Positions 1 to 64,000 of a stretch of DNA of 64,000 nt are shown here, in pieces (the first letter of the stretch is position 1; each line of letters begins with the position of its first letter). The notes beneath the pieces are model-generated. The model had not been told where the DNA came from. It did no database searches and saw only the letters and a program-made list of their open reading frames with translations. This stretch comes from Oscillospiraceae bacterium (lineage in GTDB: Bacteria > Bacillota > Clostridia > Oscillospirales > Ruminococcaceae), in contig SVMW01000009.1 in assembly GCA_015067215.1 (NCBI GenBank), positions 1-64,000 on the forward strand. Direction: 5' to 3'. The translations under genes were made by a program, and so were the position numbers.

Positions 1-310
1 AGTTTGTGAGCATACCACCAAGCCATCTTGCGTTAACAAAGTGCATACCACATCTCTGTGCTTCTTCTTTGATAGCGTCCTGAGCCTGTTTCTTTGTACC
101 TACGAAAAGTACTTCGCCGCCTTCTGCTGCGATTTCTTTGATGAAGTCATATGCTTCGTCAAGTTTTTTAACAGTTTTCTGAAGGTCGATGATGTAGATA
201 CCATTTCTTTCTGTGAAGATGTAACGAGCCATTTTTGGGTTCCATCTTCTTGTCTGGTGACCGAAGTGTACACCTGCTTCAAGCAACTGTTTCATTGATA
301 CTGATGACAT
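1..310 (-). CDS. rpsB: 30S ribosomal protein S2 (5' part, runs off the left edge)
   Basis: The minus strand reads 103 codons from an ATG and continues past base 1, so only the N-terminal part is visible and the ORF track missed it. The segment [19 protein letters not shown], followed by an FVGTKKQAQ-like stretch and RWLGGMLTN, is diagnostic of S2, which joins the head of the small subunit near S1. GGAGG at 319-323 supports the start. A strong promoter and a roughly 105-nt structured leader lie upstream. In Firmicutes rpsB is usually followed by tsf, which would lie outside the window. Confidence 0.97.
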
Positions 311-323
311 AATTTTTTCCTCC

Positions 324-416
324 AATTTGGTTGTTGTCCTCCGCTGTGTTTTGCTTATTTTTACAGGCTATGTCGTGAGACACACCACCTGTATGGAACA
401 CAGCGTGCGTAATGCG
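324..416 (-). promoter_or_regulatory. Structured 5' leader of rpsB
   Basis: Between the predicted start of transcription and the rpsB ribosome binding site the minus strand can fold into a long nested stem. A 9-bp outer stem (342-350 with 397-405, CGCTGTGTT/AACACAGCG) encloses a 6-bp inner stem (362-367 with 388-393, TACAGG/CCTGTA) and a short TGTC/GACA tip. The outer 3' arm ends next to the Shine-Dalgarno region. Ribosomal protein operons are commonly autoregulated through such leaders, so this may be an S2-binding site. The pairing is seen directly; the regulatory role is inferred. Confidence 0.5.
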
Positions 417-423
417 CCTAAAT

Positions 424-452
424 ATATTACCACAACGCATATATAAAGTCAA
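424..452 (-). promoter_or_regulatory. Vegetative promoter of rpsB
   Basis: On the minus strand TTGACT (447-452) and TAATAT (424-429) are separated by exactly 17 bp, a near-consensus sigma-A promoter. Transcription would start near 416 and produce the structured rpsB leader. Confidence 0.8.
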
Positions 453-562
453 GTATAAATATATAATTTTTTACAAATTTTTGCAGAAAAAATCTACATT
501 TTCGACAAACCGATTTGTTGTATAATAATTGTGATACACATTATCCCGAAAGGTGGATTTTT

Positions 563-1042
563 ATGAGTAAAATGCGAAAAAAAGACCGCGAAAGAGACAG
601 AGATTTCGCCCTTGATGTTGTGGACAGGTGCGATTATGCCGTACTGGCTTTGACAGACAGTGATAACAACCCTTACTGTGTACCGATTTCTGTTGTCAGG
701 GACACAAACAGCATTTATTTTCACTGTGCAAAGGAAGGAATGAAAACCGACTGTCTGAGATACAATCCCAATGTATGCATAACCTGTGTAACCGACACTT
801 TTAAACCTGATTATTATTTTACCACCACATTCAAATCCGCAATTGTCAGAGCTGTCGCAACTGAAATAACTGATACTGCAGAAATGCTGCGTATCCTTAA
901 ACTGTTATGTCTGAGACATAACCCGGGAAATATGGCAAAATTTGATGCTGAAATAGAAAAAATGTTTGCCGCCACAGCAATTTGGAAATTTGATATAACC
1001 GAAATCACAGGCAAAGAACGCGTCATGCCTGAACGTGATTAA
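563..1042 (+). CDS. NimA-like pyridoxamine 5'-phosphate oxidase family flavoprotein
   Basis: A 159-aa protein with the split-barrel flavin-binding pattern of the PNPOx-like/NimA family: a short basic N-terminus, then the YAVLAL, PYCVPIS and IYFHCA strands and a conserved terminal WKFDITEITGKE. Relatives bind FMN or heme, and some reduce nitroimidazoles; the substrate here is unknown. The track starts at 515, but ATG 563 is preceded by AAGGTGG at good spacing and the extra 16 residues do not fit the family. A TATAAT (521-526) precedes it without a convincing -35. It stands alone and converges on the GNAT pair. Confidence 0.85.
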   Translation: MSKMRKKDRERDRDFALDVVDRCDYAVLALTDSDNNPYCVPISVVRDTNSIYFHCAKEGMKTDCLRYNPNVCITCVTDTFKPDYYFTTTFKSAIVRAVATEITDTAEMLRILKLLCLRHNPGNMAKFDAEIEKMFAATAIWKFDITEITGKERVMPERD

Positions 1043-1060
1043 TAGTATTACACAAACAAA

Positions 1061-1097
1061 AGCACTTGTCAGAATCTGTTTCTGCAAGTGCTTTTTT
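1061..1097. terminator. Bidirectional intrinsic terminator
   Basis: GCACTTG-CAGAA pairs with TTCTG-CAAGTGC with a one-base bulge. There are T-rich flanks on both strands, between the convergent NimA-like and GNAT genes. Confidence 0.85.
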
Positions 1098-1103
1098 ATT
1101 GTT

Positions 1104-1655
1104 TTATCTTTCTTCTGACAGAATGGAACAAACCGCAATATCACAAATTTTTCCTTTGTTGTTCATAAACTGTCTGAGGGTGCCTTCATATTGCATGCCG
1201 CATTTTTGTGCCACTCTGCCAGATGCAGGGTTATCAGCATCATACTGTACTTCCACCCTGTTGTATCCCACCTGATCAAAAAGATAGTCAGCAACAGCCT
1301 TTACCGCTTCGGTCATATACCCTTTATTCCACCATTTTTTTCCTATACAGTAACCAAGTTCTGCTTTTTGTGCATCGTCATCATTTGACACCACACATAC
1401 AAAACCTGCAGATTTTACTGTTGGATCAGCCTTAAAAGTTATATTCCAGTGATAAAATTCATCATTATATCTTGCCGCCCAGCTGTCAACAGCTTTCTGC
1501 GCCTGTGAAGGGTCGGTAAGAGATGTGCTTGTCATATATCTGTTTACATCGTCATCACAAGCCCAGTTGTTGTAAACATCCTTTGCATCATCAGTTTCAA
1601 ACCTGCGGAGTACAAGCCTTTCGGTTTCAATTGTTTTTGTTCCCTTATGCTGCAT
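1104..1655 (-). CDS. GNAT family N-acetyltransferase (RimJ/RimL-like), tandem copy 1
   Basis: A 183-aa GNAT protein of the ribosomal-protein/alanine acetyltransferase type. The N-terminus has TETERLVLRRF-type strand 1, the middle has ELGYCIGKKWWNKGYMTEA (acetyl-CoA binding loop) and the end has NPASGRVAQKCGM, typical of RimJ/L relatives. It begins 7 bp after the next GNAT gene, with which it shares the HKGTKTIETER opening, so the two are tandem paralogues. The acceptor substrate is unknown. AGGTGA lies upstream of the ATG. It is probably the last gene of a brnQ-GNAT-GNAT operon. Confidence 0.88.
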   Translation of the reverse strand: MQHKGTKTIETERLVLRRFETDDAKDVYNNWACDDDVNRYMTSTSLTDPSQAQKAVDSWAARYNDEFYHWNITFKADPTVKSAGFVCVVSNDDDAQKAELGYCIGKKWWNKGYMTEAVKAVADYLFDQVGYNRVEVQYDADNPASGRVAQKCGMQYEGTLRQFMNNKGKICDIAVCSILSEER

Positions 1656-1662
1656 AATTCAC

Positions 1663-2226
1663 CTATTTATCTGTTAAATATTCTTCTTTTAAAATTGAGT
1701 AGTGTGCAAGATCACGCGGTTTTCCCTTTACAAACAGTTCACGTCTTATAACGCCTTCAAATTTAAGTCCACATTTCTGCATAACCTTGCCTGAAGCCGG
1801 GTTATCAACATCGTGACGTGCACACACCTTTTCTGCACCGACTTCTTCAAAAAAGAATTTTATCAAAGCTGCAAAAGCTTCGGTAACAATCCCTTTACCC
1901 CACCATTTTTTACCAATGCAATATCCTATTTCAATGTTTTCCAGCATGTCATTGTATTCCACAACACTCATACTGCCTATCGGCTCGTCACCGTTTTCCT
2001 TTAAAATAACAGCCCACTGATAATAGTTTTCTTCATCGCTGTGGTTTACCCATGTGTCAACTATAAGCCGTGTTACCGAAATATCTGTATGTGTAGGCCA
2101 GGTAACATACTTTGTCACCTCATCATCACTTGCCCAATTATAAAACATAGCCTGTGCATCTGTAGTTTTGAACGGACGGAGTATAATACGTTCCGTCTCT
2201 ATTGTTTTTGTGCCTTTATGTATCAT
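1663..2226 (-). CDS. GNAT family N-acetyltransferase (RimJ/RimL-like), tandem copy 2
   Basis: A 187-aa paralogue of the preceding gene, with the same opening (HKGTKTIETER), the CoA-loop segment EIGYCIGKKWWGKGIVTEA and NPASGKVMQKCGLKFEG. The track extends it to a TTG at 2244. That extension encodes the Shine-Dalgarno itself (GGGAGAG at 2236-2242), so ATG 2226, nine bases downstream, is the real start. It lies 19 bp behind brnQ and is probably cotranscribed. Function beyond CoA-dependent N-acetylation cannot be assigned. Confidence 0.88.
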   Translation of the reverse strand: MIHKGTKTIETERIILRPFKTTDAQAMFYNWASDDEVTKYVTWPTHTDISVTRLIVDTWVNHSDEENYYQWAVILKENGDEPIGSMSVVEYNDMLENIEIGYCIGKKWWGKGIVTEAFAALIKFFFEEVGAEKVCARHDVDNPASGKVMQKCGLKFEGVIRRELFVKGKPRDLAHYSILKEEYLTDK

Positions 2227-2245
2227 ACAAGAACTCTCTCCCAAC

Positions 2246-3544
2246 TTATGATGATTTTTTTACTTTTCCCAATGCAAAAGCAACAATAAATGCCACTACT
2301 GTTACACTCAGCCAGCCAAACCCATGTGTATAAAGTGGCAGCTTGCTGCACATTGTACTCAGAACGCCAAGCGGAACAAATCCCTCCAGTGCATAAATCA
2401 CACTTATAACTGCGGTCGCTCCTATTGTTACAGGATATATGAATGGATTTTTTATGTACCTGTCAAAAAGACCCATAACAATAATTACACTTACTGACGG
2501 ATAGATTGCATTAAGGACAGGAACCGAAATGTTGAGAATTGTTGTAAGCCCATAGTTGCTTACAACAAGCGAAAAAGCAGTAACTATCCACACCATGCTT
2601 TTGTAGGTTGCTCCTGTAAGGCCTGAAAAATATTCTGAAACCGAAGTTATAAGACCAACACAGGTTGTAAGACATGCAAGGGCAAATATAGCTGCAAGAA
2701 CAAATGCTCCAGCTTCCCCAAACAACTGATAAACAATCTGCCTTAAAGCAACTGCACCGTTTGCACCGGTTTCATAAACACCACTTGACTGCATGCCCAT
2801 ATAGGTGAGCATAAGATATATAACCGCCAGAATGCAGCCCGCAAGTATGCCTGCTGTAGACGAATATTTTAAAGACTCTTTTTTATCTGTAATGTTTTTA
2901 CCGATAAATGCTTTTACCACAACAGGTGCAAAAACAAGACCTGCAATTGCATCCATTGTAAGATATCCTTCGCAGAATCCTTTGATAAACGGTGTATGTG
3001 AATATGCCGACTGTGCCGCTGCCACAGATTTTTCGCCGTTTATTGCAAATGCTATGAACAGGAAAACAATAAGTATAATAAGTAATGGAGTAAGGACTGT
3101 TCCCAAACGGTCAACAAGTTTATTTGGGTTAAGTGAAATCCACGCAGAAATGATAAAAAACACAACTGAATATCCTATCATCCACCAGAGCGTACCTGTA
3201 TTATTCGGAAGATATGGTGCAATTGACATTTCAAAAGGAACACTGGCTGCACGCGGAATTGCCAGTCCCGGCCCGATTGCAAGATACAGTAAAACTGTAA
3301 AAACAACTGAAAATCTTTTCCCTACACGGGCTGTAACAATCTCCAGCCCACCGGTTTGTACCACTACAATAACAGCAAGTACAGGCAGTATAACTGCTGT
3401 AATTAAAAAGCCAATGACGGACGGCAGGGTCAGGTTCCCTGCATTTTGTCCCAGAAACGGAGGAAAAATCAGGTTACCGGCTCCAAAGAACATAGAAAAC
3501 AACATAAAACCAACAAACAATACTTTATTTTTTTCTAATTTCAT
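2246..3544 (-). CDS. brnQ: Branched-chain amino acid:cation symporter (LIVCS family)
   Basis: A 432-aa integral membrane protein with about 12 hydrophobic segments and the family opening MLFSMFFGAGNLIFPP, followed by FITA and IPRAASVPFE-type motifs. BrnQ proteins import leucine, isoleucine and valine with sodium or protons. AGGAGG precedes the ATG. It is the first gene of a probable operon with two GNAT genes downstream. The link between transport and acetylation is only positional. Confidence 0.93.
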   Translation of the reverse strand: MKLEKNKVLFVGFMLFSMFFGAGNLIFPPFLGQNAGNLTLPSVIGFLITAVILPVLAVIVVVQTGGLEIVTARVGKRFSVVFTVLLYLAIGPGLAIPRAASVPFEMSIAPYLPNNTGTLWWMIGYSVVFFIISAWISLNPNKLVDRLGTVLTPLLIILIVFLFIAFAINGEKSVAAAQSAYSHTPFIKGFCEGYLTMDAIAGLVFAPVVVKAFIGKNITDKKESLKYSSTAGILAGCILAVIYLMLTYMGMQSSGVYETGANGAVALRQIVYQLFGEAGAFVLAAIFALACLTTCVGLITSVSEYFSGLTGATYKSMVWIVTAFSLVVSNYGLTTILNISVPVLNAIYPSVSVIIVMGLFDRYIKNPFIYPVTIGATAVISVIYALEGFVPLGVLSTMCSKLPLYTHGFGWLSVTVVAFIVAFALGKVKKSS

Positions 3545-3687
3545 TCGTATTTCCTCCTTTTTTAATTAATTAAATATAATATAACATAATTTCACAGCTG
3601 TGTAAAACAGCAATAATCTTACATACAAATGTTTGTGTAGTATTATATTTAACAGCAAATAATATTAAAAAAGTTGTAAATTCACAC

Positions 3688-3727
3688 AAAAAAGCGGCTA
3701 TAAAATAACTATATAGCCGCTTTTTTT
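3688..3727 (-). terminator. Intrinsic terminator after ylmC-like gene
   Basis: AAAGCGGCTATA (3691-3702) pairs with TATAGCCGCTTT (3712-3723), with T/A runs on both sides. The stop codon of the ylmC-like gene lies in the 3' flank, so it most likely ends the spoIIGA-sigE-sigG-ylmC unit. Confidence 0.85.
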
Positions 3728-4007
3728 ATTCAATGTTTATTGCGAATTTTCTTTTTGTTTTCTTTTCCTTTAAATCACAGTTGTTTACAAGCACGGCATC
3801 TTTACCGATAAGCACAACATTGTCCCACGAAATTCTTATATCTTCCTCTCTGCCGAAAATTCCAAAAAATCTTGGTCGTCCGAAAATCACAAGATATTCA
3901 ACCTTTGCAGTTTCACGGCAGAATTCAATATCATCCACTTTACCTATATTCTGTCCCGTTGTGATACTTATTACATCCTTCTGACTGAGCAATGACAAAG
4001 AAATCAA
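3726..4007 (-). CDS. YlmC/YmxH family sporulation protein (PRC-barrel)
   Basis: A 93-aa PRC-barrel protein: SQKDVISITTGQNIGKVDDIEF and a WDNVVLIGKDAVLV end are typical of the YlmC/YmxH family found only in spore formers. No molecular function is known. The start codon is TTG at 4007, supported by AGGAG (4015-4019) seven bases upstream; there is no ATG at this position. It follows sigG, the usual neighbourhood for this family in Clostridia. Confidence 0.88.
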   Translation of the reverse strand: MISLSLLSQKDVISITTGQNIGKVDDIEFCRETAKVEYLVIFGRPRFFGIFGREEDIRISWDNVVLIGKDAVLVNNCDLKEKKTKRKFAINIE

Positions 4008-4067
4008 AATATCACTCCTAACTGTATAATATATTATTCATAAGAAGTGATTTTTGTTCTTAATAAT

Positions 4068-4844
4068 TTATTCTTCCAGCTGTGTTTTTATATATCCTAT
4101 TACATTTTTTTCAATGCGGGAAACCTGTGCCTGACTTATACCTATCTCTCTTGCCACTTCAGTCTGTGTTTTTCCTTTTATAAACCTCAGGTTCATAATC
4201 CGTTTCTCTCTTTGTCTGAGATTGTGCAGAACATCCTGCATTATAACCTTTGACTGAAAAGCTTCTTCAAAATTTTCACTTGAAATCTGGTCCAGCAGAT
4301 AAACATCATTGGTCTCGTCATTATACAGCGGTTCATAAAGTGAAATCGAAGGCGAAAGTGCCTCAAGCGCCCTGCTTACCTGATAACAGGAACAGTTCAG
4401 TTCTTCCGCTATATCCTGTACTGTAGGTTCGTTGCCATCAATGTCGGTCAGTTTTTCTTTTACGGATATTGCTTTATACGCAAGATCTTTTATTGAACGA
4501 CTTATTTTTACCGGCTGGTCATCCCTTATAAATCTTTTTATTTCACCAAGTATCATAACCACACCATAGGTAGAAAACTGAACATTTAAAGATACATCAA
4601 AATTGTTCAGTGCTTTTATCAATCCTATACAGCCTACCTGAAAAAGATCATCAAAATCCACATTTTTATAACGAAAACGCTGAATTATGCTCAATACAAG
4701 CTTTAAATTGCCCATAACAAGGATATCTTTGGCTTTTCTGTCACCTGATTTCATTTTTATTATAAGAGAATTCCGTTCATCTTCTGTAAGTTCAGGCAGT
4801 TCTGCTGTGTCCAGCCCCGAAATTTCAACTTTTTTATAATACAT
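4068..4844 (-). CDS. sigG: Sporulation sigma factor G (late forespore)
   Basis: A 258-aa sigma-70 family factor. VEISGLDTAELPELT matches the sigma-G-specific N-terminal anti-sigma-contact region. Then come region 2 (DLFQVGCIGLIKALNNFD), region 3 and the region 4 helix-turn-helix (KTQTEVAREIGISQAQVSRIEK). It directs late forespore genes after engulfment. ATG 4844 is chosen over the track's GTG because GAGGTG (4851-4856) sits six bases before it and would otherwise be coding. It lies 86 bp after sigE, the standard gene order. Confidence 0.97.
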   Translation of the reverse strand: MYYKKVEISGLDTAELPELTEDERNSLIIKMKSGDRKAKDILVMGNLKLVLSIIQRFRYKNVDFDDLFQVGCIGLIKALNNFDVSLNVQFSTYGVVMILGEIKRFIRDDQPVKISRSIKDLAYKAISVKEKLTDIDGNEPTVQDIAEELNCSCYQVSRALEALSPSISLYEPLYNDETNDVYLLDQISSENFEEAFQSKVIMQDVLHNLRQREKRIMNLRFIKGKTQTEVAREIGISQAQVSRIEKNVIGYIKTQLEE

Positions 4845-4930
4845 CGCAAACACCTCATAACAATGAATGTCATAAGGTAATTATTTGCTTTTACGGACAG
4901 AATATTAGTGGATATTTATGTAATTGATTT

Positions 4931-5629
4931 TTATACCGTCCGTTCAATTTCTTTTTTCAACTTTTTGAATATGCGTTTTTCAAGCCGTGAAATATATGAC
5001 TGGGAAATTCCTATTTCATCAGCCACTTCCTTTTGTGTTTTTTCGGTATGTCCGTTAAGGCCGAACCTCATCAGAATAATACTTTTCTCCCTGTTGTTAA
5101 GAGAATTTATCGACTGCCACAAAATCTGTTTTTCACTTTCTTCCTCAATATTCCGGCTTACTTCATATTCGTCAGTGTACAGTACATCTATCAGGTTAAG
5201 TTCATTTCCGTCACTGTCCACACTGAGTGCATCATCAATGCTAATATCAATATTCCTGTTGCTTTGTTTTCTGAGATACATAAGAATTTCATTTTCCACA
5301 CAACGGGAAGCATAGGTGGCAAACTTGATGTTACGGGATGGCAAAAAGGAATTCACCGCCTTGATAAGCCCTAAACTTCCTATAGAAGTCAGGTCATCAA
5401 TGCTTACCGCGCTGCATTCAAATTTTTTGGCTATATATATCACAAGCCTCAGATTGTGGACTATCATCTTTTCCCTTGCTGCTTTATCCCCTTTTTCAAG
5501 TCCTTCAAAGATCAGCTGTTCCTCCTCCGCTGTCAATGGCGGCGGCAAAGTCTGCGGACCGTTTATGTACCATATTACTTTGGTTTTTACCGATAAAGAT
5601 ATCAGCATATTTTTAATTTTATTAAGCAT
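4931..5629 (-). CDS. sigE: Sporulation sigma factor E (early mother cell, pro-sigma-E)
   Basis: A 232-aa sigma factor made as an inactive precursor. The first ~25 residues form the basic/hydrophobic pro-sequence, followed by the conserved NGPQTLPPPLTAEEE segment where SpoIIGA cleaves in relatives. Region 2 (DLTSIGSLGLIKAVNSF, FATYASRCVENEILMYLR) and region 4 (KTQKEVADEIGISQSYISRLEKRI) are intact. GAGGAGG precedes the ATG. It starts 11 bp after spoIIGA, so protease and substrate are cotranscribed, as in Bacillus. Confidence 0.97.
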   Translation of the reverse strand: MLNKIKNMLISLSVKTKVIWYINGPQTLPPPLTAEEEQLIFEGLEKGDKAAREKMIVHNLRLVIYIAKKFECSAVSIDDLTSIGSLGLIKAVNSFLPSRNIKFATYASRCVENEILMYLRKQSNRNIDISIDDALSVDSDGNELNLIDVLYTDEYEVSRNIEEESEKQILWQSINSLNNREKSIILMRFGLNGHTEKTQKEVADEIGISQSYISRLEKRIFKKLKKEIERTV

Positions 5630-5640
5630 TGTTCCTCCTC

Positions 5641-6483
5641 TTAAAGCCTGCGTCTAAGCGACATACCAAAAATTGCATCGACATTTTCACTTAGCTCACT
5701 GGCTGTAAATGCCACCAGAATATTGTCTGTTATTTTTCCGTTTATCCTTACATATTCAGCTTTCATTGACGGCAGCATTCCCTCTCCCGTCAGAGTGTTG
5801 AATATAACCGGTACAAACATGCATTTGACTTCATCGTATTTCTGCATTATAAATTTTTCTATGCTGTCACGCACCTCTTCCGGCAAAAATTTTTCAAGTT
5901 TTACATAGCTTACTATTATTACATCTTTGTTTGATACAATATCTTTTACCCTGAAACCGCTGTCGTAAAATGCTGACATATTCTGTAGTTGGAAATTTTT
6001 AAATACAATATCCATCTTAAAGCATTTATGTGCCGATACTTTATCCGCAATCAGTTCTGTCAGCACAAGTATTACATATATAAAAGCTGATATAACAACC
6101 AGCAGCACAGGGTTTACATCCAGATAAAAAAACATATTATTGTGGTATACTGCACTGCTTTTTAATGATACAGCCGCAATTATACCTGTAAGCAATGCAT
6201 TCAGCAGTATATATACCAATGTCTGAATGAAAAATTTCTTTTTATTTTTTACCCCGAAAGCTATAAATGAACATAATGCAAGAGACAGCAGTTTAACAGC
6301 CAGATCAAGCAGTCCGGTTTCAAACGGAGCAAATATATACAGACAGCTTACTGCTCCGGAAACGGCAGAAATAATAATTCTTTTTCTGCTGTATGTATAA
6401 CCGGAAACCACTGCTGCTGCCAGCAGTAAAAAATATGAAACTATAAAATTTATTATCAACAACACATCCGCATAAATAACCAT
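5641..6483 (-). CDS. spoIIGA: Sigma-E processing peptidase SpoIIGA
   Basis: A 280-aa protein with about five N-terminal membrane helices (residues ~5-145) and a cytoplasmic aspartic-protease-like domain whose catalytic segment reads YDSG (Asp174). SpoIIGA sits in the septal membrane, is triggered by the forespore signal SpoIIR and cleaves pro-sigma-E. GGCGGTGA precedes the ATG. It leads the spoIIGA-sigE-sigG-ylmC block. In many Clostridia ftsZ lies just upstream; here that position is taken by a terminator and the ger operon. Confidence 0.95.
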   Translation of the reverse strand: MVIYADVLLIINFIVSYFLLLAAAVVSGYTYSRKRIIISAVSGAVSCLYIFAPFETGLLDLAVKLLSLALCSFIAFGVKNKKKFFIQTLVYILLNALLTGIIAAVSLKSSAVYHNNMFFYLDVNPVLLVVISAFIYVILVLTELIADKVSAHKCFKMDIVFKNFQLQNMSAFYDSGFRVKDIVSNKDVIIVSYVKLEKFLPEEVRDSIEKFIMQKYDEVKCMFVPVIFNTLTGEGMLPSMKAEYVRINGKITDNILVAFTASELSENVDAIFGMSLRRRL

Positions 6484-6503
6484 AAATTCACCGCCATATC
6501 CAT

Positions 6504-6536
6504 TTTATACCAATTAATTTGAAAAATATGTCGGAA
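6504..6536 (-). promoter_or_regulatory. Candidate Spo0A-dependent spoIIG promoter
   Basis: On the minus strand an extended -10 (TGG followed by TATAAA, 6504-6512) lies 21-48 bases before the spoIIGA start, and TTCCGACA (6529-6536) lies in the -35 zone. The latter is one mismatch from the Spo0A box TGTCGAA read on the other strand. The layout (0A box replacing a -35) resembles Bacillus spoIIG. The sequence match is seen; Spo0A control is inferred. Confidence 0.4.
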
Positions 6537-6539
6537 TAC

Positions 6540-6570
6540 AAAACAGCAGCCGTTTTCCGTCTGCTGTTTT
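6540..6570 (-). terminator. Hairpin terminator after the ger operon
   Basis: AAAACAGCAG and CTGCTGTTTT form a 10-bp stem just after the gerAC-like stop codon. The U-tract is mostly inside the stem, so strength is uncertain. Confidence 0.65.
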
Positions 6571-6572
6571 GT

Positions 6573-7427
6573 TTATTTTATAATTATATTCACTTTTATT
6601 TTATCAGTGTTGTATGCCTTTCTGAACCAGTCAAGGTTTAAACATTCCGTCAGAATGCTATCCTCATATATATCTCTTATATCTTTATCCAGATTGTATT
6701 CAAGCAGATTTATAAACTGTTGTTTGCTTTCTTTGTTTGCAGGCATACCTTTGTAGTTTTTAAGTATAGCTGACAGCGTAACATTTACCATACCATTTTC
6801 TGTGCTGTAAAAAGTGTTTATATTTTCCAGATTAGCTGTAAGGGTTTTACCCTGATTGTCAAAAGTATATACACCTTTTGTAACCGCATTTCCAGCGGCA
6901 TCAACCGCAAAAGATTTTCTGTCATCAAGGGTTCTTACAGTTTTACTGTTATATATTACATACTTTTCATGTGTTTCTGCATTTTCCACAACACCATTTA
7001 ATGCTTCTTTTGACATATTGTAACTGTGCAGCGGATATTTACCATTTTGCATATATGTGTATTTTTCACAGTCTTCTTCAGTATTTCCTGCAACAACTGA
7101 CACATCCGGACTGAACCGGGAGTTAAACAGTGCAGAGACAAGTTCTCCAATATTATCCTCTACAACCGCTTTGTCGCACACCACAAAACTGCACAGTTTG
7201 AGATTATAGTCGTTTTCTGACAGAATATCCGTCATTGTGTTTTCAATGCCTGTGTTTTGTTTTTGTTCAATGACAAACGAAGGCTTTTCAGCTTTAAAAT
7301 CGTAATAATAAAAAGAGATGTTTTCTTTATTAACAGTAACAAGTTTTACTATTCGCTTTTCACCGTAGTCACTGCAGGCTGTCAGCAATAATACCGCTGA
7401 TAATATTATTAATTTAAAAAATTTCAT
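6573..7427 (-). CDS. GerAC-family spore germination lipoprotein
   Basis: A 284-aa lipoprotein: a basic start, a hydrophobic core and the lipobox LTAC place the mature N-terminus at Cys about residue 17. The rest is a divergent Ger(x)C domain, shorter than the usual ~370 aa. GerAC proteins form germinant receptors with GerAA and GerAB in the inner spore membrane. The track starts at 7454, but ATG 7427 (MKFFKLI) has GGTG six bases upstream and gives a proper signal peptide. It overlaps the gerAB-like gene by 14 bp. Identity rests partly on operon position. Confidence 0.8.
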   Translation of the reverse strand: MKFFKLIILSAVLLLTACSDYGEKRIVKLVTVNKENISFYYYDFKAEKPSFVIEQKQNTGIENTMTDILSENDYNLKLCSFVVCDKAVVEDNIGELVSALFNSRFSPDVSVVAGNTEEDCEKYTYMQNGKYPLHSYNMSKEALNGVVENAETHEKYVIYNSKTVRTLDDRKSFAVDAAGNAVTKGVYTFDNQGKTLTANLENINTFYSTENGMVNVTLSAILKNYKGMPANKESKQQFINLLEYNLDKDIRDIYEDSILTECLNLDWFRKAYNTDKIKVNIIIK

Positions 7428-8226
7428 TTGTTTCACCGTTTCTTCTGATTGCAAGCTGTTTTAATGCCCAGCAGTACAGCATAACCGCCGCCAGATAATT
7501 GAGTGTGTAATAGATGGTAAAAATGTAGTCATAGCGTACAATAGTGTCAGTATATATCGTTTGCACCAGTGCCTGTAAAGGCGAAACACTATACAGTATA
7601 TTTCCTCTTATACATAGCCCCTGAAGTAAAGTTATAAAAAACATATAACATCCTGCAAAAAGCAGAAATCTTTTTCCTGCATACATTCTGTTCTTCTTAT
7701 TGTCTGCTATTACACAGATTGTAATTATATCAAACAGGACAGGCATTTTTGCAATGCTGAAACCAAAACCGATGCTGTTGGAGTAGATATTTGCAACATT
7801 TATTTTATCTGCACTTAAGATTACTGTAAGCACAAACAACGTGATATTGAACATTGTAAAAAAGCTGTACAGCATATGAGTTCTGTAACAGATATATTTA
7901 TAAAACAGAACTGCTGTAACTGCTGAAAACAATATTATTGCTATAGTATTTGAGCCATGGAATGTATGGAAATAGTTTATAAATTCAATAAAAACATAAA
8001 CTGCCCTTATCAGAATAAGCATTGCTGCTGCAGCATTTATCAGTTTTGAATTAAAACTGTACCGACTGATAACAAGAAGTATGATAAAAAAAATCAGAAC
8101 AGATATTCCTGTGTGAATAATCCTGTCTCTCGGAAACAGTTGTGCAAAATCACCTTTCATCATAAATTCCAGCTGGGCGCTGCAAAAAGAAAGAACAATC
8201 AACGTGTATAACTGTGTTTTTTTCAT
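7414..8226 (-). CDS. GerAB-type spore germination permease (short)
   Basis: A 270-aa polytopic membrane protein with about eight hydrophobic segments, placed between a clear GerAA homologue and a GerAC lipoprotein, which is the GerAB position. GerAB proteins are amino acid/polyamine permease relatives that bind germinants. Typical members have ~365 aa and 10 helices, so this one lacks roughly 90 residues or two helices. No frameshift is visible. AGAGGATAA precedes the ATG inside the gerAA end. Sequence similarity alone is weak; context gives most of the support. Confidence 0.72.
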   Translation of the reverse strand: MKKTQLYTLIVLSFCSAQLEFMMKGDFAQLFPRDRIIHTGISVLIFFIILLVISRYSFNSKLINAAAAMLILIRAVYVFIEFINYFHTFHGSNTIAIILFSAVTAVLFYKYICYRTHMLYSFFTMFNITLFVLTVILSADKINVANIYSNSIGFGFSIAKMPVLFDIITICVIADNKKNRMYAGKRFLLFAGCYMFFITLLQGLCIRGNILYSVSPLQALVQTIYTDTIVRYDYIFTIYYTLNYLAAVMLYCWALKQLAIRRNGETNEIF

Positions 8227-8227
8227 T

Positions 8228-9649
8228 TCAGTTATCCTCTCTTCTGTTTATTGTTCTCCAGCTGGACTTAAAAAATATATCCGCAAGAATATTTTTATTA
8301 TCACTTGTAAACTGCGGCAGATAGCATTTTCCTGCTGCATTTACATTGACAACATTGTATATAAGCAATAAAACCGAGAAAGCAAAACCCAATGCACCGA
8401 ACAAACCTGATAAAATCAGGAAAATAATCCTTAAAACAGTAACAGATTCATAAAATGACGGCACAACAAAGGTCATTATAGTGCTGATTGCACATACAAT
8501 AAGCACTGCAGCACCGATAAGTCCGGCATTTATTGCGGAATCTCCTATTATAAGTGCCGCAACAAAAGACACTGTATGCCCTATTGCCTGCGGAAGCCGC
8601 AACCCCGCCTCTTTTATTATTTCAAAAGTTATAACAATGATAATCGCCTCTACAAACAATGGCAGCGGTGTTGAGTTTTGGGAAGAAAAAATAAAAAAAA
8701 TAAGTTTTTCGGGTAAGTTTTCAGGAGCAAAATTTGCAAGAGTTATATACAGTCCCGGAAGAATAATTGAAATCACAAATGCAATATACCTCAGAGCTTT
8801 TGTAATTGAAACAAAGTAAGGGCGCTGCACATAATCGTCATTGGTGGAAAAGTGTTCACTGAACATAAAAGGATAAATCAACGCAAAGGGGCATCCGTCA
8901 ACCATAAGACCAATTTTGCCTTCGCACAGTTTTGCGCAGAAAACATCAGGTTTTTCTGTGTATGAAACCGCACTGAACAACGAACCTTTTGTCGTATCTA
9001 TAAAAGGTGCAAGATATCCGCTTTCGGTTACTACAGGAATATTTATTGTGCTCAACCTGTCTTTAACCTTATCAAGTATCTGTATATCACAGTAATCTTT
9101 GTGATAATACAGCGATACTTCTGTCTTGGTTGCTGTTCCTATCTGCATTGTTTCTATTTCAAGGCCTTTACTTCGTATTCTGCGCCGTACAAGTGCCATA
9201 TTTTTACGCCCTGTGTCACAAAAGCTTTCCCTTGTACCACGCAGGCTTCCCTCCGACTGCGGTTCATTTATGCCCCTTGCAGAATAACCCTGACATGGTG
9301 CAACAAGTGCTTTGTCGACACCGTCAATGAGTATTATGCTGAACCCTGCCGTCAGAAAAAACATCACCATTTCAAAAGTTTCTGCCGGCTGTTTATTGAA
9401 TGGGATTGTTGTGCGGTTGAGCACATAATCGAATACCTTTTCTGCCGAAAAATCCGCTTTAAGATTATTGAGCGGCCTCAAATTTACCTGCCAAAGATTT
9501 GTTATATTGGTCAGGTCTTCACACATAACAAGGACTGCATTGTGCCCCATTATTTTTATATCCTTTTCAAAATAGTCTACAGACTGGCCAAAATAACTTT
9601 TAATCTCTTTTTTGTTTTCTTCAATATTTTTAAACAAGTGTTTTTCCAA
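8228..9649 (-). CDS. GerAA/SpoVAF-family spore germination protein
   Basis: A 473-aa protein with the family signature NEPQSEGSLRGTRESF (about residues 128-143), DGCPFALIYPFMFSEHF, and five or so C-terminal helices containing EIIKEAGLRLPQAIGHTVSFVGA-like sequence. It is the A subunit of a germinant receptor. The track begins at GTG 9661, but that codon is inside the Shine-Dalgarno AGAGGTGA; TTG 9649, about nine bases downstream (then EKHLFKNIEE), fits better. It is the first gene of gerAA-AB-AC and diverges from a DUF421 gene. Confidence 0.9.
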   Translation of the reverse strand: MEKHLFKNIEENKKEIKSYFGQSVDYFEKDIKIMGHNAVLVMCEDLTNITNLWQVNLRPLNNLKADFSAEKVFDYVLNRTTIPFNKQPAETFEMVMFFLTAGFSIILIDGVDKALVAPCQGYSARGINEPQSEGSLRGTRESFCDTGRKNMALVRRRIRSKGLEIETMQIGTATKTEVSLYYHKDYCDIQILDKVKDRLSTINIPVVTESGYLAPFIDTTKGSLFSAVSYTEKPDVFCAKLCEGKIGLMVDGCPFALIYPFMFSEHFSTNDDYVQRPYFVSITKALRYIAFVISIILPGLYITLANFAPENLPEKLIFFIFSSQNSTPLPLFVEAIIIVITFEIIKEAGLRLPQAIGHTVSFVAALIIGDSAINAGLIGAAVLIVCAISTIMTFVVPSFYESVTVLRIIFLILSGLFGALGFAFSVLLLIYNVVNVNAAGKCYLPQFTSDNKNILADIFFKSSWRTINRREDN

Positions 9650-9728
9650 AACAAAAATCACCTCTTTATAATTATTGTCTCGTGATTAATTTCTAATGCT
9701 TAAAACAATAATATATCGAGGTGATTTT
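9650..9728. promoter_or_regulatory. Palindromic divergent promoter region between gerAA and DUF421 genes
   Basis: AAAATCACCTC (9654-9664) is an exact inverted copy of GAGGTGATTTT (9718-9728); the two arms are the ribosome binding sites of the divergent genes. Inside, ATTATTGT (9671-9678) mirrors ACAATAAT (9705-9712). Both genes are therefore given near-identical AT-rich -10-like and leader sequence. The forespore sigma factors sigma-F or sigma-G are the expected users for ger genes, but no clean consensus can be assigned by eye. Confidence 0.5.
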
Positions 9729-10379
9729 GTGTTTTCAGTAATATACAGAACATCAATTATGTATATAATTATAATTTTTGCCGTAAGAATAATGGGCAAA
9801 AAAAGTTTGGGGGAATTTCAGCCCATTGACCTTGTTGCCACAGTGATTATATCCAATCTTACTTCTCTTGTAATAGAAGCACCCGAATTACCTATTATCA
9901 CTTCAATCGTGCCCATACTTCTCATAATGTCTTATGAAGTTTTTGTTTCTCTCTGGGTAAAAAGAAGTGACAGACTGGCCCATATAATTCAGGGAAAATC
10001 AATAATTCTGATACAGAACGGCATAATAAATCAGAAAGCTATGAAAGAACTGCGTTTTTCAATAGATGATGTGCTGGAAGCTATGCGCACAAAAGATGTG
10101 TTTTACCTTGAGGAAGTTTGTCTTGCTATTGTTGAGACAACCGGGACAGTTAATATATACAAAGACCCAAATGCACAAACCAATATAAAAAAATGCAGTG
10201 TTCCCCCTATGCCTGTTATAACAGACAGCAAAATAATTGCACAAAATCTTAAAATAACAGGTTTTGACAACGATAAAATTGTGGATATTCTGGATAAACA
10301 CAATTACAGCCTTGACAGTATTCTGCTTATGACTTTGGACGGAAACGGACGGTATAATATCACTTTGAGAGAGGGTTAA
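9729..10379 (+). CDS. DUF421 (YetF/YrbG-like) membrane protein
   Basis: A 216-aa protein with about three N-terminal helices and the family motif RIMGKKSLGEFQPIDLV, followed by the soluble DUF421 domain (KSIILIQNGIINQKAMKELRFSIDDVLEAMR). GTG 9729 is preferred over the track start because GAGGTG lies five bases before it. Members with an added N-terminal domain ('2Duf') are reported in spoVA-type mobile operons that raise Bacillus spore heat resistance. The position opposite gerAA suggests a spore membrane role here, which is inferred. Confidence 0.87.
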   Translation: MFSVIYRTSIMYIIIIFAVRIMGKKSLGEFQPIDLVATVIISNLTSLVIEAPELPIITSIVPILLIMSYEVFVSLWVKRSDRLAHIIQGKSIILIQNGIINQKAMKELRFSIDDVLEAMRTKDVFYLEEVCLAIVETTGTVNIYKDPNAQTNIKKCSVPPMPVITDSKIIAQNLKITGFDNDKIVDILDKHNYSLDSILLMTLDGNGRYNITLREG

Positions 10380-10382
10380 AAT

Positions 10383-10733
10383 ATGAAAAATACTGTAATA
10401 TCAATTGTATGTATTATATTAGTAACTGTATATTATGTATTTTCATCAATATTTATAGACGGTTTCACCAAAAAAATCGAGGACAAAATTATTTATGCCG
10501 ATAATAACGGATACAATACTGCAATAACTGACAATATACAGAAAATTTTGGACGAAAATATGTCAGTTTTGCTGTTTACAACCAGCCAGGAACAGATAAA
10601 TGTTATCGAAAATTGTATCATAAACATATGCTATGCAACTGAACACAATGACGTAATGAATATTCAGATAAACAAAAGTATACTTTTGAATACGTTGGAA
10701 GAAATTTCAAGACTTTACAAAAGTCCTGTTTAA
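10383..10733 (+). CDS. DUF4363 family protein
   Basis: A 116-aa protein with one N-terminal helix (residues ~4-25) and a soluble helical tail (NIQKILDENMSVLLFTTSQEQI). It starts three bases after the DUF421 stop. DUF4363 genes commonly follow DUF421 genes in Clostridia, so the two products probably act together at the membrane. No biochemical function is known. Confidence 0.75.
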   Translation: MKNTVISIVCIILVTVYYVFSSIFIDGFTKKIEDKIIYADNNGYNTAITDNIQKILDENMSVLLFTTSQEQINVIENCIINICYATEHNDVMNIQINKSILLNTLEEISRLYKSPV

Positions 10734-10741
10734 AAATAAAA

Positions 10742-10770
10742 CCGCAGGAAAACTTTCCTGCGGCATTTTT
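10742..10770. terminator. Bidirectional terminator
   Basis: CCGCAGGA and TCCTGCGG pair around a short loop, followed by six T on the plus strand and an A-rich flank on the other side. It ends both the DUF421/DUF4363 unit and nrdR. Confidence 0.88.
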
Positions 10771-11234
10771 TAATTTTCTGTTTTCTTTTTAAGCAACTCG
10801 CTGAGTTCTTCAAAAAAAGTGTTTACATCGCTGAACTGTCTGTAAACCGAAGCAAAACGAACATATGCAACTTCATCAAGCTTTTTAAGTTCTTCCATTA
10901 CAAGTTCCCCGATTTCAATGGAAGAAACTTCTGACTTAAGGCTGTTTACAAGTTTATATTCTATATTATCTGCAGCTTTTTCCAGGTCCTGTGTGGAAAC
11001 CTGACGTTTTTCGCAGGATTTCACCATACCGGCAAGCACTTTATCACGGTTGAACGCCTGTATTGAACCATCTTTTTTTATAACCATAATAGGGGTGATT
11101 TCCACTATTTCAAAGGTTGTAAAACGTTTCTGGCAGGCCATGCATTCTCTGCGTCGTCTGATTCTCTGGTTGTCTTCAGTCGGTCTGGAATCGATTACTT
11201 TACTGTCTATATTTCCACAAAAAGGACACTTCAT
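10770..11234 (-). CDS. nrdR: Transcriptional repressor NrdR
   Basis: A 154-aa protein: an N-terminal zinc ribbon (CPFCG ... [12 protein letters not shown]) and an ATP-cone (~49-139, [23 protein letters not shown]) of usual length. NrdR senses dATP/ATP and represses ribonucleotide reductase genes; none is in this window. GAGAGGT precedes the ATG. It may be read alone or together with the isomerase gene upstream, 60 bp away. Confidence 0.96.
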
Positions 11235-11294
11235 ATATAAACCTCTCAGTCTATTGATAATATACTATAATTATATAATTTCGTACCGTATTAT

Positions 11295-12083
11295 TCAAGT
11301 ATCTTCAGCATATTTCTGCAGCTTTTCAATCGCCTGTATAATCTGACTGTCACTTTCAATGGACTGAGAATAAACTTCCATAAAAGCTGCTTGTGCTGTT
11401 GTCTGTGTTTTAAGATACTCAAAAAATCTGTCATAATTGAAACCGCCTGTAAACGGAATAAGGCTGTGCTTGTTGCCCTTATAATCACTTATATGCACAT
11501 GGCTTAATCTGTCTTTTGTAAGTTCCAGAATCTTGTATATGCTCTGGCGTGATTTCACCGCCTGCTTGATATCAAAGGTAAAACGGATATCCTTGTCTGC
11601 ATATTTTACAAACTCTTTTATATTGTCAATATAACCGCATTTGTACTTATATACATTTTCCTGAGAAATATATACTCCATATTCCCTCGCCTTGCGTGAA
11701 AGCATGTTAAGGTTATTGCAGTAACGCCGCATATCCATATATCTGTTGCGGTTGAAACATCCGTGTATTACAACATATTTACAGCCAAGATAGTTGCATG
11801 CCTTAAAATAGGTTTCATACAGTGCAACAGAATCTTTCAGTTTATAATCATAAACGGAAAAGAACATAAAAGTCTCTATGGCGGAAGTATACGGATGAAT
11901 TGACACTGCCGTCATATTGTATTTATCCAGTATATGTTTAATCTGCTTAAGATATTCTTCGCTCAGTTCCGTGTGGGTGTTGAAAAATATTTCAACATAC
12001 TTTACACCAAGCTGTCCTGCCTTTTCCAGAGACTCACATGGAGTCTGTGGAAAAAAACATCCTGTAGAAATGCCTGTTTTCAA
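11295..12083 (-). CDS. Sugar phosphate isomerase/epimerase (TIM-barrel, AP endonuclease 2 fold)
   Basis: A 262-aa protein with the xylose-isomerase-like TIM-barrel pattern: MKTGISTGCF at the first strand, VKYVEIFFNT, KYVVIHGCFNR, ISQENVYKY, FTFDIKQAV and SHVHISDYKG, giving the usual metal-ligand Glu/Asp/His series. The substrate is unknown. The start is TTG 12083, supported by GGCGGTGAT just upstream. It follows secDF across a terminator and precedes nrdR. Confidence 0.8.
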   Translation of the reverse strand: MKTGISTGCFFPQTPCESLEKAGQLGVKYVEIFFNTHTELSEEYLKQIKHILDKYNMTAVSIHPYTSAIETFMFFSVYDYKLKDSVALYETYFKACNYLGCKYVVIHGCFNRNRYMDMRRYCNNLNMLSRKAREYGVYISQENVYKYKCGYIDNIKEFVKYADKDIRFTFDIKQAVKSRQSIYKILELTKDRLSHVHISDYKGNKHSLIPFTGGFNYDRFFEYLKTQTTAQAAFMEVYSQSIESDSQIIQAIEKLQKYAEDT

Positions 12084-12103
12084 AATATCACCGCCAGTTT
12101 GAA

Positions 12104-12136
12104 AAAATGGATACCTTGCTTAAAGGTATCCATTTT
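12104..12136 (-). terminator. Intrinsic terminator after secDF
   Basis: AAAATGGATACCT pairs with AGGTATCCATTTT around an eight-base loop directly after the secDF stop codon. Confidence 0.85.
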
Positions 12137-12144
12137 AAAATCAA

Positions 12145-14472
12145 TTATTTGGATTTTGCTGCTTTTTTCTTTTCGTAGTCTACCCACAGCGGACCTGCAA
12201 TGCAGATTGTTGAGTAAACACCGGAAATCATGCCCAATGCAAGTGGGAATGCAAATGTTACAATGCTTGTAAGACCTGCAATGTATGCAACAACACATAC
12301 TGTGCCCAAAGCAATGATTGTGGAAACAGTTGTATTTACGGAACGAACCAATGACTGGTTGATACTCATATTTACAAGCTGTGGAAGTTTCATTGATGGG
12401 TGAAGAGCTTTGTTTTCTCTTACACGGTCATAGATAACAACTGTGTCGTTTACAGAATAACCGAGAATTGTAAGCATTGCTGCAATAAAGTTGCCGTTGA
12501 TTGAGAAGCGGCAGATTGCAAAAACGCCGAAGATGATGATAAGGTCGTGGATAAGAGCAACGATTGCTGTTGCACCTGCTTCAAAACCACCTATGCGTCT
12601 GAATCTGATAGCAACGTAAATAAGAATAAGTGCACAAGCTGCTACAAGACCTACAAGGCTCTTAGCAAAGAATTCGCGGCCGATTGTTGGGTTAACGTTG
12701 TTAACTTCAAGCTGTTCAAAACCGTTATCAGCATATTTTTCTGCAAACACTGCATCAAGTTCAGCAAGTTTTTCTGTTGAAACTGTCTGTTCGCCAGGAA
12801 GTGTAACTGTAATTACATCTTTTCCTGTTGCAGCATTCTGACCCTGCTGTACTGAAAGGTCTGAACCAAGGATATCTTTAACATCTGCTTCTACTTCAGA
12901 AAGTGTGATTTCGTTTTCGTAGCCATATGTAAGCAAAGCACCGCCCTTGAACTGAATGTCCATTGAAACGCCTGCAATAGCACTGTAGATAAAGATAACC
13001 GCGATAACTGCGATTGAACCAATGTAGAATTTTTTGCTGTTACCAACAAAGTCAAAGAATTTCTTTTCTTTGTAAACTTTTTTAGCACCATACAAAGCAG
13101 TGTTGCGGAACATGTTCATTTTGGAAACACTTCTGAGCATAAGACGTGTTGCAACGATGCCATATACAAAGTTGAGAATAACACCGATAAGCAATGTGTA
13201 ACCGAAGGAATAGATTGCGCCTGCTGTTGATGGACCGAATGCAAAGAAAATTGGTGTAAGAAGTTTTGCAAAAATGCCGTCTGTAGGACCAAAAGCACCC
13301 ATGAGAACAATAGCAACAATAACAACTGTTACGTTACCGTCGATGATTGGTGCAAGACCTCTTTCAAAACCGTTGGATATAGCTTCGTCAAGACCGTTGC
13401 CGTCACGAAGTTCTTCTTTGATACGTTCAAATGTAATAACGTTTGCGTCAACACCCATACCGATAGCAAGGATGATACCTGCGATACCAGGAAGTGTAAG
13501 TGTGAAACTGTTGAAATCCGGGAAGAAACCGGAAATACATGCCAGAATTGTTGCAACCTGACCAAGCAGAGCAATAACAGCGATAACACCAGGCAGTCTG
13601 TAAAGGCAGATGATGTACAATGCAACAAGAATAAATGCGATTATACCTGCTTTTACCATTGCATCAAGTGAAGATGCACCAAGTGTAGGGCTGATTGTGG
13701 AGAAGCTTTCTGCAGAGAGGTCAAAAGGCAAAGAACCTGCATTGATTTTGTCTGCAAGAGCTTTTGCGCTGTCTGCGTCAAAATCGCCTGTGATAATTGC
13801 CTGACCATCTGTGATAGCTGTCTGAACTGTTGGAGCGGAGATGCATTCTTCGTCCATCCAGATAGAAATAACACCTTTGCTTTCAGCAAGTTTTGTTGTG
13901 GATTCAGCAAACTTTGTAACACCTGTGCTTTCAAGCTGAAGCTGAACAACATACTGAACCTGACCTGTTGTGGAATCCTGCTGTACTGCTGCAGAAGCCT
14001 GTTTGATGTCATCGCCTGTCAGAACAATTTTGTCAGTTGTTTTGTCAAGAGAAAGACCATCACCAATGCCTTCTCTGAACGAGAGAACTGCACTTGCACC
14101 GATTTCATTGATAGCTTCTTCAGGGTTAAAGGCTTTTTCATCTTCTTTCCATGGGAAACGAACAATAATTCTGTCTTTGTTGTAGTCTGTGTAAACTTCG
14201 TAGTCAGTGATGTTGAGGTTAACAAGACGGAGTTTGATAACAGCTTCTGCTGCATCAAGTTCTTCATCAGTAGCATCCTGACCTTCTGCGGGCATAAATG
14301 TAGCATCTACGCCACCTTTAATGTCAATACCAAATCTTATATCGCTTGCACTTTTAAACCATACAGTTTCTGTGTCGCCATATACTTGCTTGATTCCGAA
14401 GAATGATGTATATGTCAAAGCGAAAATAAGAGCAGCAACTATAAAAAATATAGATTTGCCTCTTCTTTTCAT
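12145..14472 (-). CDS. secDF: SecDF fusion, protein translocase accessory subunit
   Basis: A 775-aa fusion of SecD (about 1-430) and SecF (about 455-775), each with six helices. SecD has IDIKGGVDATF, the periplasmic P1 region and GVDANVITFERIKEELR; SecF has DIQFKGGALL, NPTIGREFF and DRVRE. SecDF uses the proton motive force to pull exported proteins out of SecYEG. Fusion is usual in Firmicutes. ATG 14472 (MKRRGKS) is chosen because GGAGG (14478-14482) lies five bases before it; the track's 17 extra residues are untranslated. Confidence 0.96.
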   Translation of the reverse strand: MKRRGKSIFFIVAALIFALTYTSFFGIKQVYGDTETVWFKSASDIRFGIDIKGGVDATFMPAEGQDATDEELDAAEAVIKLRLVNLNITDYEVYTDYNKDRIIVRFPWKEDEKAFNPEEAINEIGASAVLSFREGIGDGLSLDKTTDKIVLTGDDIKQASAAVQQDSTTGQVQYVVQLQLESTGVTKFAESTTKLAESKGVISIWMDEECISAPTVQTAITDGQAIITGDFDADSAKALADKINAGSLPFDLSAESFSTISPTLGASSLDAMVKAGIIAFILVALYIICLYRLPGVIAVIALLGQVATILACISGFFPDFNSFTLTLPGIAGIILAIGMGVDANVITFERIKEELRDGNGLDEAISNGFERGLAPIIDGNVTVVIVAIVLMGAFGPTDGIFAKLLTPIFFAFGPSTAGAIYSFGYTLLIGVILNFVYGIVATRLMLRSVSKMNMFRNTALYGAKKVYKEKKFFDFVGNSKKFYIGSIAVIAVIFIYSAIAGVSMDIQFKGGALLTYGYENEITLSEVEADVKDILGSDLSVQQGQNAATGKDVITVTLPGEQTVSTEKLAELDAVFAEKYADNGFEQLEVNNVNPTIGREFFAKSLVGLVAACALILIYVAIRFRRIGGFEAGATAIVALIHDLIIIFGVFAICRFSINGNFIAAMLTILGYSVNDTVVIYDRVRENKALHPSMKLPQLVNMSINQSLVRSVNTTVSTIIALGTVCVVAYIAGLTSIVTFAFPLALGMISGVYSTICIAGPLWVDYEKKKAAKSK

Positions 14473-14648
14473 ATTTTCCTCCATTTTCAAAAATACAGTG
14501 CTTAATATTATATCTATTTTCACAATTTAAGTCAATCATTTTTATTATATAATATAAAAAGATAAAAAGCATAACAATATTGTCACTTTCATCCTGCCTT
14601 GTTTTGAATTACTCTTTATGATATACTAAAATAGCATATAAACTGCTT

Positions 14649-16421
14649 TTGAGAAAGGCCGTGAACATTATTAAGCTTATACGTTGTGACAACAAAAACA
14701 AAATGATAACCGCTGCTGTCGGGGCTGCAGTTGGTCTGACTGTTTTTCTGGTTATATATGGTTTTTCCGCATTAAACCCTCTGAATGAAAGTTTTGTACT
14801 TACAGGTTATCTCGAAAAAGACATAGCACAGCATTATGCAGGCTGGAAACTGTTCCGAAACAGTCCCTGGCAGTTTCCTTTAGGGGTAGGACAAAACATT
14901 GAATATCCATATGGCGGCAGTGTTTCCTATACCGATTCAATACCGCTTTTTGCCATATTTTTCAAACTTTTATCCCCTGTTCTGCCACAGACTTTTCAGT
15001 ATTTCGGTTTGTTTATCTGTCTGTGTTTTGTTTTGCAGGGTGTTTTCGGCGCTTTGCTGGTAAATCTGTTTACCAACTGCACAATATACTGCGGCCTTGG
15101 TGCATTTTTGCTTTGTCTTTCTCCTGTAATGACCGAAAGGGCTTTCCGTCACTGCGCACTTACCGCTCATTTTATTATTATCGCAGCTTTGTACTATTAC
15201 TTTAAAAACAAAAAATCGTGCTGCATAAGCTATATCCCCTTTTACATCATTAATATTGCTGCTATTACCATACATCCTTATTTCCTGCCGTTTTCCTTTG
15301 CAATAATGTTTGCATTTGCTGTTGAGGATTTCTTCCTTGCCAAAAACAGAATTAAATCTGTACTGCATGTCATGGCAAGCATCGTTATAACACTTGTTAC
15401 AGGATATTGCATCGGTGCTTTTTATAACGAAGGCGGTATGGCGATACTGGGATACGGTTATTTCAGCATGAACCTCAACGCTTTCTTTAACCCGGTAAGC
15501 AAAGGTTTTGAAAGCGAAAACAACTGGTCTGCTGTACTGAGCGACAGACCATTGTTCGGAGGACAAATCGAAGGTTTCAACTACCTTGGTATCGGCATTA
15601 TAATTGCAATTGCAATAAGTGCCGTATTACTTATTATAAAACACAGAAAAGATATTGTTGATTTTATAAAAAACCATTTTGGCATTATTTTTTCTGCACT
15701 ATGTCTTACAGTTTTTGCTGTTGGTGACGGTGTTTATTATGGTGGCCTGCTGCTTTTCCGCTATCCTTTAAGTCAGGATATTATTATAAAATATCTCAAT
15801 ATTTTCCGCGGTAACGGTCGCTTCGGGTGGATGCTGTTCTATCTGCTGTTCCTCTTTGCAATGTATGGTATTTCAAGATATATCGGTAATAAAAAACTGG
15901 CCGCTGCTGCTCTTTGTATAATTTGTTTTATTCAGCTTTTTGATATTGGCGGCGTTCTGCTTGAAAAACACAATTATTTCTATAACTTTTCTGCTGAAAA
16001 CCGTCAGTGTGCAAAAACAGTTGCACAGCATCCGTTCTGGGAAGAAACCGTGCAGCAGGTTGACGGCGTAATTGAAATGCAGAGTGAACAGGGCTCCATG
16101 TTCGGTAACGGCATGATAGACATTGCTTCCCTTTGCGGTGAATATGACAAGTATATCAACTCAACCTTTGCTGCAAGAACAAGCGTTGACAAACGCAAAG
16201 ATGTAATTGAATATCAGAAATCGCTGCTTGCACAGGGCAACTGGAACAATGTGCTGTATATTGTTGAAGAAACCAAACTGTTTGACAGTCTTATTGCAAA
16301 CGGCAGCTGTCAGGCCTTTGAGGTTGACGGACAGCTTGTTGTTATCCCTGCCATGTACTCCGATGCTGAAATTGCTGAGTTTGAAACTCTGGGCAGTTTT
16401 AAACAAATAATAATTAAATAG
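14649..16421 (+). CDS. Large polytopic membrane protein, DUF6311-like
   Basis: A 590-aa protein with about 11 hydrophobic helices and a soluble C-terminal tail of ~140 residues. The early segment LEKDIAQHYAGWKLFRNSPWQFPLG resembles GT-C-type glycosyltransferase/DUF6311 proteins, which carry an acidic pair in the first extracellular loop. Transfer of a polyprenyl-linked sugar is possible but not shown. The start is doubtful: the track's TTG has no ribosome binding site, GTG 14661 is only two bases from AAAGG, and ATT 14667 has the best spacing. It is monocistronic with a strong terminator. Confidence 0.65.
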   Translation: MRKAVNIIKLIRCDNKNKMITAAVGAAVGLTVFLVIYGFSALNPLNESFVLTGYLEKDIAQHYAGWKLFRNSPWQFPLGVGQNIEYPYGGSVSYTDSIPLFAIFFKLLSPVLPQTFQYFGLFICLCFVLQGVFGALLVNLFTNCTIYCGLGAFLLCLSPVMTERAFRHCALTAHFIIIAALYYYFKNKKSCCISYIPFYIINIAAITIHPYFLPFSFAIMFAFAVEDFFLAKNRIKSVLHVMASIVITLVTGYCIGAFYNEGGMAILGYGYFSMNLNAFFNPVSKGFESENNWSAVLSDRPLFGGQIEGFNYLGIGIIIAIAISAVLLIIKHRKDIVDFIKNHFGIIFSALCLTVFAVGDGVYYGGLLLFRYPLSQDIIIKYLNIFRGNGRFGWMLFYLLFLFAMYGISRYIGNKKLAAAALCIICFIQLFDIGGVLLEKHNYFYNFSAENRQCAKTVAQHPFWEETVQQVDGVIEMQSEQGSMFGNGMIDIASLCGEYDKYINSTFAARTSVDKRKDVIEYQKSLLAQGNWNNVLYIVEETKLFDSLIANGSCQAFEVDGQLVVIPAMYSDAEIAEFETLGSFKQIIIK

Positions 16422-16426
16422 CTCCA

Positions 16427-16466
16427 AAAAAGAGCAGAATGGTTTAACCCATTCTGCTCTTTTAAT
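16427..16466. terminator. Bidirectional terminator
   Basis: AGAGCAGAATGG (16431-16442) pairs with CCATTCTGCTCT (16449-16460), with A/T runs on both sides, between the convergent DUF6311-like gene and mutS2. Confidence 0.9.
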
Positions 16467-16491
16467 ATATTTTAAAATATCAGTTTATAAA

Positions 16492-18885
16492 TTATTTAAG
16501 TTCTACAACAGTCACGCCTGCTTCCCCTTCGCCATATGTTCCCAGACGGAAGTAGCTGACATGCTTGTGTTTTTTAAGGAACTGATGAATGCCGCTTCTG
16601 AGCGCACCTGTGCCTTTGCCGTGAATTATATATACTGTATGCTGACGGTTGATAAAGCAGTTGTCAAGGAAACGGTCAACTTCAATTATTGCTTCATCAA
16701 CAGTCTGACCTATAACATTTATTTCCATGCTTGCATTGCGTGTTGCAGCAGAGGTTGTGTTATTTCGTGTGCCCTGACGGACATTTCGCATGCCGCCTGA
16801 CTGTTTTTGTTTAGGTGCAGGCGCAATATCCTGATAAAGGTCAGAAATATGCACTCTGGTTTTGATAACCCCTGCCATAACTTCTACCATACCGTCTTTG
16901 TTGGCAGGCCCCTGTACAACAGCCTGTTTATTAAGGGAACCGATAACAACCCTGTCACCTTTTTTTACGTTTTCAGCCTTTGGCAGAGCAATAACATCTG
17001 TTTCGTCTTTTTCTACTGAAGAAATAAGCTTTGCAGTGTCTTTGCGGGCAATTTCCCTTGCCTTCTGCAGACGTTGCTGTGCAGATATATTTTCCTGTTT
17101 CTGAAGCACTTTGAGTTCATCACTGAGACGATAAGCTTCGTCCTGCACTTTCTGTGCATTGAGTTTGGCTTTTTCGGTAATGGCATCAGCCTGTGCCTGT
17201 GCTTCTTTGAGAATTTTAGCACTCTTTTCCTCTGCCTGTCTCATTTTTGTGCCTGCATAATCTTTAAGCATTTCAATTTCGTCCTGACCTGCTTTAAGCT
17301 GTTTTTTAAGATCTTCCAGCTGTGCAAGGACACCGTCAAGGCGTTTTTCATCTTCGGACAAATGACGTTTTGCATTTTCTATGATGTCATCATCTATACC
17401 AAGACGCTTGCTGATATAAAACGCATTGGATTTACCCGGTACACCCATAATAATCTTATATGTAGGCATAAGGGTATTTGTGTCAAATTCGCAGCTTGCA
17501 TTCTGCACGCCCTGTGTTTCAAGTGCATATACTTTAAGTTCGCCGTAATGGGTTGTTGCCATAACCTTACTGCCTTTGCTGCGCAGTTTTTCGATAATAC
17601 TTAAAGCAAGCGCTGCACCTTCGGCAGGGTCGGTACCTGCTCCCAGTTCATCCATAAGTACCAGGCTTTTTTCGTTTGCCTGTTTAAGAATTGTACCAAT
17701 GTTTTTCATATGACCTGAGAATGTTGACAAACTCTGCTCAATGCTCTGCTCATCACCGATATCAACAAGAATATTTTCAAACACACATACTGAACTGCTT
17801 TCGTGTGCAGGAATAAGCATACCCGTACAGGCCATGGCACAAAGCAGACCTGCTGTTTTAAGAGAAACGGTTTTACCGCCTGTATTAGGACCTGTGATAA
17901 TCATTGTGTCATAATCAAAGCCAAGTTCTATATCGGTAGGTACAACAACTTTTTTATCTATAAGCGGGTGACGTGCTTTTTTGATACTGAATTTCAGGTC
18001 ACTGTTGATTTTAGGCATAACCGCATTCTGACGCATTGCAAGTTTTGCCTTTGCTACAACCATATCTATTTTAAGCATTTTTTCGTAGCTGTCGAAAAAC
18101 AGTACAGAATTTTGTGCCACCATGGAAGAAAGTCGTGTAAGAATTCTGTTGATTTCGTCCTGTTCCTCGTTGAACAGCTGCATAATTTTATTGTTGAGTT
18201 CCGCAACAGCTGCAGGCTCGATAAAATAAGTTGAACCTGAGGATGATACATCGTGTACAGTACCGTTGATTTCGTTTTTAAATTCCGCCTTTACCGGAAT
18301 AACAAACTTGTTCTGACGGATTGTGATAACAGCTTCCTGCAGATATTTCTGATATGAAGTGTTGCGGATGTAGCTTTCCAGTCTTTCACGGACTGCACTT
18401 TCTGCTTTTTTGATTTTTCTGCGTATATCATACAGTTCATCACTTGCGGTATCAGCCACCTGATTATCTGAAAGAATGCTTTCAAAAATAAGTTTTTCAA
18501 GCTGTGGGTTTTCGGTCATGGACATTACCGTCCAGTCCATGGCATCAGTGTTTCTTTCGTACTGCAGGTACCATTTTTTTATTCTGTCAAAGTTGCGGTA
18601 CATTCTTGCAACTGTAAGCAGTTCTGCACATGACAGCATGCCGCCTTTTGTACTGTGAACAACTGCATCATAGCATCCATTTGCACTGTCAAGGCTTGGG
18701 TTGCCGTATTTGAGCATATAGCTCATTACTGTATCGGTGCAAAGCAGGCTTTCGCCCACCTGTTCCACATCTGTAAACGGAACAAGCTTTACAGCAGCTT
18801 CTTTATTTTCGTTAAATACACAAAGCTCCGAAAGCTGCTGTGTTATAACGTTGTATTCTATAGATTTTAAACTTTTTTCTTTCAC
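16492..18885 (-). CDS. mutS2: MutS2 ATPase/endonuclease
   Basis: A 797-aa protein: the MutS core and lever (1-320), Walker A GPNTGGKT (332-339), Walker B LVLMDELGAGTDP, a coiled coil (~515-625), and a C-terminal Smr domain with IIHGKGTGALR. MutS2 suppresses recombination and, in Bacillus, rescues collided ribosomes. The Smr LDLR motif reads INVIGQ here, a variation I believe is common in Clostridia. GTG 18885 starts two bases after the recO stop and uses AAAGG inside the recO end, so the two genes are coupled. Confidence 0.95.
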   Translation of the reverse strand: MKEKSLKSIEYNVITQQLSELCVFNENKEAAVKLVPFTDVEQVGESLLCTDTVMSYMLKYGNPSLDSANGCYDAVVHSTKGGMLSCAELLTVARMYRNFDRIKKWYLQYERNTDAMDWTVMSMTENPQLEKLIFESILSDNQVADTASDELYDIRRKIKKAESAVRERLESYIRNTSYQKYLQEAVITIRQNKFVIPVKAEFKNEINGTVHDVSSSGSTYFIEPAAVAELNNKIMQLFNEEQDEINRILTRLSSMVAQNSVLFFDSYEKMLKIDMVVAKAKLAMRQNAVMPKINSDLKFSIKKARHPLIDKKVVVPTDIELGFDYDTMIITGPNTGGKTVSLKTAGLLCAMACTGMLIPAHESSSVCVFENILVDIGDEQSIEQSLSTFSGHMKNIGTILKQANEKSLVLMDELGAGTDPAEGAALALSIIEKLRSKGSKVMATTHYGELKVYALETQGVQNASCEFDTNTLMPTYKIIMGVPGKSNAFYISKRLGIDDDIIENAKRHLSEDEKRLDGVLAQLEDLKKQLKAGQDEIEMLKDYAGTKMRQAEEKSAKILKEAQAQADAITEKAKLNAQKVQDEAYRLSDELKVLQKQENISAQQRLQKAREIARKDTAKLISSVEKDETDVIALPKAENVKKGDRVVIGSLNKQAVVQGPANKDGMVEVMAGVIKTRVHISDLYQDIAPAPKQKQSGGMRNVRQGTRNNTTSAATRNASMEINVIGQTVDEAIIEVDRFLDNCFINRQHTVYIIHGKGTGALRSGIHQFLKKHKHVSYFRLGTYGEGEAGVTVVELK

Positions 18886-18886
18886 T

Positions 18887-19690
18887 TTAGTTACCTTTTG
18901 TCAAAACTTCTGCTTCTGTGTCAATTAAAGGTTTAAGTATTGGTTTTAGAAAGTCCAGCGTTTTATAGCTGTCCTTTGTTTTGGATAAAACATATTTTTC
19001 GCAAATCTGTCCAAGTCGTATAAGGCTTAAGCCGCTTACTTTAAAGGAAAACATCTGTTCCAGATCCGCCAGAGCAAAATATCTTAGTGCCAGAATAACT
19101 GCAGGTTCTGCCACAATATATCCTGTCTCGTAAGCCTGACGGCACTCAGGACAAATAATACTGCCGCTGTCCACATCAAAAAAGAACAATTCATTTTCGT
19201 ATTTTCCGCATTTGCGGCACCCCACAAGGTCAGGACGAAAACCTATGTCACTCATAAGCCGCATTTCAAACGCTGCTTTTGTCATAAGCGGTGACCATTT
19301 ATCTTCGCACAGCATGTAAAGGCAGTTCAGAAACAACCTCAATATATCTCCCGAAACTTCATCCGGCACAACTGCTTCGCAGACAAGTTCCGACATATAC
19401 ATTGCCAGAGAGATGTTTTCTATTGAAGAAGACAGATTGTAAAAAACCTTTTTGGTAACAGCCTCATTAAGCTGGTACATTCTGTCCCCTTTGCCTTCAA
19501 AAACCACAAATTCACTGTATGTAAACAAACCTGTAGAGCTATGAAACTTGTTTTTAAGTCTCATAGCTCCTTTGGCATATATTGATATTACTCCGAGCTC
19601 CTTTGTGAGAACGGTAATAACCTTATCGCTCTCCTTCATTTGAAGCTCTTTTAACACTACTCCGTTCACTTTTCGTAGTTGGTTTGCCAT
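18887..19690 (-). CDS. recO: DNA repair protein RecO
   Basis: A 267-aa protein with an N-terminal OB fold (VNGVVLKELQMKESDKVITVLTKELG) and a C-terminal zinc-binding domain (CRKCG ... CPECRQAY). RecO loads RecA on SSB-coated single strands together with RecR. Its start and GAGGTC ribosome binding site lie inside the preceding small gene, with 68 bp overlap. The position after era is conserved in Firmicutes. Confidence 0.95.
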   Translation of the reverse strand: MANQLRKVNGVVLKELQMKESDKVITVLTKELGVISIYAKGAMRLKNKFHSSTGLFTYSEFVVFEGKGDRMYQLNEAVTKKVFYNLSSSIENISLAMYMSELVCEAVVPDEVSGDILRLFLNCLYMLCEDKWSPLMTKAAFEMRLMSDIGFRPDLVGCRKCGKYENELFFFDVDSGSIICPECRQAYETGYIVAEPAVILALRYFALADLEQMFSFKVSGLSLIRLGQICEKYVLSKTKDSYKTLDFLKPILKPLIDTEAEVLTKGN

Positions 19691-19802
19691 CAGCGACCTC
19701 TTTTATAATTTCCTGTCCTCCCATGGAAAGACACTGTCGGTAGTGCAGATAGTCCTCCACACTGCCTGTACGCAAAAATCTGTTCCAATAATCTATTTTC
19801 AT
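19623..19802 (-). CDS. YqzL-like small protein
   Basis: A 59-aa ORF with YWNRFLRTGSVEDYLHYRQ near its N-terminus, matching the W-x-F-x-x-TG-x-x-x-x-Y pattern of the tiny YqzL family, which lies between era and recO in Bacillus. ATG 19802 has GAGGTG six bases upstream. The C-terminal half overlaps recO by 68 bp in another frame and is longer than the ~47 aa family norm. The function is unknown. The gene order gives independent support. Confidence 0.7.
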   Translation of the reverse strand: MKIDYWNRFLRTGSVEDYLHYRQCLSMGGQEIIKEVADGKPTTKSERSSVKRASNEGER

Positions 19803-19876
19803 AACAGACACCTCACTTTAAAAAGTGCTGTTATTGTTCCTTGATAACAAATTGTTATCCTTGGCAATTAAAGGTA

Positions 19877-20779
19877 TTATTCATCCTTGAAGCCAAAGTC
19901 GTTAAGAATATAATTGCTGTCGCGCCAGTCTTCTTTAACTTTAACCCAGCATTCCATAAACACCTTTGCTCCGAGGAACTGTTCAATGTCCACACGTGCC
20001 TGACTGCTGATTTTTTTAAGCATTGCACCCTGTTTGCCGATAATCATTCCTTTATGGCTCTTGCGTTCACAGTAGATTACAACGCTGATATCAACCATAT
20101 TTTTGCCTTTGCGTTCCTTGAATTTTTCCACCTCAACATTTGTGCCGTGAGGAATTTCTTCAAACAGATTCAAAAGCAGTTTTTCGCGGACAATTTCGCT
20201 TACAATTACCTTTTCAGGCATATTTGTAATTGCATCCTCTTCAAAATAATGAGGGCCTTCCATAGCATAACTGTCAATGAGGTTTAACAGCTCATCCACA
20301 CCATCGTTATCCTTTGCACTTGTTGCAGCAACTTTGTCAAATACACCAATTTCTTCCAGCTTTTTAACCTGAACATCAAGGTCTGCTGCTTTTTTCAGAG
20401 TATCTATTTTGTTGATAACTGCAATTGCAGGAATTCTGTTTTTCCTGATGCTGTCAACAAGACTGAGCTCAGCTTCATTAAGATCGCCGTATGGTTCAAA
20501 AATCATTACAGCAAGGTCAACATCTGCAATTGTTTTGTGGCTTGTTTTTACCATTCGTTCACCAAGTTTTGTTCTTGGTGTGTGAATTCCCGGTGTGTCC
20601 ATAAACACAAACTGTGTTACACCTTTTGTAAGTATACCTGTAATACTTGTACGTGTTGTCTGTGGTTTCTGTGTTACAATGGCTATTTTTTCACCGAGAA
20701 TAAGGTTCATAAGTGAAGATTTTCCAACATTTGGTTTGCCGACCATTGCAACAAAAATAGATTTTGTATTAAATTCCAT
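19877..20779 (-). CDS. era: GTPase Era
   Basis: A 300-aa GTPase: G1 GKPNVGKS, G2 with TTRTSITG, G3 DTPG, G4 NKID, G5 TSAKDNDGVDE, and a C-terminal KH domain (GMIIGKQGAMLKKI). Era binds 16S rRNA near the anti-Shine-Dalgarno and helps 30S assembly. It lies 11 bp after dgkA; the upstream neighbour ybeY serves the same pathway. Confidence 0.97.
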   Translation of the reverse strand: MEFNTKSIFVAMVGKPNVGKSSLMNLILGEKIAIVTQKPQTTRTSITGILTKGVTQFVFMDTPGIHTPRTKLGERMVKTSHKTIADVDLAVMIFEPYGDLNEAELSLVDSIRKNRIPAIAVINKIDTLKKAADLDVQVKKLEEIGVFDKVAATSAKDNDGVDELLNLIDSYAMEGPHYFEEDAITNMPEKVIVSEIVREKLLLNLFEEIPHGTNVEVEKFKERKGKNMVDISVVIYCERKSHKGMIIGKQGAMLKKISSQARVDIEQFLGAKVFMECWVKVKEDWRDSNYILNDFGFKDE

Positions 20780-20790
20780 ATTATTTCCTT

Positions 20791-21249
20791 TTATTGTCTG
20801 TTGTTATCAATAGCTATAAATTTATATGATGCAAAAACTGTTACCACAAGGCATACAAGCATAATCGGGCGTGATACAAAAAAATCAAGTATTTTTGCAA
20901 ACACTTCAACATCCCAGAACATCATTACACCTGCAACCGCTGCCCCGATTGCCACAAGCAGAACACCTCCCGCCGCGGAATCTTTGGCATCTCCTGCCTG
21001 TGCATAATGCTCTTTGTCCGGCTTGTCCACTGCACGTTCAACTGCAGTGTTCATAAGCTCAAATCCAAGTACAGTAAAGCAGATAAACACCAGCAACACA
21101 TTCTGTGTTTGTGTAAAATCATAGAACCTTGAGAATACAAATACATAAAATGCAGCCACAATATCTATGCGGACATTGCGTTCTTCCTTTATTGCCAGTT
21201 TTATTCCTTTAAAAGCATATCCCATGCTTTTTATAAATTTTGCAATCAT
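20791..21249 (-). CDS. dgkA: Undecaprenol/diacylglycerol kinase
   Basis: A 152-aa membrane protein with the DgkA signatures KGIKLAIKEERNVRID, ELMNTAVERAVD and AGDAKDSAAGGVLL, three core helices and one additional C-terminal helix. In Gram-positives this enzyme phosphorylates undecaprenol to recycle the cell-wall lipid carrier. It sits between ybeY and era, as in Bacillus. Confidence 0.93.
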   Translation of the reverse strand: MIAKFIKSMGYAFKGIKLAIKEERNVRIDIVAAFYVFVFSRFYDFTQTQNVLLVFICFTVLGFELMNTAVERAVDKPDKEHYAQAGDAKDSAAGGVLLVAIGAAVAGVMMFWDVEVFAKILDFFVSRPIMLVCLVVTVFASYKFIAIDNNRQ

Positions 21250-21258
21250 TGTTATAAT

Positions 21259-21759
21259 TTATTCTATATCCTGTCCGTAAGTAAATGTTCTCTGCAAGCC
21301 GAGTTTTGCAAGAACTTTTTCTTCTTTTTCACGCATTATCTGTGCTTCTCTGCCACCGTTTTCATGGTCATATCCAAGCAGATGATACATTGAATGCACT
21401 GTAAGGAATGCAACTTCTCTCTGCAGTGAATGTCCGTAAAGTTCTGCCTGTTCCATTGCCTTTTCAAGAGAAATAACAATATCACCAAGCAGCAGACTGC
21501 CTGTTTCCTGGTCCATATCATATGTATCATCTTCACCAAGAGGGAAAGACAAAACATCGGTAGGCTGCGGTTTATTACGGAATTCGCCATTTAGTACAGC
21601 AATGTGTTCGTTATCCACAAATGTAACAGAAACTTCACAAGGCTGTTCAAACTCTTCAATTGCAAGTACTGCATTGCAGCTTCTTCTGATAAGAATTCTG
21701 ATTCCTGAAGGAACTTTTACTGCTTTCTGATTGTTCTGAATATATATTTTATTTGACAT
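21259..21759 (-). CDS. ybeY: Endoribonuclease YbeY, 16S rRNA maturation
   Basis: A 166-aa protein carrying the zinc site HSMYHLLGYDH and TDVLSFPLGE. YbeY matures the 3' end of 16S rRNA and supports ribosome quality control. Its start overlaps the phoH end by 11 bp, so the two are translationally coupled. Confidence 0.96.
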   Translation of the reverse strand: MSNKIYIQNNQKAVKVPSGIRILIRRSCNAVLAIEEFEQPCEVSVTFVDNEHIAVLNGEFRNKPQPTDVLSFPLGEDDTYDMDQETGSLLLGDIVISLEKAMEQAELYGHSLQREVAFLTVHSMYHLLGYDHENGGREAQIMREKEEKVLAKLGLQRTFTYGQDIE

Positions 21760-22756
21760 ATTTTAATCTTCCTCTTTTGTTCGCAGGTGGGGTAAAGCTT
21801 GGTTTGTCATTTGCCGCTTTTTCGTAAGCGCGTACAATATCCTGAACCAGTTTATGACGTACAACGTCCTTTTCTGTAAGACGGATTATTGCAATATCTT
21901 CTATGTTTTTAAGAATGGAAATGGCATCTTTAAGTCCTGATTTTTTATCTGCAGGCAGGTCAATCTGTGTAACGTCACCTGTCACCACAATTTTTGAGCC
22001 ATTGCCCATACGTGTAAGAAACATCTTCATCTGTTCCTTTGTTGTGTTCTGGGCTTCGTCAAGAATGATAAAACTGTCATCAAGGGTGCGTCCGCGCATA
22101 TATGCCAGCGGAGCTACTTCAATAACACCTTTTTCCATAAGTTTCTGGAAAGTTTCAGGACCAATCATATCAAACAGGCCATCGTAAAGCGGACGCAGAT
22201 AAGGGTCAACCTTGTTCTGCAGATCTCCCGGCAGAAACCCGAGTTTTTCACCCGCTTCAACAGCAGGGCGTGTAAGAATAATTCGTGAAACCTGACCTGC
22301 CTTGAATGCTTTTACAGCCATTGCGACGGCCAGATAGGTTTTACCTGTACCTGCAGGACCTATGCCGAATGTAATGCTGTTTTTGCTGATTGCCTTAAGA
22401 TATTCTGTCTGACCAAAAGTCTTGCTGCGGATAGGTTTACCCTTTGCTGTAAGCAGAACAAGGTCGGAGTTGAAGTTTTTAACTTTATCAACATCCCCTG
22501 TTTTAGCCATATTTATGCAGTATCCTATGGACTGGTCATCCAGGCTTGTGCCCTGAGAATGCAGTTCTATCATTGCATTCAGCGCGCTTAGTGTACGTTT
22601 TACGTTTTCATCATCACCAATCACCTTGAATTCTGTTCCGCGGCATACCACACCAACGGAAAATGCCTTTTCAATTTCACTGATATGTTTGTTGAAAGGA
22701 CCGCAGATAAGCAATGCAATATCATTTGTTAAAGCTTCAAAAATTTTTTCTGCCAA
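21749..22756 (-). CDS. PhoH-like ATPase
   Basis: A 335-aa protein with an N-terminal KH-like region (~1-110) and a PhoH RecA-like ATPase with Walker A GIGPAGTGKTYLA and Walker B FIILDEAQNTT. It is linked to RNA metabolism by its constant pairing with ybeY. The start codon is TTG 22756 with AGAGGTGG just upstream. A promoter lies in the 90-bp gap to yqfD. Confidence 0.94.
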   Translation of the reverse strand: MAEKIFEALTNDIALLICGPFNKHISEIEKAFSVGVVCRGTEFKVIGDDENVKRTLSALNAMIELHSQGTSLDDQSIGYCINMAKTGDVDKVKNFNSDLVLLTAKGKPIRSKTFGQTEYLKAISKNSITFGIGPAGTGKTYLAVAMAVKAFKAGQVSRIILTRPAVEAGEKLGFLPGDLQNKVDPYLRPLYDGLFDMIGPETFQKLMEKGVIEVAPLAYMRGRTLDDSFIILDEAQNTTKEQMKMFLTRMGNGSKIVVTGDVTQIDLPADKKSGLKDAISILKNIEDIAIIRLTEKDVVRHKLVQDIVRAYEKAANDKPSFTPPANKRGRLKYVK

Positions 22757-22795
22757 AATGCCACCTCTGAATAGTTAATACTTTTTCAATTTATT

Positions 22796-22824
22796 AGTAT
22801 AACATATATTTATAAATAAGTAAA
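22796..22824 (-). promoter_or_regulatory. Promoter of the phoH-ybeY-dgkA-era unit
   Basis: On the minus strand TTTACT (22819-22824) and TATACT (22796-22801) are 17 bp apart. This would allow vegetative expression of the housekeeping genes independently of the sporulation genes yqfCD. Confidence 0.6.
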
Positions 22825-22846
22825 TTACATAAATTCTTATCAGAAT

Positions 22847-23980
22847 TTATCTGGTTATATTATAATGCCCGTAAACTTTGCATAAAACAGTTACTCCCTG
22901 CCGGGTAAAATTGCTGTAGTATTCACAGCTGTCAGCTGATATAAAGGATAAATCACTTTTAACAAGAAGATCCACAATCCGTTTTGCTGCATTTTCTGCA
23001 TCCGCCCTGTCATTTTTTACTGCCACCGTTTCCGTTTTATAAAACCTTACTGTTTCCTTTGTCAGCGGCAGCCGGAATCCAAACAGGTTTACATGTTCAA
23101 AAAATTTTTCCTTGTCATAATATTCATAATTTTCTGTATTTTCTTTTTTTATAACAAAGTCTTTTCCGCAAAACTTATATAACACCCTGTCGGTATATTC
23201 CCCTGTTCTTATAACAATATCTTTATTGAACAGTACCTCTGCTGTATATTCTTTTATACAATATGCTTTTATATATGCACGGGGCATAACCTGCTGCAGT
23301 GTTCCGTTGCGGTCTATATAAGTTGCACTTACAAGAATATCGCCCTTTTGCACTGTCTGGCCTGTTTCAACATCTGTAAAACCATTGTAGATTTCCATTT
23401 CTTCTATAACACCATCAGCTGTCGCATAAATATTTCCGCTTGTTCTGTCTTTAAGATAAGGCATTTTATTAATTGTTGCATCCACTTTACAGGTAAGAAT
23501 TCCTTTATAGAAATTAAGTGTAACATACCCTATATTATCCACATTCATAAATATCTGCTGGATAAGCTTCTGGTTTTTATCCTGCGAAAACCAGGCGCCG
23601 CAGTAACAGTCATTAGCATACAGCAGACTGTAAACATCATCGGTTATATTTTTTGTCGGTGCTATTACATCTATTCTCCATATCATATGGCTGAATACAA
23701 AAATATAAACAAACACTAAAATCATTCCGACAAATATGCCCTTGCGGTCAAGTACTTTTCTCAGACTGAAATAAATACCTTTTCTTTTTAACAGTTTTGT
23801 TCTGCACTGATATTTTTTTGCCGTTCTTGCCAGTTTTTTGTAATCACCTGCATTACATACTGCTGTAAAACCAAAATCAGTACACCGGATGTTTGAAATA
23901 TTTATTTCGTTTTCAATAATCCAGTTAAAAAAATTGCAGTAAAAACCCGAAACAACTTCAAATTCAACTCTGGAAAGCAA
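22847..23980 (-). CDS. yqfD: Sporulation protein YqfD
   Basis: A 377-aa protein with one central helix (~80-100), a cytoplasmic N-terminal region and a large external domain containing GVIEEMEIYNGFTDVETGQTVQKGD, all typical of YqfD. YqfD belongs to the sigma-E regulon; mutants are impaired in sporulation. The start is TTG 23980: GAGGTG (23987-23992), located in the last codons of yqfC, is six bases upstream. Confidence 0.9.
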   Translation of the reverse strand: MLSRVEFEVVSGFYCNFFNWIIENEINISNIRCTDFGFTAVCNAGDYKKLARTAKKYQCRTKLLKRKGIYFSLRKVLDRKGIFVGMILVFVYIFVFSHMIWRIDVIAPTKNITDDVYSLLYANDCYCGAWFSQDKNQKLIQQIFMNVDNIGYVTLNFYKGILTCKVDATINKMPYLKDRTSGNIYATADGVIEEMEIYNGFTDVETGQTVQKGDILVSATYIDRNGTLQQVMPRAYIKAYCIKEYTAEVLFNKDIVIRTGEYTDRVLYKFCGKDFVIKKENTENYEYYDKEKFFEHVNLFGFRLPLTKETVRFYKTETVAVKNDRADAENAAKRIVDLLVKSDLSFISADSCEYYSNFTRQGVTVLCKVYGHYNITR

Positions 23981-23982
23981 AA

Positions 23983-24276
23983 TTACACCTCGTTTTCAAA
24001 CAGTTCTATTTTGGTAATTTTTCCGTTGCATACAGCATTGTGCTTGCTGCAGGAAAGTATTATCAGATCTTCTCCGTATATATAAACCCGTTTTTGTCTT
24101 GTTTCAATTACAATGCTGTTCTGTCTGTAATCTATAAGCTTTTTAAAGCTGTCTATGTTTATGCATCCGTTCACATCTATGGATATGGCTGTCTGCACAG
24201 CTTCGTTTTCGGTCGAATATATGTCTTTAAGTGCTCCTATTACTGTTTGTTTTTCCCTGTTTGCTTTCAGTTTCAT
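23983..24276 (-). CDS. yqfC: Sporulation protein YqfC
   Basis: A 97-aa protein of the YabP/YqfC family (IDVNGCINIDSFKKLIDYRQNSIVIETRQKRVYIYGEDLIILSCS, here only partly quoted by the family's strand pattern). Its relatives act in the mother cell; YqfC and YqfD are made together under sigma-E. GGTGAT precedes the ATG. It diverges from the ylbJ-like gene. Confidence 0.88.
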   Translation of the reverse strand: MKLKANREKQTVIGALKDIYSTENEAVQTAISIDVNGCINIDSFKKLIDYRQNSIVIETRQKRVYIYGEDLIILSCSKHNAVCNGKITKIELFENEV

Positions 24277-24341
24277 AATTTATCACCTAAACATAGCTTT
24301 TTTAACATATATATGGAAATACAGGGTGGTGATATGCAGAT

Positions 24342-25397
24342 ATGAAACTCAAAAAAATTGTTCAGCTGTCGGTTGTAATTTTTACAGTATTTTTTTACTT
24401 TTTTAATTCCGACAGTATTGTAAATTCGGTAAAAGAAGGAATGCTGCTGTGTTTTGACACAGTAATTCCCTCGTTATATATTTTTATGGTGCTGGCATCT
24501 GTTTTGTCGGAATTTGAAAACGCCGATATACTCAGCTTTCCCTTTGTCCCCCTGTTCCGTTTACTGAATATTACAAACCGCAGAATAATGACATATTGTG
24601 TTCTGAGCATTATGGGCGGCTTTGCAACAGGAGGCTATTTTTTAAACCGCATTGACAATGAATTCTGCTGTGAAAAGAATTTCAAATGCATACTGCTTTT
24701 ACTGACAAGCAACAATTCTCCTGCATTTATTATCGTTGCAACAGGACTGAAGATACTTGGCAGCCTTAAAACAGGAATATTACTGTATCTGTCGGTGCTG
24801 TTTTCCTGTTACGCTACAGCTTTTATTCTTTCGTTTTTTATTCCGTATTCTGACACGCAGACCCCTTGCAACAACAAAACCAATTCTCCGGACATAAGCC
24901 GTGCTGTAAAAAGTTCGGTAAATGGAATTTTAAATATTTGCGGTGTTGTTATTCTGGCTTTTACAGCATGTAAAGTTGTATCGCTTTACATACATTTTCC
25001 TGCAGTATCAGCAGCTTTTTCCGTTTTATGTGAAGTCACTACCGCCTGCAGCAATATATGTGCCCTTTACGGAAACAATCTGTATCTTATATGCACCGCA
25101 GTGACTGTTTTTCCTTTGAGTGCGTATTTTCAGATGAAAAGTTTTGACAAAAACAACAGTTACAGTTTTAAAATACTGTTTTTATCAAAACTGCTTCAGG
25201 TGCCTCTGTGTATATCTTTTTTACGGATAATGGTAAATATATTTCCTGTTTCATCTACCGTGTACGCTGCTGGTGATATTCAGGTAAACAGTTACTGGCA
25301 TTCACCGCATATTTCATTGTATTTAATGGTTCTGTCGGTATGTTTTGTAATTGCTTTTGATAAAAAAACAGGGGTATTTACTAAATTGCACAAATAA
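24342..25397 (+). CDS. YlbJ-like sporulation membrane protein (nucleoside-recognition fold)
   Basis: A 351-aa polytopic protein: VKEGMLLCFDTVIPSLYIFMV, SIMGGFATGGYFLNRI and LLTSNNSPAFIIVATG correspond in order to the conserved blocks of YlbJ (the second and third often read GYPIGAK and SNNASPLF). YlbJ is a sigma-E membrane protein needed for heat-resistant spores. It is about 50 aa shorter than Bacillus YlbJ. GGTGGTGAT lies eight bases before ATG 24342. The location opposite yqfC fits a sporulation role. Confidence 0.75.
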   Translation: MKLKKIVQLSVVIFTVFFYFFNSDSIVNSVKEGMLLCFDTVIPSLYIFMVLASVLSEFENADILSFPFVPLFRLLNITNRRIMTYCVLSIMGGFATGGYFLNRIDNEFCCEKNFKCILLLLTSNNSPAFIIVATGLKILGSLKTGILLYLSVLFSCYATAFILSFFIPYSDTQTPCNNKTNSPDISRAVKSSVNGILNICGVVILAFTACKVVSLYIHFPAVSAAFSVLCEVTTACSNICALYGNNLYLICTAVTVFPLSAYFQMKSFDKNNSYSFKILFLSKLLQVPLCISFLRIMVNIFPVSSTVYAAGDIQVNSYWHSPHISLYLMVLSVCFVIAFDKKTGVFTKLHK

Positions 25398-25444
25398 GAT
25401 ATACTTGTTTTAACAATTATTCTGACTTTGAAAGAGTGTTTATT

Positions 25445-25675
25445 ATGGGCATTTTTAAAACAAACAAACCGCTTTTCGGCAATAATATTGACGCCGCCTG
25501 CATATATTGTCAGTACGGCAGTCCTTCAAGTGATGAACAGATGATTCTGTGCAGCAAAAAAGGTGTGGTTTCGCCTTACTATTCCTGCAATAAATTTATT
25601 TATTGTCCTACCAAACGCATACCTAAAAGAATGCCTAAACTGCCGGATTTTTCACCTGAGGAATTTAAACTCTGA
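25445..25675 (+). CDS. Small cysteine-rich conserved protein
   Basis: A 76-aa protein with CIYC, a single C followed by a lone Cys in YYSCNKFIYC, i.e. five cysteines in a CxxC...C...C....C pattern suggesting a small zinc or iron site. ATG 25445 is preceded by GAAAGAG; the track's earlier GTG is not better supported. Not recognised beyond that. It follows the ylbJ-like gene by 47 bp and shares its terminator. Confidence 0.6.
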   Translation: MGIFKTNKPLFGNNIDAACIYCQYGSPSSDEQMILCSKKGVVSPYYSCNKFIYCPTKRIPKRMPKLPDFSPEEFKL

Positions 25676-25686
25676 TATATAAACAA

Positions 25687-25727
25687 AAAACTGTACCTAT
25701 CGCAAGATAAGTACAGTTTTATTTTTT
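25687..25727. terminator. Bidirectional terminator
   Basis: AAAACTGTAC (25687-25696) pairs with GTACAGTTTT (25711-25720), extended by TATC/GATA with one mismatch, and followed by seven T. It lies between convergent genes. Confidence 0.87.
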
Positions 25728-25752
25728 TTACAATCTATTAATACACACTTTA

Positions 25753-27192
25753 TCAGCTGTGTTTAATCATTGCTTTGTAGAAATCCACCGCAGGTGTAAG
25801 TGCTCCGCGGAAAATATTTTCATTAAGGGCATGAATGCTGCCGTATTGCTGTTTATCAATGTACAAAGGCGCAAATCGCAAAGCATTGTCTGTAACATCA
25901 CGATAAAATTTTGCGTCTGTACCGCCTGTCATAACATAAGGACAAATCTGCACACCGGGATAAATATCCTTTGCCACCTGTTCAACAAGATGGAAAGGCT
26001 GACTTTCAAAACTTACAACAGGACAGGATTTGTCGTAGTATATAACTTCGCTTTCAATATCATATTTTTTTGCAAAGTCAGATATGATTTTAATGCTTTC
26101 ATCTGCATCCTGATGAGGAATGAAACGCATATTTCCTGTTACATAAGCTTCCTGCGGGAGTACATTGTATCCGTCAGAACCTTTTGCTGTGGTAAATGCA
26201 AGTGTTGTGCGTACCATTGCACCTGCCGCTGAACTGATGGATGGAAGCAGTTTAAGCAAAAGTTTTTCAAACAACCATAAGTTTGAAAAAATTGTCTTCA
26301 TTGCAAAGGACATATTTGGCGTCATACGTCTGAACATTTCCCTTACTGTTGGGCTCATTTCGCTGCGGAAAGGATAGTTTTTTTCCACATCCACCATAAA
26401 TTTGCCAAGTCGTACAAGCGGTGTGTTTTTAGTAGGTGCAGATGCATGGCCGCCATTGCTTTTGGCAACAAATTTAATGTCTCCGTAACCTTTTTCCACG
26501 ACCCCAACCATACCGTAAACACCTTTTACGCCACCTACGGGTTCTTCCAGAATCATACCGCCTTCGTCCATAAGATAAGCCAGCTTGACACCATTGTTTT
26601 TAAGGTAGTCTACCGTTGCAGGTGCACCGCCACCGCTCCATTCTTCTGTACAGCTGGATGCAATATACACGTCACATTCAGGCTCAAAACCTTCTTTAAG
26701 CAGTTCTTCAACTGCCTGAAGCATACAGAAAAGGCTTGCTTTGGTATCTACCGTACCTCTGCCCCATACTCTGCCGCTTTCATCTGTATCTCCTGAAAAA
26801 GCTCCGTGTTCCCATTTGCCGTTTGCTTCCACAACATCGTGATGGCTCATAAAAAGAACCGGTTCCGTTTTACCTTTGCCGTTCCATTTAAAAAGCAGGC
26901 TGCCGTCCAGAACAATTTTTTCGCATTTTTCGTGTACAGCAGGAAACAGTTTTTCCATTTCTTTGTGAAGTTCAAGAAACTTTGAAATGTCTGTCTGTCC
27001 GCGGAAGGAAATTGTTTCTTTCTGTATCATTTTTGCCAGTTTGTCACCATATTCAACGGCACGCCGGCTGTTATTGTCAATTTTAACCTGAGCCGTTGCA
27101 GCTTCGGTTGGTTTTACCGAAACTGAACGGAGTACAACTGTTAACGCAAGCACTGCAACCACTGCAATAATTGCCAATAAGATCCACAACAT
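25753..27192 (-). CDS. M20 family metallopeptidase with N-terminal membrane anchor
   Basis: A 479-aa protein: one N-terminal helix (~3-21), then an M20 dipeptidase/PM20D1-type catalytic domain with SHHDVV, GRGTVDTKA (metal-bridging Asp), CTEEWSG (catalytic Glu) and TGGTDAKFYRDV, and a lid domain with GGHASAPTKNTP. It cleaves or deacylates small peptides or N-acyl amino acids, probably at the membrane face. It is the last gene of an operon with two membrane proteins, suggesting uptake or export coupled to hydrolysis. Confidence 0.9.
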   Translation of the reverse strand: MLWILLAIIAVVAVLALTVVLRSVSVKPTEAATAQVKIDNNSRRAVEYGDKLAKMIQKETISFRGQTDISKFLELHKEMEKLFPAVHEKCEKIVLDGSLLFKWNGKGKTEPVLFMSHHDVVEANGKWEHGAFSGDTDESGRVWGRGTVDTKASLFCMLQAVEELLKEGFEPECDVYIASSCTEEWSGGGAPATVDYLKNNGVKLAYLMDEGGMILEEPVGGVKGVYGMVGVVEKGYGDIKFVAKSNGGHASAPTKNTPLVRLGKFMVDVEKNYPFRSEMSPTVREMFRRMTPNMSFAMKTIFSNLWLFEKLLLKLLPSISSAAGAMVRTTLAFTTAKGSDGYNVLPQEAYVTGNMRFIPHQDADESIKIISDFAKKYDIESEVIYYDKSCPVVSFESQPFHLVEQVAKDIYPGVQICPYVMTGGTDAKFYRDVTDNALRFAPLYIDKQQYGSIHALNENIFRGALTPAVDFYKAMIKHS

Positions 27193-27210
27193 TATCTAAT
27201 CCTCCGCTGT

Positions 27211-27888
27211 TTATTTAAGTTTTCCCTTTTTGAAAAGCACAAAGCCTATTACCAAAGCCATAGCACCGCAAGGAATCATAAGAACACTTGTCTGGTTAAT
27301 CATTGAAGGTACAAAAATACACAGCAATGTCATTGCCAAAACAGGTAAAACTGCTATCTGTGGTGCCTTTGCAAAATATTTAAGCCCAAGTGCGCCAAAC
27401 AATGCAGGAACAACATTGTTGAACGCAGGCAGAAGAACTTCGCTCTGCAGTACAGGCTGAAGCGGAACCATAAGCAATACCCCTGCAACAATAACAAGTG
27501 TTGTAACAATTGCACTTGTTGCAGAACTTATTGTGGCAACAATTTCATTTTCTGCTGTGCCGTGTTTTGTGCCCGCAATATCCTGCGCATTCATAACGCA
27601 AGGAATTTTCATATTTGTAACGTTACCGGTAATAAATGAAATGTAACTTGCACCTACACCAAGCATTGGCGCATAAACAAGAAATTCAACAAAAGAAACC
27701 GGCAGATAAATTACCGCAACTTTGGCATAACCTGCAAGAAAACCATCCAGCTCAGGTGAAATACCATAAATTGCACCGAAAACAAATGGTACTGCAATAA
27801 GCAAAGCTATTGTTGCCAACATAAGCGTTCTGCCAAGACGATGCAGACCATTATTAAATTCCTGTATGTATTTTTCTTTTTCTGTCAT
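27211..27888 (-). CDS. Membrane protein, putative transporter subunit next to DUF5058
   Basis: A 225-aa protein with about six helices and a conserved-looking polar stretch AGTKHGTAENEIVATISSATSA between helices 3 and 4. I do not recognise its family. It lies 15 bp after a DUF5058 gene and 18 bp before the M20 peptidase, so the two membrane proteins probably form one permease for the peptidase substrate or product. GAGGTG precedes the ATG. Confidence 0.6.
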   Translation of the reverse strand: MTEKEKYIQEFNNGLHRLGRTLMLATIALLIAVPFVFGAIYGISPELDGFLAGYAKVAVIYLPVSFVEFLVYAPMLGVGASYISFITGNVTNMKIPCVMNAQDIAGTKHGTAENEIVATISSATSAIVTTLVIVAGVLLMVPLQPVLQSEVLLPAFNNVVPALFGALGLKYFAKAPQIAVLPVLAMTLLCIFVPSMINQTSVLMIPCGAMALVIGFVLFKKGKLK

Positions 27889-27903
27889 AATTACTGCACC
27901 TCC

Positions 27904-28656
27904 TTAAAGAATAAAGCCAAAGCCTACTGCTGCGGCCATTGCAACCAGCATGCTTGCAGCAAGGCTGAAGTTTTCAAGGCTTGCTTTGCCTTTTTTCTGG
28001 ATTAAAATTTCAAACACAGCCATTGCCGCTGCTGCAACAAGTGCAACCAGCAAAGGCATTATGTCACTTCCCTGTCTTGGAACAGCTTTACCTATGTAAG
28101 CACCTATGTAAGCACCGCACAGACCGATAAACATAGCCGTTGTTGCATGTGCACCAAAACCCGGTTTGCTTTCGCTATTTGTTTCCTTTTTAGGATTGCT
28201 TTTAAGTTTTGCAAGGTATTTTTTGAGAAAAAATATAGTAAAGAACAAACCGCCAAGGATACCCACTGTCATAACAAGCGCAATTGTAATAAATGCCTGA
28301 AGGCTCATTTCTTCCAGTCTCAAACCCGACAGACCTATGCTCTGTGCTGCAATTTCGGCAACATTGAGTTCATACTGCAATGAACCGATAACAGAAAGTC
28401 GCAGCCAGGAAAGCGGAACGCCAAGTGTACCGCTGAGTGCAACAACGCCAAGCAGAATGCTGATGGATGGCAGAAGTGTAAATGTTGCACTGGATGTAAT
28501 TGTCTTTTTAAGAACTGCTTTGTCCATGCCGATTTTAATGCCTGCACGATAGCATTTTATTAATATGTACAGACACATTATTGTGATAAACAGCAAAACT
28601 GCCGCAACAATAAGGTAAAATGACAATGCATTTACCTGTGATAAATATTCATTCAT
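27904..28656 (-). CDS. DUF5058 family membrane protein
   Basis: A 250-aa protein with six or seven helices; the N-terminal helix is followed by YRAGIKIGMDKAVLKKTITSSATFTLLPS, a pattern I associate with DUF5058. A basic cytoplasmic loop (KYLAKLKSNPKKE) splits the two halves. It is the first gene of the DUF5058-membrane protein-M20 operon. The function is unknown; a transport role is inferred from the partner genes. Confidence 0.7.
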   Translation of the reverse strand: MNEYLSQVNALSFYLIVAAVLLFITIMCLYILIKCYRAGIKIGMDKAVLKKTITSSATFTLLPSISILLGVVALSGTLGVPLSWLRLSVIGSLQYELNVAEIAAQSIGLSGLRLEEMSLQAFITIALVMTVGILGGLFFTIFFLKKYLAKLKSNPKKETNSESKPGFGAHATTAMFIGLCGAYIGAYIGKAVPRQGSDIMPLLVALVAAAAMAVFEILIQKKGKASLENFSLAASMLVAMAAAVGFGFIL

Positions 28657-28998
28657 TTTTTTCGCCCCTTTATAAATCAGTCCGCAAGCTTAAACCCGTC
28701 TGCGATAACTGTATTTTACAAACATTTCCTTATTTTTTCAGATAATATCTTCACGGATTATCTTTTCTAGTATTAATAATATCAAAAAATTACCGCAAAG
28801 TACTTATGTTTTTTATATTGTACCACATATATCACCTTTACAAAACATTTTTTAATCGAAATATATGGATTTTTGTTGATTTTTGATGTATTTTATTTTA
28901 TTATATATATTAATTATTATGAATAATTATGTCCAAAAATCGTTTCCAACTTCTAACTATAAAAATATTTCAAGTTATATCTCAGAGGTGAATATTTT
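28657..28998. promoter_or_regulatory. 342-bp AT-rich divergent intergenic region
   Basis: No gene is seen. On the minus strand TTGATA (28780-28785) and GATAAT (28757-28762), 17 bp apart, can drive the DUF5058 operon. On the plus strand TTGATG (28883-28888) and TATATT (28906-28911), also 17 bp apart, can drive the AraC gene. The region may hold AraC binding sites, but no clear direct repeats were found by eye. Confidence 0.55.
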
Positions 28999-29844
28999 AT
29001 GACCAATCCGTACAGACAATCGTACAAGCAGAAACTGCTGGACAATGCCAGTCTGGCAATATTCAACTGCGGTCTGCAAAGCTGCAGTCCAAACCATTCC
29101 TGGGGGCCTGGCATCCGCGACCATTACCTTATTCATTTTGTTATTTCCGGTAAAGGCAGTTATATCTGCGGCGGCAAAACTTTTCAGCTTAAAGCCGGCG
29201 ATTTGTTTCTTATCAAACCATCACAGGTTGTTTATTATGTAGCCGACCCAAGTGAACCTTGGGAATACTATTGGGTAGGTTTTAACGGCACATATGCTCA
29301 GAAACTTGTTTCTCATCTTCCGTTCAAAGACACTAACCCTGTTTACACCCCACTTGAATTTGAAGAATATAAGGATTATCTTTACAAAATTTATACAAAC
29401 AGCGGCAATACTATCAAACACACAACAGCTATGGTTGGTTATCTTTATCTGTTTTTATCCCGTCTTGTGGAAGAAAACACAGTAAACACACAGCCTCAGG
29501 CTGCTGCACAGTCCAATTATGTCATTGATGCTATCAAGTATATTCAGTTCAACTATTCATCAGATATCAGTGTGGACGACATTGCTGGTGCAGTAGGCAT
29601 AAGCCGCAGCCATCTGTACAGAGTTTTCATATCCAATCTTAACCAGTCCCCTATTGATTATCTGACTGAATACAGAATTAACGAAGCATGTAATCTTATC
29701 AGGAATACAAACCTTTCAATTTCTGAAATTGCTGTTTCTGTAGGTTTCTTTGACCAGTTCTATTTTTCAAGGGTATTCAAAAAAATCAAAAAAGTTCCGC
29801 CAAGCAAATATTTGCAGAGTCTGGAAGCTCAGGGAGAATTATGA
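28999..29844 (+). CDS. AraC family transcriptional regulator
   Basis: A 281-aa protein: an N-terminal cupin sensor (HFVISGKGSYICGGKTFQLKAGDLFLIKP, here summarised) and two C-terminal helix-turn-helix motifs (ISVDDIAGAVGISRSHLYRVF and ISEIAVSVGFFDQFYFSRVFKK). Such regulators usually sense sugars. AGAGGTGA precedes the ATG. Its stop overlaps the lipoprotein start (ATGA), pointing to a linked function. The target could be itself, the lipoprotein or the divergent operon. Confidence 0.93.
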   Translation: MTNPYRQSYKQKLLDNASLAIFNCGLQSCSPNHSWGPGIRDHYLIHFVISGKGSYICGGKTFQLKAGDLFLIKPSQVVYYVADPSEPWEYYWVGFNGTYAQKLVSHLPFKDTNPVYTPLEFEEYKDYLYKIYTNSGNTIKHTTAMVGYLYLFLSRLVEENTVNTQPQAAAQSNYVIDAIKYIQFNYSSDISVDDIAGAVGISRSHLYRVFISNLNQSPIDYLTEYRINEACNLIRNTNLSISEIAVSVGFFDQFYFSRVFKKIKKVPPSKYLQSLEAQGEL

Positions 29845-30755
29845 AAAAACTGATTATTCTTTTGTTTTCTCTCATTTTTATTTTTTCAGGCTGCAGCACA
29901 AACGAACAGCCTGTATATGATCTTGCAGTCTGCAATACTGAAATGACAGAATTTGCAGAATATCTCAAAGGTTTTGAAAGTGAAAACTATAAACTTGAAA
30001 AAATTGAGTTCTCACAGGAAAAACTGACAGAATTTACCGCTGCTCTTAAAGAAAATACTGACGGACTGAACAGTATTACATTTTACGGCGAAGGCATTGA
30101 TGAAGAACTGGCCGCTTCTCTGATCAAATTTGCAAAACAGATAAACATTCCTGTTACTTTTGCATTTTCTGATATTTCCACAGAAACCCTTACTGTTTAT
30201 GACAAAGCTTTCTGCATAACTACCAATTATACCCATGCAGCTGAAATTACCGCTGTAAAACTTAAACAACTGTGGAGTGAAGGTATAATTGCCGACAGCA
30301 ACGAAGACCAGATTTTTTCCTTTTCAATTATAAAGGAAGAATCTGAAACAGATAATCTGGAAAGCTATTGCAATACACTTATTGCAGGAATAGAACTTTA
30401 CGGTATTCCTATGCAGATTAACAGCACAGTATCCCCGGCAGATATTGCCGATGCACAGAATCTTGCTGATTTAAAGGTTGAAAATGAAGGTATTATTGTT
30501 ATCAGTCCGGACGTGCTTCCTGTTGTATCTCAGTACGCAACTGAAAGCGAAAACGTGGAGATAATAACAATTCAGCAAGGTATTGAAAACAGTTTTGCCG
30601 ACTCAGCATACGACGTAAACTGTTTTATAAATTATAAAGATTATAAGCTTGCTGCTGATGAAATTATTGCGAACTTCAACAACCGTCAGTATCCGCTTAT
30701 TGAAAGTTCTTTCCATGTAAAAGACAGAACTGTATTTATTCCTGCAACTATATAG
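29841..30755 (+). CDS. Lipoprotein with periplasmic sugar-binding-like fold
   Basis: A 304-aa protein with a lipoprotein signal (lipobox FSGC, Cys about residue 18) and alternating beta/alpha segments like type I periplasmic binding proteins (galactose/ribose class), e.g. ITFYGEGIDEELAASLIKFA and KLAADEIIANFNNRQYP. The family's usual sugar-contact motifs are not obvious, so it may be a sensor rather than a transport subunit; no ABC permease is nearby. It is translationally coupled to the AraC regulator. Confidence 0.7.
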   Translation: MKKLIILLFSLIFIFSGCSTNEQPVYDLAVCNTEMTEFAEYLKGFESENYKLEKIEFSQEKLTEFTAALKENTDGLNSITFYGEGIDEELAASLIKFAKQINIPVTFAFSDISTETLTVYDKAFCITTNYTHAAEITAVKLKQLWSEGIIADSNEDQIFSFSIIKEESETDNLESYCNTLIAGIELYGIPMQINSTVSPADIADAQNLADLKVENEGIIVISPDVLPVVSQYATESENVEIITIQQGIENSFADSAYDVNCFINYKDYKLAADEIIANFNNRQYPLIESSFHVKDRTVFIPATI

Positions 30756-30763
30756 GTTAAAAA

Positions 30764-32119
30764 ATGATAAAAAAGAACGATATTATTACTCTGGAAATAA
30801 TTGATATTTCTTCCGACGGCAATGGTGTGGGCAAATATGAAAATATTGCTGTATTTGTACCGATGACCGCTGTAGGAGATGTTTGCAAGGTTAAAATACT
30901 AAAAGTTTTATCCTCCTACTGTTTCGGCAAGGTTGAAGAAATAATCACACCGTCCGCTGACCGCATTGAAAACCTTTGTCCCAACTTTTCAAAATGTGGC
31001 GGATGCGATTTTCTGCATATAAGCTATGAAGCAGAAAAGAAAGCCAAAACAAATTTTGTTAAAAGCTGTTTTGAGCGCATAGGAAAAATTGATGTACCTG
31101 TAAACCAGTGCAAGTCCTGCGACAAAGTGCACCGTTACCGCAACAAGGCGCAGTTCCCCGTGCGAAAAGATGAAAACAACAAGGCAGTAACAGGCTTTTT
31201 TGCTCAGCGTTCACACAGAATTATTCCCTGTAACGACTGTCTGCTGCAGCCTGAACTGCTCAACGAAATTGCCGAATATATTGTTGACAGACTTAACCAG
31301 CTTGGCATAAAAGCTTATGATGAAGAAAAACTGACAGGTCTGATACGCCATATTTATTTCCGTTACGGCGAAGTTACAGGCCAACTTATGGTATGCCTTG
31401 TATCCACAAAGAAAAAAGTATGGAACATTGATGTACTGGTTAAAGACCTTGTTGCAAAGTACCCTATGATTTCCACAGTTGTGCTAAATATAAACGACAA
31501 AAACACCAATGTGATTCTGGGTGAAGAAAACATTGTGCTTTACGGCAACGAAGTTATACAGGATGTGCTTTGCGGTGTAAAAATCACTCTCAGCCCGCAT
31601 TCTTTCTATCAGGTAAACCGTGAAGGAGCTGAAAAACTTTATACCATTGCAAAAGAAGCACTCTGTCTTACGCAGGATGATATTCTGCTTGACCTTTACT
31701 GCGGTGCCGGCACAATAGGGCTTTCAATGGCAAGAGATGTAAAAACACTTGTCGGGGTTGAAATTATCCCTGAAGCTATTGAAAATGCAAAAGAAAATGC
31801 AAAACAAAACGGCATTGACAATGCAAGATTTATCTGTTCCGATGCAGGCCAGGCTGCACAGCTGCTTGTAAAAGAGGGCTTCCGCCCTACCGCCATAGTG
31901 CTTGACCCTGCACGAAAAGGCTGTGACGAAAACACTCTCGATGCTGTGGTGGAAATGGCCCCGAGCCGTATTGCAATGATAAGCTGCAATCCTTCAACCG
32001 CTGCACGCGACTGCAGATATCTGGTTGAAAAGGGTTATAAGGTGCAGTTTATCCAGCCTTTTGACATGTTCCCCCGCACCAAACACTGCGAATGCGTGAT
32101 TCTGCTTTCACAAAATTAA
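30764..32119 (+). CDS. 23S rRNA (uracil-C5)-methyltransferase, RlmD/RumA family
   Basis: A 451-aa protein: an N-terminal TRAM domain (~1-60), an iron-sulfur cysteine cluster (CPNFSKCGGC with a distal CNDC), the SAM motif LDLYCGAGTIGL, VLDPARKG and the catalytic SCNPST. It makes 5-methyluridine in 23S rRNA (position 1939 and/or 747 by homology). It follows the lipoprotein by 8 bp. Which of the RlmCD-type positions it modifies cannot be told from sequence. Confidence 0.92.
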   Translation: MIKKNDIITLEIIDISSDGNGVGKYENIAVFVPMTAVGDVCKVKILKVLSSYCFGKVEEIITPSADRIENLCPNFSKCGGCDFLHISYEAEKKAKTNFVKSCFERIGKIDVPVNQCKSCDKVHRYRNKAQFPVRKDENNKAVTGFFAQRSHRIIPCNDCLLQPELLNEIAEYIVDRLNQLGIKAYDEEKLTGLIRHIYFRYGEVTGQLMVCLVSTKKKVWNIDVLVKDLVAKYPMISTVVLNINDKNTNVILGEENIVLYGNEVIQDVLCGVKITLSPHSFYQVNREGAEKLYTIAKEALCLTQDDILLDLYCGAGTIGLSMARDVKTLVGVEIIPEAIENAKENAKQNGIDNARFICSDAGQAAQLLVKEGFRPTAIVLDPARKGCDENTLDAVVEMAPSRIAMISCNPSTAARDCRYLVEKGYKVQFIQPFDMFPRTKHCECVILLSQN

Positions 32120-32195
32120 CCGTGCAGTATTGCATTTACATGCTTCATAAAAAAAATACATTTAAACCTGTATGCAACATTGGAGAATATACAGC

Positions 32196-33416
32196 ATGAA
32201 GCGAAAAATTTATTTTTGGGTAAAAAAACATATAAACAGCGATACCGTTAAAGTTGCAATGCTGGCTGTGCCGCTGGCTGTTATTCTTGTGCAGCAGATA
32301 GCCGAAGGAACTTTCAGCTGGACCGACTTTTTTGATGTCACTATTCTTGTTACCTTTGTATTTCTTGCAATATGTGATGCTATTGCAAAATTAGTCAAAA
32401 AAAATGTTTCCATAATTGCAGAAGATTCAGCAAAACTGAATAACGATTATGAAAAACTGGCAAAAAAATATAAATGCACAAATCTGGTAAAGTATAACGG
32501 GGTTGTATATCCTGAAGAATGTCTGTGGCTGCGCAGCGGCAATGAGAATATTATAATTGAAGATAACTGTGAAAAATACTACAGTTTACCATCGCTGATT
32601 GCCGATAACTCGCAGGAGATTATGGAAGTGCACAGCGCTTCTACTGTATATAATCAGATTAACATCCGTCTGGATGATTTCAGACAGGATGCTGACAACA
32701 ATTGTGTTGTTCTTAACACTTCCCGCACACAGTATTTTGATTCTTTGCTGACAAACCGCGCCTGTGACTATGTTTTAAGCAAAAAGAAAGTTACTATCCG
32801 CGAATTGTATGAACCGGGTCCTTTCCTGAAACCGTTGTCCCTGTCAAAGATGTCAAATCATCTTGGTTTTAACGGTTTTGTAATTACAAGCGATACCAAA
32901 ACCATTCCGTTTATACTCCGCAATAAAAACCTGTCTATTGCAAAAGGTTTGTGGGCCACAAGTATAGGTGCTTCTTTAAAAACAATGTATGCTCTTGATT
33001 TTAAAGACGGTTTTATGATGAATGAAAACTCTCTGAGCAATGCTATTATTGGAGAAGTTCATGATGAGCTTTATATTTCAGATGATACCGCATTGAACAA
33101 TGATAAAGTTGAGGCAAGCATTTTTGCTTTTTACAGAGATCTTGTTGAATGCGGAAAACCTCAGTTTCTGTTCTGTCTTCAGCTGGAAAACACCACAGAA
33201 GCAGAATTGCAGAAATTAATTACCAAAAAAAGAAACAAAAAAGAATCAACAACAGCAGATGGTGATACAGTATGCTTCTTCTCGGCCGAACAACTTAAAA
33301 AAGCTGAGTTTTACATTGATAAACTCATCATTGAAGGAAAAGAATATCATATGATGCCATCTTCAGTTGTATCCGTTGCACTGTTGCTGAAATATCTGGA
33401 CAGGCCTGAAAGCTGA
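32196..33416 (+). CDS. 2TM protein with a degenerate Nudix-like C-terminal domain
   Basis: A 406-aa protein of unknown function. Two helices (~18-34 and ~47-66) are followed by a short coiled-coil-like stretch (~72-92) and a soluble region. From ~222 it reads NHLGFNGFVITSDTKTIPFILR, a Nudix-type first strand, then a ruined Nudix box: G272-x5-N278-x7-G286-E287-V-x-D290-E291-x-Y293-I294 against the consensus Gx5Ex7REUxEExGU. Architecture resembles 2TM-Nudix effectors of CBASS immunity (Cap16-like), but no CD-NTase is present. ATG 32196 has GGAGA nine bases upstream; the track start at 32172 has none. Confidence 0.55.
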   Translation: MKRKIYFWVKKHINSDTVKVAMLAVPLAVILVQQIAEGTFSWTDFFDVTILVTFVFLAICDAIAKLVKKNVSIIAEDSAKLNNDYEKLAKKYKCTNLVKYNGVVYPEECLWLRSGNENIIIEDNCEKYYSLPSLIADNSQEIMEVHSASTVYNQINIRLDDFRQDADNNCVVLNTSRTQYFDSLLTNRACDYVLSKKKVTIRELYEPGPFLKPLSLSKMSNHLGFNGFVITSDTKTIPFILRNKNLSIAKGLWATSIGASLKTMYALDFKDGFMMNENSLSNAIIGEVHDELYISDDTALNNDKVEASIFAFYRDLVECGKPQFLFCLQLENTTEAELQKLITKKRNKKESTTADGDTVCFFSAEQLKKAEFYIDKLIIEGKEYHMMPSSVVSVALLLKYLDRPES

Positions 33417-33521
33417 TAATTACCATACAGATTCTGTTTTATTAACAATCATATCATCAAGCAACATACTCAAGATTTCTCATTACTTTTTTCAACAATT
33501 TTGTTTTTTAACCTTAAAAAT

Positions 33522-33758
33522 ATGAAACATAAATTCAAAAAATTATCATATTGGTCCTTTTCTCTGGCATTTGTAATTTTTGTATTTTCATACATACTTT
33601 ATCATTATTCAACACCGGCAGGATGGTTTACCTCTGCGTGGCAGTCTGCCCCGGGAAAACCTCTGATTACATTCCTTTTCAGCATATGGGGAGTAATGTT
33701 TCTGTTCAGTGGAGTACTAAACCTTTTAATTGCAAAAATATTTTTTACAGATAAATGA
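33522..33758 (+). CDS. Small 2TM hypothetical protein
   Basis: A 78-aa ORF with two strong hydrophobic helices (YWSFSLAFVIFVFSYILY and the FLFSIWGVMFLFSGVLNLLI stretch). No ribosome binding site is evident before ATG 33522 and the family is unknown. It lies between the 2TM/Nudix-like gene and the kinase, same strand, four bases from the latter. Confidence 0.45.
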   Translation: MKHKFKKLSYWSFSLAFVIFVFSYILYHYSTPAGWFTSAWQSAPGKPLITFLFSIWGVMFLFSGVLNLLIAKIFFTDK

Positions 33759-33762
33759 TATA

Positions 33763-34710
33763 ATGAACTTTACACTTCTGAATTATGCACTGGAACAATA
33801 TAATTTACAGAACAAAACAGCAACATTAACAGGCCATAATGAAAATATGACCTTTAATGTTGCTGACTTATTTATATTGAGAATTCATAAATCTGCCGAT
33901 GTTTTCAATTCTGATTTTCTTTACAAAAATTTATCCCGAAAAGAAATTCATAATACAGAAATGAATCTTCTGAATTATCTTTACAATAAAGGATTTAATG
34001 TTCAGCTGCCTGTTCTCAATAAATACGGAGAATATGTTTCCACTCTTCCTGACGGCACTTTTGCAACTGCAGTCAGTCGGCTTGAAGGAAAAAGTGCAGA
34101 CGATAATGATCTGACCATTGATTATTTCAGAAAACTTGGAGCTTTAATAGCACGCTTTCATAATATTTCAACAGATTTCATATCCGGCAATATTTTAAAA
34201 TATGATACCGCTCTTTGCGATATTCTGTTTTGTCAGCTTGATAAAGCAAACAGTAAAGAATACTTTAACAATACACATTACAACATACTTACAGATATAT
34301 GCTCTATAATAAAAGAAGCATTCTGCACAAACGGGCACAAATTTACTGTTGTACACGGAGATGTTTCACCTGACAATACGCTTATTACCCCTCACGGATT
34401 ATCCCTTATTGATTTTTCATTGTCCGGTATCGGACACCCTATGATTGATGTGGCTTGTATATACAGCTTTATCAAAAACGACGCTATGCGCAGTGCTTTT
34501 GAAGATGCATATACTGCTGGTGGCGGCACTGTTGATAAAGAAATGGTCAATATATGTTATGCATTCAATGAACTTATGGGCATTTTGCTACATATAGATA
34601 AACTATCAACCGAAAGCTGGTTTGAAAGCTGGCTGGACAGTTTATGTGCAAAAGTATTCATTCCTGCAATAAACGGAAAGGATATATTATGGAACAGATT
34701 GAACGAATAA
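33763..34710 (+). CDS. Aminoglycoside/choline phosphotransferase (APH) fold kinase
   Basis: A 315-aa protein with the APH-fold catalytic loop VVHGDVSPDNTLI and the metal-binding LIDFSLSGIGHPMIDVACIY. It phosphorylates a small molecule (choline, homoserine, sugar or drug); the N-lobe is too divergent to choose. The real start is probably ATG 33763 rather than the track's TTG 33730, which overlaps the upstream gene. Its end overlaps the next gene by 22 bp, so they are cotranscribed. Confidence 0.8.
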   Translation: MNFTLLNYALEQYNLQNKTATLTGHNENMTFNVADLFILRIHKSADVFNSDFLYKNLSRKEIHNTEMNLLNYLYNKGFNVQLPVLNKYGEYVSTLPDGTFATAVSRLEGKSADDNDLTIDYFRKLGALIARFHNISTDFISGNILKYDTALCDILFCQLDKANSKEYFNNTHYNILTDICSIIKEAFCTNGHKFTVVHGDVSPDNTLITPHGLSLIDFSLSGIGHPMIDVACIYSFIKNDAMRSAFEDAYTAGGGTVDKEMVNICYAFNELMGILLHIDKLSTESWFESWLDSLCAKVFIPAINGKDILWNRLNE

Positions 34711-35297
34711 AATACATGGAACAGCTTTTTGACAAAGCGTGTTCTGTTGTTTATAATCAAAATACAGAAAAAGCATATGTAACCGATATTCAGCCTGTTA
34801 TAAAAGAACTGTCCGATTATTACAGCAACGGTCTGTGGCTGAGTGATTATACCGCCGATGAACACGGAAAACTGCCTGTTAATCTTAAAAGAGGTGTTTT
34901 GTCTCAGGACGGGTTGTATAATCTGTTAAATGACAATGATATGCTGTTAAAAGAAATCTGCTGTGAAACAAAGGTGCATAAAATGAAAAAAGTAAAAATT
35001 ACTGCCGTGAGACAGGCACGATATGATGACCTGATTGAAAAATATGAAAACCCTATTAAACACGCCTGTGATGTAACTGAAGGACAGGTTTGGATTGCAA
35101 ACGGCTGGCAGAAACCTGAAGGTTTTTGTGACAGTGCCTGGGAAAGCATATCCCATTTTGTGATGACTCTTGCCCACGGCGGAGAAAACTTTTATGACGG
35201 CTGGATGAAAAACCCAAAATCTGCAATGATATCCTGCAATGACGGATTCCGCCCTGTAAGTTTTCTGATTGAAACGCTGAACGAAGACGCTGACTGA
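34689..35297 (+). CDS. DUF4298-TIGR04076 fusion protein
   Basis: A 202-aa protein. Residues ~2-88 match DUF4298 (IERIKYMEQ ... LSDYYSNGLWLSDYTADE ... LKRGVLSQDGLYNLL). Residues 99-197 match TIGR04076 (MKKVKITAV ... VWIANGWQKPEGFCDSAWESI ... LAHGGENFYDGWM). Both are usually separate small proteins of unknown function. GGAAAGGA supports ATG 34689. Codon 99 is an ATG (34983) with AAAGGTG six bases before it, so the second domain may also be made alone. Confidence 0.8.
   Translation: MEQIERIKYMEQLFDKACSVVYNQNTEKAYVTDIQPVIKELSDYYSNGLWLSDYTADEHGKLPVNLKRGVLSQDGLYNLLNDNDMLLKEICCETKVHKMKKVKITAVRQARYDDLIEKYENPIKHACDVTEGQVWIANGWQKPEGFCDSAWESISHFVMTLAHGGENFYDGWMKNPKSAMISCNDGFRPVSFLIETLNEDAD
34970..34985 (+). 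promoter_or_regulatory. Possible internal ribosome binding site and start
   Basis: AAAGGTG (34970-34976), six bases, then ATG (34983) in frame at the domain boundary of the DUF4298-TIGR04076 fusion. It may be functional or a relic of two formerly separate genes. Confidence 0.4.
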
Positions 35298-35307
35298 TAA
35301 AAAATTA

Positions 35308-35345
35308 AACCGATTGACTAAAAACAGAGTCAATCGGTTATTTTT
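35308..35345. terminator. Bidirectional terminator
   Basis: AACCGATTGACT (35308-35319) pairs with AGTCAATCGGTT (35328-35339), then ATTTTT. It lies between the fusion gene and the convergent tlpA-like gene. Confidence 0.9.
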
Positions 35346-35355
35346 ATGTTGTTTT

Positions 35356-35976
35356 TTATGGTTTGTAAATCATATCAATGCCTGTCTGCAGAACTTCCTC
35401 GCTGAGCGCACTTGTTGCATATGTTACAAGATATCCATCTGCATCAATAAAATATGTTGTAGGAAGATAATAAACATAATATTTTCCCGATGCATCCAGC
35501 TGCGTGTCATAAAATGCAGGGAATGTATATCCGCTGTCTTCAATAAAAGCTACAGCAGAATCAAAAGTGTCCCTGTCTCCATCGGTAACATTTACCATCA
35601 TAAACTGAATTTCATCACCGTACTCTTTATATTTTTCTTCAAAGGCAGGCATTTCGCTTTTACATGGTCCGCACCAGCTTGCCCAGAAATTCAAAATTAT
35701 CGGTTTACCGATATAATCTGACAGTTTTACCTCATTGTTCTGTGCATCATAAACCACAAAATCGAAAGCTTCTGTTTTCTCCGGTTCACTGTCAGCTTCA
35801 TTTTGTTCTGTACTGTCTGCTTCTTCGTTATTATGCCCTGTTTCACTCTGAGATACATCAGGGTTCACAAGGTTGTTCTGTTCCATCTGCGGTGCCAGAG
35901 TTTTATACAGCAAAGCTGCACCACCGATAAATACAGCAAGAAGTACCATAACGATTATAAGTGATTTATTTTTCAT
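35356..35976 (-). CDS. TlpA/ResA-like thiol-disulfide oxidoreductase, membrane anchored
   Basis: A 206-aa protein: an N-terminal helix (~5-24), an acidic linker rich in Glu/Asp/Asn (~30-68) and a thioredoxin fold with WASWCGPCKSEMP and a cis-Pro segment YLPTTYF. It reduces or oxidises disulfides outside the membrane. It lies 13 bp after ccdA, the usual electron donor, so the pair forms a complete reducing path. Confidence 0.9.
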   Translation of the reverse strand: MKNKSLIIVMVLLAVFIGGAALLYKTLAPQMEQNNLVNPDVSQSETGHNNEEADSTEQNEADSEPEKTEAFDFVVYDAQNNEVKLSDYIGKPIILNFWASWCGPCKSEMPAFEEKYKEYGDEIQFMMVNVTDGDRDTFDSAVAFIEDSGYTFPAFYDTQLDASGKYYVYYLPTTYFIDADGYLVTYATSALSEEVLQTGIDMIYKP

Positions 35977-35989
35977 TATACAATCTCCT

Positions 35990-36652
35990 TTAACTCAGAA
36001 TTGCCAAAAGCTTGTTAAGCATGCCTGTTGCCATAAACAAACCTATAACAATAAGCATGATACCACTTATTGTATTTACAATTCTATAGTTGCGTTTTAC
36101 AGCATCAAAAGCTGTTTTAAGTTTGTCTATAAGCACTGCACTTAATATAAACGGAATTCCCAGCCCTGCAGAATATGTCAGAAGCATCATTATGCCTTCC
36201 GTCATATGTCCCTGCTGTGATGCAAGCATCAAAGCCGAACCAAGAAATACACCTACACAAGGTGTCCATCCAATTGAAAAAATCACACCAAAAACAAGTG
36301 AAGAAACAAACCCTAAATCTTTAGTGTCTGCTGTATAACCGCTGCCTTTAAACAGATTGATATTTATAATGCCAATATAGTTCAGACCAAAAAAGATTAC
36401 TATAAGGCCTGAAACAACATTTACAACAGTCTGATAATCTGCAAGCAAATGTCCAACCGACCCCGCAAGTGCCCCCATTGCAGTAAAAACAAGAGTAAAC
36501 CCAAGCACAAAACCTGCTGCATTGAGAAGTGTTTTTGCTGTTTTTCGCTCTCCGCCTCCTGCAAAATAGGATACATATATGGGCAGCATAGGCAAAAGAC
36601 ATGGAGAAACAAAGGTAATTACGCCCTCAAGAAAAGAAATAAAATATTGCAT
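35990..36652 (-). CDS. CcdA-type transmembrane electron carrier
   Basis: A 220-aa protein with six helices and the two conserved cysteine motifs SPCLLPMLPIYVSYF and GWTPCVGVFLG. CcdA passes electrons from cytoplasmic thioredoxin to extracytoplasmic thioredoxin-like proteins such as the downstream TlpA homologue. In spore formers this route also serves spore cortex or cytochrome maturation; no cytochrome gene is nearby. Confidence 0.93.
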   Translation of the reverse strand: MQYFISFLEGVITFVSPCLLPMLPIYVSYFAGGGERKTAKTLLNAAGFVLGFTLVFTAMGALAGSVGHLLADYQTVVNVVSGLIVIFFGLNYIGIININLFKGSGYTADTKDLGFVSSLVFGVIFSIGWTPCVGVFLGSALMLASQQGHMTEGIMMLLTYSAGLGIPFILSAVLIDKLKTAFDAVKRNYRIVNTISGIMLIVIGLFMATGMLNKLLAILS

Positions 36653-36834
36653 ACAATCTCCTTTTTTGTGATTGTTATTTGTTATACATTATAACCGTTA
36701 TTTTGACAAAAAACAGTGACAAAATTACCGTATTATATTATCATATTTATCTATTATTGGCTATGGAAAAATATTGTCACATAATGTATAATAACAATAT
36801 TATTTTCTCTTTACAATTCAGCGGAGGATTAAAA

Positions 36835-37458
36835 ATGAGCAATGTAAAAGTGTTGGTTTCTTCCATTCTTGCAGGCACATGTATTGGTTTTGGCGGCATA
36901 ATTTATCTTATGAGCAGTAATAAAGTTCTTGGCGCAATGTTTTTTGCAATTGGTCTGCTTACCATCTGCTCCTATGGTCTGCACCTTTATACAGGCAAGG
37001 TTTGCTATGTTTTCCAGAACAACAAAAAGTTTGTTCTGCAGATACCTGTTATCTGGTTTGGCAATCTTATCGGCACAGGAATAACAGCACTTATAGTTCT
37101 TGCAACACGAAACGGTGCTGCTATTGCACAGGCTGCAGCTGCCCTTTGTGAAGTAAAAATGAATGACAGCTATTTAAGTCTTTTTATGCTGGGTATTTTC
37201 TGTAATATTATGATTTATATTTCGGTAGAAGGCTACAACAAAATTCAGTACGAAATGGGCAAATACATTTCACTGTTTTTTGGTGTAATGGTGTTTATAC
37301 TTTCAGGGTTTGAACACAGCATTGCCGATATGTTCTATTTCTGGGCTGCGGGCAACTGGAGTGTGGACAGTGTTATCCGTCTGATTGTTATTACACTTGG
37401 CAACGCTGTCGGCGGCATTGCCTTTGCCGAAACAAAAAGATACATATGCGAAAAATAA
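36835..37458 (+). CDS. Formate/nitrite transporter (FNT) family channel
   Basis: A 207-aa protein with six helices and the FNT signatures GNLIGTGITAL, LGIFCNIMIYIS and SGFEHSIADMFYF. FNT channels pass formate, nitrite, lactate or hydrosulfide as pentamers. At 207 aa it is shorter than the usual 260-280 because both termini are trimmed. The track adds 52 residues, but GGAGG sits just before ATG 36835 and the extra part lacks family features. Monocistronic with its own terminator. Confidence 0.88.
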   Translation: MSNVKVLVSSILAGTCIGFGGIIYLMSSNKVLGAMFFAIGLLTICSYGLHLYTGKVCYVFQNNKKFVLQIPVIWFGNLIGTGITALIVLATRNGAAIAQAAAALCEVKMNDSYLSLFMLGIFCNIMIYISVEGYNKIQYEMGKYISLFFGVMVFILSGFEHSIADMFYFWAAGNWSVDSVIRLIVITLGNAVGGIAFAETKRYICEK

Positions 37459-37470
37459 TATAGCTTTTAT

Positions 37471-37500
37471 GCCGGTGATATCATTTCACCGGCGTTTTTT
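37471..37500 (+). terminator. Intrinsic terminator after the FNT gene
   Basis: GCCGGTGA (37471-37478) pairs with TCACCGGC (37486-37493), followed by GTTTTTT. Confidence 0.92.
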
Positions 37501-37547
37501 GTAACTGATACAAATTATAGCACTGTAATATTTGTGGAAAACTCCCT

Positions 37548-37577
37548 TTGAAAAAAGTCTTCTGTTTTTGATATAAT
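37548..37577 (+). promoter_or_regulatory. Promoter of the CarD-family gene
   Basis: TTGAAA (37548-37553) and TATAAT (37572-37577), spacer 18 bp, 34 bp before the ATG. Confidence 0.7.
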
Positions 37578-37610
37578 AATAAAGTAAAAACATATAAAGG
37601 GGTGATATGT

Positions 37611-38123
37611 ATGACAGAAAAATTTGCAGTAAACGATTATGTGATATACGGTAAAAGCGGACTGTGTAAGGTAAGTGAAATCAAAACTGTTCATATGGCA
37701 AACACAAAAAACAAATATTATGTACTTAACGCTGTAAATGGAAATCAGGTTACAATCTATGTCCCCTGCAACAATACAACATTGGTATCAAAAATGCGCT
37801 TACCTATGACAAAGGAAGAAATTGACCTCCTGCTTTCAAACACAAAGGGTCAGGAAATTAAATGGATAGACAATAATAACGAAAGAAATGAATATTTTCA
37901 CAGTATTGCAGAAAGCGAAAACTACAAAGACTGGCTGCTGCTTATCGGATGCATTTATATGAAAAAGCGGGAAAAACTTGCAGCAGGAAAACACCTTTCT
38001 TCTCACGATGAAAACACATTAAAGCTGCTGGAAAAACTTATTGAAGATGAGTTCTGTTATTCACTGCAGCTTGACAAAAATCAGGTAAGTAACTATATTA
38101 AAGAAAAACTTGAAATACTATAA
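37611..38123 (+). CDS. CarD/CdnL-TRCF domain transcription regulator
   Basis: A 170-aa protein with an N-terminal CarD RNA-polymerase-interacting domain (FAVNDYVIYGKSGLCKVSEI ... YYVLNAVNGNQVTIYVPCNN) and a helical C-terminal domain. CarD proteins bind the beta subunit and stabilise open promoter complexes. AAGGGGTGAT precedes ATG 37611, three codons inside the track's ORF. It is a single gene with its own promoter and terminator. The target genes cannot be inferred. Confidence 0.87.
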   Translation: MTEKFAVNDYVIYGKSGLCKVSEIKTVHMANTKNKYYVLNAVNGNQVTIYVPCNNTTLVSKMRLPMTKEEIDLLLSNTKGQEIKWIDNNNERNEYFHSIAESENYKDWLLLIGCIYMKKREKLAAGKHLSSHDENTLKLLEKLIEDEFCYSLQLDKNQVSNYIKEKLEIL

Positions 38124-38131
38124 AACTGTTC

Positions 38132-38163
38132 CCTGTCGGTACTTAACTGACAGGGATTTTTGT
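38132..38163 (+). terminator. Terminator after the CarD-family gene
   Basis: CCCTGTC (38132-38138) pairs with GACAGGG (38150-38156), followed by ATTTTTG. Confidence 0.85.
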
Positions 38164-38174
38164 TATATACAAAA

Positions 38175-38206
38175 AAACGGATACTTCAACCGAAGTATCC
38201 GTTTTG
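38175..38206 (-). terminator. Terminator after pyk
   Basis: AAAACGGATACTTC (38175-38188) pairs with GAAGTATCCGTTTT (38193-38206); on the minus strand the stem runs into seven T. Confidence 0.92.
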
Positions 38207-38226
38207 GATTTTATTGAATTTTTAAA

Positions 38227-39672
38227 TTACAGTTTAAGGTTGCCGAGGCTTTCTTCGCCTACTTTATGAGCTTTCATAATGTTTGTGGAGCCTGATACGC
38301 CAACAGGAACACCTGCTGTGATAACAACCATATCACCATCTTCAAGAATTTTTTCCTTTTTAGCTGCTGCTGTTGAGATGTCGATAAGTTCGTCAGTGCC
38401 GGAAACTGTCGCCATCATAACAGGCATAACACCCCAGGACAAAGCCATTTTGCGGCATGTTCTTGCTGAATCTGTGCAGCCGATGATTGGCAGACTTGGA
38501 CGGTATTTAGAGATATTACGTGCTGTGAAACCGGATTTTGTTACAGTTACAATAGCTTTTGCGCCAATATCCATCGCTGTTACACATGCTGCATGAGCAA
38601 CTGCGTCGGTAACAGAAATATTCTTGCCATAGTCACGTGCTTTGAGTTCTGCAGCATAGTCGATATTCTGTTCTGTTTTTTCTGCAATTGCAGCCATTGT
38701 TTTAACAGCTTCAACAGGATGCTTGCCTGCAGCTGTTTCGCCGGAAAGCATAATTGCAGATGTGCCGTCATAGATAGCATTTGCAACGTCTGTAACTTCT
38801 GCTCTTGTTGGGCGTGGGTTTTCAATCATGGATTCCAGCATCTGTGTAGCTGTAATTGCCGGTTTGCCAGCTTCGTAGCATTTGCGGATAATTTCTTTCT
38901 GAATTCTTGGAATTTCAGTAAAGTCAATTTCAACACCCATATCACCACGTGCAACCATGATACCATCAACAACTTCAAGAATTTCATCAATGTTTTCAAC
39001 ACCTTCGTTGTTTTCAAGTTTTGCGATAACACGCATATCTGTGTAATTGTATTCTTCAAGGATTTTTCTTACTTCAAGGATATCTTCCTTGCTTCTTGTA
39101 AAGGAACAAGCAATATAGTCATAACCGTTTTCGATACCGAAAATGATGTCACTTCTGTCTTTTTCGCTTACAAAAGGCATAGAAAGTTTTACATCTGGAA
39201 GGTTGATGGATTTATTGTTGGAAAGTTTACCGCTGTTGATGATTGTAAGTTCAACATCTGTTTCGCCAACTTTGTCAACAACCATTTCAATAAGGCCGTC
39301 AGCAAACAATACTCTTGTGCCTTCCTTAACGTCTTTAACAAAATCTTTGTATGTGATGCTTACAATATTTTCATCACCTTCAACTTCTCTTGTTGTAAGT
39401 GTAAATTTGTTGCCTGCTTTGAGTTCTACACTGCCGTCTTTAAATTTTTTAACACGGATTTCAGGACCTTTTGTGTCCAGCATTGTTGCAACAAAAAGGC
39501 CAAGCTCTGTGCGTATTGCTCTTACCTTTTTAAGTCTTTCAAGGTGTTCTTCATGTGTGCCGTGAGAAAAGTTGAAACGTGCAACGTTCATACCAGCTTC
39601 CATAACCTGTTTGAGCACACCCGGTTTATCTGTTGATGGGCCAAGTGTACAAACAATTTTTGTCTTTCTCAT
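38227..39672 (-). CDS. pyk: Pyruvate kinase
   Basis: A 481-aa enzyme of standard length without the extra C-terminal PEP-utiliser domain of some Bacilli. Motifs: TKIVCTLGPST, VARFNFSHG, LDTKGPEIR, IIAKLENNEGVENIDEIL-type active-site strand, MVARGDMGVEI and TATQMLESM. It makes ATP and pyruvate at the end of glycolysis. ATG 39672 begins the conserved MRKTKIV; the 16 extra track residues lie in the leader. It has a strong promoter (TTGCGA-17-TATAAT). Confidence 0.97.
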   Translation of the reverse strand: MRKTKIVCTLGPSTDKPGVLKQVMEAGMNVARFNFSHGTHEEHLERLKKVRAIRTELGLFVATMLDTKGPEIRVKKFKDGSVELKAGNKFTLTTREVEGDENIVSITYKDFVKDVKEGTRVLFADGLIEMVVDKVGETDVELTIINSGKLSNNKSINLPDVKLSMPFVSEKDRSDIIFGIENGYDYIACSFTRSKEDILEVRKILEEYNYTDMRVIAKLENNEGVENIDEILEVVDGIMVARGDMGVEIDFTEIPRIQKEIIRKCYEAGKPAITATQMLESMIENPRPTRAEVTDVANAIYDGTSAIMLSGETAAGKHPVEAVKTMAAIAEKTEQNIDYAAELKARDYGKNISVTDAVAHAACVTAMDIGAKAIVTVTKSGFTARNISKYRPSLPIIGCTDSARTCRKMALSWGVMPVMMATVSGTDELIDISTAAAKKEKILEDGDMVVITAGVPVGVSGSTNIMKAHKVGEESLGNLKL

Positions 39673-39737
39673 AAAACCTGTTCTCCCTAATCTTATATAT
39701 AAAATGATTTTTATTACCAAAAATTATTCCAAACTAA

Positions 39738-39766
39738 ATTATACTTATAAAAAATTTTTTTCGCAA
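39738..39766 (-). promoter_or_regulatory. Promoter of pyk
   Basis: On the minus strand TTGCGA (39761-39766) and TATAAT (39738-39743) with exactly 17 bp between, in an A/T-tract rich spacer. Confidence 0.78.
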
Positions 39767-39847
39767 TAGAAAATGGTTTCATTTTATTGCACTTATGTAC
39801 TTTTAAACCATTGGTTTTCATTTTTTGTATTTTTTACACATTATATG

Positions 39848-39856
39848 TGGTATAAT
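39848..39856 (+). promoter_or_regulatory. Extended -10 promoter of deoB
   Basis: TGGTATAAT, an extended -10 element, 51 bp before the deoB start; a second TATAAT follows at 39861. No good -35 at 17 bp, as is usual for extended -10 promoters. Confidence 0.5.
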
Positions 39857-39907
39857 ATGTTATAATAAATTATTATACAGCTATTTTTACCAGACGAGGT
39901 AGTTTTT

Positions 39908-41080
39908 ATGAATAAACGAGTATTTCTTATTGTATTGGATAGTTTTGGTATTGGTGAAATGCCTGACGCTGAAAAATTTGGCGATAAAGGCAGCAACACC
40001 CTTAAGTCAGTTTCCGCAAGCGATAAATTCAGGATTCCGAATATGGCATCTATGGGACTTTTCAATATAGATGATGTGAATTGCTGTACGCCTTGCGAAC
40101 GCCCTTTGGCAAGTTTTGCCAAGGTTATGGAAAAATCCAACGGTAAAGACACCACCATCGGTCACTGGGAAATCGCAGGCGTTGAAAGCGAAAACCCGCT
40201 GCCTGTTTATCCTGATGGCTTCCCTGCTGATGTTATTGAAAAATATGAACAGCTGACAGGACGAAAGGTGCTTTGCAACAAGCCTTATTCCGGCACACAG
40301 GTTATTGCTGAATATGGCAGACAGCATATGGAAAGCGGCGACCTGATTGTATACACATCTGCCGACAGTGTGTTTCAGGTTGCAGCACATGAAGATATTG
40401 TGCCTGTGGAAAAGCTGTATGAATACTGTCAGATTGCCCGTGATTTGCTTGTTGGTGAACACGCTGTGGGCAGAATTATTGCAAGACCGTTTGTAACTGC
40501 TGCAGACGGCAGTTTTGTACGCACAACCAACCGACACGATTATTCCCTCAAGCCGCCTAAAAAGACTGTTCTGGACTATATCAAAGCTGCAGACAAAGAT
40601 GTAATAGGTGTTGGCAAAATATATGATATTTTTGACGGCGAAGGTGTGACTGAAAAGGTAAAAACCGGCACAAATGATATCGGTATGAGAGAAAGTCTTA
40701 AACTTGCCGACAGAGATTTCAACGGTCTGTGCTTTATCAACCTTGTTGACTTTGACTCGATGTACGGTCACCGCAACGATATTGACGGTTATGCAAATGC
40801 ACTGAGCGAATTCGACCTTTGGCTTAATGATTTTCTGCCAAAGCTGAGAAAAGACGATATGCTTATCATTACTGCTGACCACGGATGTGACCCAGGTACC
40901 GAATCTACCGACCACTCCCGCGAATGTGTTCCCCTTTTAATATATGGAGAAAACATAAAAACAGACAACAACCTTGGCATATTAAACGGTTTTGCCCATA
41001 TTGGTGCAACAGTTGCCGACTATCTTGGTGTGGAGTACAAGGCAGATGCTCCAAGCATACTGGACAAAATAATCAAGTAG
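39908..41080 (+). CDS. deoB: Phosphopentomutase
   Basis: A 390-aa alkaline-phosphatase-fold enzyme: VFLIVLDSFGIGEMPDA (metal site), DTTIGHWE (Thr phospho-acceptor region), YTSADSVFQVAAHE, FDSMYGHRND and ADHGCDPGTESTDHSRE. It interconverts ribose/deoxyribose 1- and 5-phosphates for nucleoside salvage. ACGAGGTAG precedes the ATG. Monocistronic here; no deoC or nucleoside phosphorylase next to it. Confidence 0.97.
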   Translation: MNKRVFLIVLDSFGIGEMPDAEKFGDKGSNTLKSVSASDKFRIPNMASMGLFNIDDVNCCTPCERPLASFAKVMEKSNGKDTTIGHWEIAGVESENPLPVYPDGFPADVIEKYEQLTGRKVLCNKPYSGTQVIAEYGRQHMESGDLIVYTSADSVFQVAAHEDIVPVEKLYEYCQIARDLLVGEHAVGRIIARPFVTAADGSFVRTTNRHDYSLKPPKKTVLDYIKAADKDVIGVGKIYDIFDGEGVTEKVKTGTNDIGMRESLKLADRDFNGLCFINLVDFDSMYGHRNDIDGYANALSEFDLWLNDFLPKLRKDDMLIITADHGCDPGTESTDHSRECVPLLIYGENIKTDNNLGILNGFAHIGATVADYLGVEYKADAPSILDKIIK

Positions 41081-41104
41081 TTTCGAAAATATAAAGCAAA
41101 CAAC

Positions 41105-41140
41105 AAATGGTGGCTGATAAAATGACAGTCACCATTTTAA
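41105..41140 (+). terminator. Terminator after deoB
   Basis: AAATGGTGGCTG (41105-41116) pairs with CAGTCACCATTT (41126-41137) with one mismatch, followed by TTAATA. Confidence 0.8.
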
Positions 41141-41152
41141 TACTAAAAATAC

Positions 41153-41184
41153 AAAACCTGCAGTAATAAGTCACTGCAGGTTTT
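41153..41184 (-). terminator. Terminator after the P-type ATPase gene
   Basis: AAAACCTGCAGT (41153-41164) pairs with ACTGCAGGTTTT (41173-41184); the minus strand continues into GTATTTTT. Confidence 0.88.
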
Positions 41185-41198
41185 GCTTTGGAGAAATA

Positions 41199-43832
41199 TT
41201 AAGCTTTTACTTTACCAAACTTTCTCTGGAACAATTTGATGATTTCAACAACAGGAATTACACTGAATGCAAGACCCATTGCAATAAGATATTCTGTTAC
41301 ATTGATGTGTTCAAAGCCGAATGCGTTGCTGAGGAATGGTACATAGATAACAGCTGTTGTGAGAACAAGGCTGAGTATCATGGAGCCAAGGAGGAACATG
41401 TTCTGCTTTTTAAGCTGGAACAGGCTCTTTCTGCGGCTTCTCATGTTGTATCCGTGGAAAATTTCTGCCATACTCATTGTAAGGAACGCCATTGTCATAC
41501 CGTCAGGGCTGTTTGCAATTTCCCAAACACCGCTTTCAATGTAATGACCTGTAAAGTATGCAACAATTGTAAGGATTGCAACCATAACACCCTGATAGAT
41601 AACGTCTGTGCCGAGACCGTCAGAGAAGATGCCGCTTTTGCTTTCACGCGGTGGTCTTGCCATAACGTCGCCTTCTGCTTCTTCCATACCGAGAGCAAGT
41701 GCAGGAAGGCTGTCTGTGATAAGGTTTATCCACAAAAGGTGAACAGGTTTGAGCAGTGTGAAGCCCATGATTGTAGCTACGAAGATGCCCAGAACTTCAC
41801 TCATGTTGGAAGCAAGGAGGAACTGAATGGATTTGCGGATGTTGTCATAGATACGTCTGCCTTCTTCAACTGCGCCAACAATTGTAGCAAAGTTGTCGTC
41901 TGCAAGAACCATATCAGCAACATTTTTGGTAACGTCAGTACCTGTGATACCCATTGCAACACCGATGTCAGCAGTTTTGATACTTGGAGCATCATTTACG
42001 CCGTCACCTGTCATTGCACATACATAACCTTTGTCTTCAAAAGTTTTAACAATTTTTGTTTTGTGCTGTGGCTGCACACGTGCGTATACAGAGTAGTTTT
42101 CGATATTTTCAAAATAGAATTGATCGTCAAGTTCATCAAGCTGGCTGCCGCTGAGTGCCTGGCTTTCGTCTGTAAGGATACCAAGCTGTTTTGCAATAGC
42201 AATAGCTGTGTCTTTGTGGTCACCTGTAATCATTACAGGGCGGATACCCGCAGCACGACACTCTTTGATAGCGTCAACAACCTCAGGACGTACAGGGTCA
42301 ATCATACCTGTAAGACCGATAAAGATAAGGTCTGTTTCCAGTGTTTCAGGAGTCTGGTCTCCAGGAAGTGTTTTGTATGTTTTGTATGATGCAGCAAGCA
42401 CACGCAAAGCCTGGTCAGCAAAGGATTTGTTTGTTGCAAGAATTTTGCTGCGTTTTTCTTCTGTCATTTCATAAACGCTGCCATTTTCAATGTAATATTT
42501 ACATCTTTTAAGCACTTCGTCAGGAGCACCTTTTGTGTACTGTGTAATGATGCCTCCAACGTCGTGTACTGTACTCATCATTTTTCTGGAGGAGTCAAAT
42601 GGAGCTTCGGCAATACGCGGGAATTTTTCTTCGATTGCTGTTTTATTGATATTGTTTTTATATGCAAAGTTTACAAGAGCACATTCTGTAGCTTCACCAA
42701 CTGCTTCGCCGTTTTCAAGATGTGCATCGTTACACAGAGCCATTGCTTCGCAAAGCAGTTCCTTGTCACCAATAAAATCAGTAACTGTCATTTTGTTCTG
42801 TGTGAGCGTACCTGTTTTGTCGGAGCATATAACCTGTGCACAGCCCAGTGTTTCAACAGCTGTGAGCCGACGGATAACTGCATTACGTTTGGACATGTTT
42901 GTAACACCAATACTGAGAACAAGTGTTACAACAGTTGCGAGACCTTCAGGAATTGCAGCAACAGCAAGTGAAACTGCAACCATAAATGTTTCAAGAATTA
43001 CTTTACCTTCAAAGTTGCCGTTTCTGATAATGCTGAATGCAAAGATAAATACACAGATGCCAAGAACAAGCACACTGAGGATTTTACCAAGCTGTGTAAG
43101 CTTTTTCTGCAATGGTGTTTCGTTGTTTTCTGTTTTGATAAGAGCATCGGCAATTTTGCCCATTTCGGTATTCATACCTGTACCTGTGATAACAGCTTTA
43201 CCACGGCCGTAAGCGATTGTGGAACCCATGTAAACCATGTTTTTTCTGTCACCCAGAGGAACGTCTTTGCCATCTTCTGTTTCTAAAACTTCTTCTGTTT
43301 TTGTTACAGGAACACTTTCACCTGTGAGGGCAGCTTCTTCTGCTTTGATGGAAGCACATTCAATAATACGAGCATCTGCAGGAACTGCGTCACCTGCTTC
43401 GAGAACAATAACGTCACCTTCAACAAGCTGTGTGGATTCAACAACAATCTGTTTGCCGTCACGGATAACTTTACTTGTTGCAGCAGTCATTTTACTGAGT
43501 GCTTCGATAGCTTTTTCCGCTTTGCTTTCCTGATAAACGCCCATAATTGCGTTGAGAAGTACAACTGCAAGAATGATAAATACATCTGTGAAACTTTCAC
43601 CGCTGTAAGCTGCTGTAACAGCACTTACTGCTGCAGCTGCAAGCAGAATGATAATCATTGGGTCTTTGAGCTGGCTGACAAAACGCTGAACAAGTGTTAC
43701 TTTTTCAGCTTCAGCAAGTTTGTTTGGACCGTTTTTTTCCAGAACCTGCTGTGCTTCATTGCTTGTAAGTCCGTTTTCGTTACTATTAAGAGCTTTGAAA
43801 ACATCACTTAACTGTTGATCGTAAAATCTCAT
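41199..43832 (-). CDS. P2-type cation ATPase (Ca2+/Mn2+ class) under a manganese riboswitch
   Basis: An 877-aa P2A-like ATPase: an N-terminal cation-ATPase domain, LTGES dephosphorylation loop (169-173), AAIPEGL in TM4 (292-298), phosphorylation site CSDKTGTLTQ (Asp338), TGDGVND and ten helices. By sequence it would be called a calcium pump. The yybP-ykoY riboswitch in its leader indicates Mn2+ induction, so manganese export, as for Lactococcus YoaB, is the likelier job. ATG 43832 follows AGAGGA; the 27 extra track residues run back into the riboswitch. Confidence 0.93.
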   Translation of the reverse strand: MRFYDQQLSDVFKALNSNENGLTSNEAQQVLEKNGPNKLAEAEKVTLVQRFVSQLKDPMIIILLAAAAVSAVTAAYSGESFTDVFIILAVVLLNAIMGVYQESKAEKAIEALSKMTAATSKVIRDGKQIVVESTQLVEGDVIVLEAGDAVPADARIIECASIKAEEAALTGESVPVTKTEEVLETEDGKDVPLGDRKNMVYMGSTIAYGRGKAVITGTGMNTEMGKIADALIKTENNETPLQKKLTQLGKILSVLVLGICVFIFAFSIIRNGNFEGKVILETFMVAVSLAVAAIPEGLATVVTLVLSIGVTNMSKRNAVIRRLTAVETLGCAQVICSDKTGTLTQNKMTVTDFIGDKELLCEAMALCNDAHLENGEAVGEATECALVNFAYKNNINKTAIEEKFPRIAEAPFDSSRKMMSTVHDVGGIITQYTKGAPDEVLKRCKYYIENGSVYEMTEEKRSKILATNKSFADQALRVLAASYKTYKTLPGDQTPETLETDLIFIGLTGMIDPVRPEVVDAIKECRAAGIRPVMITGDHKDTAIAIAKQLGILTDESQALSGSQLDELDDQFYFENIENYSVYARVQPQHKTKIVKTFEDKGYVCAMTGDGVNDAPSIKTADIGVAMGITGTDVTKNVADMVLADDNFATIVGAVEEGRRIYDNIRKSIQFLLASNMSEVLGIFVATIMGFTLLKPVHLLWINLITDSLPALALGMEEAEGDVMARPPRESKSGIFSDGLGTDVIYQGVMVAILTIVAYFTGHYIESGVWEIANSPDGMTMAFLTMSMAEIFHGYNMRSRRKSLFQLKKQNMFLLGSMILSLVLTTAVIYVPFLSNAFGFEHINVTEYLIAMGLAFSVIPVVEIIKLFQRKFGKVKA

Positions 43833-43884
43833 AAAATCCTCTCTTTCAAAATATGAGCAGTTGGTAATCATATGTATGTATTTT

Positions 43885-44030
43885 GCTATAAAAAAAGACC
43901 CATATACAGCCATAAGCTGTATATGAGTCTTGTTATTACTTCTAAGCCAGGCTGAATATCAGCCACGATGTTGACTTAAAACACACAGACGGGAAATCTG
44001 TGTCCAACTACTCCCTCAATATCAACGTGT
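43885..44030 (-). promoter_or_regulatory. yybP-ykoY (manganese) riboswitch
   Basis: The minus-strand leader carries the family's conserved islands in order: GGGAGTAG (44008-44015), a variable P2 hairpin, GTCAACATCG (with CAACATCG at 43966-43973) and GCCTGGCTT (43944-43952). Loops L1 and L3 made from these islands bind Mn2+ in known members. A terminator (43889-43932) follows directly, giving a transcriptional ON switch: Mn2+ binding should prevent termination and express the downstream ATPase. Confidence 0.88.
43889..43932 (-). terminator. Riboswitch expression-platform terminator
   Basis: On the minus strand AAGACTCATATACAGC pairs with GCTGTATATGGGTCTT (one G-T pair) and runs into seven T, about 55 bases before the ATPase start. 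Confidence 0.9.
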
Positions 44031-44033
44031 TAA

Positions 44034-44063
44034 ATGATACCGAATTTATACATCAAAAGTCAA
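44034..44063 (-). promoter_or_regulatory. Promoter of the riboswitch-ATPase transcript
   Basis: TTGACT (44058-44063) and TATCAT (44034-44039) on the minus strand, spacer 18 bp, placing the RNA start just before the riboswitch P1 region. Confidence 0.68.
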
Positions 44064-44130
44064 TATCCTTTTCGGTTTATTCATACAAAATTCACATTTA
44101 CAAACTCCGCAAACAGTCAGGATTAATGAA

Positions 44131-44832
44131 TTAGAAAAGGAATGTATAAGCTACTGCAAGAACAATTGCAGGAAGTGTATTTGCAAGTTTGATTTTTGTA
44201 AGGCCTAGCATATTTGTACCAATCATAAGCACAATTGCATAACCTACTGTACATATGTTCATCATCATTGCGTCGGTAACAAAAGGCTGGATATATGTAG
44301 CCATCATTGCAATTGCCCCCTGATATAAAAACACCGAAACGCCTGAAAATGCAACACCTATGCCAAGTGAAGTACTTAAAATAAATGCTGTAATAGCGTC
44401 GATCATACTTTTTACAAGCAATACACTGCTGTCACCGCTGATACCATCTTTAAGAGCACCAAAAATTGCCATTGCACCTACACAGAAAAGCAGCGAGGCA
44501 TTTACAAAACCTTTTGCAAATCCGTCAACACCTGCTTTGGCTTCAATTTTCTGACCAAACGCATTGAGATGATCATCTATTCTGATTATCTCCCCTATTG
44601 CCATACCAAGTGCGAGGCATACAAGCATCATAATTTCACCATTGGATTTTATAACACCGTTCTCAATTGTAAGTGCTGTTGAAAAAAATCCCAGAAGTGC
44701 AATAAGCGTAACTGATATACCAACCATATCCATAATAGGTTTTTCAATTTTTTCCGGAATTGCTTTTTTGATAAAACAGCCGAGAAAACCGCATACAAGT
44801 ATAACGACACCATTTACCGTTGTCCCAAACAT
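44131..44832 (-). CDS. DUF554 family membrane protein
   Basis: A 233-aa protein with about seven helices, matching the DUF554 (YdfK/YqgA) pattern: GTTVNGVVILVCGFLGCFIKK, LALGMAIGEIIRIDD, LLFCVGAMAIFGALKDGISGD and STSLGIGVAFSG. The function is unknown; a transport role is likely. It lies 15 bp behind the split thrE genes and is the last gene of that operon. Confidence 0.88.
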   Translation of the reverse strand: MFGTTVNGVVILVCGFLGCFIKKAIPEKIEKPIMDMVGISVTLIALLGFFSTALTIENGVIKSNGEIMMLVCLALGMAIGEIIRIDDHLNAFGQKIEAKAGVDGFAKGFVNASLLFCVGAMAIFGALKDGISGDSSVLLVKSMIDAITAFILSTSLGIGVAFSGVSVFLYQGAIAMMATYIQPFVTDAMMMNICTVGYAIVLMIGTNMLGLTKIKLANTLPAIVLAVAYTFLF

Positions 44833-44847
44833 TTCAAAATACCTTCT

Positions 44848-45303
44848 TTATTTAACTTTATTTTTAATCTGCAATTTTGTATGTGTATAAAATCTGTATA
44901 TTGCAGATGCAAATGATACACCTACTGCAATAGCCCCCGCCACTGCAAGTGTCTGCATGCCCTTGGAAATAAACATTTCAGTATTTCCCTGTATGCAGTA
45001 TTCCATTGTATAATAAATACCTCCACCGGGAACCATCGGCAGAATGCCTATAATGATAAATATTGTTGACGGAGTTTTCATAGCTCTGGAAATAAATTCC
45101 GCAAAAAGAGCAACAACCGTTGCCGCAATAAGGTTTTGTCCCACAATACCCAGAAACATACCTGAAACAAGGTATATCAGCCAGCCTGCACCTGCACCAA
45201 CAGATGCAACCAAAGCAACTTTTACATCCTTTACGTTAAGAATTGTGCAGAACACAAAGCTTGCCGCAAATGCAACAAGACAAGGATAAACATATTCGAT
45301 CAT
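44848..45303 (-). CDS. Threonine/serine exporter, ThrE C-terminal half (DUF3815/ThrE_2)
   Basis: A 151-aa protein with four helices and the ThrE_2 motif ILPMVPGGGIYYTM. In many Firmicutes ThrE is split into two genes. The start codon shares one base with the stop of the first half (TAATG), so the halves are made in equal amounts. Confidence 0.87.
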   Translation of the reverse strand: MIEYVYPCLVAFAASFVFCTILNVKDVKVALVASVGAGAGWLIYLVSGMFLGIVGQNLIAATVVALFAEFISRAMKTPSTIFIIIGILPMVPGGGIYYTMEYCIQGNTEMFISKGMQTLAVAGAIAVGVSFASAIYRFYTHTKLQIKNKVK

Positions 45304-46082
45304 TACAGCACACCTCCCAACGCAATAACGCTTGACATTGCAATAGCAATTCCCACTGCAATTGCTATGCCAACAAGCATAACCTCACTGAGTTTTGATG
45401 TACCTGTAATTATATCTCCTGCAATAATGTCACGCATGATGTTTGTCAGGGCAATACCCGGCACGAGCATCATTATTGCACCGATAATTATTTTATCATA
45501 ATTATGTGCAAAACCTATGTGCACAAAACCTATCGCTATATAAGCAATAACTGCACTTGCAATAACATTTGTAAAGAATATATTGGTTTTTGCCCTTGAA
45601 ATGTAATCAAGACACAGTTTTACCGCCAGCCCGCAGATAAACGAAACACATGCATCCCGCAAATCGCCGCCCCAGAAAAGGCAGAACAATGCAGACGAAA
45701 TACCATATGCCATAAACAATACAAAAAAGCTGTATGGCTTTTCACTGCGGATAGTTTCAATCTCCTGCATAACCTGTGCTACAGGATATTTTTCTCTGCA
45801 CGCCCTGCGGCAAAGGTCGTTGAACTTTGCAAGTTTGTCAAGATTGAAACCTGAAGCTTTTATTCTTTCAAGCTGTGTGACAGGCTTGTCGTTTTCATCT
45901 TTGTAGGTAACTATTATACAGGACTGCAGGGTAAAAATCTGAGCACCAACAATACCGTAAGCTTCCAGAAAAAAGTTCACCGACTCCTCTACCCTGTATA
46001 CTTCGCCACCGTTTTCAAGAATATTACGTCCCAGTTTACATGCGGCGTCAAGAATTTTTTCCTTGTTCATTTCCATTGCCAT
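45303..46082 (-). CDS. Threonine/serine exporter, ThrE N-terminal half (DUF1212)
   Basis: A 259-aa protein: a soluble region with ENGGEVYRVEESV (the DUF1212 opening), then five helices including LMLVPGIALTNIMRDIIAGD. It exports threonine and serine by proton antiport in Corynebacterium ThrE. AAAGGA precedes the ATG. It is first in the thrE-DUF554 operon. Confidence 0.88.
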   Translation of the reverse strand: MAMEMNKEKILDAACKLGRNILENGGEVYRVEESVNFFLEAYGIVGAQIFTLQSCIIVTYKDENDKPVTQLERIKASGFNLDKLAKFNDLCRRACREKYPVAQVMQEIETIRSEKPYSFFVLFMAYGISSALFCLFWGGDLRDACVSFICGLAVKLCLDYISRAKTNIFFTNVIASAVIAYIAIGFVHIGFAHNYDKIIIGAIMMLVPGIALTNIMRDIIAGDIITGTSKLSEVMLVGIAIAVGIAIAMSSVIALGGVL

Positions 46083-46115
46083 AACTCAGTCCTTTGTTGA
46101 TAAAACATATTATAT

Positions 46116-46144
46116 AATGTATCAAAAATAAATATTGTTGTCAA
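46116..46144 (-). promoter_or_regulatory. Promoter of the thrE operon
   Basis: TTGACA (46139-46144) and TACATT (46116-46121) on the minus strand, spacer 17 bp. The -35 is perfect and the -10 is moderate. Confidence 0.55.
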
Positions 46145-46207
46145 TTTTATAAACACAAGTTTTATCCATTAAATTGTTGCAAACTACTGTTATTTTTTGT
46201 GTCAATG

Positions 46208-46216
46208 TGTTATACT
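46208..46216 (+). promoter_or_regulatory. Extended -10 promoter of femAB-like gene
   Basis: TGTTATACT, an extended -10 element, 57 bp before the ATG; no matching -35 at the usual distance. Confidence 0.45.
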
Positions 46217-46272
46217 TAATTAGTATATGTATTGAAATATTAATTTACACTTTATTTTTGGAGTTGACATAG

Positions 46273-47316
46273 ATGGAAATTTTGAAAAAAGAACTTTACG
46301 GCGAGTTTGACACATTTTGTTCCAACCATCCAAAAGGTGCTTTTCAGCAGGCACCTGCCTGGGCAAAGGTAAAAAAAAACTGGGAACATGAAATTGTTGT
46401 AACCCGCGATGAAAACGGAAACATCATTGGCGGCGTTTCGGTGCTTATCAGAAAAATCGGTCCTTTTGGTATGATGTATGCACCAAGAGGTCCTGTGTGT
46501 GATTATACTGACAAAGCAGTAATGAAAGACCTGATTGAAGGTATCAGAGTTGTTGCAAAAAAACACAACGGCTACAAATTTATCTGTGACCCTCTTGTGC
46601 TTGTAAGCGACGCTGAAACAATTCAGTTTTTCAAAGACTGCGGCTTCAGCATAAAAGAACACGCTGCTTTCCGTGACACAATTCAACCGAGATACAACTA
46701 TATGCTCACTTATATCAAGGATATGAGCGAAGAAGCTCTGCTTAAAAAGTTTTCCACAAAAACAAGATATTATATCAACTATGGTCCTAAACATGGTGTT
46801 GTTGTAAAAGAGGGCATTGAATATCTTGATGATTTCTACAGAATATATTCTGAAACCGGCAAAAGAAAAAACTTTACAATCCGCTCCAAGGCATATCTTG
46901 AAAGTATGCTGACAAGTTTTCCTGACAACGCAAGACTTTATATGTGCTATCATCAGAATGATGAGACAGGTGAACTTACAGCACTTTGCGGCGGTCTTTC
47001 CGTTCAGTATGCAGGCACAACAAGCCATGTGTACGGATGTTCTACAAGCACAATGAGCAATCTCAAAGCTACAAATGTACTTCAGTGGGCTATGATGAAA
47101 TGGGCACTGGCTGGCAACTGTCACACATATGACATGCAGGGCATTGCGACAAACAAGGAAGATGACGAAGAACTTTACAGTGTTTATCTTTTCAAAGCAA
47201 AATTTGAAGGCGGTATTGTTGAAACTGCAGGCGAATTTACCATCACCTTTAACCCATTGGCAGACAAGCTTATCAGCCTTGCGCTCAATATACGCAGCAA
47301 GCTTAAACATCATTAA
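46273..47316 (+). CDS. FemAB family peptidoglycan bridge aminoacyltransferase
   Basis: A 347-aa protein of two GNAT-like halves (FemABX fold): FQQAPAWAKVKKNWEHEIVV, MMYAPRGPVCDYTD, KKFSTKTRYYINYGPKHGVVV and LTALCGGLSVQYAGTTSHVYGCS. FemAB enzymes add amino acids from aminoacyl-tRNA to lipid II. The coiled-coil tRNA arm of Staphylococcus FemX is absent. GGAG lies nine bases before the ATG. The 353-aa antisense ORF is a shadow. Confidence 0.9.
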   Translation: MEILKKELYGEFDTFCSNHPKGAFQQAPAWAKVKKNWEHEIVVTRDENGNIIGGVSVLIRKIGPFGMMYAPRGPVCDYTDKAVMKDLIEGIRVVAKKHNGYKFICDPLVLVSDAETIQFFKDCGFSIKEHAAFRDTIQPRYNYMLTYIKDMSEEALLKKFSTKTRYYINYGPKHGVVVKEGIEYLDDFYRIYSETGKRKNFTIRSKAYLESMLTSFPDNARLYMCYHQNDETGELTALCGGLSVQYAGTTSHVYGCSTSTMSNLKATNVLQWAMMKWALAGNCHTYDMQGIATNKEDDEELYSVYLFKAKFEGGIVETAGEFTITFNPLADKLISLALNIRSKLKHH

Positions 47317-47318
47317 GG

Positions 47319-47347
47319 TTGAAACACTATTGAGTTTTTGATAAAAT
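47319..47347 (+). promoter_or_regulatory. Promoter of the metG leader
   Basis: TTGAAA (47319-47324) and TAAAAT (47342-47347) with a 17-bp spacer, just after the femAB stop. The transcript would carry a ~155-nt leader with the upstream ORF before metG. Confidence 0.6.
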
Positions 47348-47380
47348 AATATATTGGATAATAACGAAAGGAGCGTTGTT

Positions 47381-47467
47381 GTGGATAAAAAGTTTTATAT
47401 TTTCAAAACGGTAAACTACATTTGTGTTGCAGTACGAATGCGCAGCAGCGCAGATACTTTCAGCTGA
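47381..47467 (+). CDS. 28-aa upstream ORF (candidate leader peptide) of metG
   Basis: A GTG-started 28-codon ORF preceded by AAAGGAG (47367-47373) at ideal seven-base spacing, a stronger signal than that of metG itself. It encodes a peptide starting MDKKFYIFKTVNY and ending in VAVRMRSSADTFS. The last codons form a small hairpin, TGCGC-agca-GCGCA (47439-47452). It ends 44 bp before metG. A leader peptide controlling metG by ribosome position is possible; no database family is recognised. Confidence 0.5.
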   Translation: MDKKFYIFKTVNYICVAVRMRSSADTFS

Positions 47468-47511
47468 TATATAATTTAATTGAGAAATAATAAAAATGAG
47501 GTATATATAAA

Positions 47512-49473
47512 ATGTGCGAAAAGAAAAAATATTATATTTCAACACCTATCTACTACCCTTCTGACAATCTTCACATTGGTCACAGCTACACAACTGTTGC
47601 ATGTGACGCATTGTCCCGCTACAAAAGACTGCAGGGTTATGATGTAATGTTTCTGACAGGTTCTGATGAACACGGACAGAAAATTCAGGATAAAGCTGCT
47701 GCTGTCGGCAAAACACCAAAACAGTATGTTGACGAAATCGTTGCAAACATCAAAGATTTGTGGAAACTGCTTGACGTTAAATATGACAGATATGTAAGAA
47801 CAACAGATGACTATCACGAAGAATCTGTTAAAAAGATTTTTAAAGCTTTGTATGACAAAGGCGATATCTACAAAGGTTTTTACGAAGGTCACTACTGCAA
47901 ACCTTGTGAAACTTTCTGGACACAGAGCCAGCTTGTAGACGGCAAATGTCCTGACTGCGGCAGAGAAGTTTATCTTGCAAAAGAAGATGCATACTTCTTC
48001 AAGCTTTCCAACTATGCAGACAGACTCCTTGCCCATTACGAAGCACACCCGGACTTTATCCAGCCTGAAACACGCAAAAACGAAATGATAAGCTTTATCA
48101 AACAGGGCCTGCAGGACCTTTGTGTTTCCCGCACAACTGTTAAATGGGGCATTCAGGTTGATTTTGACCCGGACCACACAATTTATGTTTGGGTTGACGC
48201 TTTGTCCAACTACATCACAGCTCTGGGCAAATACAACAGCGCATACAACGACTATGACAGATACTGGCCTGCAGATGTTCATATGGTTGGCAAAGAAATT
48301 CTGCGTTTCCACACAATCATCTGGCCTGCAATGCTTATGGCTCTTGACCTACCTCTGCCTACAAAAGTGTTCGGTCACGGCTGGCTGCTCCTTGAAGGCG
48401 GTAAAATGAGTAAGAGTGTTGGCAACGTTGTTGACCCTGTTGTTCTTTGTGAAAAATACGGTGTTGATGCTATCAGATATTTCCTGCTGCGTGAAATTCC
48501 ATTTGGCAACGATGGTCTTTACACAAATGAAGCATTGATGAACCGCATAAATGCTGACCTTGCAAACGACCTTGGCAACCTTGTAAGCCGCAGTGTTGCT
48601 ATGATTGAAAAATACTTTGGCGGCACACTTCCTGCTGAAAGAGAAGCTGCAGAAGTTGACAATGAACTGATTGAACTTTGCAAAAACCTTGAAGGCAAAG
48701 TAACCGACTGCATGGATAAGCTTCTTATCCCACAGGCTTTGCAGGAAATCTTTAAAGTTATTCAGAGAGCAAACAAATACATTGACGAAACAGCTCCATG
48801 GGTGCTTGCAAAAGACGAAGCAAACAAAGCACGCCTTGCAACAGTAATGTACAACCTTGTTGAAGCATTGCGTTTTGCAACAACACTGCTTCAGGCTTAT
48901 CTTCCAAACACAACAGTAAAAATTGCTGCACAGCTTGGCTACAGCGAAGATGACCTTAAATTTGAAAACCTTGTATATGGCTACAAAACAGATGTAACTG
49001 TTAAAAAAGGTGATGTTATCTTCCCTCGTATTGACATTGCAAAAGAAATGAAGCTTCTTGAAGAACAGGAAAAGGCTAAAAAAGAAGCTGCTGCAAAAGC
49101 TGCAGAAAAATCTGCCCCTGCAAAAGAAGAAGAAAAAGAAGAACCAAAAGCAGAAATCGTATTTGACGATTTTGCAAAAATTGACCTTGTAGTTGGTGAA
49201 ATCCGCCACTGTGAAAAACTTCCAAAATCCGACAAACTGCTTAAATCCACAATCTTTGACGGTGAAAGAGAAAGAACAATTCTTTCCGGCATTGCACAGT
49301 GGTATACACCTGAAGAAATGATTGGTAAAAAGGTTATCATTGTAGCAAACCTTGCACCAAGAAAAATGCGCGGTGTAATGAGCGAAGGTATGATTCTTGC
49401 AGCCGACCATGGCGACGGTGCAAAAGTTGTATTTATCGACAGCGATGTTGCACCTGGCAGCAGAATAGGTTAA
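47512..49473 (+). CDS. metG: Methionyl-tRNA synthetase
   Basis: A 653-aa class I synthetase: the HIGH motif in NLHIGHSY, a single zinc knuckle (CKPC ... CPDCG), the KMSKS loop in GGKMSKSVGN, an anticodon-binding helical domain, a Lys/Glu/Ala-rich linker (~515-545) and a C-terminal EMAP/Trbp111-like tRNA-binding domain (FAKIDLVVGEI ... ILSGIAQWYTPEEMIGKKV, summarised). It charges tRNA-Met. GAGG precedes the ATG. Long antisense ORFs here are shadows. Confidence 0.97.
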   Translation: MCEKKKYYISTPIYYPSDNLHIGHSYTTVACDALSRYKRLQGYDVMFLTGSDEHGQKIQDKAAAVGKTPKQYVDEIVANIKDLWKLLDVKYDRYVRTTDDYHEESVKKIFKALYDKGDIYKGFYEGHYCKPCETFWTQSQLVDGKCPDCGREVYLAKEDAYFFKLSNYADRLLAHYEAHPDFIQPETRKNEMISFIKQGLQDLCVSRTTVKWGIQVDFDPDHTIYVWVDALSNYITALGKYNSAYNDYDRYWPADVHMVGKEILRFHTIIWPAMLMALDLPLPTKVFGHGWLLLEGGKMSKSVGNVVDPVVLCEKYGVDAIRYFLLREIPFGNDGLYTNEALMNRINADLANDLGNLVSRSVAMIEKYFGGTLPAEREAAEVDNELIELCKNLEGKVTDCMDKLLIPQALQEIFKVIQRANKYIDETAPWVLAKDEANKARLATVMYNLVEALRFATTLLQAYLPNTTVKIAAQLGYSEDDLKFENLVYGYKTDVTVKKGDVIFPRIDIAKEMKLLEEQEKAKKEAAAKAAEKSAPAKEEEKEEPKAEIVFDDFAKIDLVVGEIRHCEKLPKSDKLLKSTIFDGERERTILSGIAQWYTPEEMIGKKVIIVANLAPRKMRGVMSEGMILAADHGDGAKVVFIDSDVAPGSRIG

Positions 49474-49486
49474 TTATCAAAACAAT

Positions 49487-49520
49487 AAAAAGTCTCTGTA
49501 ATTTTTGCAGAGACTTTTTT
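49487..49520 (+). terminator. Terminator after metG
   Basis: AAAAAGTCTCTG (49487-49498) pairs with CAGAGACTTTTT (49508-49519), followed by T. tatD starts 16 bp later, so read-through is likely to supply it in part. Confidence 0.85.
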
Positions 49521-49535
49521 AAAAAGGTATATGTT

Positions 49536-50309
49536 ATGAACAAAATATTTGACAGTCACAGCCACTATAACAGCAAGGCTTTTGACGAAGATTATGAACA
49601 GCTTTTACAACATTTAAAAGATAATGATGTCGGATATGTAATGAACTGTGGCAGCAGTGTTGAAGCAAGCAGAAAAGCTTTACAGCAAAGCGAAAACTGT
49701 GATTTTATGTGTTTCTGCAGCGGTATTCACCCTCTTGATGTAGAAGAAAACACCTGTGACGCTGATTATGAAGAAATTGAAAAGATGGCACTGCACCCAA
49801 AATGCAAAGCTATCGGCGAAATAGGTCTTGACTATCATTATGACGACGCTGTATGCCCTGAAAAGCAAAAAGAGGCTTTTATCCGTCAGCTTGACCTTGC
49901 AGTAAAGCTTGATTTACCTGTTATTATCCATATCCGTGAAGCAATGCAGGATTCCCTTGAAATTTTAAAACAGTATAAAGGAAGAATCCGCGGTGTTATC
50001 CATTGTTTTTCAGGCAGTGCCGAAAGCTGCAAAGAACTTGTAAAAATGGGGTTTTATATTGGTTTTACAGGTGTTGTTACCTTTAAAAATGCACGCAAAT
50101 CACTTGAGGCTATGAAGGTTGTGCCTTTTGACAAACTGCTTATTGAAACTGACTGTCCTTACATGGCACCTGAACCGTTCCGTGGCAAAAGATGTGATTC
50201 CTCCATGCTGCATCAGGTTGCACAAAAAATTGCTGATGAACTGGGAAAAACCAAAGAAGAAGTTTTGTGCCAGACTTACGAAAACGCCGCAAAACTTTTT
50301 GATATATAA
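49536..50309 (+). CDS. TatD family metal-dependent hydrolase
   Basis: A 257-aa TIM-barrel hydrolase with FDSHSHYN (HxH), AIGEIGLDYHYD, IIHIREA, VIHCFSGS and LLIETDCPYMAPEPFRG. TatD-type proteins are 3'-5' DNA exonucleases or D-aminoacyl-like hydrolases. The metG-tatD order is widely conserved. AAGG precedes the ATG. Confidence 0.94.
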   Translation: MNKIFDSHSHYNSKAFDEDYEQLLQHLKDNDVGYVMNCGSSVEASRKALQQSENCDFMCFCSGIHPLDVEENTCDADYEEIEKMALHPKCKAIGEIGLDYHYDDAVCPEKQKEAFIRQLDLAVKLDLPVIIHIREAMQDSLEILKQYKGRIRGVIHCFSGSAESCKELVKMGFYIGFTGVVTFKNARKSLEAMKVVPFDKLLIETDCPYMAPEPFRGKRCDSSMLHQVAQKIADELGKTKEEVLCQTYENAAKLFDI

Positions 50310-50327
50310 TAATTGGAGGTGTATTGC

Positions 50328-50981
50328 ATGGAAAAACTTGAACAGATGTCCGACTTTTTCACTGCCCGTGTAGTCGGATATGATGAACATATGATAAATG
50401 ATGTTGAAGGCTGTAAGGAATGCTACAAAAAAATGGCAACCCTTGTTCCCTTGCAGACAAAAAATCTGCTTGATTTGGGTTGCGGCACCGGCCTTGAACT
50501 TGATGAGATTTTTAAAATTCTGCCGCATATAGCTGTAACAGGCATTGATATGACGCAGGCAATGCTTGATGAACTTAAACGTAAGCACCCTGATAAAGCA
50601 TTAAATCTTATCTGTGATGACTATTTTAAGGTTGATTTTGGTATCAGCCACTATGACTGTGCAGTTTCTTTTCAGACAATGCATCATTTTGACCATAAAA
50701 GCAAAGTTAGCCTTTACAGCAAAATCTGCAATGCACTGACAGACAAAGGCTGCTATATTGAATGTGATTATATGATTACAGAACAAGCTGAGGAAAATTT
50801 TTACTACTCTGAACTTGCCCGTATGAAAAAAGAACAAGGCTTAAAAGAGGACGAGTTTTATCACTATGATACCCCCTGCACTATTGACAATCAGATTATG
50901 CTGCTGAAAAAAGCAGGTTTTAAAACTGTGGAACAGGTTTTACGCATTGAAAATACCACAATACTTGTGGCGAAAAAATAA
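50328..50981 (+). CDS. Class I SAM-dependent methyltransferase
   Basis: A 217-aa protein with the Rossmann SAM motif LLDLGCGTGLELDEI, a motif-II acidic residue in TGIDMTQAMLDEL and FQTMHHFDHKSK, resembling the UbiE/COQ5-like group. The methyl acceptor is unknown. ATG 50328 has GGAGGT seven bases upstream; the track's TTG start would place the ribosome binding site inside the gene. It follows tatD by 18 bp. Confidence 0.88.
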   Translation: MEKLEQMSDFFTARVVGYDEHMINDVEGCKECYKKMATLVPLQTKNLLDLGCGTGLELDEIFKILPHIAVTGIDMTQAMLDELKRKHPDKALNLICDDYFKVDFGISHYDCAVSFQTMHHFDHKSKVSLYSKICNALTDKGCYIECDYMITEQAEENFYYSELARMKKEQGLKEDEFYHYDTPCTIDNQIMLLKKAGFKTVEQVLRIENTTILVAKK

Positions 50982-50987
50982 TATAAC

Positions 50988-51026
50988 AACAGGCCGACAT
51001 TTTAAAATTTAAAATGTCGGCCTGTT
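50988..51026. terminator. Bidirectional terminator
   Basis: AACAGGCCGACATTTT and AAAATGTCGGCCTGTT form an 16-bp stem around a TTTAAA-rich centre. It lies between the methyltransferase gene and the convergent GH3 gene. Confidence 0.92.
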
Positions 51027-51035
51027 TATTTGTTG

Positions 51036-53504
51036 TTATTTGTTGTCAACATATTCTTTTTGAATCTGACTGTCAAAAATATATTTTACAACATTTGCAC
51101 AGCAGCGTTTTAAACTCTGTTCTGAAATTGTTTTTTCATTGATTGCCTTAATGATATCTTTCTTTTCTGTTTTACCGCCAGGCATAATAAGGTCATTACC
51201 TGCTGTCATACACAGTGCATTTTCGGCACAGTCCTTACTGGTGGAAAACCAGTCGGTCATAACAACTCCGTCAAAACCCCATTCATTACGCAGCACCTTT
51301 GTGCAAAGGTCGTAGCTGTTAGGGGTATACACGCCATTCAGCCTGTTATATGATGTCATTACCGCTTTTGCGTTGCCCTTTGTAACCGCTTTTTCAAAAC
51401 CTCGCAGATAGATTTCTCTCAAAGCTCTTTCGCTTACATTGCTGGAAACGCGTTTACGGTTATCCTCCTGATTGTTTGCAGCAAAATGCTTTATGGTTAC
51501 ATAAAAACCGTCCTCCTGCTGGACGCCTTTGCACATTGCTGCAGCCATTTCTCCTGTGAGGAACGGATCTTCAGAGTAATATTCAAAGTTTCTGCCACAA
51601 AGCGGATTGCGGTGAATATTGAGCGCAGGTGCAAGCCAATACACACAACCATATTTTTTCATTTCACGGTAAATGGCACCACCTACCTCATAAACCATAT
51701 TGGTGTTAAAGCTCTGTGCCAGTGCTGCAGAAACAGGAAAAGCCGTTGTGTACTGATACAGTACCTTTGACTTACTTTCATCTGCAAGGATAAATTTCTG
51801 AATAAATTTCGGAATAATTCTGAAAGCAGAAAGTGGCAGGTCAATCATTTTTGTGTTGCCTTTTGCTGTGAGTGCCGATTTCTGTGCAATTCTGAGACCT
51901 GCAGGTCCGTCACACAGCGTTACATTGGCAAGTCCTTTGTCCCAGAATTTTGATGTGGTATTGCCCACTGAACCGGGCATATCAAAGCGTTTTTCCCCAC
52001 CAAACATACCAATGCCTACAACAATTTCCACCATGTCTTCCACCGAAAGCTGTGACATAAATTCTGTTACACGTTTGTCATCACAAATTGCCGGTGTTTT
52101 GTAGCTGAAAGTTTTTGTACAGATACCATCTGCATCAAGCTGCAGTTTTGTTATATTTTCAGATTTTTCGCTACGGTTTCTCTCTGCTGACAGGATATCA
52201 AATTTCTGATGTACAGGACAAATATTCTGATGCTGTGAAACACCAACAGTTTTGTCCAGTTCTATAACTGCTGCAACAGCTGTATTGCGGGAACTGTTGC
52301 CTGTTCTCAGCGTGTATTCCCCTTTTTCAAGAATAAACTGTGCTGTTTCTTCGTCATAGCTTGCAAATTCAGTGATATCAAAAACCAGTTTAATCTGTTC
52401 AGTTTCTCCAGGTGCAAGTAAATTTGTTTTTGCAAATGCAGCAAGGGACTGATATTCTTTGTTGAGTTTGCCATTCGGTGCTGAAATATAAAGCTGTACA
52501 ACTTCTTTGCCGCTGAATGTATCGCCAACATTTTTTACATTTACATACGCTGTAACTTTTGTGCCGTCAAGAGAAACGTTTTGGGTGATTATTGCAAACT
52601 CTGTATAACTTTTGCCATATCCAAAGCAATATGCAGGCTGAACATTAAAGCTGTCAAAATATCGGTAGCCTACATATATATCTTCCTTGTAATATTCATC
52701 TTCAAGATTGCCGTTGAGATAGCTGAATTCATTGTAAAAAGGAATATCAGAATAGGTTTTTGCCCAGGTATCTGCAAGTTTACCGCTTGGATTAACTTTG
52801 CCGCTAAGGATATCCGCAACTGCATTGCCTCCTGCTGTACCAAGCTGACAGATAAACACAATTGCATTGATACCTTTTATTTCCTGTGCAAATTTCATAT
52901 CAATCTGACTGCCCGCATTTATAAGCAGAATAAAATTGTCATAACTTTCGGCACAGAGCTTGATATCAGCATATTCTTCATCGGTAAGATACAGATCACC
53001 TTTTTGAGCACGACGGTCAACACCTTCTCCTGCCTGGCGTGCAACAACATAAATACAGGTATCTGTGTTGCTTTCCTTTATATCTTTGTCCGACACTTTG
53101 CGTGCTGCACACCCGCCGAAATCTGCCAGCAAATCCATAGCTTTTGAAGGATTTTTCAAAAACTTCTTAACTTTCCCGTCATTGAATTCTTTTTCTTTTA
53201 CAGTGTAAAGCTCATCATAATCATTTATCCATCCGTGAGTTGTTACTGTAAAACCTGCATTTTCCATTCCTTCAAGAATGTTTACGCTGTGGCGCTCATT
53301 TACCTCGCCGGAGCCTGTCCCACCTTTTATGGTGCGTTTTGCACCGTTGCCGAACAGAGCTACCGTCTTGTTTTTAAGCGGCAATGCACCGTCATTTTCC
53401 AGCAGGACAATGCTTTCGCACGCCGCACGGTATGCAACATCAAAGTTTTGTTTTTCAAGTTCAGAAATTTCGCCATTGAGTGATGCCTTGGTATAATATT
53501 TCAT
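51036..53504 (-). CDS. GH3 family beta-glucosidase, circularly permuted, cytoplasmic
   Basis: An 822-aa protein whose domains are swapped: the GH3 alpha/beta sandwich comes first (~20-250, with ESIVLLENDGALPL), then a fibronectin-III-like domain (~305-405, VNVKNVGDTFSGKEVVQLYI region), and the (beta/alpha)8 catalytic barrel last (~480-815), including VTIKHFAANNQED and the nucleophile in GVVMTDW (Asp751). This permutation is known from Ruminococcus and Butyrivibrio beta-glucosidases. There is no signal peptide, so it splits imported oligosaccharides. GGAGGC precedes the ATG. Confidence 0.93.
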   Translation of the reverse strand: MKYYTKASLNGEISELEKQNFDVAYRAACESIVLLENDGALPLKNKTVALFGNGAKRTIKGGTGSGEVNERHSVNILEGMENAGFTVTTHGWINDYDELYTVKEKEFNDGKVKKFLKNPSKAMDLLADFGGCAARKVSDKDIKESNTDTCIYVVARQAGEGVDRRAQKGDLYLTDEEYADIKLCAESYDNFILLINAGSQIDMKFAQEIKGINAIVFICQLGTAGGNAVADILSGKVNPSGKLADTWAKTYSDIPFYNEFSYLNGNLEDEYYKEDIYVGYRYFDSFNVQPAYCFGYGKSYTEFAIITQNVSLDGTKVTAYVNVKNVGDTFSGKEVVQLYISAPNGKLNKEYQSLAAFAKTNLLAPGETEQIKLVFDITEFASYDEETAQFILEKGEYTLRTGNSSRNTAVAAVIELDKTVGVSQHQNICPVHQKFDILSAERNRSEKSENITKLQLDADGICTKTFSYKTPAICDDKRVTEFMSQLSVEDMVEIVVGIGMFGGEKRFDMPGSVGNTTSKFWDKGLANVTLCDGPAGLRIAQKSALTAKGNTKMIDLPLSAFRIIPKFIQKFILADESKSKVLYQYTTAFPVSAALAQSFNTNMVYEVGGAIYREMKKYGCVYWLAPALNIHRNPLCGRNFEYYSEDPFLTGEMAAAMCKGVQQEDGFYVTIKHFAANNQEDNRKRVSSNVSERALREIYLRGFEKAVTKGNAKAVMTSYNRLNGVYTPNSYDLCTKVLRNEWGFDGVVMTDWFSTSKDCAENALCMTAGNDLIMPGGKTEKKDIIKAINEKTISEQSLKRCCANVVKYIFDSQIQKEYVDNK

Positions 53505-53580
53505 AGCAGCCTCCGTTGGTTGTAGTTATACATATAGAATATCATTTTTTGTATATAAACACAATTGTTAAACAGAGATA

Positions 53581-53640
53581 TTGACAAATCGGTCTACAGT
53601 ATGTAGAATAAAATCAGAATGTAGGTCTACAGGTTGTAGA
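53581..53640 (+). promoter_or_regulatory. blaI-type promoter with two perfect operators
   Basis: TTGACA (53581-53586) and TAGAAT (53604-53609) are 17 bp apart. TCTACA-gta-TGTAGA (53593-53607) covers the spacer and -10; TCTACA-ggt-TGTAGA (53626-53640) lies just past the start. The centres are 33 bp apart, three helical turns. This is the TACA/TGTA dyad bound by BlaI/MecI dimers, so the pair is autorepressed. Confidence 0.88.
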
Positions 53641-53654
53641 ACAGGAGTGGTTTT

Positions 53655-54014
53655 ATGAGTGAATACAAACTTGGTGTTATTGAAAGCAGATTTGCTGAAA
53701 TAATATGGAACAACGAGCCTTTGACTTCCAGTGAGCTTGCAAAGCTTGCTTTGTCAGAGCTGGACTGGAAAAAATCCACCACTTATACAGTGCTTAAAAG
53801 GCTGTGTGACCGTGGTATTTTTATAAATGAAAACGGCACCGTCCGTTCTTTGATAAGCAAAAAAGATTTTTATGCACTGCAGAGTGAAAAATTTGTTGAC
53901 GAAACCTTCAGCGGCTCCCTGCCTGCTTTTGTTGCAGCTTTCAGCAGCCGAAAAAAACTGTCAGATGATGAAATTGAACAGCTGCAGCATATGATTGACA
54001 ATATGAGGAGGTAG
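53655..54014 (+). CDS. BlaI/MecI/CopY family repressor
   Basis: A 119-aa winged-helix repressor: LGVIESRFAEIIWNNEPLTSSELA, WKKSTTYTVLKRLCDRG (recognition helix) and a C-terminal dimerisation helix set. BlaI proteins are cut or released when the partner BlaR1-type protease senses a signal. It lies directly downstream of two operators and 4 bp before the protease gene. No beta-lactamase is adjacent. Confidence 0.94.
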   Translation: MSEYKLGVIESRFAEIIWNNEPLTSSELAKLALSELDWKKSTTYTVLKRLCDRGIFINENGTVRSLISKKDFYALQSEKFVDETFSGSLPAFVAAFSSRKKLSDDEIEQLQHMIDNMRR

Positions 54015-54018
54015 TTTT

Positions 54019-55752
54019 ATGAATATGTTTTACAAACTGTTTCCTGCTGTTTTAAATATGAGTATTACTGCAAGTGTGGCAACAGTTGTAATTGTTTTAT
54101 TGCGTAAAATTTTTAAAGATATGCCTAAAATTATATTTTATGCAATGTGGATGATTGTACTGTTCCGTTTGCTGTGCCCTATTTCGATACCGTCGGATTT
54201 TTCGGTTTTAAATGCTTTGGATATGCCGTCATTAAGTACCGGCAATGCAGCAAACAGAATGGAATATGTGCCTGTTGATATTGTACATACAGAATATCCC
54301 GAAGTTGATTTACCCGTTCCTTTAGTCAGTGATATTGTAAACTACATTTTGCCTCAGGGTGAAGAACAGCTGCGCGCAGACCCTTTAGAAGCACCTGTTG
54401 CTTTTGCCACCGATATATGGCTGATTGGTATTGCCTCAATGTTTATATATGGGGATTACAGTTTCTTTAAACTCAGGAAAAAGCTGAAGGAAGCTGTAAA
54501 ACTATCTGACAATATCTATCTGTGTGACCATATAGCGTCACCTTTTGTTATTGGAATAATAAAACCTAAAATATATCTGCCATCCTCAATAGACGAAAGA
54601 GAACAGAAATATATTATATTGCACGAACAGTGTCATATAAAACGTTTTGATCACATTGTAAAGCTTATCGCCTTTGCAGCTTTAAGCATACATTGGTTCA
54701 ATCCTTTTGTGTGGCTTTCCTTCACCCTTTTGTGCAAGGATATGGAAATGAGCTGTGATGAAGCTGTTGTTGCAGAACTTGGACTTGAAATACGCAGTGA
54801 TTATTCCCGTTCCCTTTTGAATTTATCCACCGGTAAACATATTTTTGCAGGTGCTCCTCTTGCTTTTGGTGAAGGTGACACAGGCAGCAGAATAAAAAAT
54901 CTTTATAACTACAGAAAACCCAAAGCTGCACTTTTCGTTGCAGTGGCTGCAGTTTGTGCTATACTTGGCATTGCGCTTTTACTGAACCCTGATAATTCGG
55001 GCGGTCAGATATATTATAACGGAACAGTATATGTCCAAAGCGGAAAAGCACAGAGCGGCGGCATTGTAGGCAGTAAAAATATTGGTGAAATTTCATCTGT
55101 TATAGCTGACAATGCCGATTTCAGTGAAAACTTTTCAGCAAAAAATATTGATGAAATAAACCGCGGTATGCCTGTGCTTCAGTTTGAAGATGACCCGTAT
55201 ACCCTATGGCTTACCACAGGCAAAGGCTGGATACCTTTTACTGCAAAAGGTATGAGTTATAAGACAAGTGACAGCTGGGTAAAGGTAAGTTCCGTTGAAG
55301 GAAAAGCTGATGTTGTATTTGAAGTGGATGAAAATGTAAATGAAATAGCTTTTTATGAAGATGTGTATGAATATGGCCAACTTATTTCCTCTTCGCTTGT
55401 ATCATACGCCAACACTAACGATGATGCACCTTTTGAAAGAAAAAATCATAGTCAGTTTTCTATAGGATATACCTTTGACTCTGACAAGTTAACTGTTTAT
55501 GAATTATATGTTGATACAGGCGTTATGGTAACAATGTATGCCACCTTGCCGAAAGATAACTACAAAGGGTATTCATATGGCGAAGTATCAACCGACGGCA
55601 AAAAACCGCTGCTCGCAAATGACAGTGTGGATGTAGCATATGCCATACTTTCTTCCTATGATGATGCAAGGATATACAGCGATTATACAAATAAAAACAA
55701 TGACACTGTTGTGGTGTACCGACTTGTTACACGTTCAGTGCCTACAAGATGA
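54019..55752 (+). CDS. BlaR1/MecR1-like M56 membrane metalloprotease with novel sensor domain
   Basis: A 577-aa protein: four or so helices, with a zinc protease loop LHEQCHIKRFDH (HExxH at 202-206) and a downstream acidic ligand in MEMSCDEAV, then a further helix (~304-322) and a ~250-aa extracellular C-terminal domain. That domain is not the penicillin-binding type of BlaR1 and has no recognised motif. It presumably senses an unknown stress and inactivates the BlaI-like repressor. GGAGG precedes the ATG. Confidence 0.88.
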   Translation: MNMFYKLFPAVLNMSITASVATVVIVLLRKIFKDMPKIIFYAMWMIVLFRLLCPISIPSDFSVLNALDMPSLSTGNAANRMEYVPVDIVHTEYPEVDLPVPLVSDIVNYILPQGEEQLRADPLEAPVAFATDIWLIGIASMFIYGDYSFFKLRKKLKEAVKLSDNIYLCDHIASPFVIGIIKPKIYLPSSIDEREQKYIILHEQCHIKRFDHIVKLIAFAALSIHWFNPFVWLSFTLLCKDMEMSCDEAVVAELGLEIRSDYSRSLLNLSTGKHIFAGAPLAFGEGDTGSRIKNLYNYRKPKAALFVAVAAVCAILGIALLLNPDNSGGQIYYNGTVYVQSGKAQSGGIVGSKNIGEISSVIADNADFSENFSAKNIDEINRGMPVLQFEDDPYTLWLTTGKGWIPFTAKGMSYKTSDSWVKVSSVEGKADVVFEVDENVNEIAFYEDVYEYGQLISSSLVSYANTNDDAPFERKNHSQFSIGYTFDSDKLTVYELYVDTGVMVTMYATLPKDNYKGYSYGEVSTDGKKPLLANDSVDVAYAILSSYDDARIYSDYTNKNNDTVVVYRLVTRSVPTR

Positions 55753-55769
55753 TAATGTAAAATAAAACA

Positions 55770-55891
55770 GTCATTCTGAGCTGCAGCAAAGAATCGTTTT
55801 ATCTCCATTATGTAAATGGAGGTGCCGCTTTTGGCGGCAGAGGGATTGTTTATCCCGAGAGATTCTTTGTCGTTACACTCCTCAGAATGAC
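55770..55891. repeat. 122-bp inverted-repeat element (MITE/REP-like)
   Basis: Outer arms GTCATTCTGAG (55770-55780) and CTCAGAATGAC (55881-55891) are exact inverted copies, as are CAAAGAATC (55787-55795) and GATTCTTTG (55861-55869). Between them sit three small hairpins: CTCCATT/AATGGAG, TGCCGC/GCGGCA and GGGAT/ATCCC. It codes for nothing. GTCATTCTGAG...AAGAATC elements are, to my knowledge, widespread in gut Clostridia. It fills the space between convergent genes and may end transcription. Confidence 0.8.
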
Positions 55892-55901
55892 TTTTGTTTT
55901 G

Positions 55902-57167
55902 TTATTTATTAAGTTCTTTTACCTTTTGTGCGGAATAAAGCACTGCTGCACGGGAAGCATCAAAGGTTGTGCCACCCTGCATAAATGTTGTGTATGGTGC
56001 ACGCACTGGTGCATCACAGCTGAGTTCAATGGATGAGCCCATTGTGAAAGAACCTGAAGCCATAATAATATCACTGTCATAACCTGGCATCGGGCTTGGT
56101 TCCGGTGTAGCAAAGCTGTCAATCGGACTCATATGCTGAATAGCCTGACAGATTGCAATTAAGTTTTCAGCATTTTCAGCATGTATTGAAGTGATAATAT
56201 CATTTCTGTCTTCAGTATAGTGCGGATCTGTTACAAAGCCAAGCTTTTCATAAAGGCAGGATGCATAAATGCTTGTTTTTATTGCATTTGCTGTAACCAT
56301 TGGAGCAAAGTACAAACCAAGATACAAGTTTCGCAGTGCATCCATTGTGCAGCCGATTTCACGGCCTGTGCCAGGTGCTGTAAGGCGATGACCGCATTTT
56401 TCAACAAGGTCTGCTCTGCCCGCTATGTATCCGCCTGTTGGTGCAATGCCGCCGCCTGGATTTTTGATAAGAGAACCGATGATAAGGTCTGCACCGTATG
56501 CACAAGGTTCTTCTGTGTGTGTAAATTCACCGTAACAGTTGTCAACTGTGATTATGATATCTGGGTTGCCCGCTTTTGCAGCATCACTGATTGCTTTAAT
56601 CTGTTCAAGGCTCAAAGCCTTGCGTGTTGAATAACCTCGGCTGCGCTGAATATGGCATACATTGGAGGTTTTTGCCATTTCTCTGATACCTTCAAGGTCT
56701 GGTTCGCTGTTTTCCAGCAAATCTACCTGCTGATATTTAATGCCGTAGTCTTTAAGTGAACCATAGTTTTCATCACTGCCGTCAATACCGATAACGCCAA
56801 GCAGTGTGTCATAAGGTTTGCCTGTTGCACACATAAGTGTATCACCTGCTCTCAGCACACCAAAAAGTGCAACTGTAAGTGTATGTGTGCCGGACATAAA
56901 GTTGTGACGGCAGATTGCATCTTCTGCACCTACAATGTCAGCAAACAGACGGTCAAGACCATCACGGCCTCTGTCGTCATAGCCATAACCTGTTGTACCT
57001 ACAAGATGCTGTGCAGAGATGTAGTTTTCTTTAAAAGCTTTAAGTACTTTAAGCTGATTGTAGCACTGAACTTCTTCAATCTTTTTAAAATACGGAGCAC
57101 ACAGCTCCATTACTTCCCTGTCAACTTCAAGAAGCTCCTTGCTTATATCAAAAAATTGTTCTATCAT
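55902..57167 (-). CDS. Methionine gamma-lyase-like / aluminium resistance family PLP enzyme
   Basis: A 421-aa PLP-dependent fold-type I protein with GTTGYGYDDRGRDGLDRLFA, RHNFMSGTHTL, VDNCYGEF and the likely PLP lysine in GSLIKNPGGGIAPTGGYIAG. This is the family named after aluminium resistance (YnbB in Bacillus); its substrate is unsettled, possibly a sulfur amino acid. It starts an independent unit downstream of the murD-GNAT genes. Confidence 0.9.
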   Translation of the reverse strand: MIEQFFDISKELLEVDREVMELCAPYFKKIEEVQCYNQLKVLKAFKENYISAQHLVGTTGYGYDDRGRDGLDRLFADIVGAEDAICRHNFMSGTHTLTVALFGVLRAGDTLMCATGKPYDTLLGVIGIDGSDENYGSLKDYGIKYQQVDLLENSEPDLEGIREMAKTSNVCHIQRSRGYSTRKALSLEQIKAISDAAKAGNPDIIITVDNCYGEFTHTEEPCAYGADLIIGSLIKNPGGGIAPTGGYIAGRADLVEKCGHRLTAPGTGREIGCTMDALRNLYLGLYFAPMVTANAIKTSIYASCLYEKLGFVTDPHYTEDRNDIITSIHAENAENLIAICQAIQHMSPIDSFATPEPSPMPGYDSDIIMASGSFTMGSSIELSCDAPVRAPYTTFMQGGTTFDASRAAVLYSAQKVKELNK

Positions 57168-57182
57168 TTTATATTCCTTTTA

Positions 57183-57896
57183 TTATTCCTTATATAATTT
57201 AACCGTTCCCACAGCTTTAAAACCTAATTTTTCATAAAACGGCTTTAAAGCATCTTCGCATTTAAGTATAACTTTTTTATCCGCATTTTCAGCAATTATA
57301 TGTCCGATAACCTTTGCAGCAAGTCCCTGATTTCTGTATTCAGCGGCTGTGGACACAAATGTTATATATACTGTGTCAGCACCATATTCTGTAGAAATTG
57401 CACCTGATGCAATTTTACCATTCCTTTTCAGATAACAGATATCGGATATTCCTTTATTTATCTTTCGTGTAAAGTTGGAATAAACAATATCAAAGCTTAA
57501 ATTATGGAAATTACTGCAGCAGAATTTTACAAATGAATAGTTGTCATCATTTACAATCATATCCTGCTGTTTTTCAGGTATATCTCCGGCATATTCCATT
57601 ATGTGCAAAACCTTGTCGATGTTCATAGGAAGACGCGGAATCTGACTTTCAATGGATTTTACACCACAGAAATTGCAGAACATCAGAATTTCTTCCAGCT
57701 CATCAGCTGATGGGTTTCCGCAAAGAGTAAGATTTGTGCCTGAAAGCATAAATGCTGTATTGTCACCTACATAAAAGCTGTTTGTTTCTTTAAGCTGATG
57801 ACTGATATAGTCCGCCAATATCTTTTTGCCTAGAAAATCAGAATTATTGATTATTTTTTCAAATTTTTCGGTATTTTCTGTTGCATTTGTAATCAT
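57183..57896 (-). CDS. GNAT family N-acetyltransferase
   Basis: A 237-aa protein: a divergent N-terminal half (~1-120) and a C-terminal GNAT domain with AGAISTE-like strand, VYITFVSTAAEYRNQGLAAKVIGHII (CoA loop) and FYEKLGFKAVGTVKLY. The acceptor is unknown. Its ATG overlaps the murD stop (ATGA), indicating coupled translation. Confidence 0.85.
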   Translation of the reverse strand: MITNATENTEKFEKIINNSDFLGKKILADYISHQLKETNSFYVGDNTAFMLSGTNLTLCGNPSADELEEILMFCNFCGVKSIESQIPRLPMNIDKVLHIMEYAGDIPEKQQDMIVNDDNYSFVKFCCSNFHNLSFDIVYSNFTRKINKGISDICYLKRNGKIASGAISTEYGADTVYITFVSTAAEYRNQGLAAKVIGHIIAENADKKVILKCEDALKPFYEKLGFKAVGTVKLYKE

Positions 57897-59272
57897 AATT
57901 TGTTTACCAGTTCTTTATAATGTCTGCCGCGGACTTCAAAGTTAGGATAAAGATCAAAGCTGGCAGATGCAGGAGAAAGGCTTACAACATCCCCTTCTGT
58001 TGTATTTTCGTACATAAGCTGCACTGCCTGTTCCATGCTTTCAGCGTGGAGAATTATAATATCACTGGAATCAAAATCTGCATGTTCACGTACAACTTTT
58101 TCTATTTTTGGTCCGGTCTGACCCATTACAACCAGAAGTTTAACATGATCAAGAATTGGTTTTGCCAACGGTTCGTAAGGGATGTTTTTATCGTAACCAC
58201 CTGCAATGATGCAGATTTTCTGCGGGAAAGCTTTAAGCCCTGCAATTGTTCTTGTAGGGCTGGATGCAATGGAGTCGTTAAACCACTGAACACCGTTAAG
58301 TGTACGGACAGGTTCAATGCGGTGTTCGACACCTTTGAATTCCCTTGCAACCTTTGCCATTATTTCGTATGACACATCTCCTTCAACTGCACAGAATGCA
58401 GCAAGCAGGTTTTCAAGATTATGCAGACCGCGCAAAGCAACTTCACTCTGGTGAACAATCTGTCTGCCATCAAGTGTAAGATATCCTTCGTCATCGATAA
58501 ACCCACCGTTGTCAATTTTGTTAAGGCGTGTAAAGAATCTTACTTTGCCTTTTACATCACTTTCCATACCTTTGGAAACTTCATTTTCAAAACCAAGTAC
58601 AGATTTTGAACTTTCACTCTGATACAGAAGAATGTTGCGTTTTGCATCGATGTATTCCTGCATATCTTTATGATGGTCAAGATGGTTTGGTGTTACGTTG
58701 GTAACAACTGCAACATCAGGAGACTGTTTCATGCTGATAAGCTGAAAACTTGAAAGTTCAACAACTGCAACATCGTTTTCTTCCACTTCTTCTGCAATTG
58801 GTAAAAGTGCACGGCCTATATTACCCCCAAGGTATACTTTTCTGCCGCTTTCTTCCAGCATTTTTGCAATAAGACTCGTTGTAGTTGTTTTTCCGTCAGA
58901 ACCTGTTACAGCGTACATTTTGCATGGACAAAGCCTGAAGAAAAGTTCCATTTCGCTGGAAACTTCGGTACCGTTGTTAAGTTCATCCTGAAGCTCTTTT
59001 GTAAAAAATTCAAAACCCGGAGTTCTCATAATAAGGTCCTGATTTTTAAGCCCTTCAAGATAGTTTTCTCCAAGAGAAAGATTTATGTTAAGAGTTTTTA
59101 ATGTTTCAGCATATTCACCGAAACCACTGAGTTCTTTTTTATCGCAAAGAGTAACAACTGCGCCTTTCTGTGCAAAAATTTCGATAAGCTGTTTGTGGCT
59201 TACACCTGCACCGATAAAAGCTACTTTTTTACCTTTTAACTGTTCGTAAAATTTCTGTGCTTTAATATTCAT
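57893..59272 (-). CDS. murD: UDP-N-acetylmuramoyl-L-alanine-D-glutamate ligase
   Basis: A 459-aa Mur ligase: an N-terminal Rossmann domain (KKVAFIGAGVSHKQLI), the ATP loop TGSDGKTTTTSLIA, NVTPNHLDHHKDMQEY, EHRIEPVRTLNGVQWFNDSIASSP-type C-terminal motifs and KSVLGFE. It adds D-glutamate in cytoplasmic peptidoglycan synthesis. It is unusual in lying outside a dcw cluster here. ATG 59272 follows GAGGTGA; the track's extra nine residues are leader. Confidence 0.95.
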   Translation of the reverse strand: MNIKAQKFYEQLKGKKVAFIGAGVSHKQLIEIFAQKGAVVTLCDKKELSGFGEYAETLKTLNINLSLGENYLEGLKNQDLIMRTPGFEFFTKELQDELNNGTEVSSEMELFFRLCPCKMYAVTGSDGKTTTTSLIAKMLEESGRKVYLGGNIGRALLPIAEEVEENDVAVVELSSFQLISMKQSPDVAVVTNVTPNHLDHHKDMQEYIDAKRNILLYQSESSKSVLGFENEVSKGMESDVKGKVRFFTRLNKIDNGGFIDDEGYLTLDGRQIVHQSEVALRGLHNLENLLAAFCAVEGDVSYEIMAKVAREFKGVEHRIEPVRTLNGVQWFNDSIASSPTRTIAGLKAFPQKICIIAGGYDKNIPYEPLAKPILDHVKLLVVMGQTGPKIEKVVREHADFDSSDIIILHAESMEQAVQLMYENTTEGDVVSLSPASASFDLYPNFEVRGRHYKELVNKL

Positions 59273-59307
59273 ACAGTCACCTCTGAAAAATATATTCATA
59301 CTTAATT

Positions 59308-59336
59308 AGTATAGCTTTTATAGGAAAATATATCAA
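59308..59336 (-). promoter_or_regulatory. Promoter of murD-GNAT
   Basis: TTGATA (59331-59336) and TATACT (59308-59313) on the minus strand, spacer 17 bp. Confidence 0.72.
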
Positions 59337-59436
59337 CCTTTTTTAAAAATTATTTGTTAAAAATGCCGTCAAACAACCTAAAAAACTTTAGTATTTTTCA
59401 AAAATTTATACACTTTTACAAAGTTGCAATTTCTTT

Positions 59437-59465
59437 TTGATACTTGTCAGAAAAAATGTTATTAT
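59437..59465 (+). promoter_or_regulatory. Promoter of glnN
   Basis: TTGATA (59437-59442) and TATTAT (59460-59465), spacer 17 bp, about 43 bp before the glnN ATG. Confidence 0.65.
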
Positions 59466-59507
59466 TAAATACACAAATAAGCTTTTCTCTGTGCAAAGGA
59501 GTTTAAT

Positions 59508-61598
59508 ATGTTCGATTTTAACTCTCAATTCGGATCAAAACTTTTCAATGATACTGTTATGAAACAGCGTTTAAGGCCCGAAATATATGATGCTGTTTGC
59601 AAAATAAGAGATGAGGGTATGGTATGGGATCCTGTCGTTGCTGACGAAGTTGCTGAAGCAATGAAAAACTGGGCAATGGAACTTGGTGCAACACATTATG
59701 TGCACTGGTTTTCCCCTCTTACAGGAACCAACAGCGGTCGCCACGACAGTTTTCTGGACGGAAGCGACAAAAATGGAAAGCCTATAATCAAATTTTCAGG
59801 CAAACTCCTTTCCAAAGGTGAAAGTGATGCCTCAAGTTTTCCGTCAGGCGGTCTGCGTTCAACTTTTGAAGCAAGGGGCTATACAGTATGGGATGTGACA
59901 AGCCCTTGTTATGTTCAGGGAACAACATTATATATTCCAACTGCTTTTGCGGCATTTACAGGCGAAGCCCTTGACCAGAAAACACCGCTTTTACGTTCCA
60001 CACAGGCTGTAAACAAACAAGTTACCAAAGTCATGAATCTCCTTGGTTTTGATGATATCAAATCTGTCAAACCAACTGTAGGTGCAGAACAGGAATATTT
60101 CCTTGTTGATAAAGAATACTACTCCAAACGACTTGATATTAAAATTACAGGCCGTACAATTTTTGGTGCCAAACCACCTAAAGGTCAGGAAATGTGCAAC
60201 CATTATTATGGCAGTACCAAAGACCGTGTGCGTGACTATATGCGTGATGTTGACCGTCAGCTATGGGAACTTGGTGTTCCAAGCAAAACCGAACACAACG
60301 AAGCTGCCCCCGGGCAGTTTGAAATGGCCTGCGTTTATACAGATGCAAACATTGCCTGTGACCACAACCAGATTGTGATGAATATTCTGCGCAAAACAAG
60401 TGTTAAACACAATCTTGCCTGTCTTTTGCACGAAAAACCTTTTGTAGGCATCAACGGCAGCGGTAAGCACAACAACTATTCCCTTGCCACAAACACCGGT
60501 GAAAATCTTTTGAGTCCCGGTGCTAACCCTGAAGAAAATATAAAATTTCTTATAACTCTTGCCGCCTTTATCAAAGGTGTTGACGAGCATGCTGATTTGC
60601 TAAGACTTTCGGCTGCTGTAAGCGGCAATGATTACCGTCTTGGTGCTCACGAAGCCCCGCCTGCAATCATCTCTATCTATCTTGGTGATTATCTGCAGAG
60701 TGTTCTTGAAAAAATATCCCTTGGGCAGAACGCTCATATTGAAGAACATCACAAACAGATGAACCTTGGCGCAAAGGTGCTGTCCAGCTTTGAGCTTGAC
60801 GAAAATGACCGAAACAGAACCAGTCCGTTTGCATTTACAGGTTCCAAATTTGAATTCCGTATGGTTGGCTCTTCCCAGCCAATCGGTTTTGTAAACACAG
60901 TTATCAATGCAATGGTTGCAGTAAGTATGAAAGAATTTGCTGCACAGCTTGCCACTGCCGATGATAAAATTGCAAAAGCATACGAAATTGTAGGAGATGT
61001 TTATAAAAAACACAGCAGGGTTATATTTAATGGTAACGGATATTCTGATGAATGGGTAAAAGAAGCCGAAAAACGCGGATTGCCAAATATCAGAAGCACC
61101 GTTGATGCTATTCCTGTGATGATTAAACCTGAAAATATAGAGTTCTTTGCAAAAGCGCATACATACAGCGAGGCTGAATGCTATTCAAGATATGAAATTC
61201 TGCTTGAAAACTATGTAAAAACCATTACTGTTGAACTCAACACTGCTCTTGAAATGGTAAACAGACTTTATCTGCCTGCAGGTGCAAAATATCTTGGAAA
61301 ACTCGCCAAAGGCAACTACTATGCAATGCAGACAGGGTTTGTAAGTCAGGCTGCAACAAGACACCAGCAGGAAATTGCAAAACTTGTAGACAGCATAGCT
61401 GACTGCACCAAAAAGCTTACTGCTTCTTTTGACGCGGCTTTGAACAAAGCTGATATAATGGACCAGGCAAAAGCTTTATATACTGCTTTGCGCGATGACC
61501 TTGCAGGTTTGAGAAAACAGGTTGACACCCTTGAAACATATATGCCAAAAGATGAATGGCCGACACCAAGCTACACTGATTTGCTGTTCTATCTGTAA
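59508..61598 (+). CDS. glnN: Glutamine synthetase type III
   Basis: A 696-aa GSIII, the long form found in Bacteroidetes, Ruminococcus and other Clostridia. Motifs include THYVHWFSPLTG, FPSGGLRSTFEARGYT, TVGAEQEYFLVD (metal Glu), PGQFEMA and the ATP loop GINGSGKHNNYS. It assimilates ammonium into glutamine as a dodecamer. AAAGGAG lies seven bases before the ATG. It is monocistronic with its own promoter and terminator; no riboswitch or GlnR-like dyad was seen. Confidence 0.97.
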   Translation: MFDFNSQFGSKLFNDTVMKQRLRPEIYDAVCKIRDEGMVWDPVVADEVAEAMKNWAMELGATHYVHWFSPLTGTNSGRHDSFLDGSDKNGKPIIKFSGKLLSKGESDASSFPSGGLRSTFEARGYTVWDVTSPCYVQGTTLYIPTAFAAFTGEALDQKTPLLRSTQAVNKQVTKVMNLLGFDDIKSVKPTVGAEQEYFLVDKEYYSKRLDIKITGRTIFGAKPPKGQEMCNHYYGSTKDRVRDYMRDVDRQLWELGVPSKTEHNEAAPGQFEMACVYTDANIACDHNQIVMNILRKTSVKHNLACLLHEKPFVGINGSGKHNNYSLATNTGENLLSPGANPEENIKFLITLAAFIKGVDEHADLLRLSAAVSGNDYRLGAHEAPPAIISIYLGDYLQSVLEKISLGQNAHIEEHHKQMNLGAKVLSSFELDENDRNRTSPFAFTGSKFEFRMVGSSQPIGFVNTVINAMVAVSMKEFAAQLATADDKIAKAYEIVGDVYKKHSRVIFNGNGYSDEWVKEAEKRGLPNIRSTVDAIPVMIKPENIEFFAKAHTYSEAECYSRYEILLENYVKTITVELNTALEMVNRLYLPAGAKYLGKLAKGNYYAMQTGFVSQAATRHQQEIAKLVDSIADCTKKLTASFDAALNKADIMDQAKALYTALRDDLAGLRKQVDTLETYMPKDEWPTPSYTDLLFYL

Positions 61599-61618
61599 TA
61601 TATTTATTCAAAACAATT

Positions 61619-61655
61619 CCCCGTCGGAAACTGAAAATCCGACGGGGATATTTTT
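61619..61655. terminator. Terminator between glnN and citXG
   Basis: CCCCGTCGGA (61619-61628) pairs with TCCGACGGGG (61638-61647), followed by ATATTTTTATT on the plus strand. Confidence 0.9.
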
Positions 61656-61665
61656 ATTATAATAA

Positions 61666-62979
61666 TTATTCAGCTATAAAATACAGCAAAAAGCATATTG
61701 CAAGCAAATCGGCACAGCCACCGGGGCTGATATTAAGGGAAATAAATTCCCTGTTCAGATTATCCATTTGTTCTGTGATATTTTCAGCCTTGCTTTCAAT
61801 AATCATCTGTGCTTTTTTCTGCACCGTTTTTAATGTTTCGATATCAGAACGTTTGATGATATTTGTATCTTCCACCGATGCCATAAGCCTGCAAAGTGTT
61901 TTTGCCCCTGCAGTATTTATATCATCACCCTGTCCGATACATTTCTTTAAATATTCAAAGGCAGGTTTTACATCGGGATAGCCTGCTGCAGCCTGGCCGC
62001 GTATACCCTTGATTTTATGCTGTGCAAAAACCTGTTTACCAAAGGATTTGTGCTGTTCCATATTGTCAAAATCAGACAGGGACAGCTGTGCCATCTGTGC
62101 ACAGATATCCAGCACCGAATCAGCATCTGTCTCTTTGCCATTTTCTGACAGATAAGCTGTTGCAGCAACGATAATCCCAAGAGAAAATATTGCACCTTTA
62201 TGGGTATTTATACCCAAAGTATGGCTGAACATTTTGCGTTCAGCTTCTATACCGATAAAACGCAGATTTTCAAACAGCTGCTGCGGAGTTTTTTCGCTCA
62301 GTTCAATCGCTTTAAGCACACATTTTCTGAAATAATCATATAACGCAGTTGAACTGTCAATAAAGGTGAAAAAGTTCATATCTTTATGGGAACCATTATC
62401 CGCTCTGTCCACAAGACCCGGTTTTGGAGTAACTGCAACCTCATAAAGCAACGCTTTTACCGCCTGCTGTGCAATATGGTCGGCATACTGATTATTGAAA
62501 TAGTCACATATTGTTTTAACTGCAAACAGCTGGAGTTCATCTACGGTATGTTTGCGGGAACGTGCACAGCCACTGCCTGTGCTGCCGCAAATCATACAGT
62601 TTCTGCCGTCCATACCAATATCTGCACGGGATACCTTTTCTCCGTCAGGCTTGATAACATCAATATCAAACAGTCTGCCAAGTTCAAAGTTGTCCTCAAT
62701 CTGAACAGTGAGACGCTTTATATCTATTGGATTTTGCTGTAAAGCTATATACCATTCCACACCTGTTGTTTCGATATACTGCTCTGTTTTTATAACATCA
62801 ATCTTGTTTATTTTAAACAAATGAAGCAGTTTTGCACCGCCTTCAGCATAAGCTCGTACTATAATATCAGATATTTTGTACGGGCCTGCAATATTCATTG
62901 TGAAACACACAAGACAGCTGCAGTTTTTAAGCATTTGTTCCTGTCTCTGTACCCTTGTCTCCCTTGCTGCAAGCATCAT
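61666..62979 (-). CDS. CitX-CitG fusion (citrate lyase prosthetic group synthesis and transfer)
   Basis: A 437-aa fusion. Residues ~1-150 match CitX, which attaches the prosthetic group to citrate lyase ACP: ARETRVQRQ, LGRLFDIDVIKPDGEKVSR, RNCMICG. Residues ~170-437 match CitG, triphosphoribosyl-dephospho-CoA synthase: EVAVTPKPGLVDRADNGSHKDM and NTHKGAIFSLG. The ATG lacks a ribosome binding site. In-frame sequence upstream (KNQENYVDLP) also fits CitX, so the true start may be a rare codon upstream, overlapping nothing. It follows citC by about 50 bp. Confidence 0.92.
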   Translation of the reverse strand: MMLAARETRVQRQEQMLKNCSCLVCFTMNIAGPYKISDIIVRAYAEGGAKLLHLFKINKIDVIKTEQYIETTGVEWYIALQQNPIDIKRLTVQIEDNFELGRLFDIDVIKPDGEKVSRADIGMDGRNCMICGSTGSGCARSRKHTVDELQLFAVKTICDYFNNQYADHIAQQAVKALLYEVAVTPKPGLVDRADNGSHKDMNFFTFIDSSTALYDYFRKCVLKAIELSEKTPQQLFENLRFIGIEAERKMFSHTLGINTHKGAIFSLGIIVAATAYLSENGKETDADSVLDICAQMAQLSLSDFDNMEQHKSFGKQVFAQHKIKGIRGQAAAGYPDVKPAFEYLKKCIGQGDDINTAGAKTLCRLMASVEDTNIIKRSDIETLKTVQKKAQMIIESKAENITEQMDNLNREFISLNISPGGCADLLAICFLLYFIAE

Positions 62980-63028
62980 TGGCAGGTCTACATAGTTTTC
63001 CTGATTTTTCAGTTTGTTTATTTCTACA

Positions 63029-64000
63029 CTACTTTTTATAGCGGTAACCTTCTTTTTCTAAATATTCATAAGTTGTTGGAGGCACAAGATTTTTTGTTCC
63101 TTCAATATCACCTTTGTGGAGATAGTCACGGACAACGGAAGCACTGATTGCTCTGCCGTCACATTCTTTACGCTGAATTTCCACAACTTCAATGCCATAG
63201 GAAGACAGAACCTGTTTCATCTGCTGGTTATAGGCATTTGTAACCTGACAGGTTGGTTCAGTCCCTACAAAACGTTTGCTGATATTCATCTTTTTTGCAA
63301 AATGTTCACAGAAAATTTTAAGGTCAAGTATGCAGTTTGCATCCTCTGCCTTGGAAATATCCTTAATGAAATATGTCGGGAACACTGCAGAAGAAATAAG
63401 ATAGTCACTTGTCTGGTGAACAATTACATTTGGAATATCTGCAACACCTTTTTTTACAAGGTCGTAACGCACTGCTGCAGGAAATTCACTTTTGTCTTCA
63501 CTGAGTACAAACAGGTGCAGTGTATCGCACTGTGATGCTGCAGTTTCCACAAGGAAGCGATGACCGTTTGTGAATGGGTTGCAGTTCATAACAATTGCAC
63601 CTACATTTTCACCGTTGCCTTTTTCAAGGCTGTCAATATATCTGCCAATACCGTCACGGTCATTTTCCATAAGAAGAATATCTTCTGTCTGAGTAATAGG
63701 ATAAAACCCCATATCATTGAACATCTGATAATTTTTAGGCTTTGTAAACAGGAAAAGATGTTTTCTCCCCTTTTCATTTGCTCTGTTAATCATAAGAGTT
63801 ACAACTCTCGGTGAGAGACCATAACCCTGATATTTATCTGAAACTGCAATACATTTCAAAACATTTGCATGGAGAGAACATGTTGCAGCTATGTTGCCGT
63901 CAGCATCTACAAGATTTACAGTTTCTTCTATCTGTTCATCATAACGAAGATCCTGTTTTGCAAGGAATTCTTCAAGTTTTTTGCGTTTGCGAGGGTTCAG
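63029..64000 (-). CDS. citC: [Citrate (pro-3S)-lyase] ligase (start outside the window)
   Basis: 323 codons are visible; the frame stays open to base 64000, beyond the track's TTG start at 63859. The N-terminal part is the GNAT-like domain (NVLKCIAVSDKYQGYGLS), and the rest is the nucleotidyltransferase domain with NCNPFTNGHRFLVE, SEFPAAVRYDLV and DGRAISASVVRDYL. CitC acetylates the citrate lyase prosthetic group with acetate and ATP. The lyase subunits citDEF should lie to the right. Confidence 0.94.
   Translation of the reverse strand: MNPRKRKKLEEFLAKQDLRYDEQIEETVNLVDADGNIAATCSLHANVLKCIAVSDKYQGYGLSPRVVTLMINRANEKGRKHLFLFTKPKNYQMFNDMGFYPITQTEDILLMENDRDGIGRYIDSLEKGNGENVGAIVMNCNPFTNGHRFLVETAASQCDTLHLFVLSEDKSEFPAAVRYDLVKKGVADIPNVIVHQTSDYLISSAVFPTYFIKDISKAEDANCILDLKIFCEHFAKKMNISKRFVGTEPTCQVTNAYNQQMKQVLSSYGIEVVEIQRKECDGRAISASVVRDYLHKGDIEGTKNLVPPTTYEYLEKEGYRYKK

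What the first reader, a model, noticed from the sequence alone, without database searches (positions are those of the whole stretch)
32196..33416. Orphan 2TM protein with a degenerate Nudix box, resembling CBASS 2TM-Nudix effectors
Two N-terminal helices are followed by a domain with a Nudix-type first strand and a recognisable but broken Nudix box (G-x5-N-x7-GEV-x-DE-x-YI). Catalytic Glu/Arg positions are replaced, so it may bind rather than hydrolyse a nucleotide. The architecture matches what is described for Cap16-like CBASS effectors, yet no CD-NTase lies in the window. Adjacent genes (small 2TM protein, APH kinase) are also orphan-like.
Basis: partly seen in the sequence, partly recalled or inferred. 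Interest (0 to 1): 0.65.

Follow-up and report, generated by a model that had tools for sequence, protein, structure and literature searches.

The report
Membrane-anchored bacterial relative of NUDT22
A rare gut-bacterial gene encodes a membrane-tethered protein whose soluble part resembles NUDT22, the human enzyme that splits UDP-glucose, rather than the CBASS anti-phage effector first suggested.

Summary
The ORF is real: 406 aa at 32196-33416, with two N-terminal hydrophobic segments and a Nudix-like soluble domain. The CBASS reading fails. No CD-NTase was found in seven genomes carrying the family or its distant relatives, Pfam Sa_NUDIX does not match, and profile comparison with three Sa_NUDIX (Cap16-type) proteins gives 0.2% probability. 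A 10-sequence AlphaFold model of residues 126-406 (pLDDT 74) matches human NUDT22 best: five NUDT22 chains rank first (Foldseek E 4e-8 to 6e-7, TM about 0.6, whole domain), ahead of the best other Nudix (2e-3). A 12-sequence profile matches NUDT22 at 90% probability; shuffles, MutT and Sa_NUDIX stay below 2.4%. NUDT22 is an active UDP-glucose hydrolase despite lacking a conventional Nudix box. Shared points are a T-x-Y-x-D-x-L-x-T-N motif before the Nudix domain and the E-x2-D-E of the Nudix helix, kept in all seven close members. So the 'dead enzyme' inference is weak. The gene is a rare mobile accessory: 1 of 16 congeners, in a variable slot behind an rlmD-like gene. Relatives sit in polysaccharide clusters or beside CRISPR, Thoeris-like, Abi and restriction genes. 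Best reading: a membrane-tethered NUDT22-type nucleotide-sugar hydrolase or sensor. Substrate and role are inferred, not shown.

The parts
32196..33416 (+). 2TM plus NUDT22-type Nudix protein, 406 aa plus stop
   Evidence: ORF; close homologues L002 61%, L003 40%, L004 38%, L005, L006, L048
32244..32303 (+). hydrophobic segment 1 (about residues 17-36), predicted TM helix
   Evidence: Kyte-Doolittle windows; helix in AF2 model 1
32328..32399 (+). hydrophobic segment 2 (about residues 45-68), predicted TM helix
   Evidence: helix 49-91 in AF2 model 1
32571..33413 (+). NUDT22-type cytosolic domain (residues 126-406)
   Evidence: AF2 pLDDT 73.6, pTM 0.69; Foldseek top five all NUDT22, E 4.4e-8 to 6.3e-7, TM about 0.6
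32724..32759 (+). R-T-x-Y-x-D-S-L-x-T-N-R motif (residues 177-188) of the N-terminal subdomain, shared with the NUDT22 stretch ending at residue 95
32859..32921 (+). first Nudix strands, HLGFNGFVITSD...R242
   Evidence: strands in AF2 model 2
33030..33071 (+). Nudix helix (residues 279-292) with E287, D290, E291
   Evidence: helix in AF2 model 2; 7 of 7 close members keep E..DE; NUDT22 has QEICDE
33153..33167 (+). invariant GKPQF (residues 320-324), family signature
30764..32119 (+). rlmD-like TRAM/uracil-methyltransferase gene; conserved left edge of a variable slot
   Evidence: Pfam; present in 16 of 16 genomes of the genus
34644..35297 (+). DUF4298 + TIGR04076 gene; right edge of the variable slot
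   Evidence: congener synteny

Best explanation
The protein is a membrane-anchored bacterial Nudix protein of the NUDT22 type. Two N-terminal helices hold it in the membrane. The cytosolic part has an N-terminal subdomain carrying a T-x-Y-x-D-x-L-x-T-N motif (inferred to hold the nucleotide, as I recall being reported for UDP in NUDT22), followed by a Nudix fold whose helix keeps three acidic residues (E287, D290, E291) suited to metal binding. It most likely binds a UDP-linked sugar at the membrane face and cleaves it to UMP plus sugar-1-phosphate. It is a rare, horizontally moving accessory gene that lands in variable islands, namely surface-polysaccharide clusters and defence islands, where it would locally lower or sense a nucleotide sugar. 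Shown here: gene, two hydrophobic segments, NUDT22-type predicted fold, conservation, patchy distribution. Inferred: nucleotide-sugar ligand, catalysis, biological role.
For: AF2 model of residues 126-406 hits human NUDT22 as the top five PDB chains, E 4.4e-8 to 6.3e-7, TMq 0.58-0.60 over 297-306 columns; the next Nudix (NUDT17) is 2.2e-3 with TM 0.35. hhalign of 12 family domains against the NUDT22 stretch: 90%, score 46.5; best of 100 shuffles 18.9, MutT 20.8, Sa_NUDIX 15-20. HMMER aligns the T-x-Y..T-N motif and the Nudix part colinearly to NUDT22. All PDB profile matches of the family up to the E-value limits were Nudix-fold proteins. Distant member L019 passes the Pfam NUDIX cut-off and profile-matches the family. 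E287/D290/E291 invariant in 7 of 7 close members. NUDT22 hydrolyses UDP-glucose (PMC10101856) and lacks a conventional NUDIX box (PMC5688067). Relatives L019 and L024 lie inside exopolysaccharide clusters with glycosyltransferase, nucleotide-sugar-dehydrogenase-like and epimerase-like genes read by eye; L003, L004 and L007 border polysaccharide genes.
Against: Sequence identity to NUDT22 is only 13-15% in the fold match, and the HMMER E-value for NUDT22 with the family profiles is 0.4-0.8. The AF2 model rests on 10 sequences and is of medium confidence, and L019/L024 in that alignment also help to pull it towards Nudix. The close-only profile gives 42%. Two distant members (L009, L010) have lost the acidic residues. 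The NUDT22 residues that contact UDP could not be checked (structure paper not held). Ligand identity and the polysaccharide link are circumstantial, and the window itself has no polysaccharide cluster near the gene.
Confidence: 0.55

Rival explanations
1. Stand-alone anti-phage effector: a 2TM protein that depletes or senses a nucleotide sugar, or disrupts the membrane, on infection, sometimes with a phosphatase-like partner.
For: Patchy distribution: 0 of 99 relatives and 0 of 294 other genomes of the order. Defence genes nearby: L048 lies among Cas3/Cas5 I-C, GmrSD and AbiD genes; L004 next to ThsB-type TIR genes, a caspase and DndB; L005 on a plasmid with a type IIG restriction enzyme; L007 near an Abi gene and an HD-CE ATPase. 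In L048 it is fused to, and in L006 overlaps, the same extra protein.
Against: No conserved partner across members. No defence gene was recognised among the large ORFs of the 64 kb window (read by eye). No base rate for defence neighbours was computed. Variable islands also carry polysaccharide genes.
Confidence: 0.25
2. CBASS Cap16-like (Sa_NUDIX) effector that has lost, or is separated from, its CD-NTase.
For: 2TM plus Nudix-like architecture, resembling the transmembrane-NUDIX layout described for Cap16 (PMC10419184).
Against: No PF18167 match; hhalign 0.2% to three Sa_NUDIX proteins, two of them next to a CD-NTase gene; no SMODS in seven genomes while both controls ring; the best fold match is NUDT22 over its whole length.
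Confidence: 0.03
3. Catalytically dead Nudix sensor: a membrane receptor that reads a nucleotide-sugar level without cleaving it.
For: Arg of the Nudix box is replaced in all close members; L009/L010 lost the acids; 2TM anchoring suits a receptor.
Against: E287/D290/E291 invariant in the seven close members; NUDT22 works without the conventional box.
Confidence: 0.17

Closest known systems
NUDT22 (human UDP-glucose hydrolase; PDB 5lf9, 5lor, 5lou)
   Same: Whole-domain fold match including the N-terminal subdomain, T-x-Y-x-D-x-L-x-T-N motif, E-x2-D-E Nudix helix, unconventional Nudix box
   Different: The bacterial protein has two N-terminal hydrophobic (TM) segments and a linker of some 50 residues before the modelled domain, an invariant GKPQF instead of NUDT22 GRASAEF, 13-15% identity; activity untested
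Sa_NUDIX / Cap16 CBASS effector (PF18167)
   Same: N-terminal hydrophobic anchor plus Nudix-like domain
   Different: No sequence or profile relation, about 240 aa against 406, no NUDT22-type subdomain seen, no CD-NTase near the target
Generic NUDIX (PF00293)
   Same: Fold; relative L019 passes the Pfam cut-off
   Different: Target itself has no Pfam match at E 1 or below; box Arg and loop Gly/Glu replaced
Isopentenyl-diphosphate isomerase and NUDT17
   Same: Weak profile and fold matches across the first Nudix strands
   Different: No shared N-terminal subdomain; far weaker than NUDT22

Membership tests
CBASS / Cap16 (Sa_NUDIX) | Match to PF18167 profile | tested here: not met
   No Pfam hit at E 1 or below; hhalign 0.2%, at most 1.1% singly
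CBASS / Cap16 (Sa_NUDIX) | CD-NTase (SMODS) encoded alongside | tested here: not met
   PF18144 absent from G000, G145, G187, G245 and the genomes of L002, L003, L004; both controls positive; MAGs incomplete
CBASS / Cap16 (Sa_NUDIX) | Activation by a cyclic nucleotide | not testable with these tools
   needs biochemistry
Nudix superfamily | Nudix fold | tested here: met
   AF2 model pLDDT 73.6; nearly all of the top PDB matches are Nudix-fold proteins; profile link to L019, which passes the PF00293 cut-off
Nudix superfamily | Canonical box G-x5-E-x7-R-E-U-x-E-E-x-G-U | tested here: not met
   Only E-x2-D-E retained; loop Gly/Glu and Arg replaced; NUDT22 also lacks a conventional box (PMC5688067)
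NUDT22 type | N-terminal subdomain with T-x-Y-x-D-x-L-x-T-N ahead of the Nudix fold | tested here: met
   Colinear alignment; fold match over the whole domain
NUDT22 type | Specific similarity above other Nudix proteins | tested here: met
   hhalign 46.5 against MutT 20.8 and shuffles at most 18.9; Foldseek E-value gap of over three orders of magnitude
NUDT22 type | UDP-glucose/UDP-galactose hydrolysis | not testable with these tools
   needs enzyme assay
NUDT22 type | Conservation of UDP-contacting residues | not tested
   structure paper not held

The most novel reading that the evidence does not exclude
A mobile, membrane-anchored NUDT22-type enzyme is an anti-phage effector that destroys UDP-sugars at the membrane on infection, held in check in some genomes by a fused or overlapping phosphatase-like partner. 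That would be immunity by nucleotide-sugar depletion.
Probability: 0.15. Interest if true: 0.8.

Novelty: new variant of a known kind. Interest (0 to 1): 0.48.

Why it matters
NUDT22 has been treated as an outlier among human Nudix enzymes (PMC5688067). A rare bacterial family with the same subdomain plus a membrane anchor gives it relatives to compare and a testable ligand class for an otherwise unannotated protein (no Pfam, NCBIfam or PADLOC name). It also warns that 2TM plus Nudix alone does not identify a CBASS effector. If the defence context proves functional, it would point to nucleotide sugars as a currency in anti-phage immunity.

Tried and rejected
Pfam, NCBIfam, PADLOC and PHROGs on the target: no meaningful hit. 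Full-length AF2 with 8 sequences failed (pLDDT 46.7; fold search meaningless). Viral contigs and phage records gave no relative. Searching more relatives by class, order, phylum and family gave few; among the weak hits, only L018, L019 and L024 were read as relatives. The extra protein fused in L048 and overlapping in L006 reads like a PP2C phosphatase by eye (CEDG, DGVT, YGDC, ASDGYP, DDR-Y), but Pfam and PDB searches found nothing, so this is not established. Conserved linkage of the target to the small 2TM or APH gene was considered and rejected: the small gene recurs without the target, and neither gene was seen beside the other members. An rlmD functional link was considered (overlap in L002, 76 bp gap here). 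It is weakened because the rlmD-like pair is 39.6% identical while the target pair is 61%, and congeners carry other cargo there.

Full report
Observation. The ORF at 32196-33416 encodes 406 aa with two N-terminal hydrophobic segments and no match at meaningful scores in Pfam, NCBIfam, PADLOC, PHROGs or PDB sequences. Relatives show that it is a real, conserved protein: L002 61%, L003 40%, L004 38%, two plasmid copies about 33-35% and L048. Invariant or near-invariant stretches include T-x-Y..T-N, SNH-x-GFN, E-x2-DEL and GKPQF.

Fold. Distant members bridge to known Nudix proteins. L019 passes the Pfam NUDIX cut-off (23.3 against 21.1 bits) and the L019/L024 pair aligns to the family profile at 91%. 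L011, which has a canonical RELWEESG box, aligns at 95%. Every PDB profile match of the family up to the E-value limits was a Nudix-fold protein (NUDT17, NUDT22, IPP isomerase). The first AF2 run on the whole protein failed (pLDDT 46.7). A second, on residues 126-406 with ten sequences, gave pLDDT 73.6 and pTM 0.69. Its top five PDB matches are all human NUDT22, E 4.4e-8 to 6.3e-7, TM about 0.6, spanning the whole domain; NUDT17 follows at 2.2e-3.

NUDT22 specificity. hhalign of the 12-member profile against NUDT22 residues 76-95 and 106-238 (letters taken from printed PDB alignments; residues 96-105 entered as X) gives 90% and score 46.5. With only the seven close members the score is 32.8 (42%), shuffles at most 20.6. 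The shared features are colinear: T-x-Y-x-D-x-L-x-T-N (NUDT22 LTSYRDFLGTN), the LG..T.D..R strand, and E-x2-D-E (NUDT22 QEICDE). NUDT22 converts UDP-glucose to UMP and glucose-1-phosphate (PMC10101856) and lacks a conventional NUDIX box (PMC5688067). From memory, and not checked because the structure paper is not held, its N-terminal domain was reported to bind the UDP moiety.

Catalysis. E287, D290 and E291, which I align with MutT E53, E56 and E57, are kept in all seven close members. The inference that the protein is dead is therefore not secure. Members L009 and L010 did lose E287 and E291.

CBASS. Sa_NUDIX (Cap16) proteins were fetched; two of the three, L012 and L013, have a CD-NTase gene directly adjacent. 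They are about 240 aa and show no relation to the target (0.2%). SMODS was absent from seven genomes carrying the family or its distant relatives while both controls were found. The MAGs are incomplete, so absence is not absolute, but the fold evidence already points elsewhere.

Distribution and locus. No match in 99 relatives or 294 other genomes of the order, and three of 390 others in the class, all distant. In congeners the slot behind the rlmD-like gene holds different cargo or none. The target is closer to L002 (61%) than the rlmD-like neighbours are (39.6%), which suggests horizontal movement, or slower evolution of the target.

Context. L003 lies among glycosyltransferase genes; L004 and L007 border polysaccharide genes; the relatives L019 and L024, which lack the clear 2TM start, lie inside exopolysaccharide clusters (gene names in unannotated loci are partly by eye). 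L048 is beside type I-C Cas, GmrSD and AbiD genes; L004 is beside TIR, caspase and DndB genes; L005 shares a plasmid with a type IIG restriction enzyme. No base rate was computed, so neither context is statistically established. L048 is fused to, and L006 overlaps, an unassigned protein with PP2C-like motifs seen by eye only.

Conclusion. NUDT22-type domain on a membrane anchor: well supported by prediction and profile evidence, not by a solved structure. Nucleotide-sugar ligand: likely by homology. Hydrolysis: plausible. Role in envelope-sugar control or in defence: open.

Noticed in passing
L006:9911-11990 and L048:560-2778: The target relative overlaps (L006) or is fused to (L048, with a frameshift) the same extra protein, with PP2C-like motifs by eye; homologues on Actinobacteria plasmids lie near S8 peptidase/MBL or mixed genes.
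   Followed up: partly
window 34644-35297: DUF4298 and TIGR04076 are fused in one ORF here, but are separate genes flanking other cargo in congener G012 (L053), so a deletion may have joined them.
   Followed up: no
window 32120-34688: Variable slot behind the rlmD-like gene: congeners carry acyltransferase, symporter, small membrane protein or nothing.
   Followed up: partly
L004:11634-14028: Two ThsB-like TIR genes, a caspase-domain gene and another TIR gene in a row, a Thoeris-like cluster with a protease.
   Followed up: no
L007:9515-10735: Copy on the Lachnospira eligens megaplasmid is broken into pieces, probably a decaying gene; the same in a second strain (L068).
   Followed up: partly
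L009:1234-2643: Relative interrupted by one TGA; L009 and L010 are both followed by a PfkB-like sugar-kinase gene and a dehydrogenase-like gene.
   Followed up: no
window 34729-34757: Perfect 12 of 12 sigma-70-like promoter match inside the DUF4298/TIGR04076 gene; a symmetric terminator-like hairpin at 35308-35339.
   Followed up: no
L005: Plasmid labelled Arthrobacter (pA34P1) whose proteins look Firmicutes-like by eye; the label may be wrong or the plasmid transferred.
   Followed up: no
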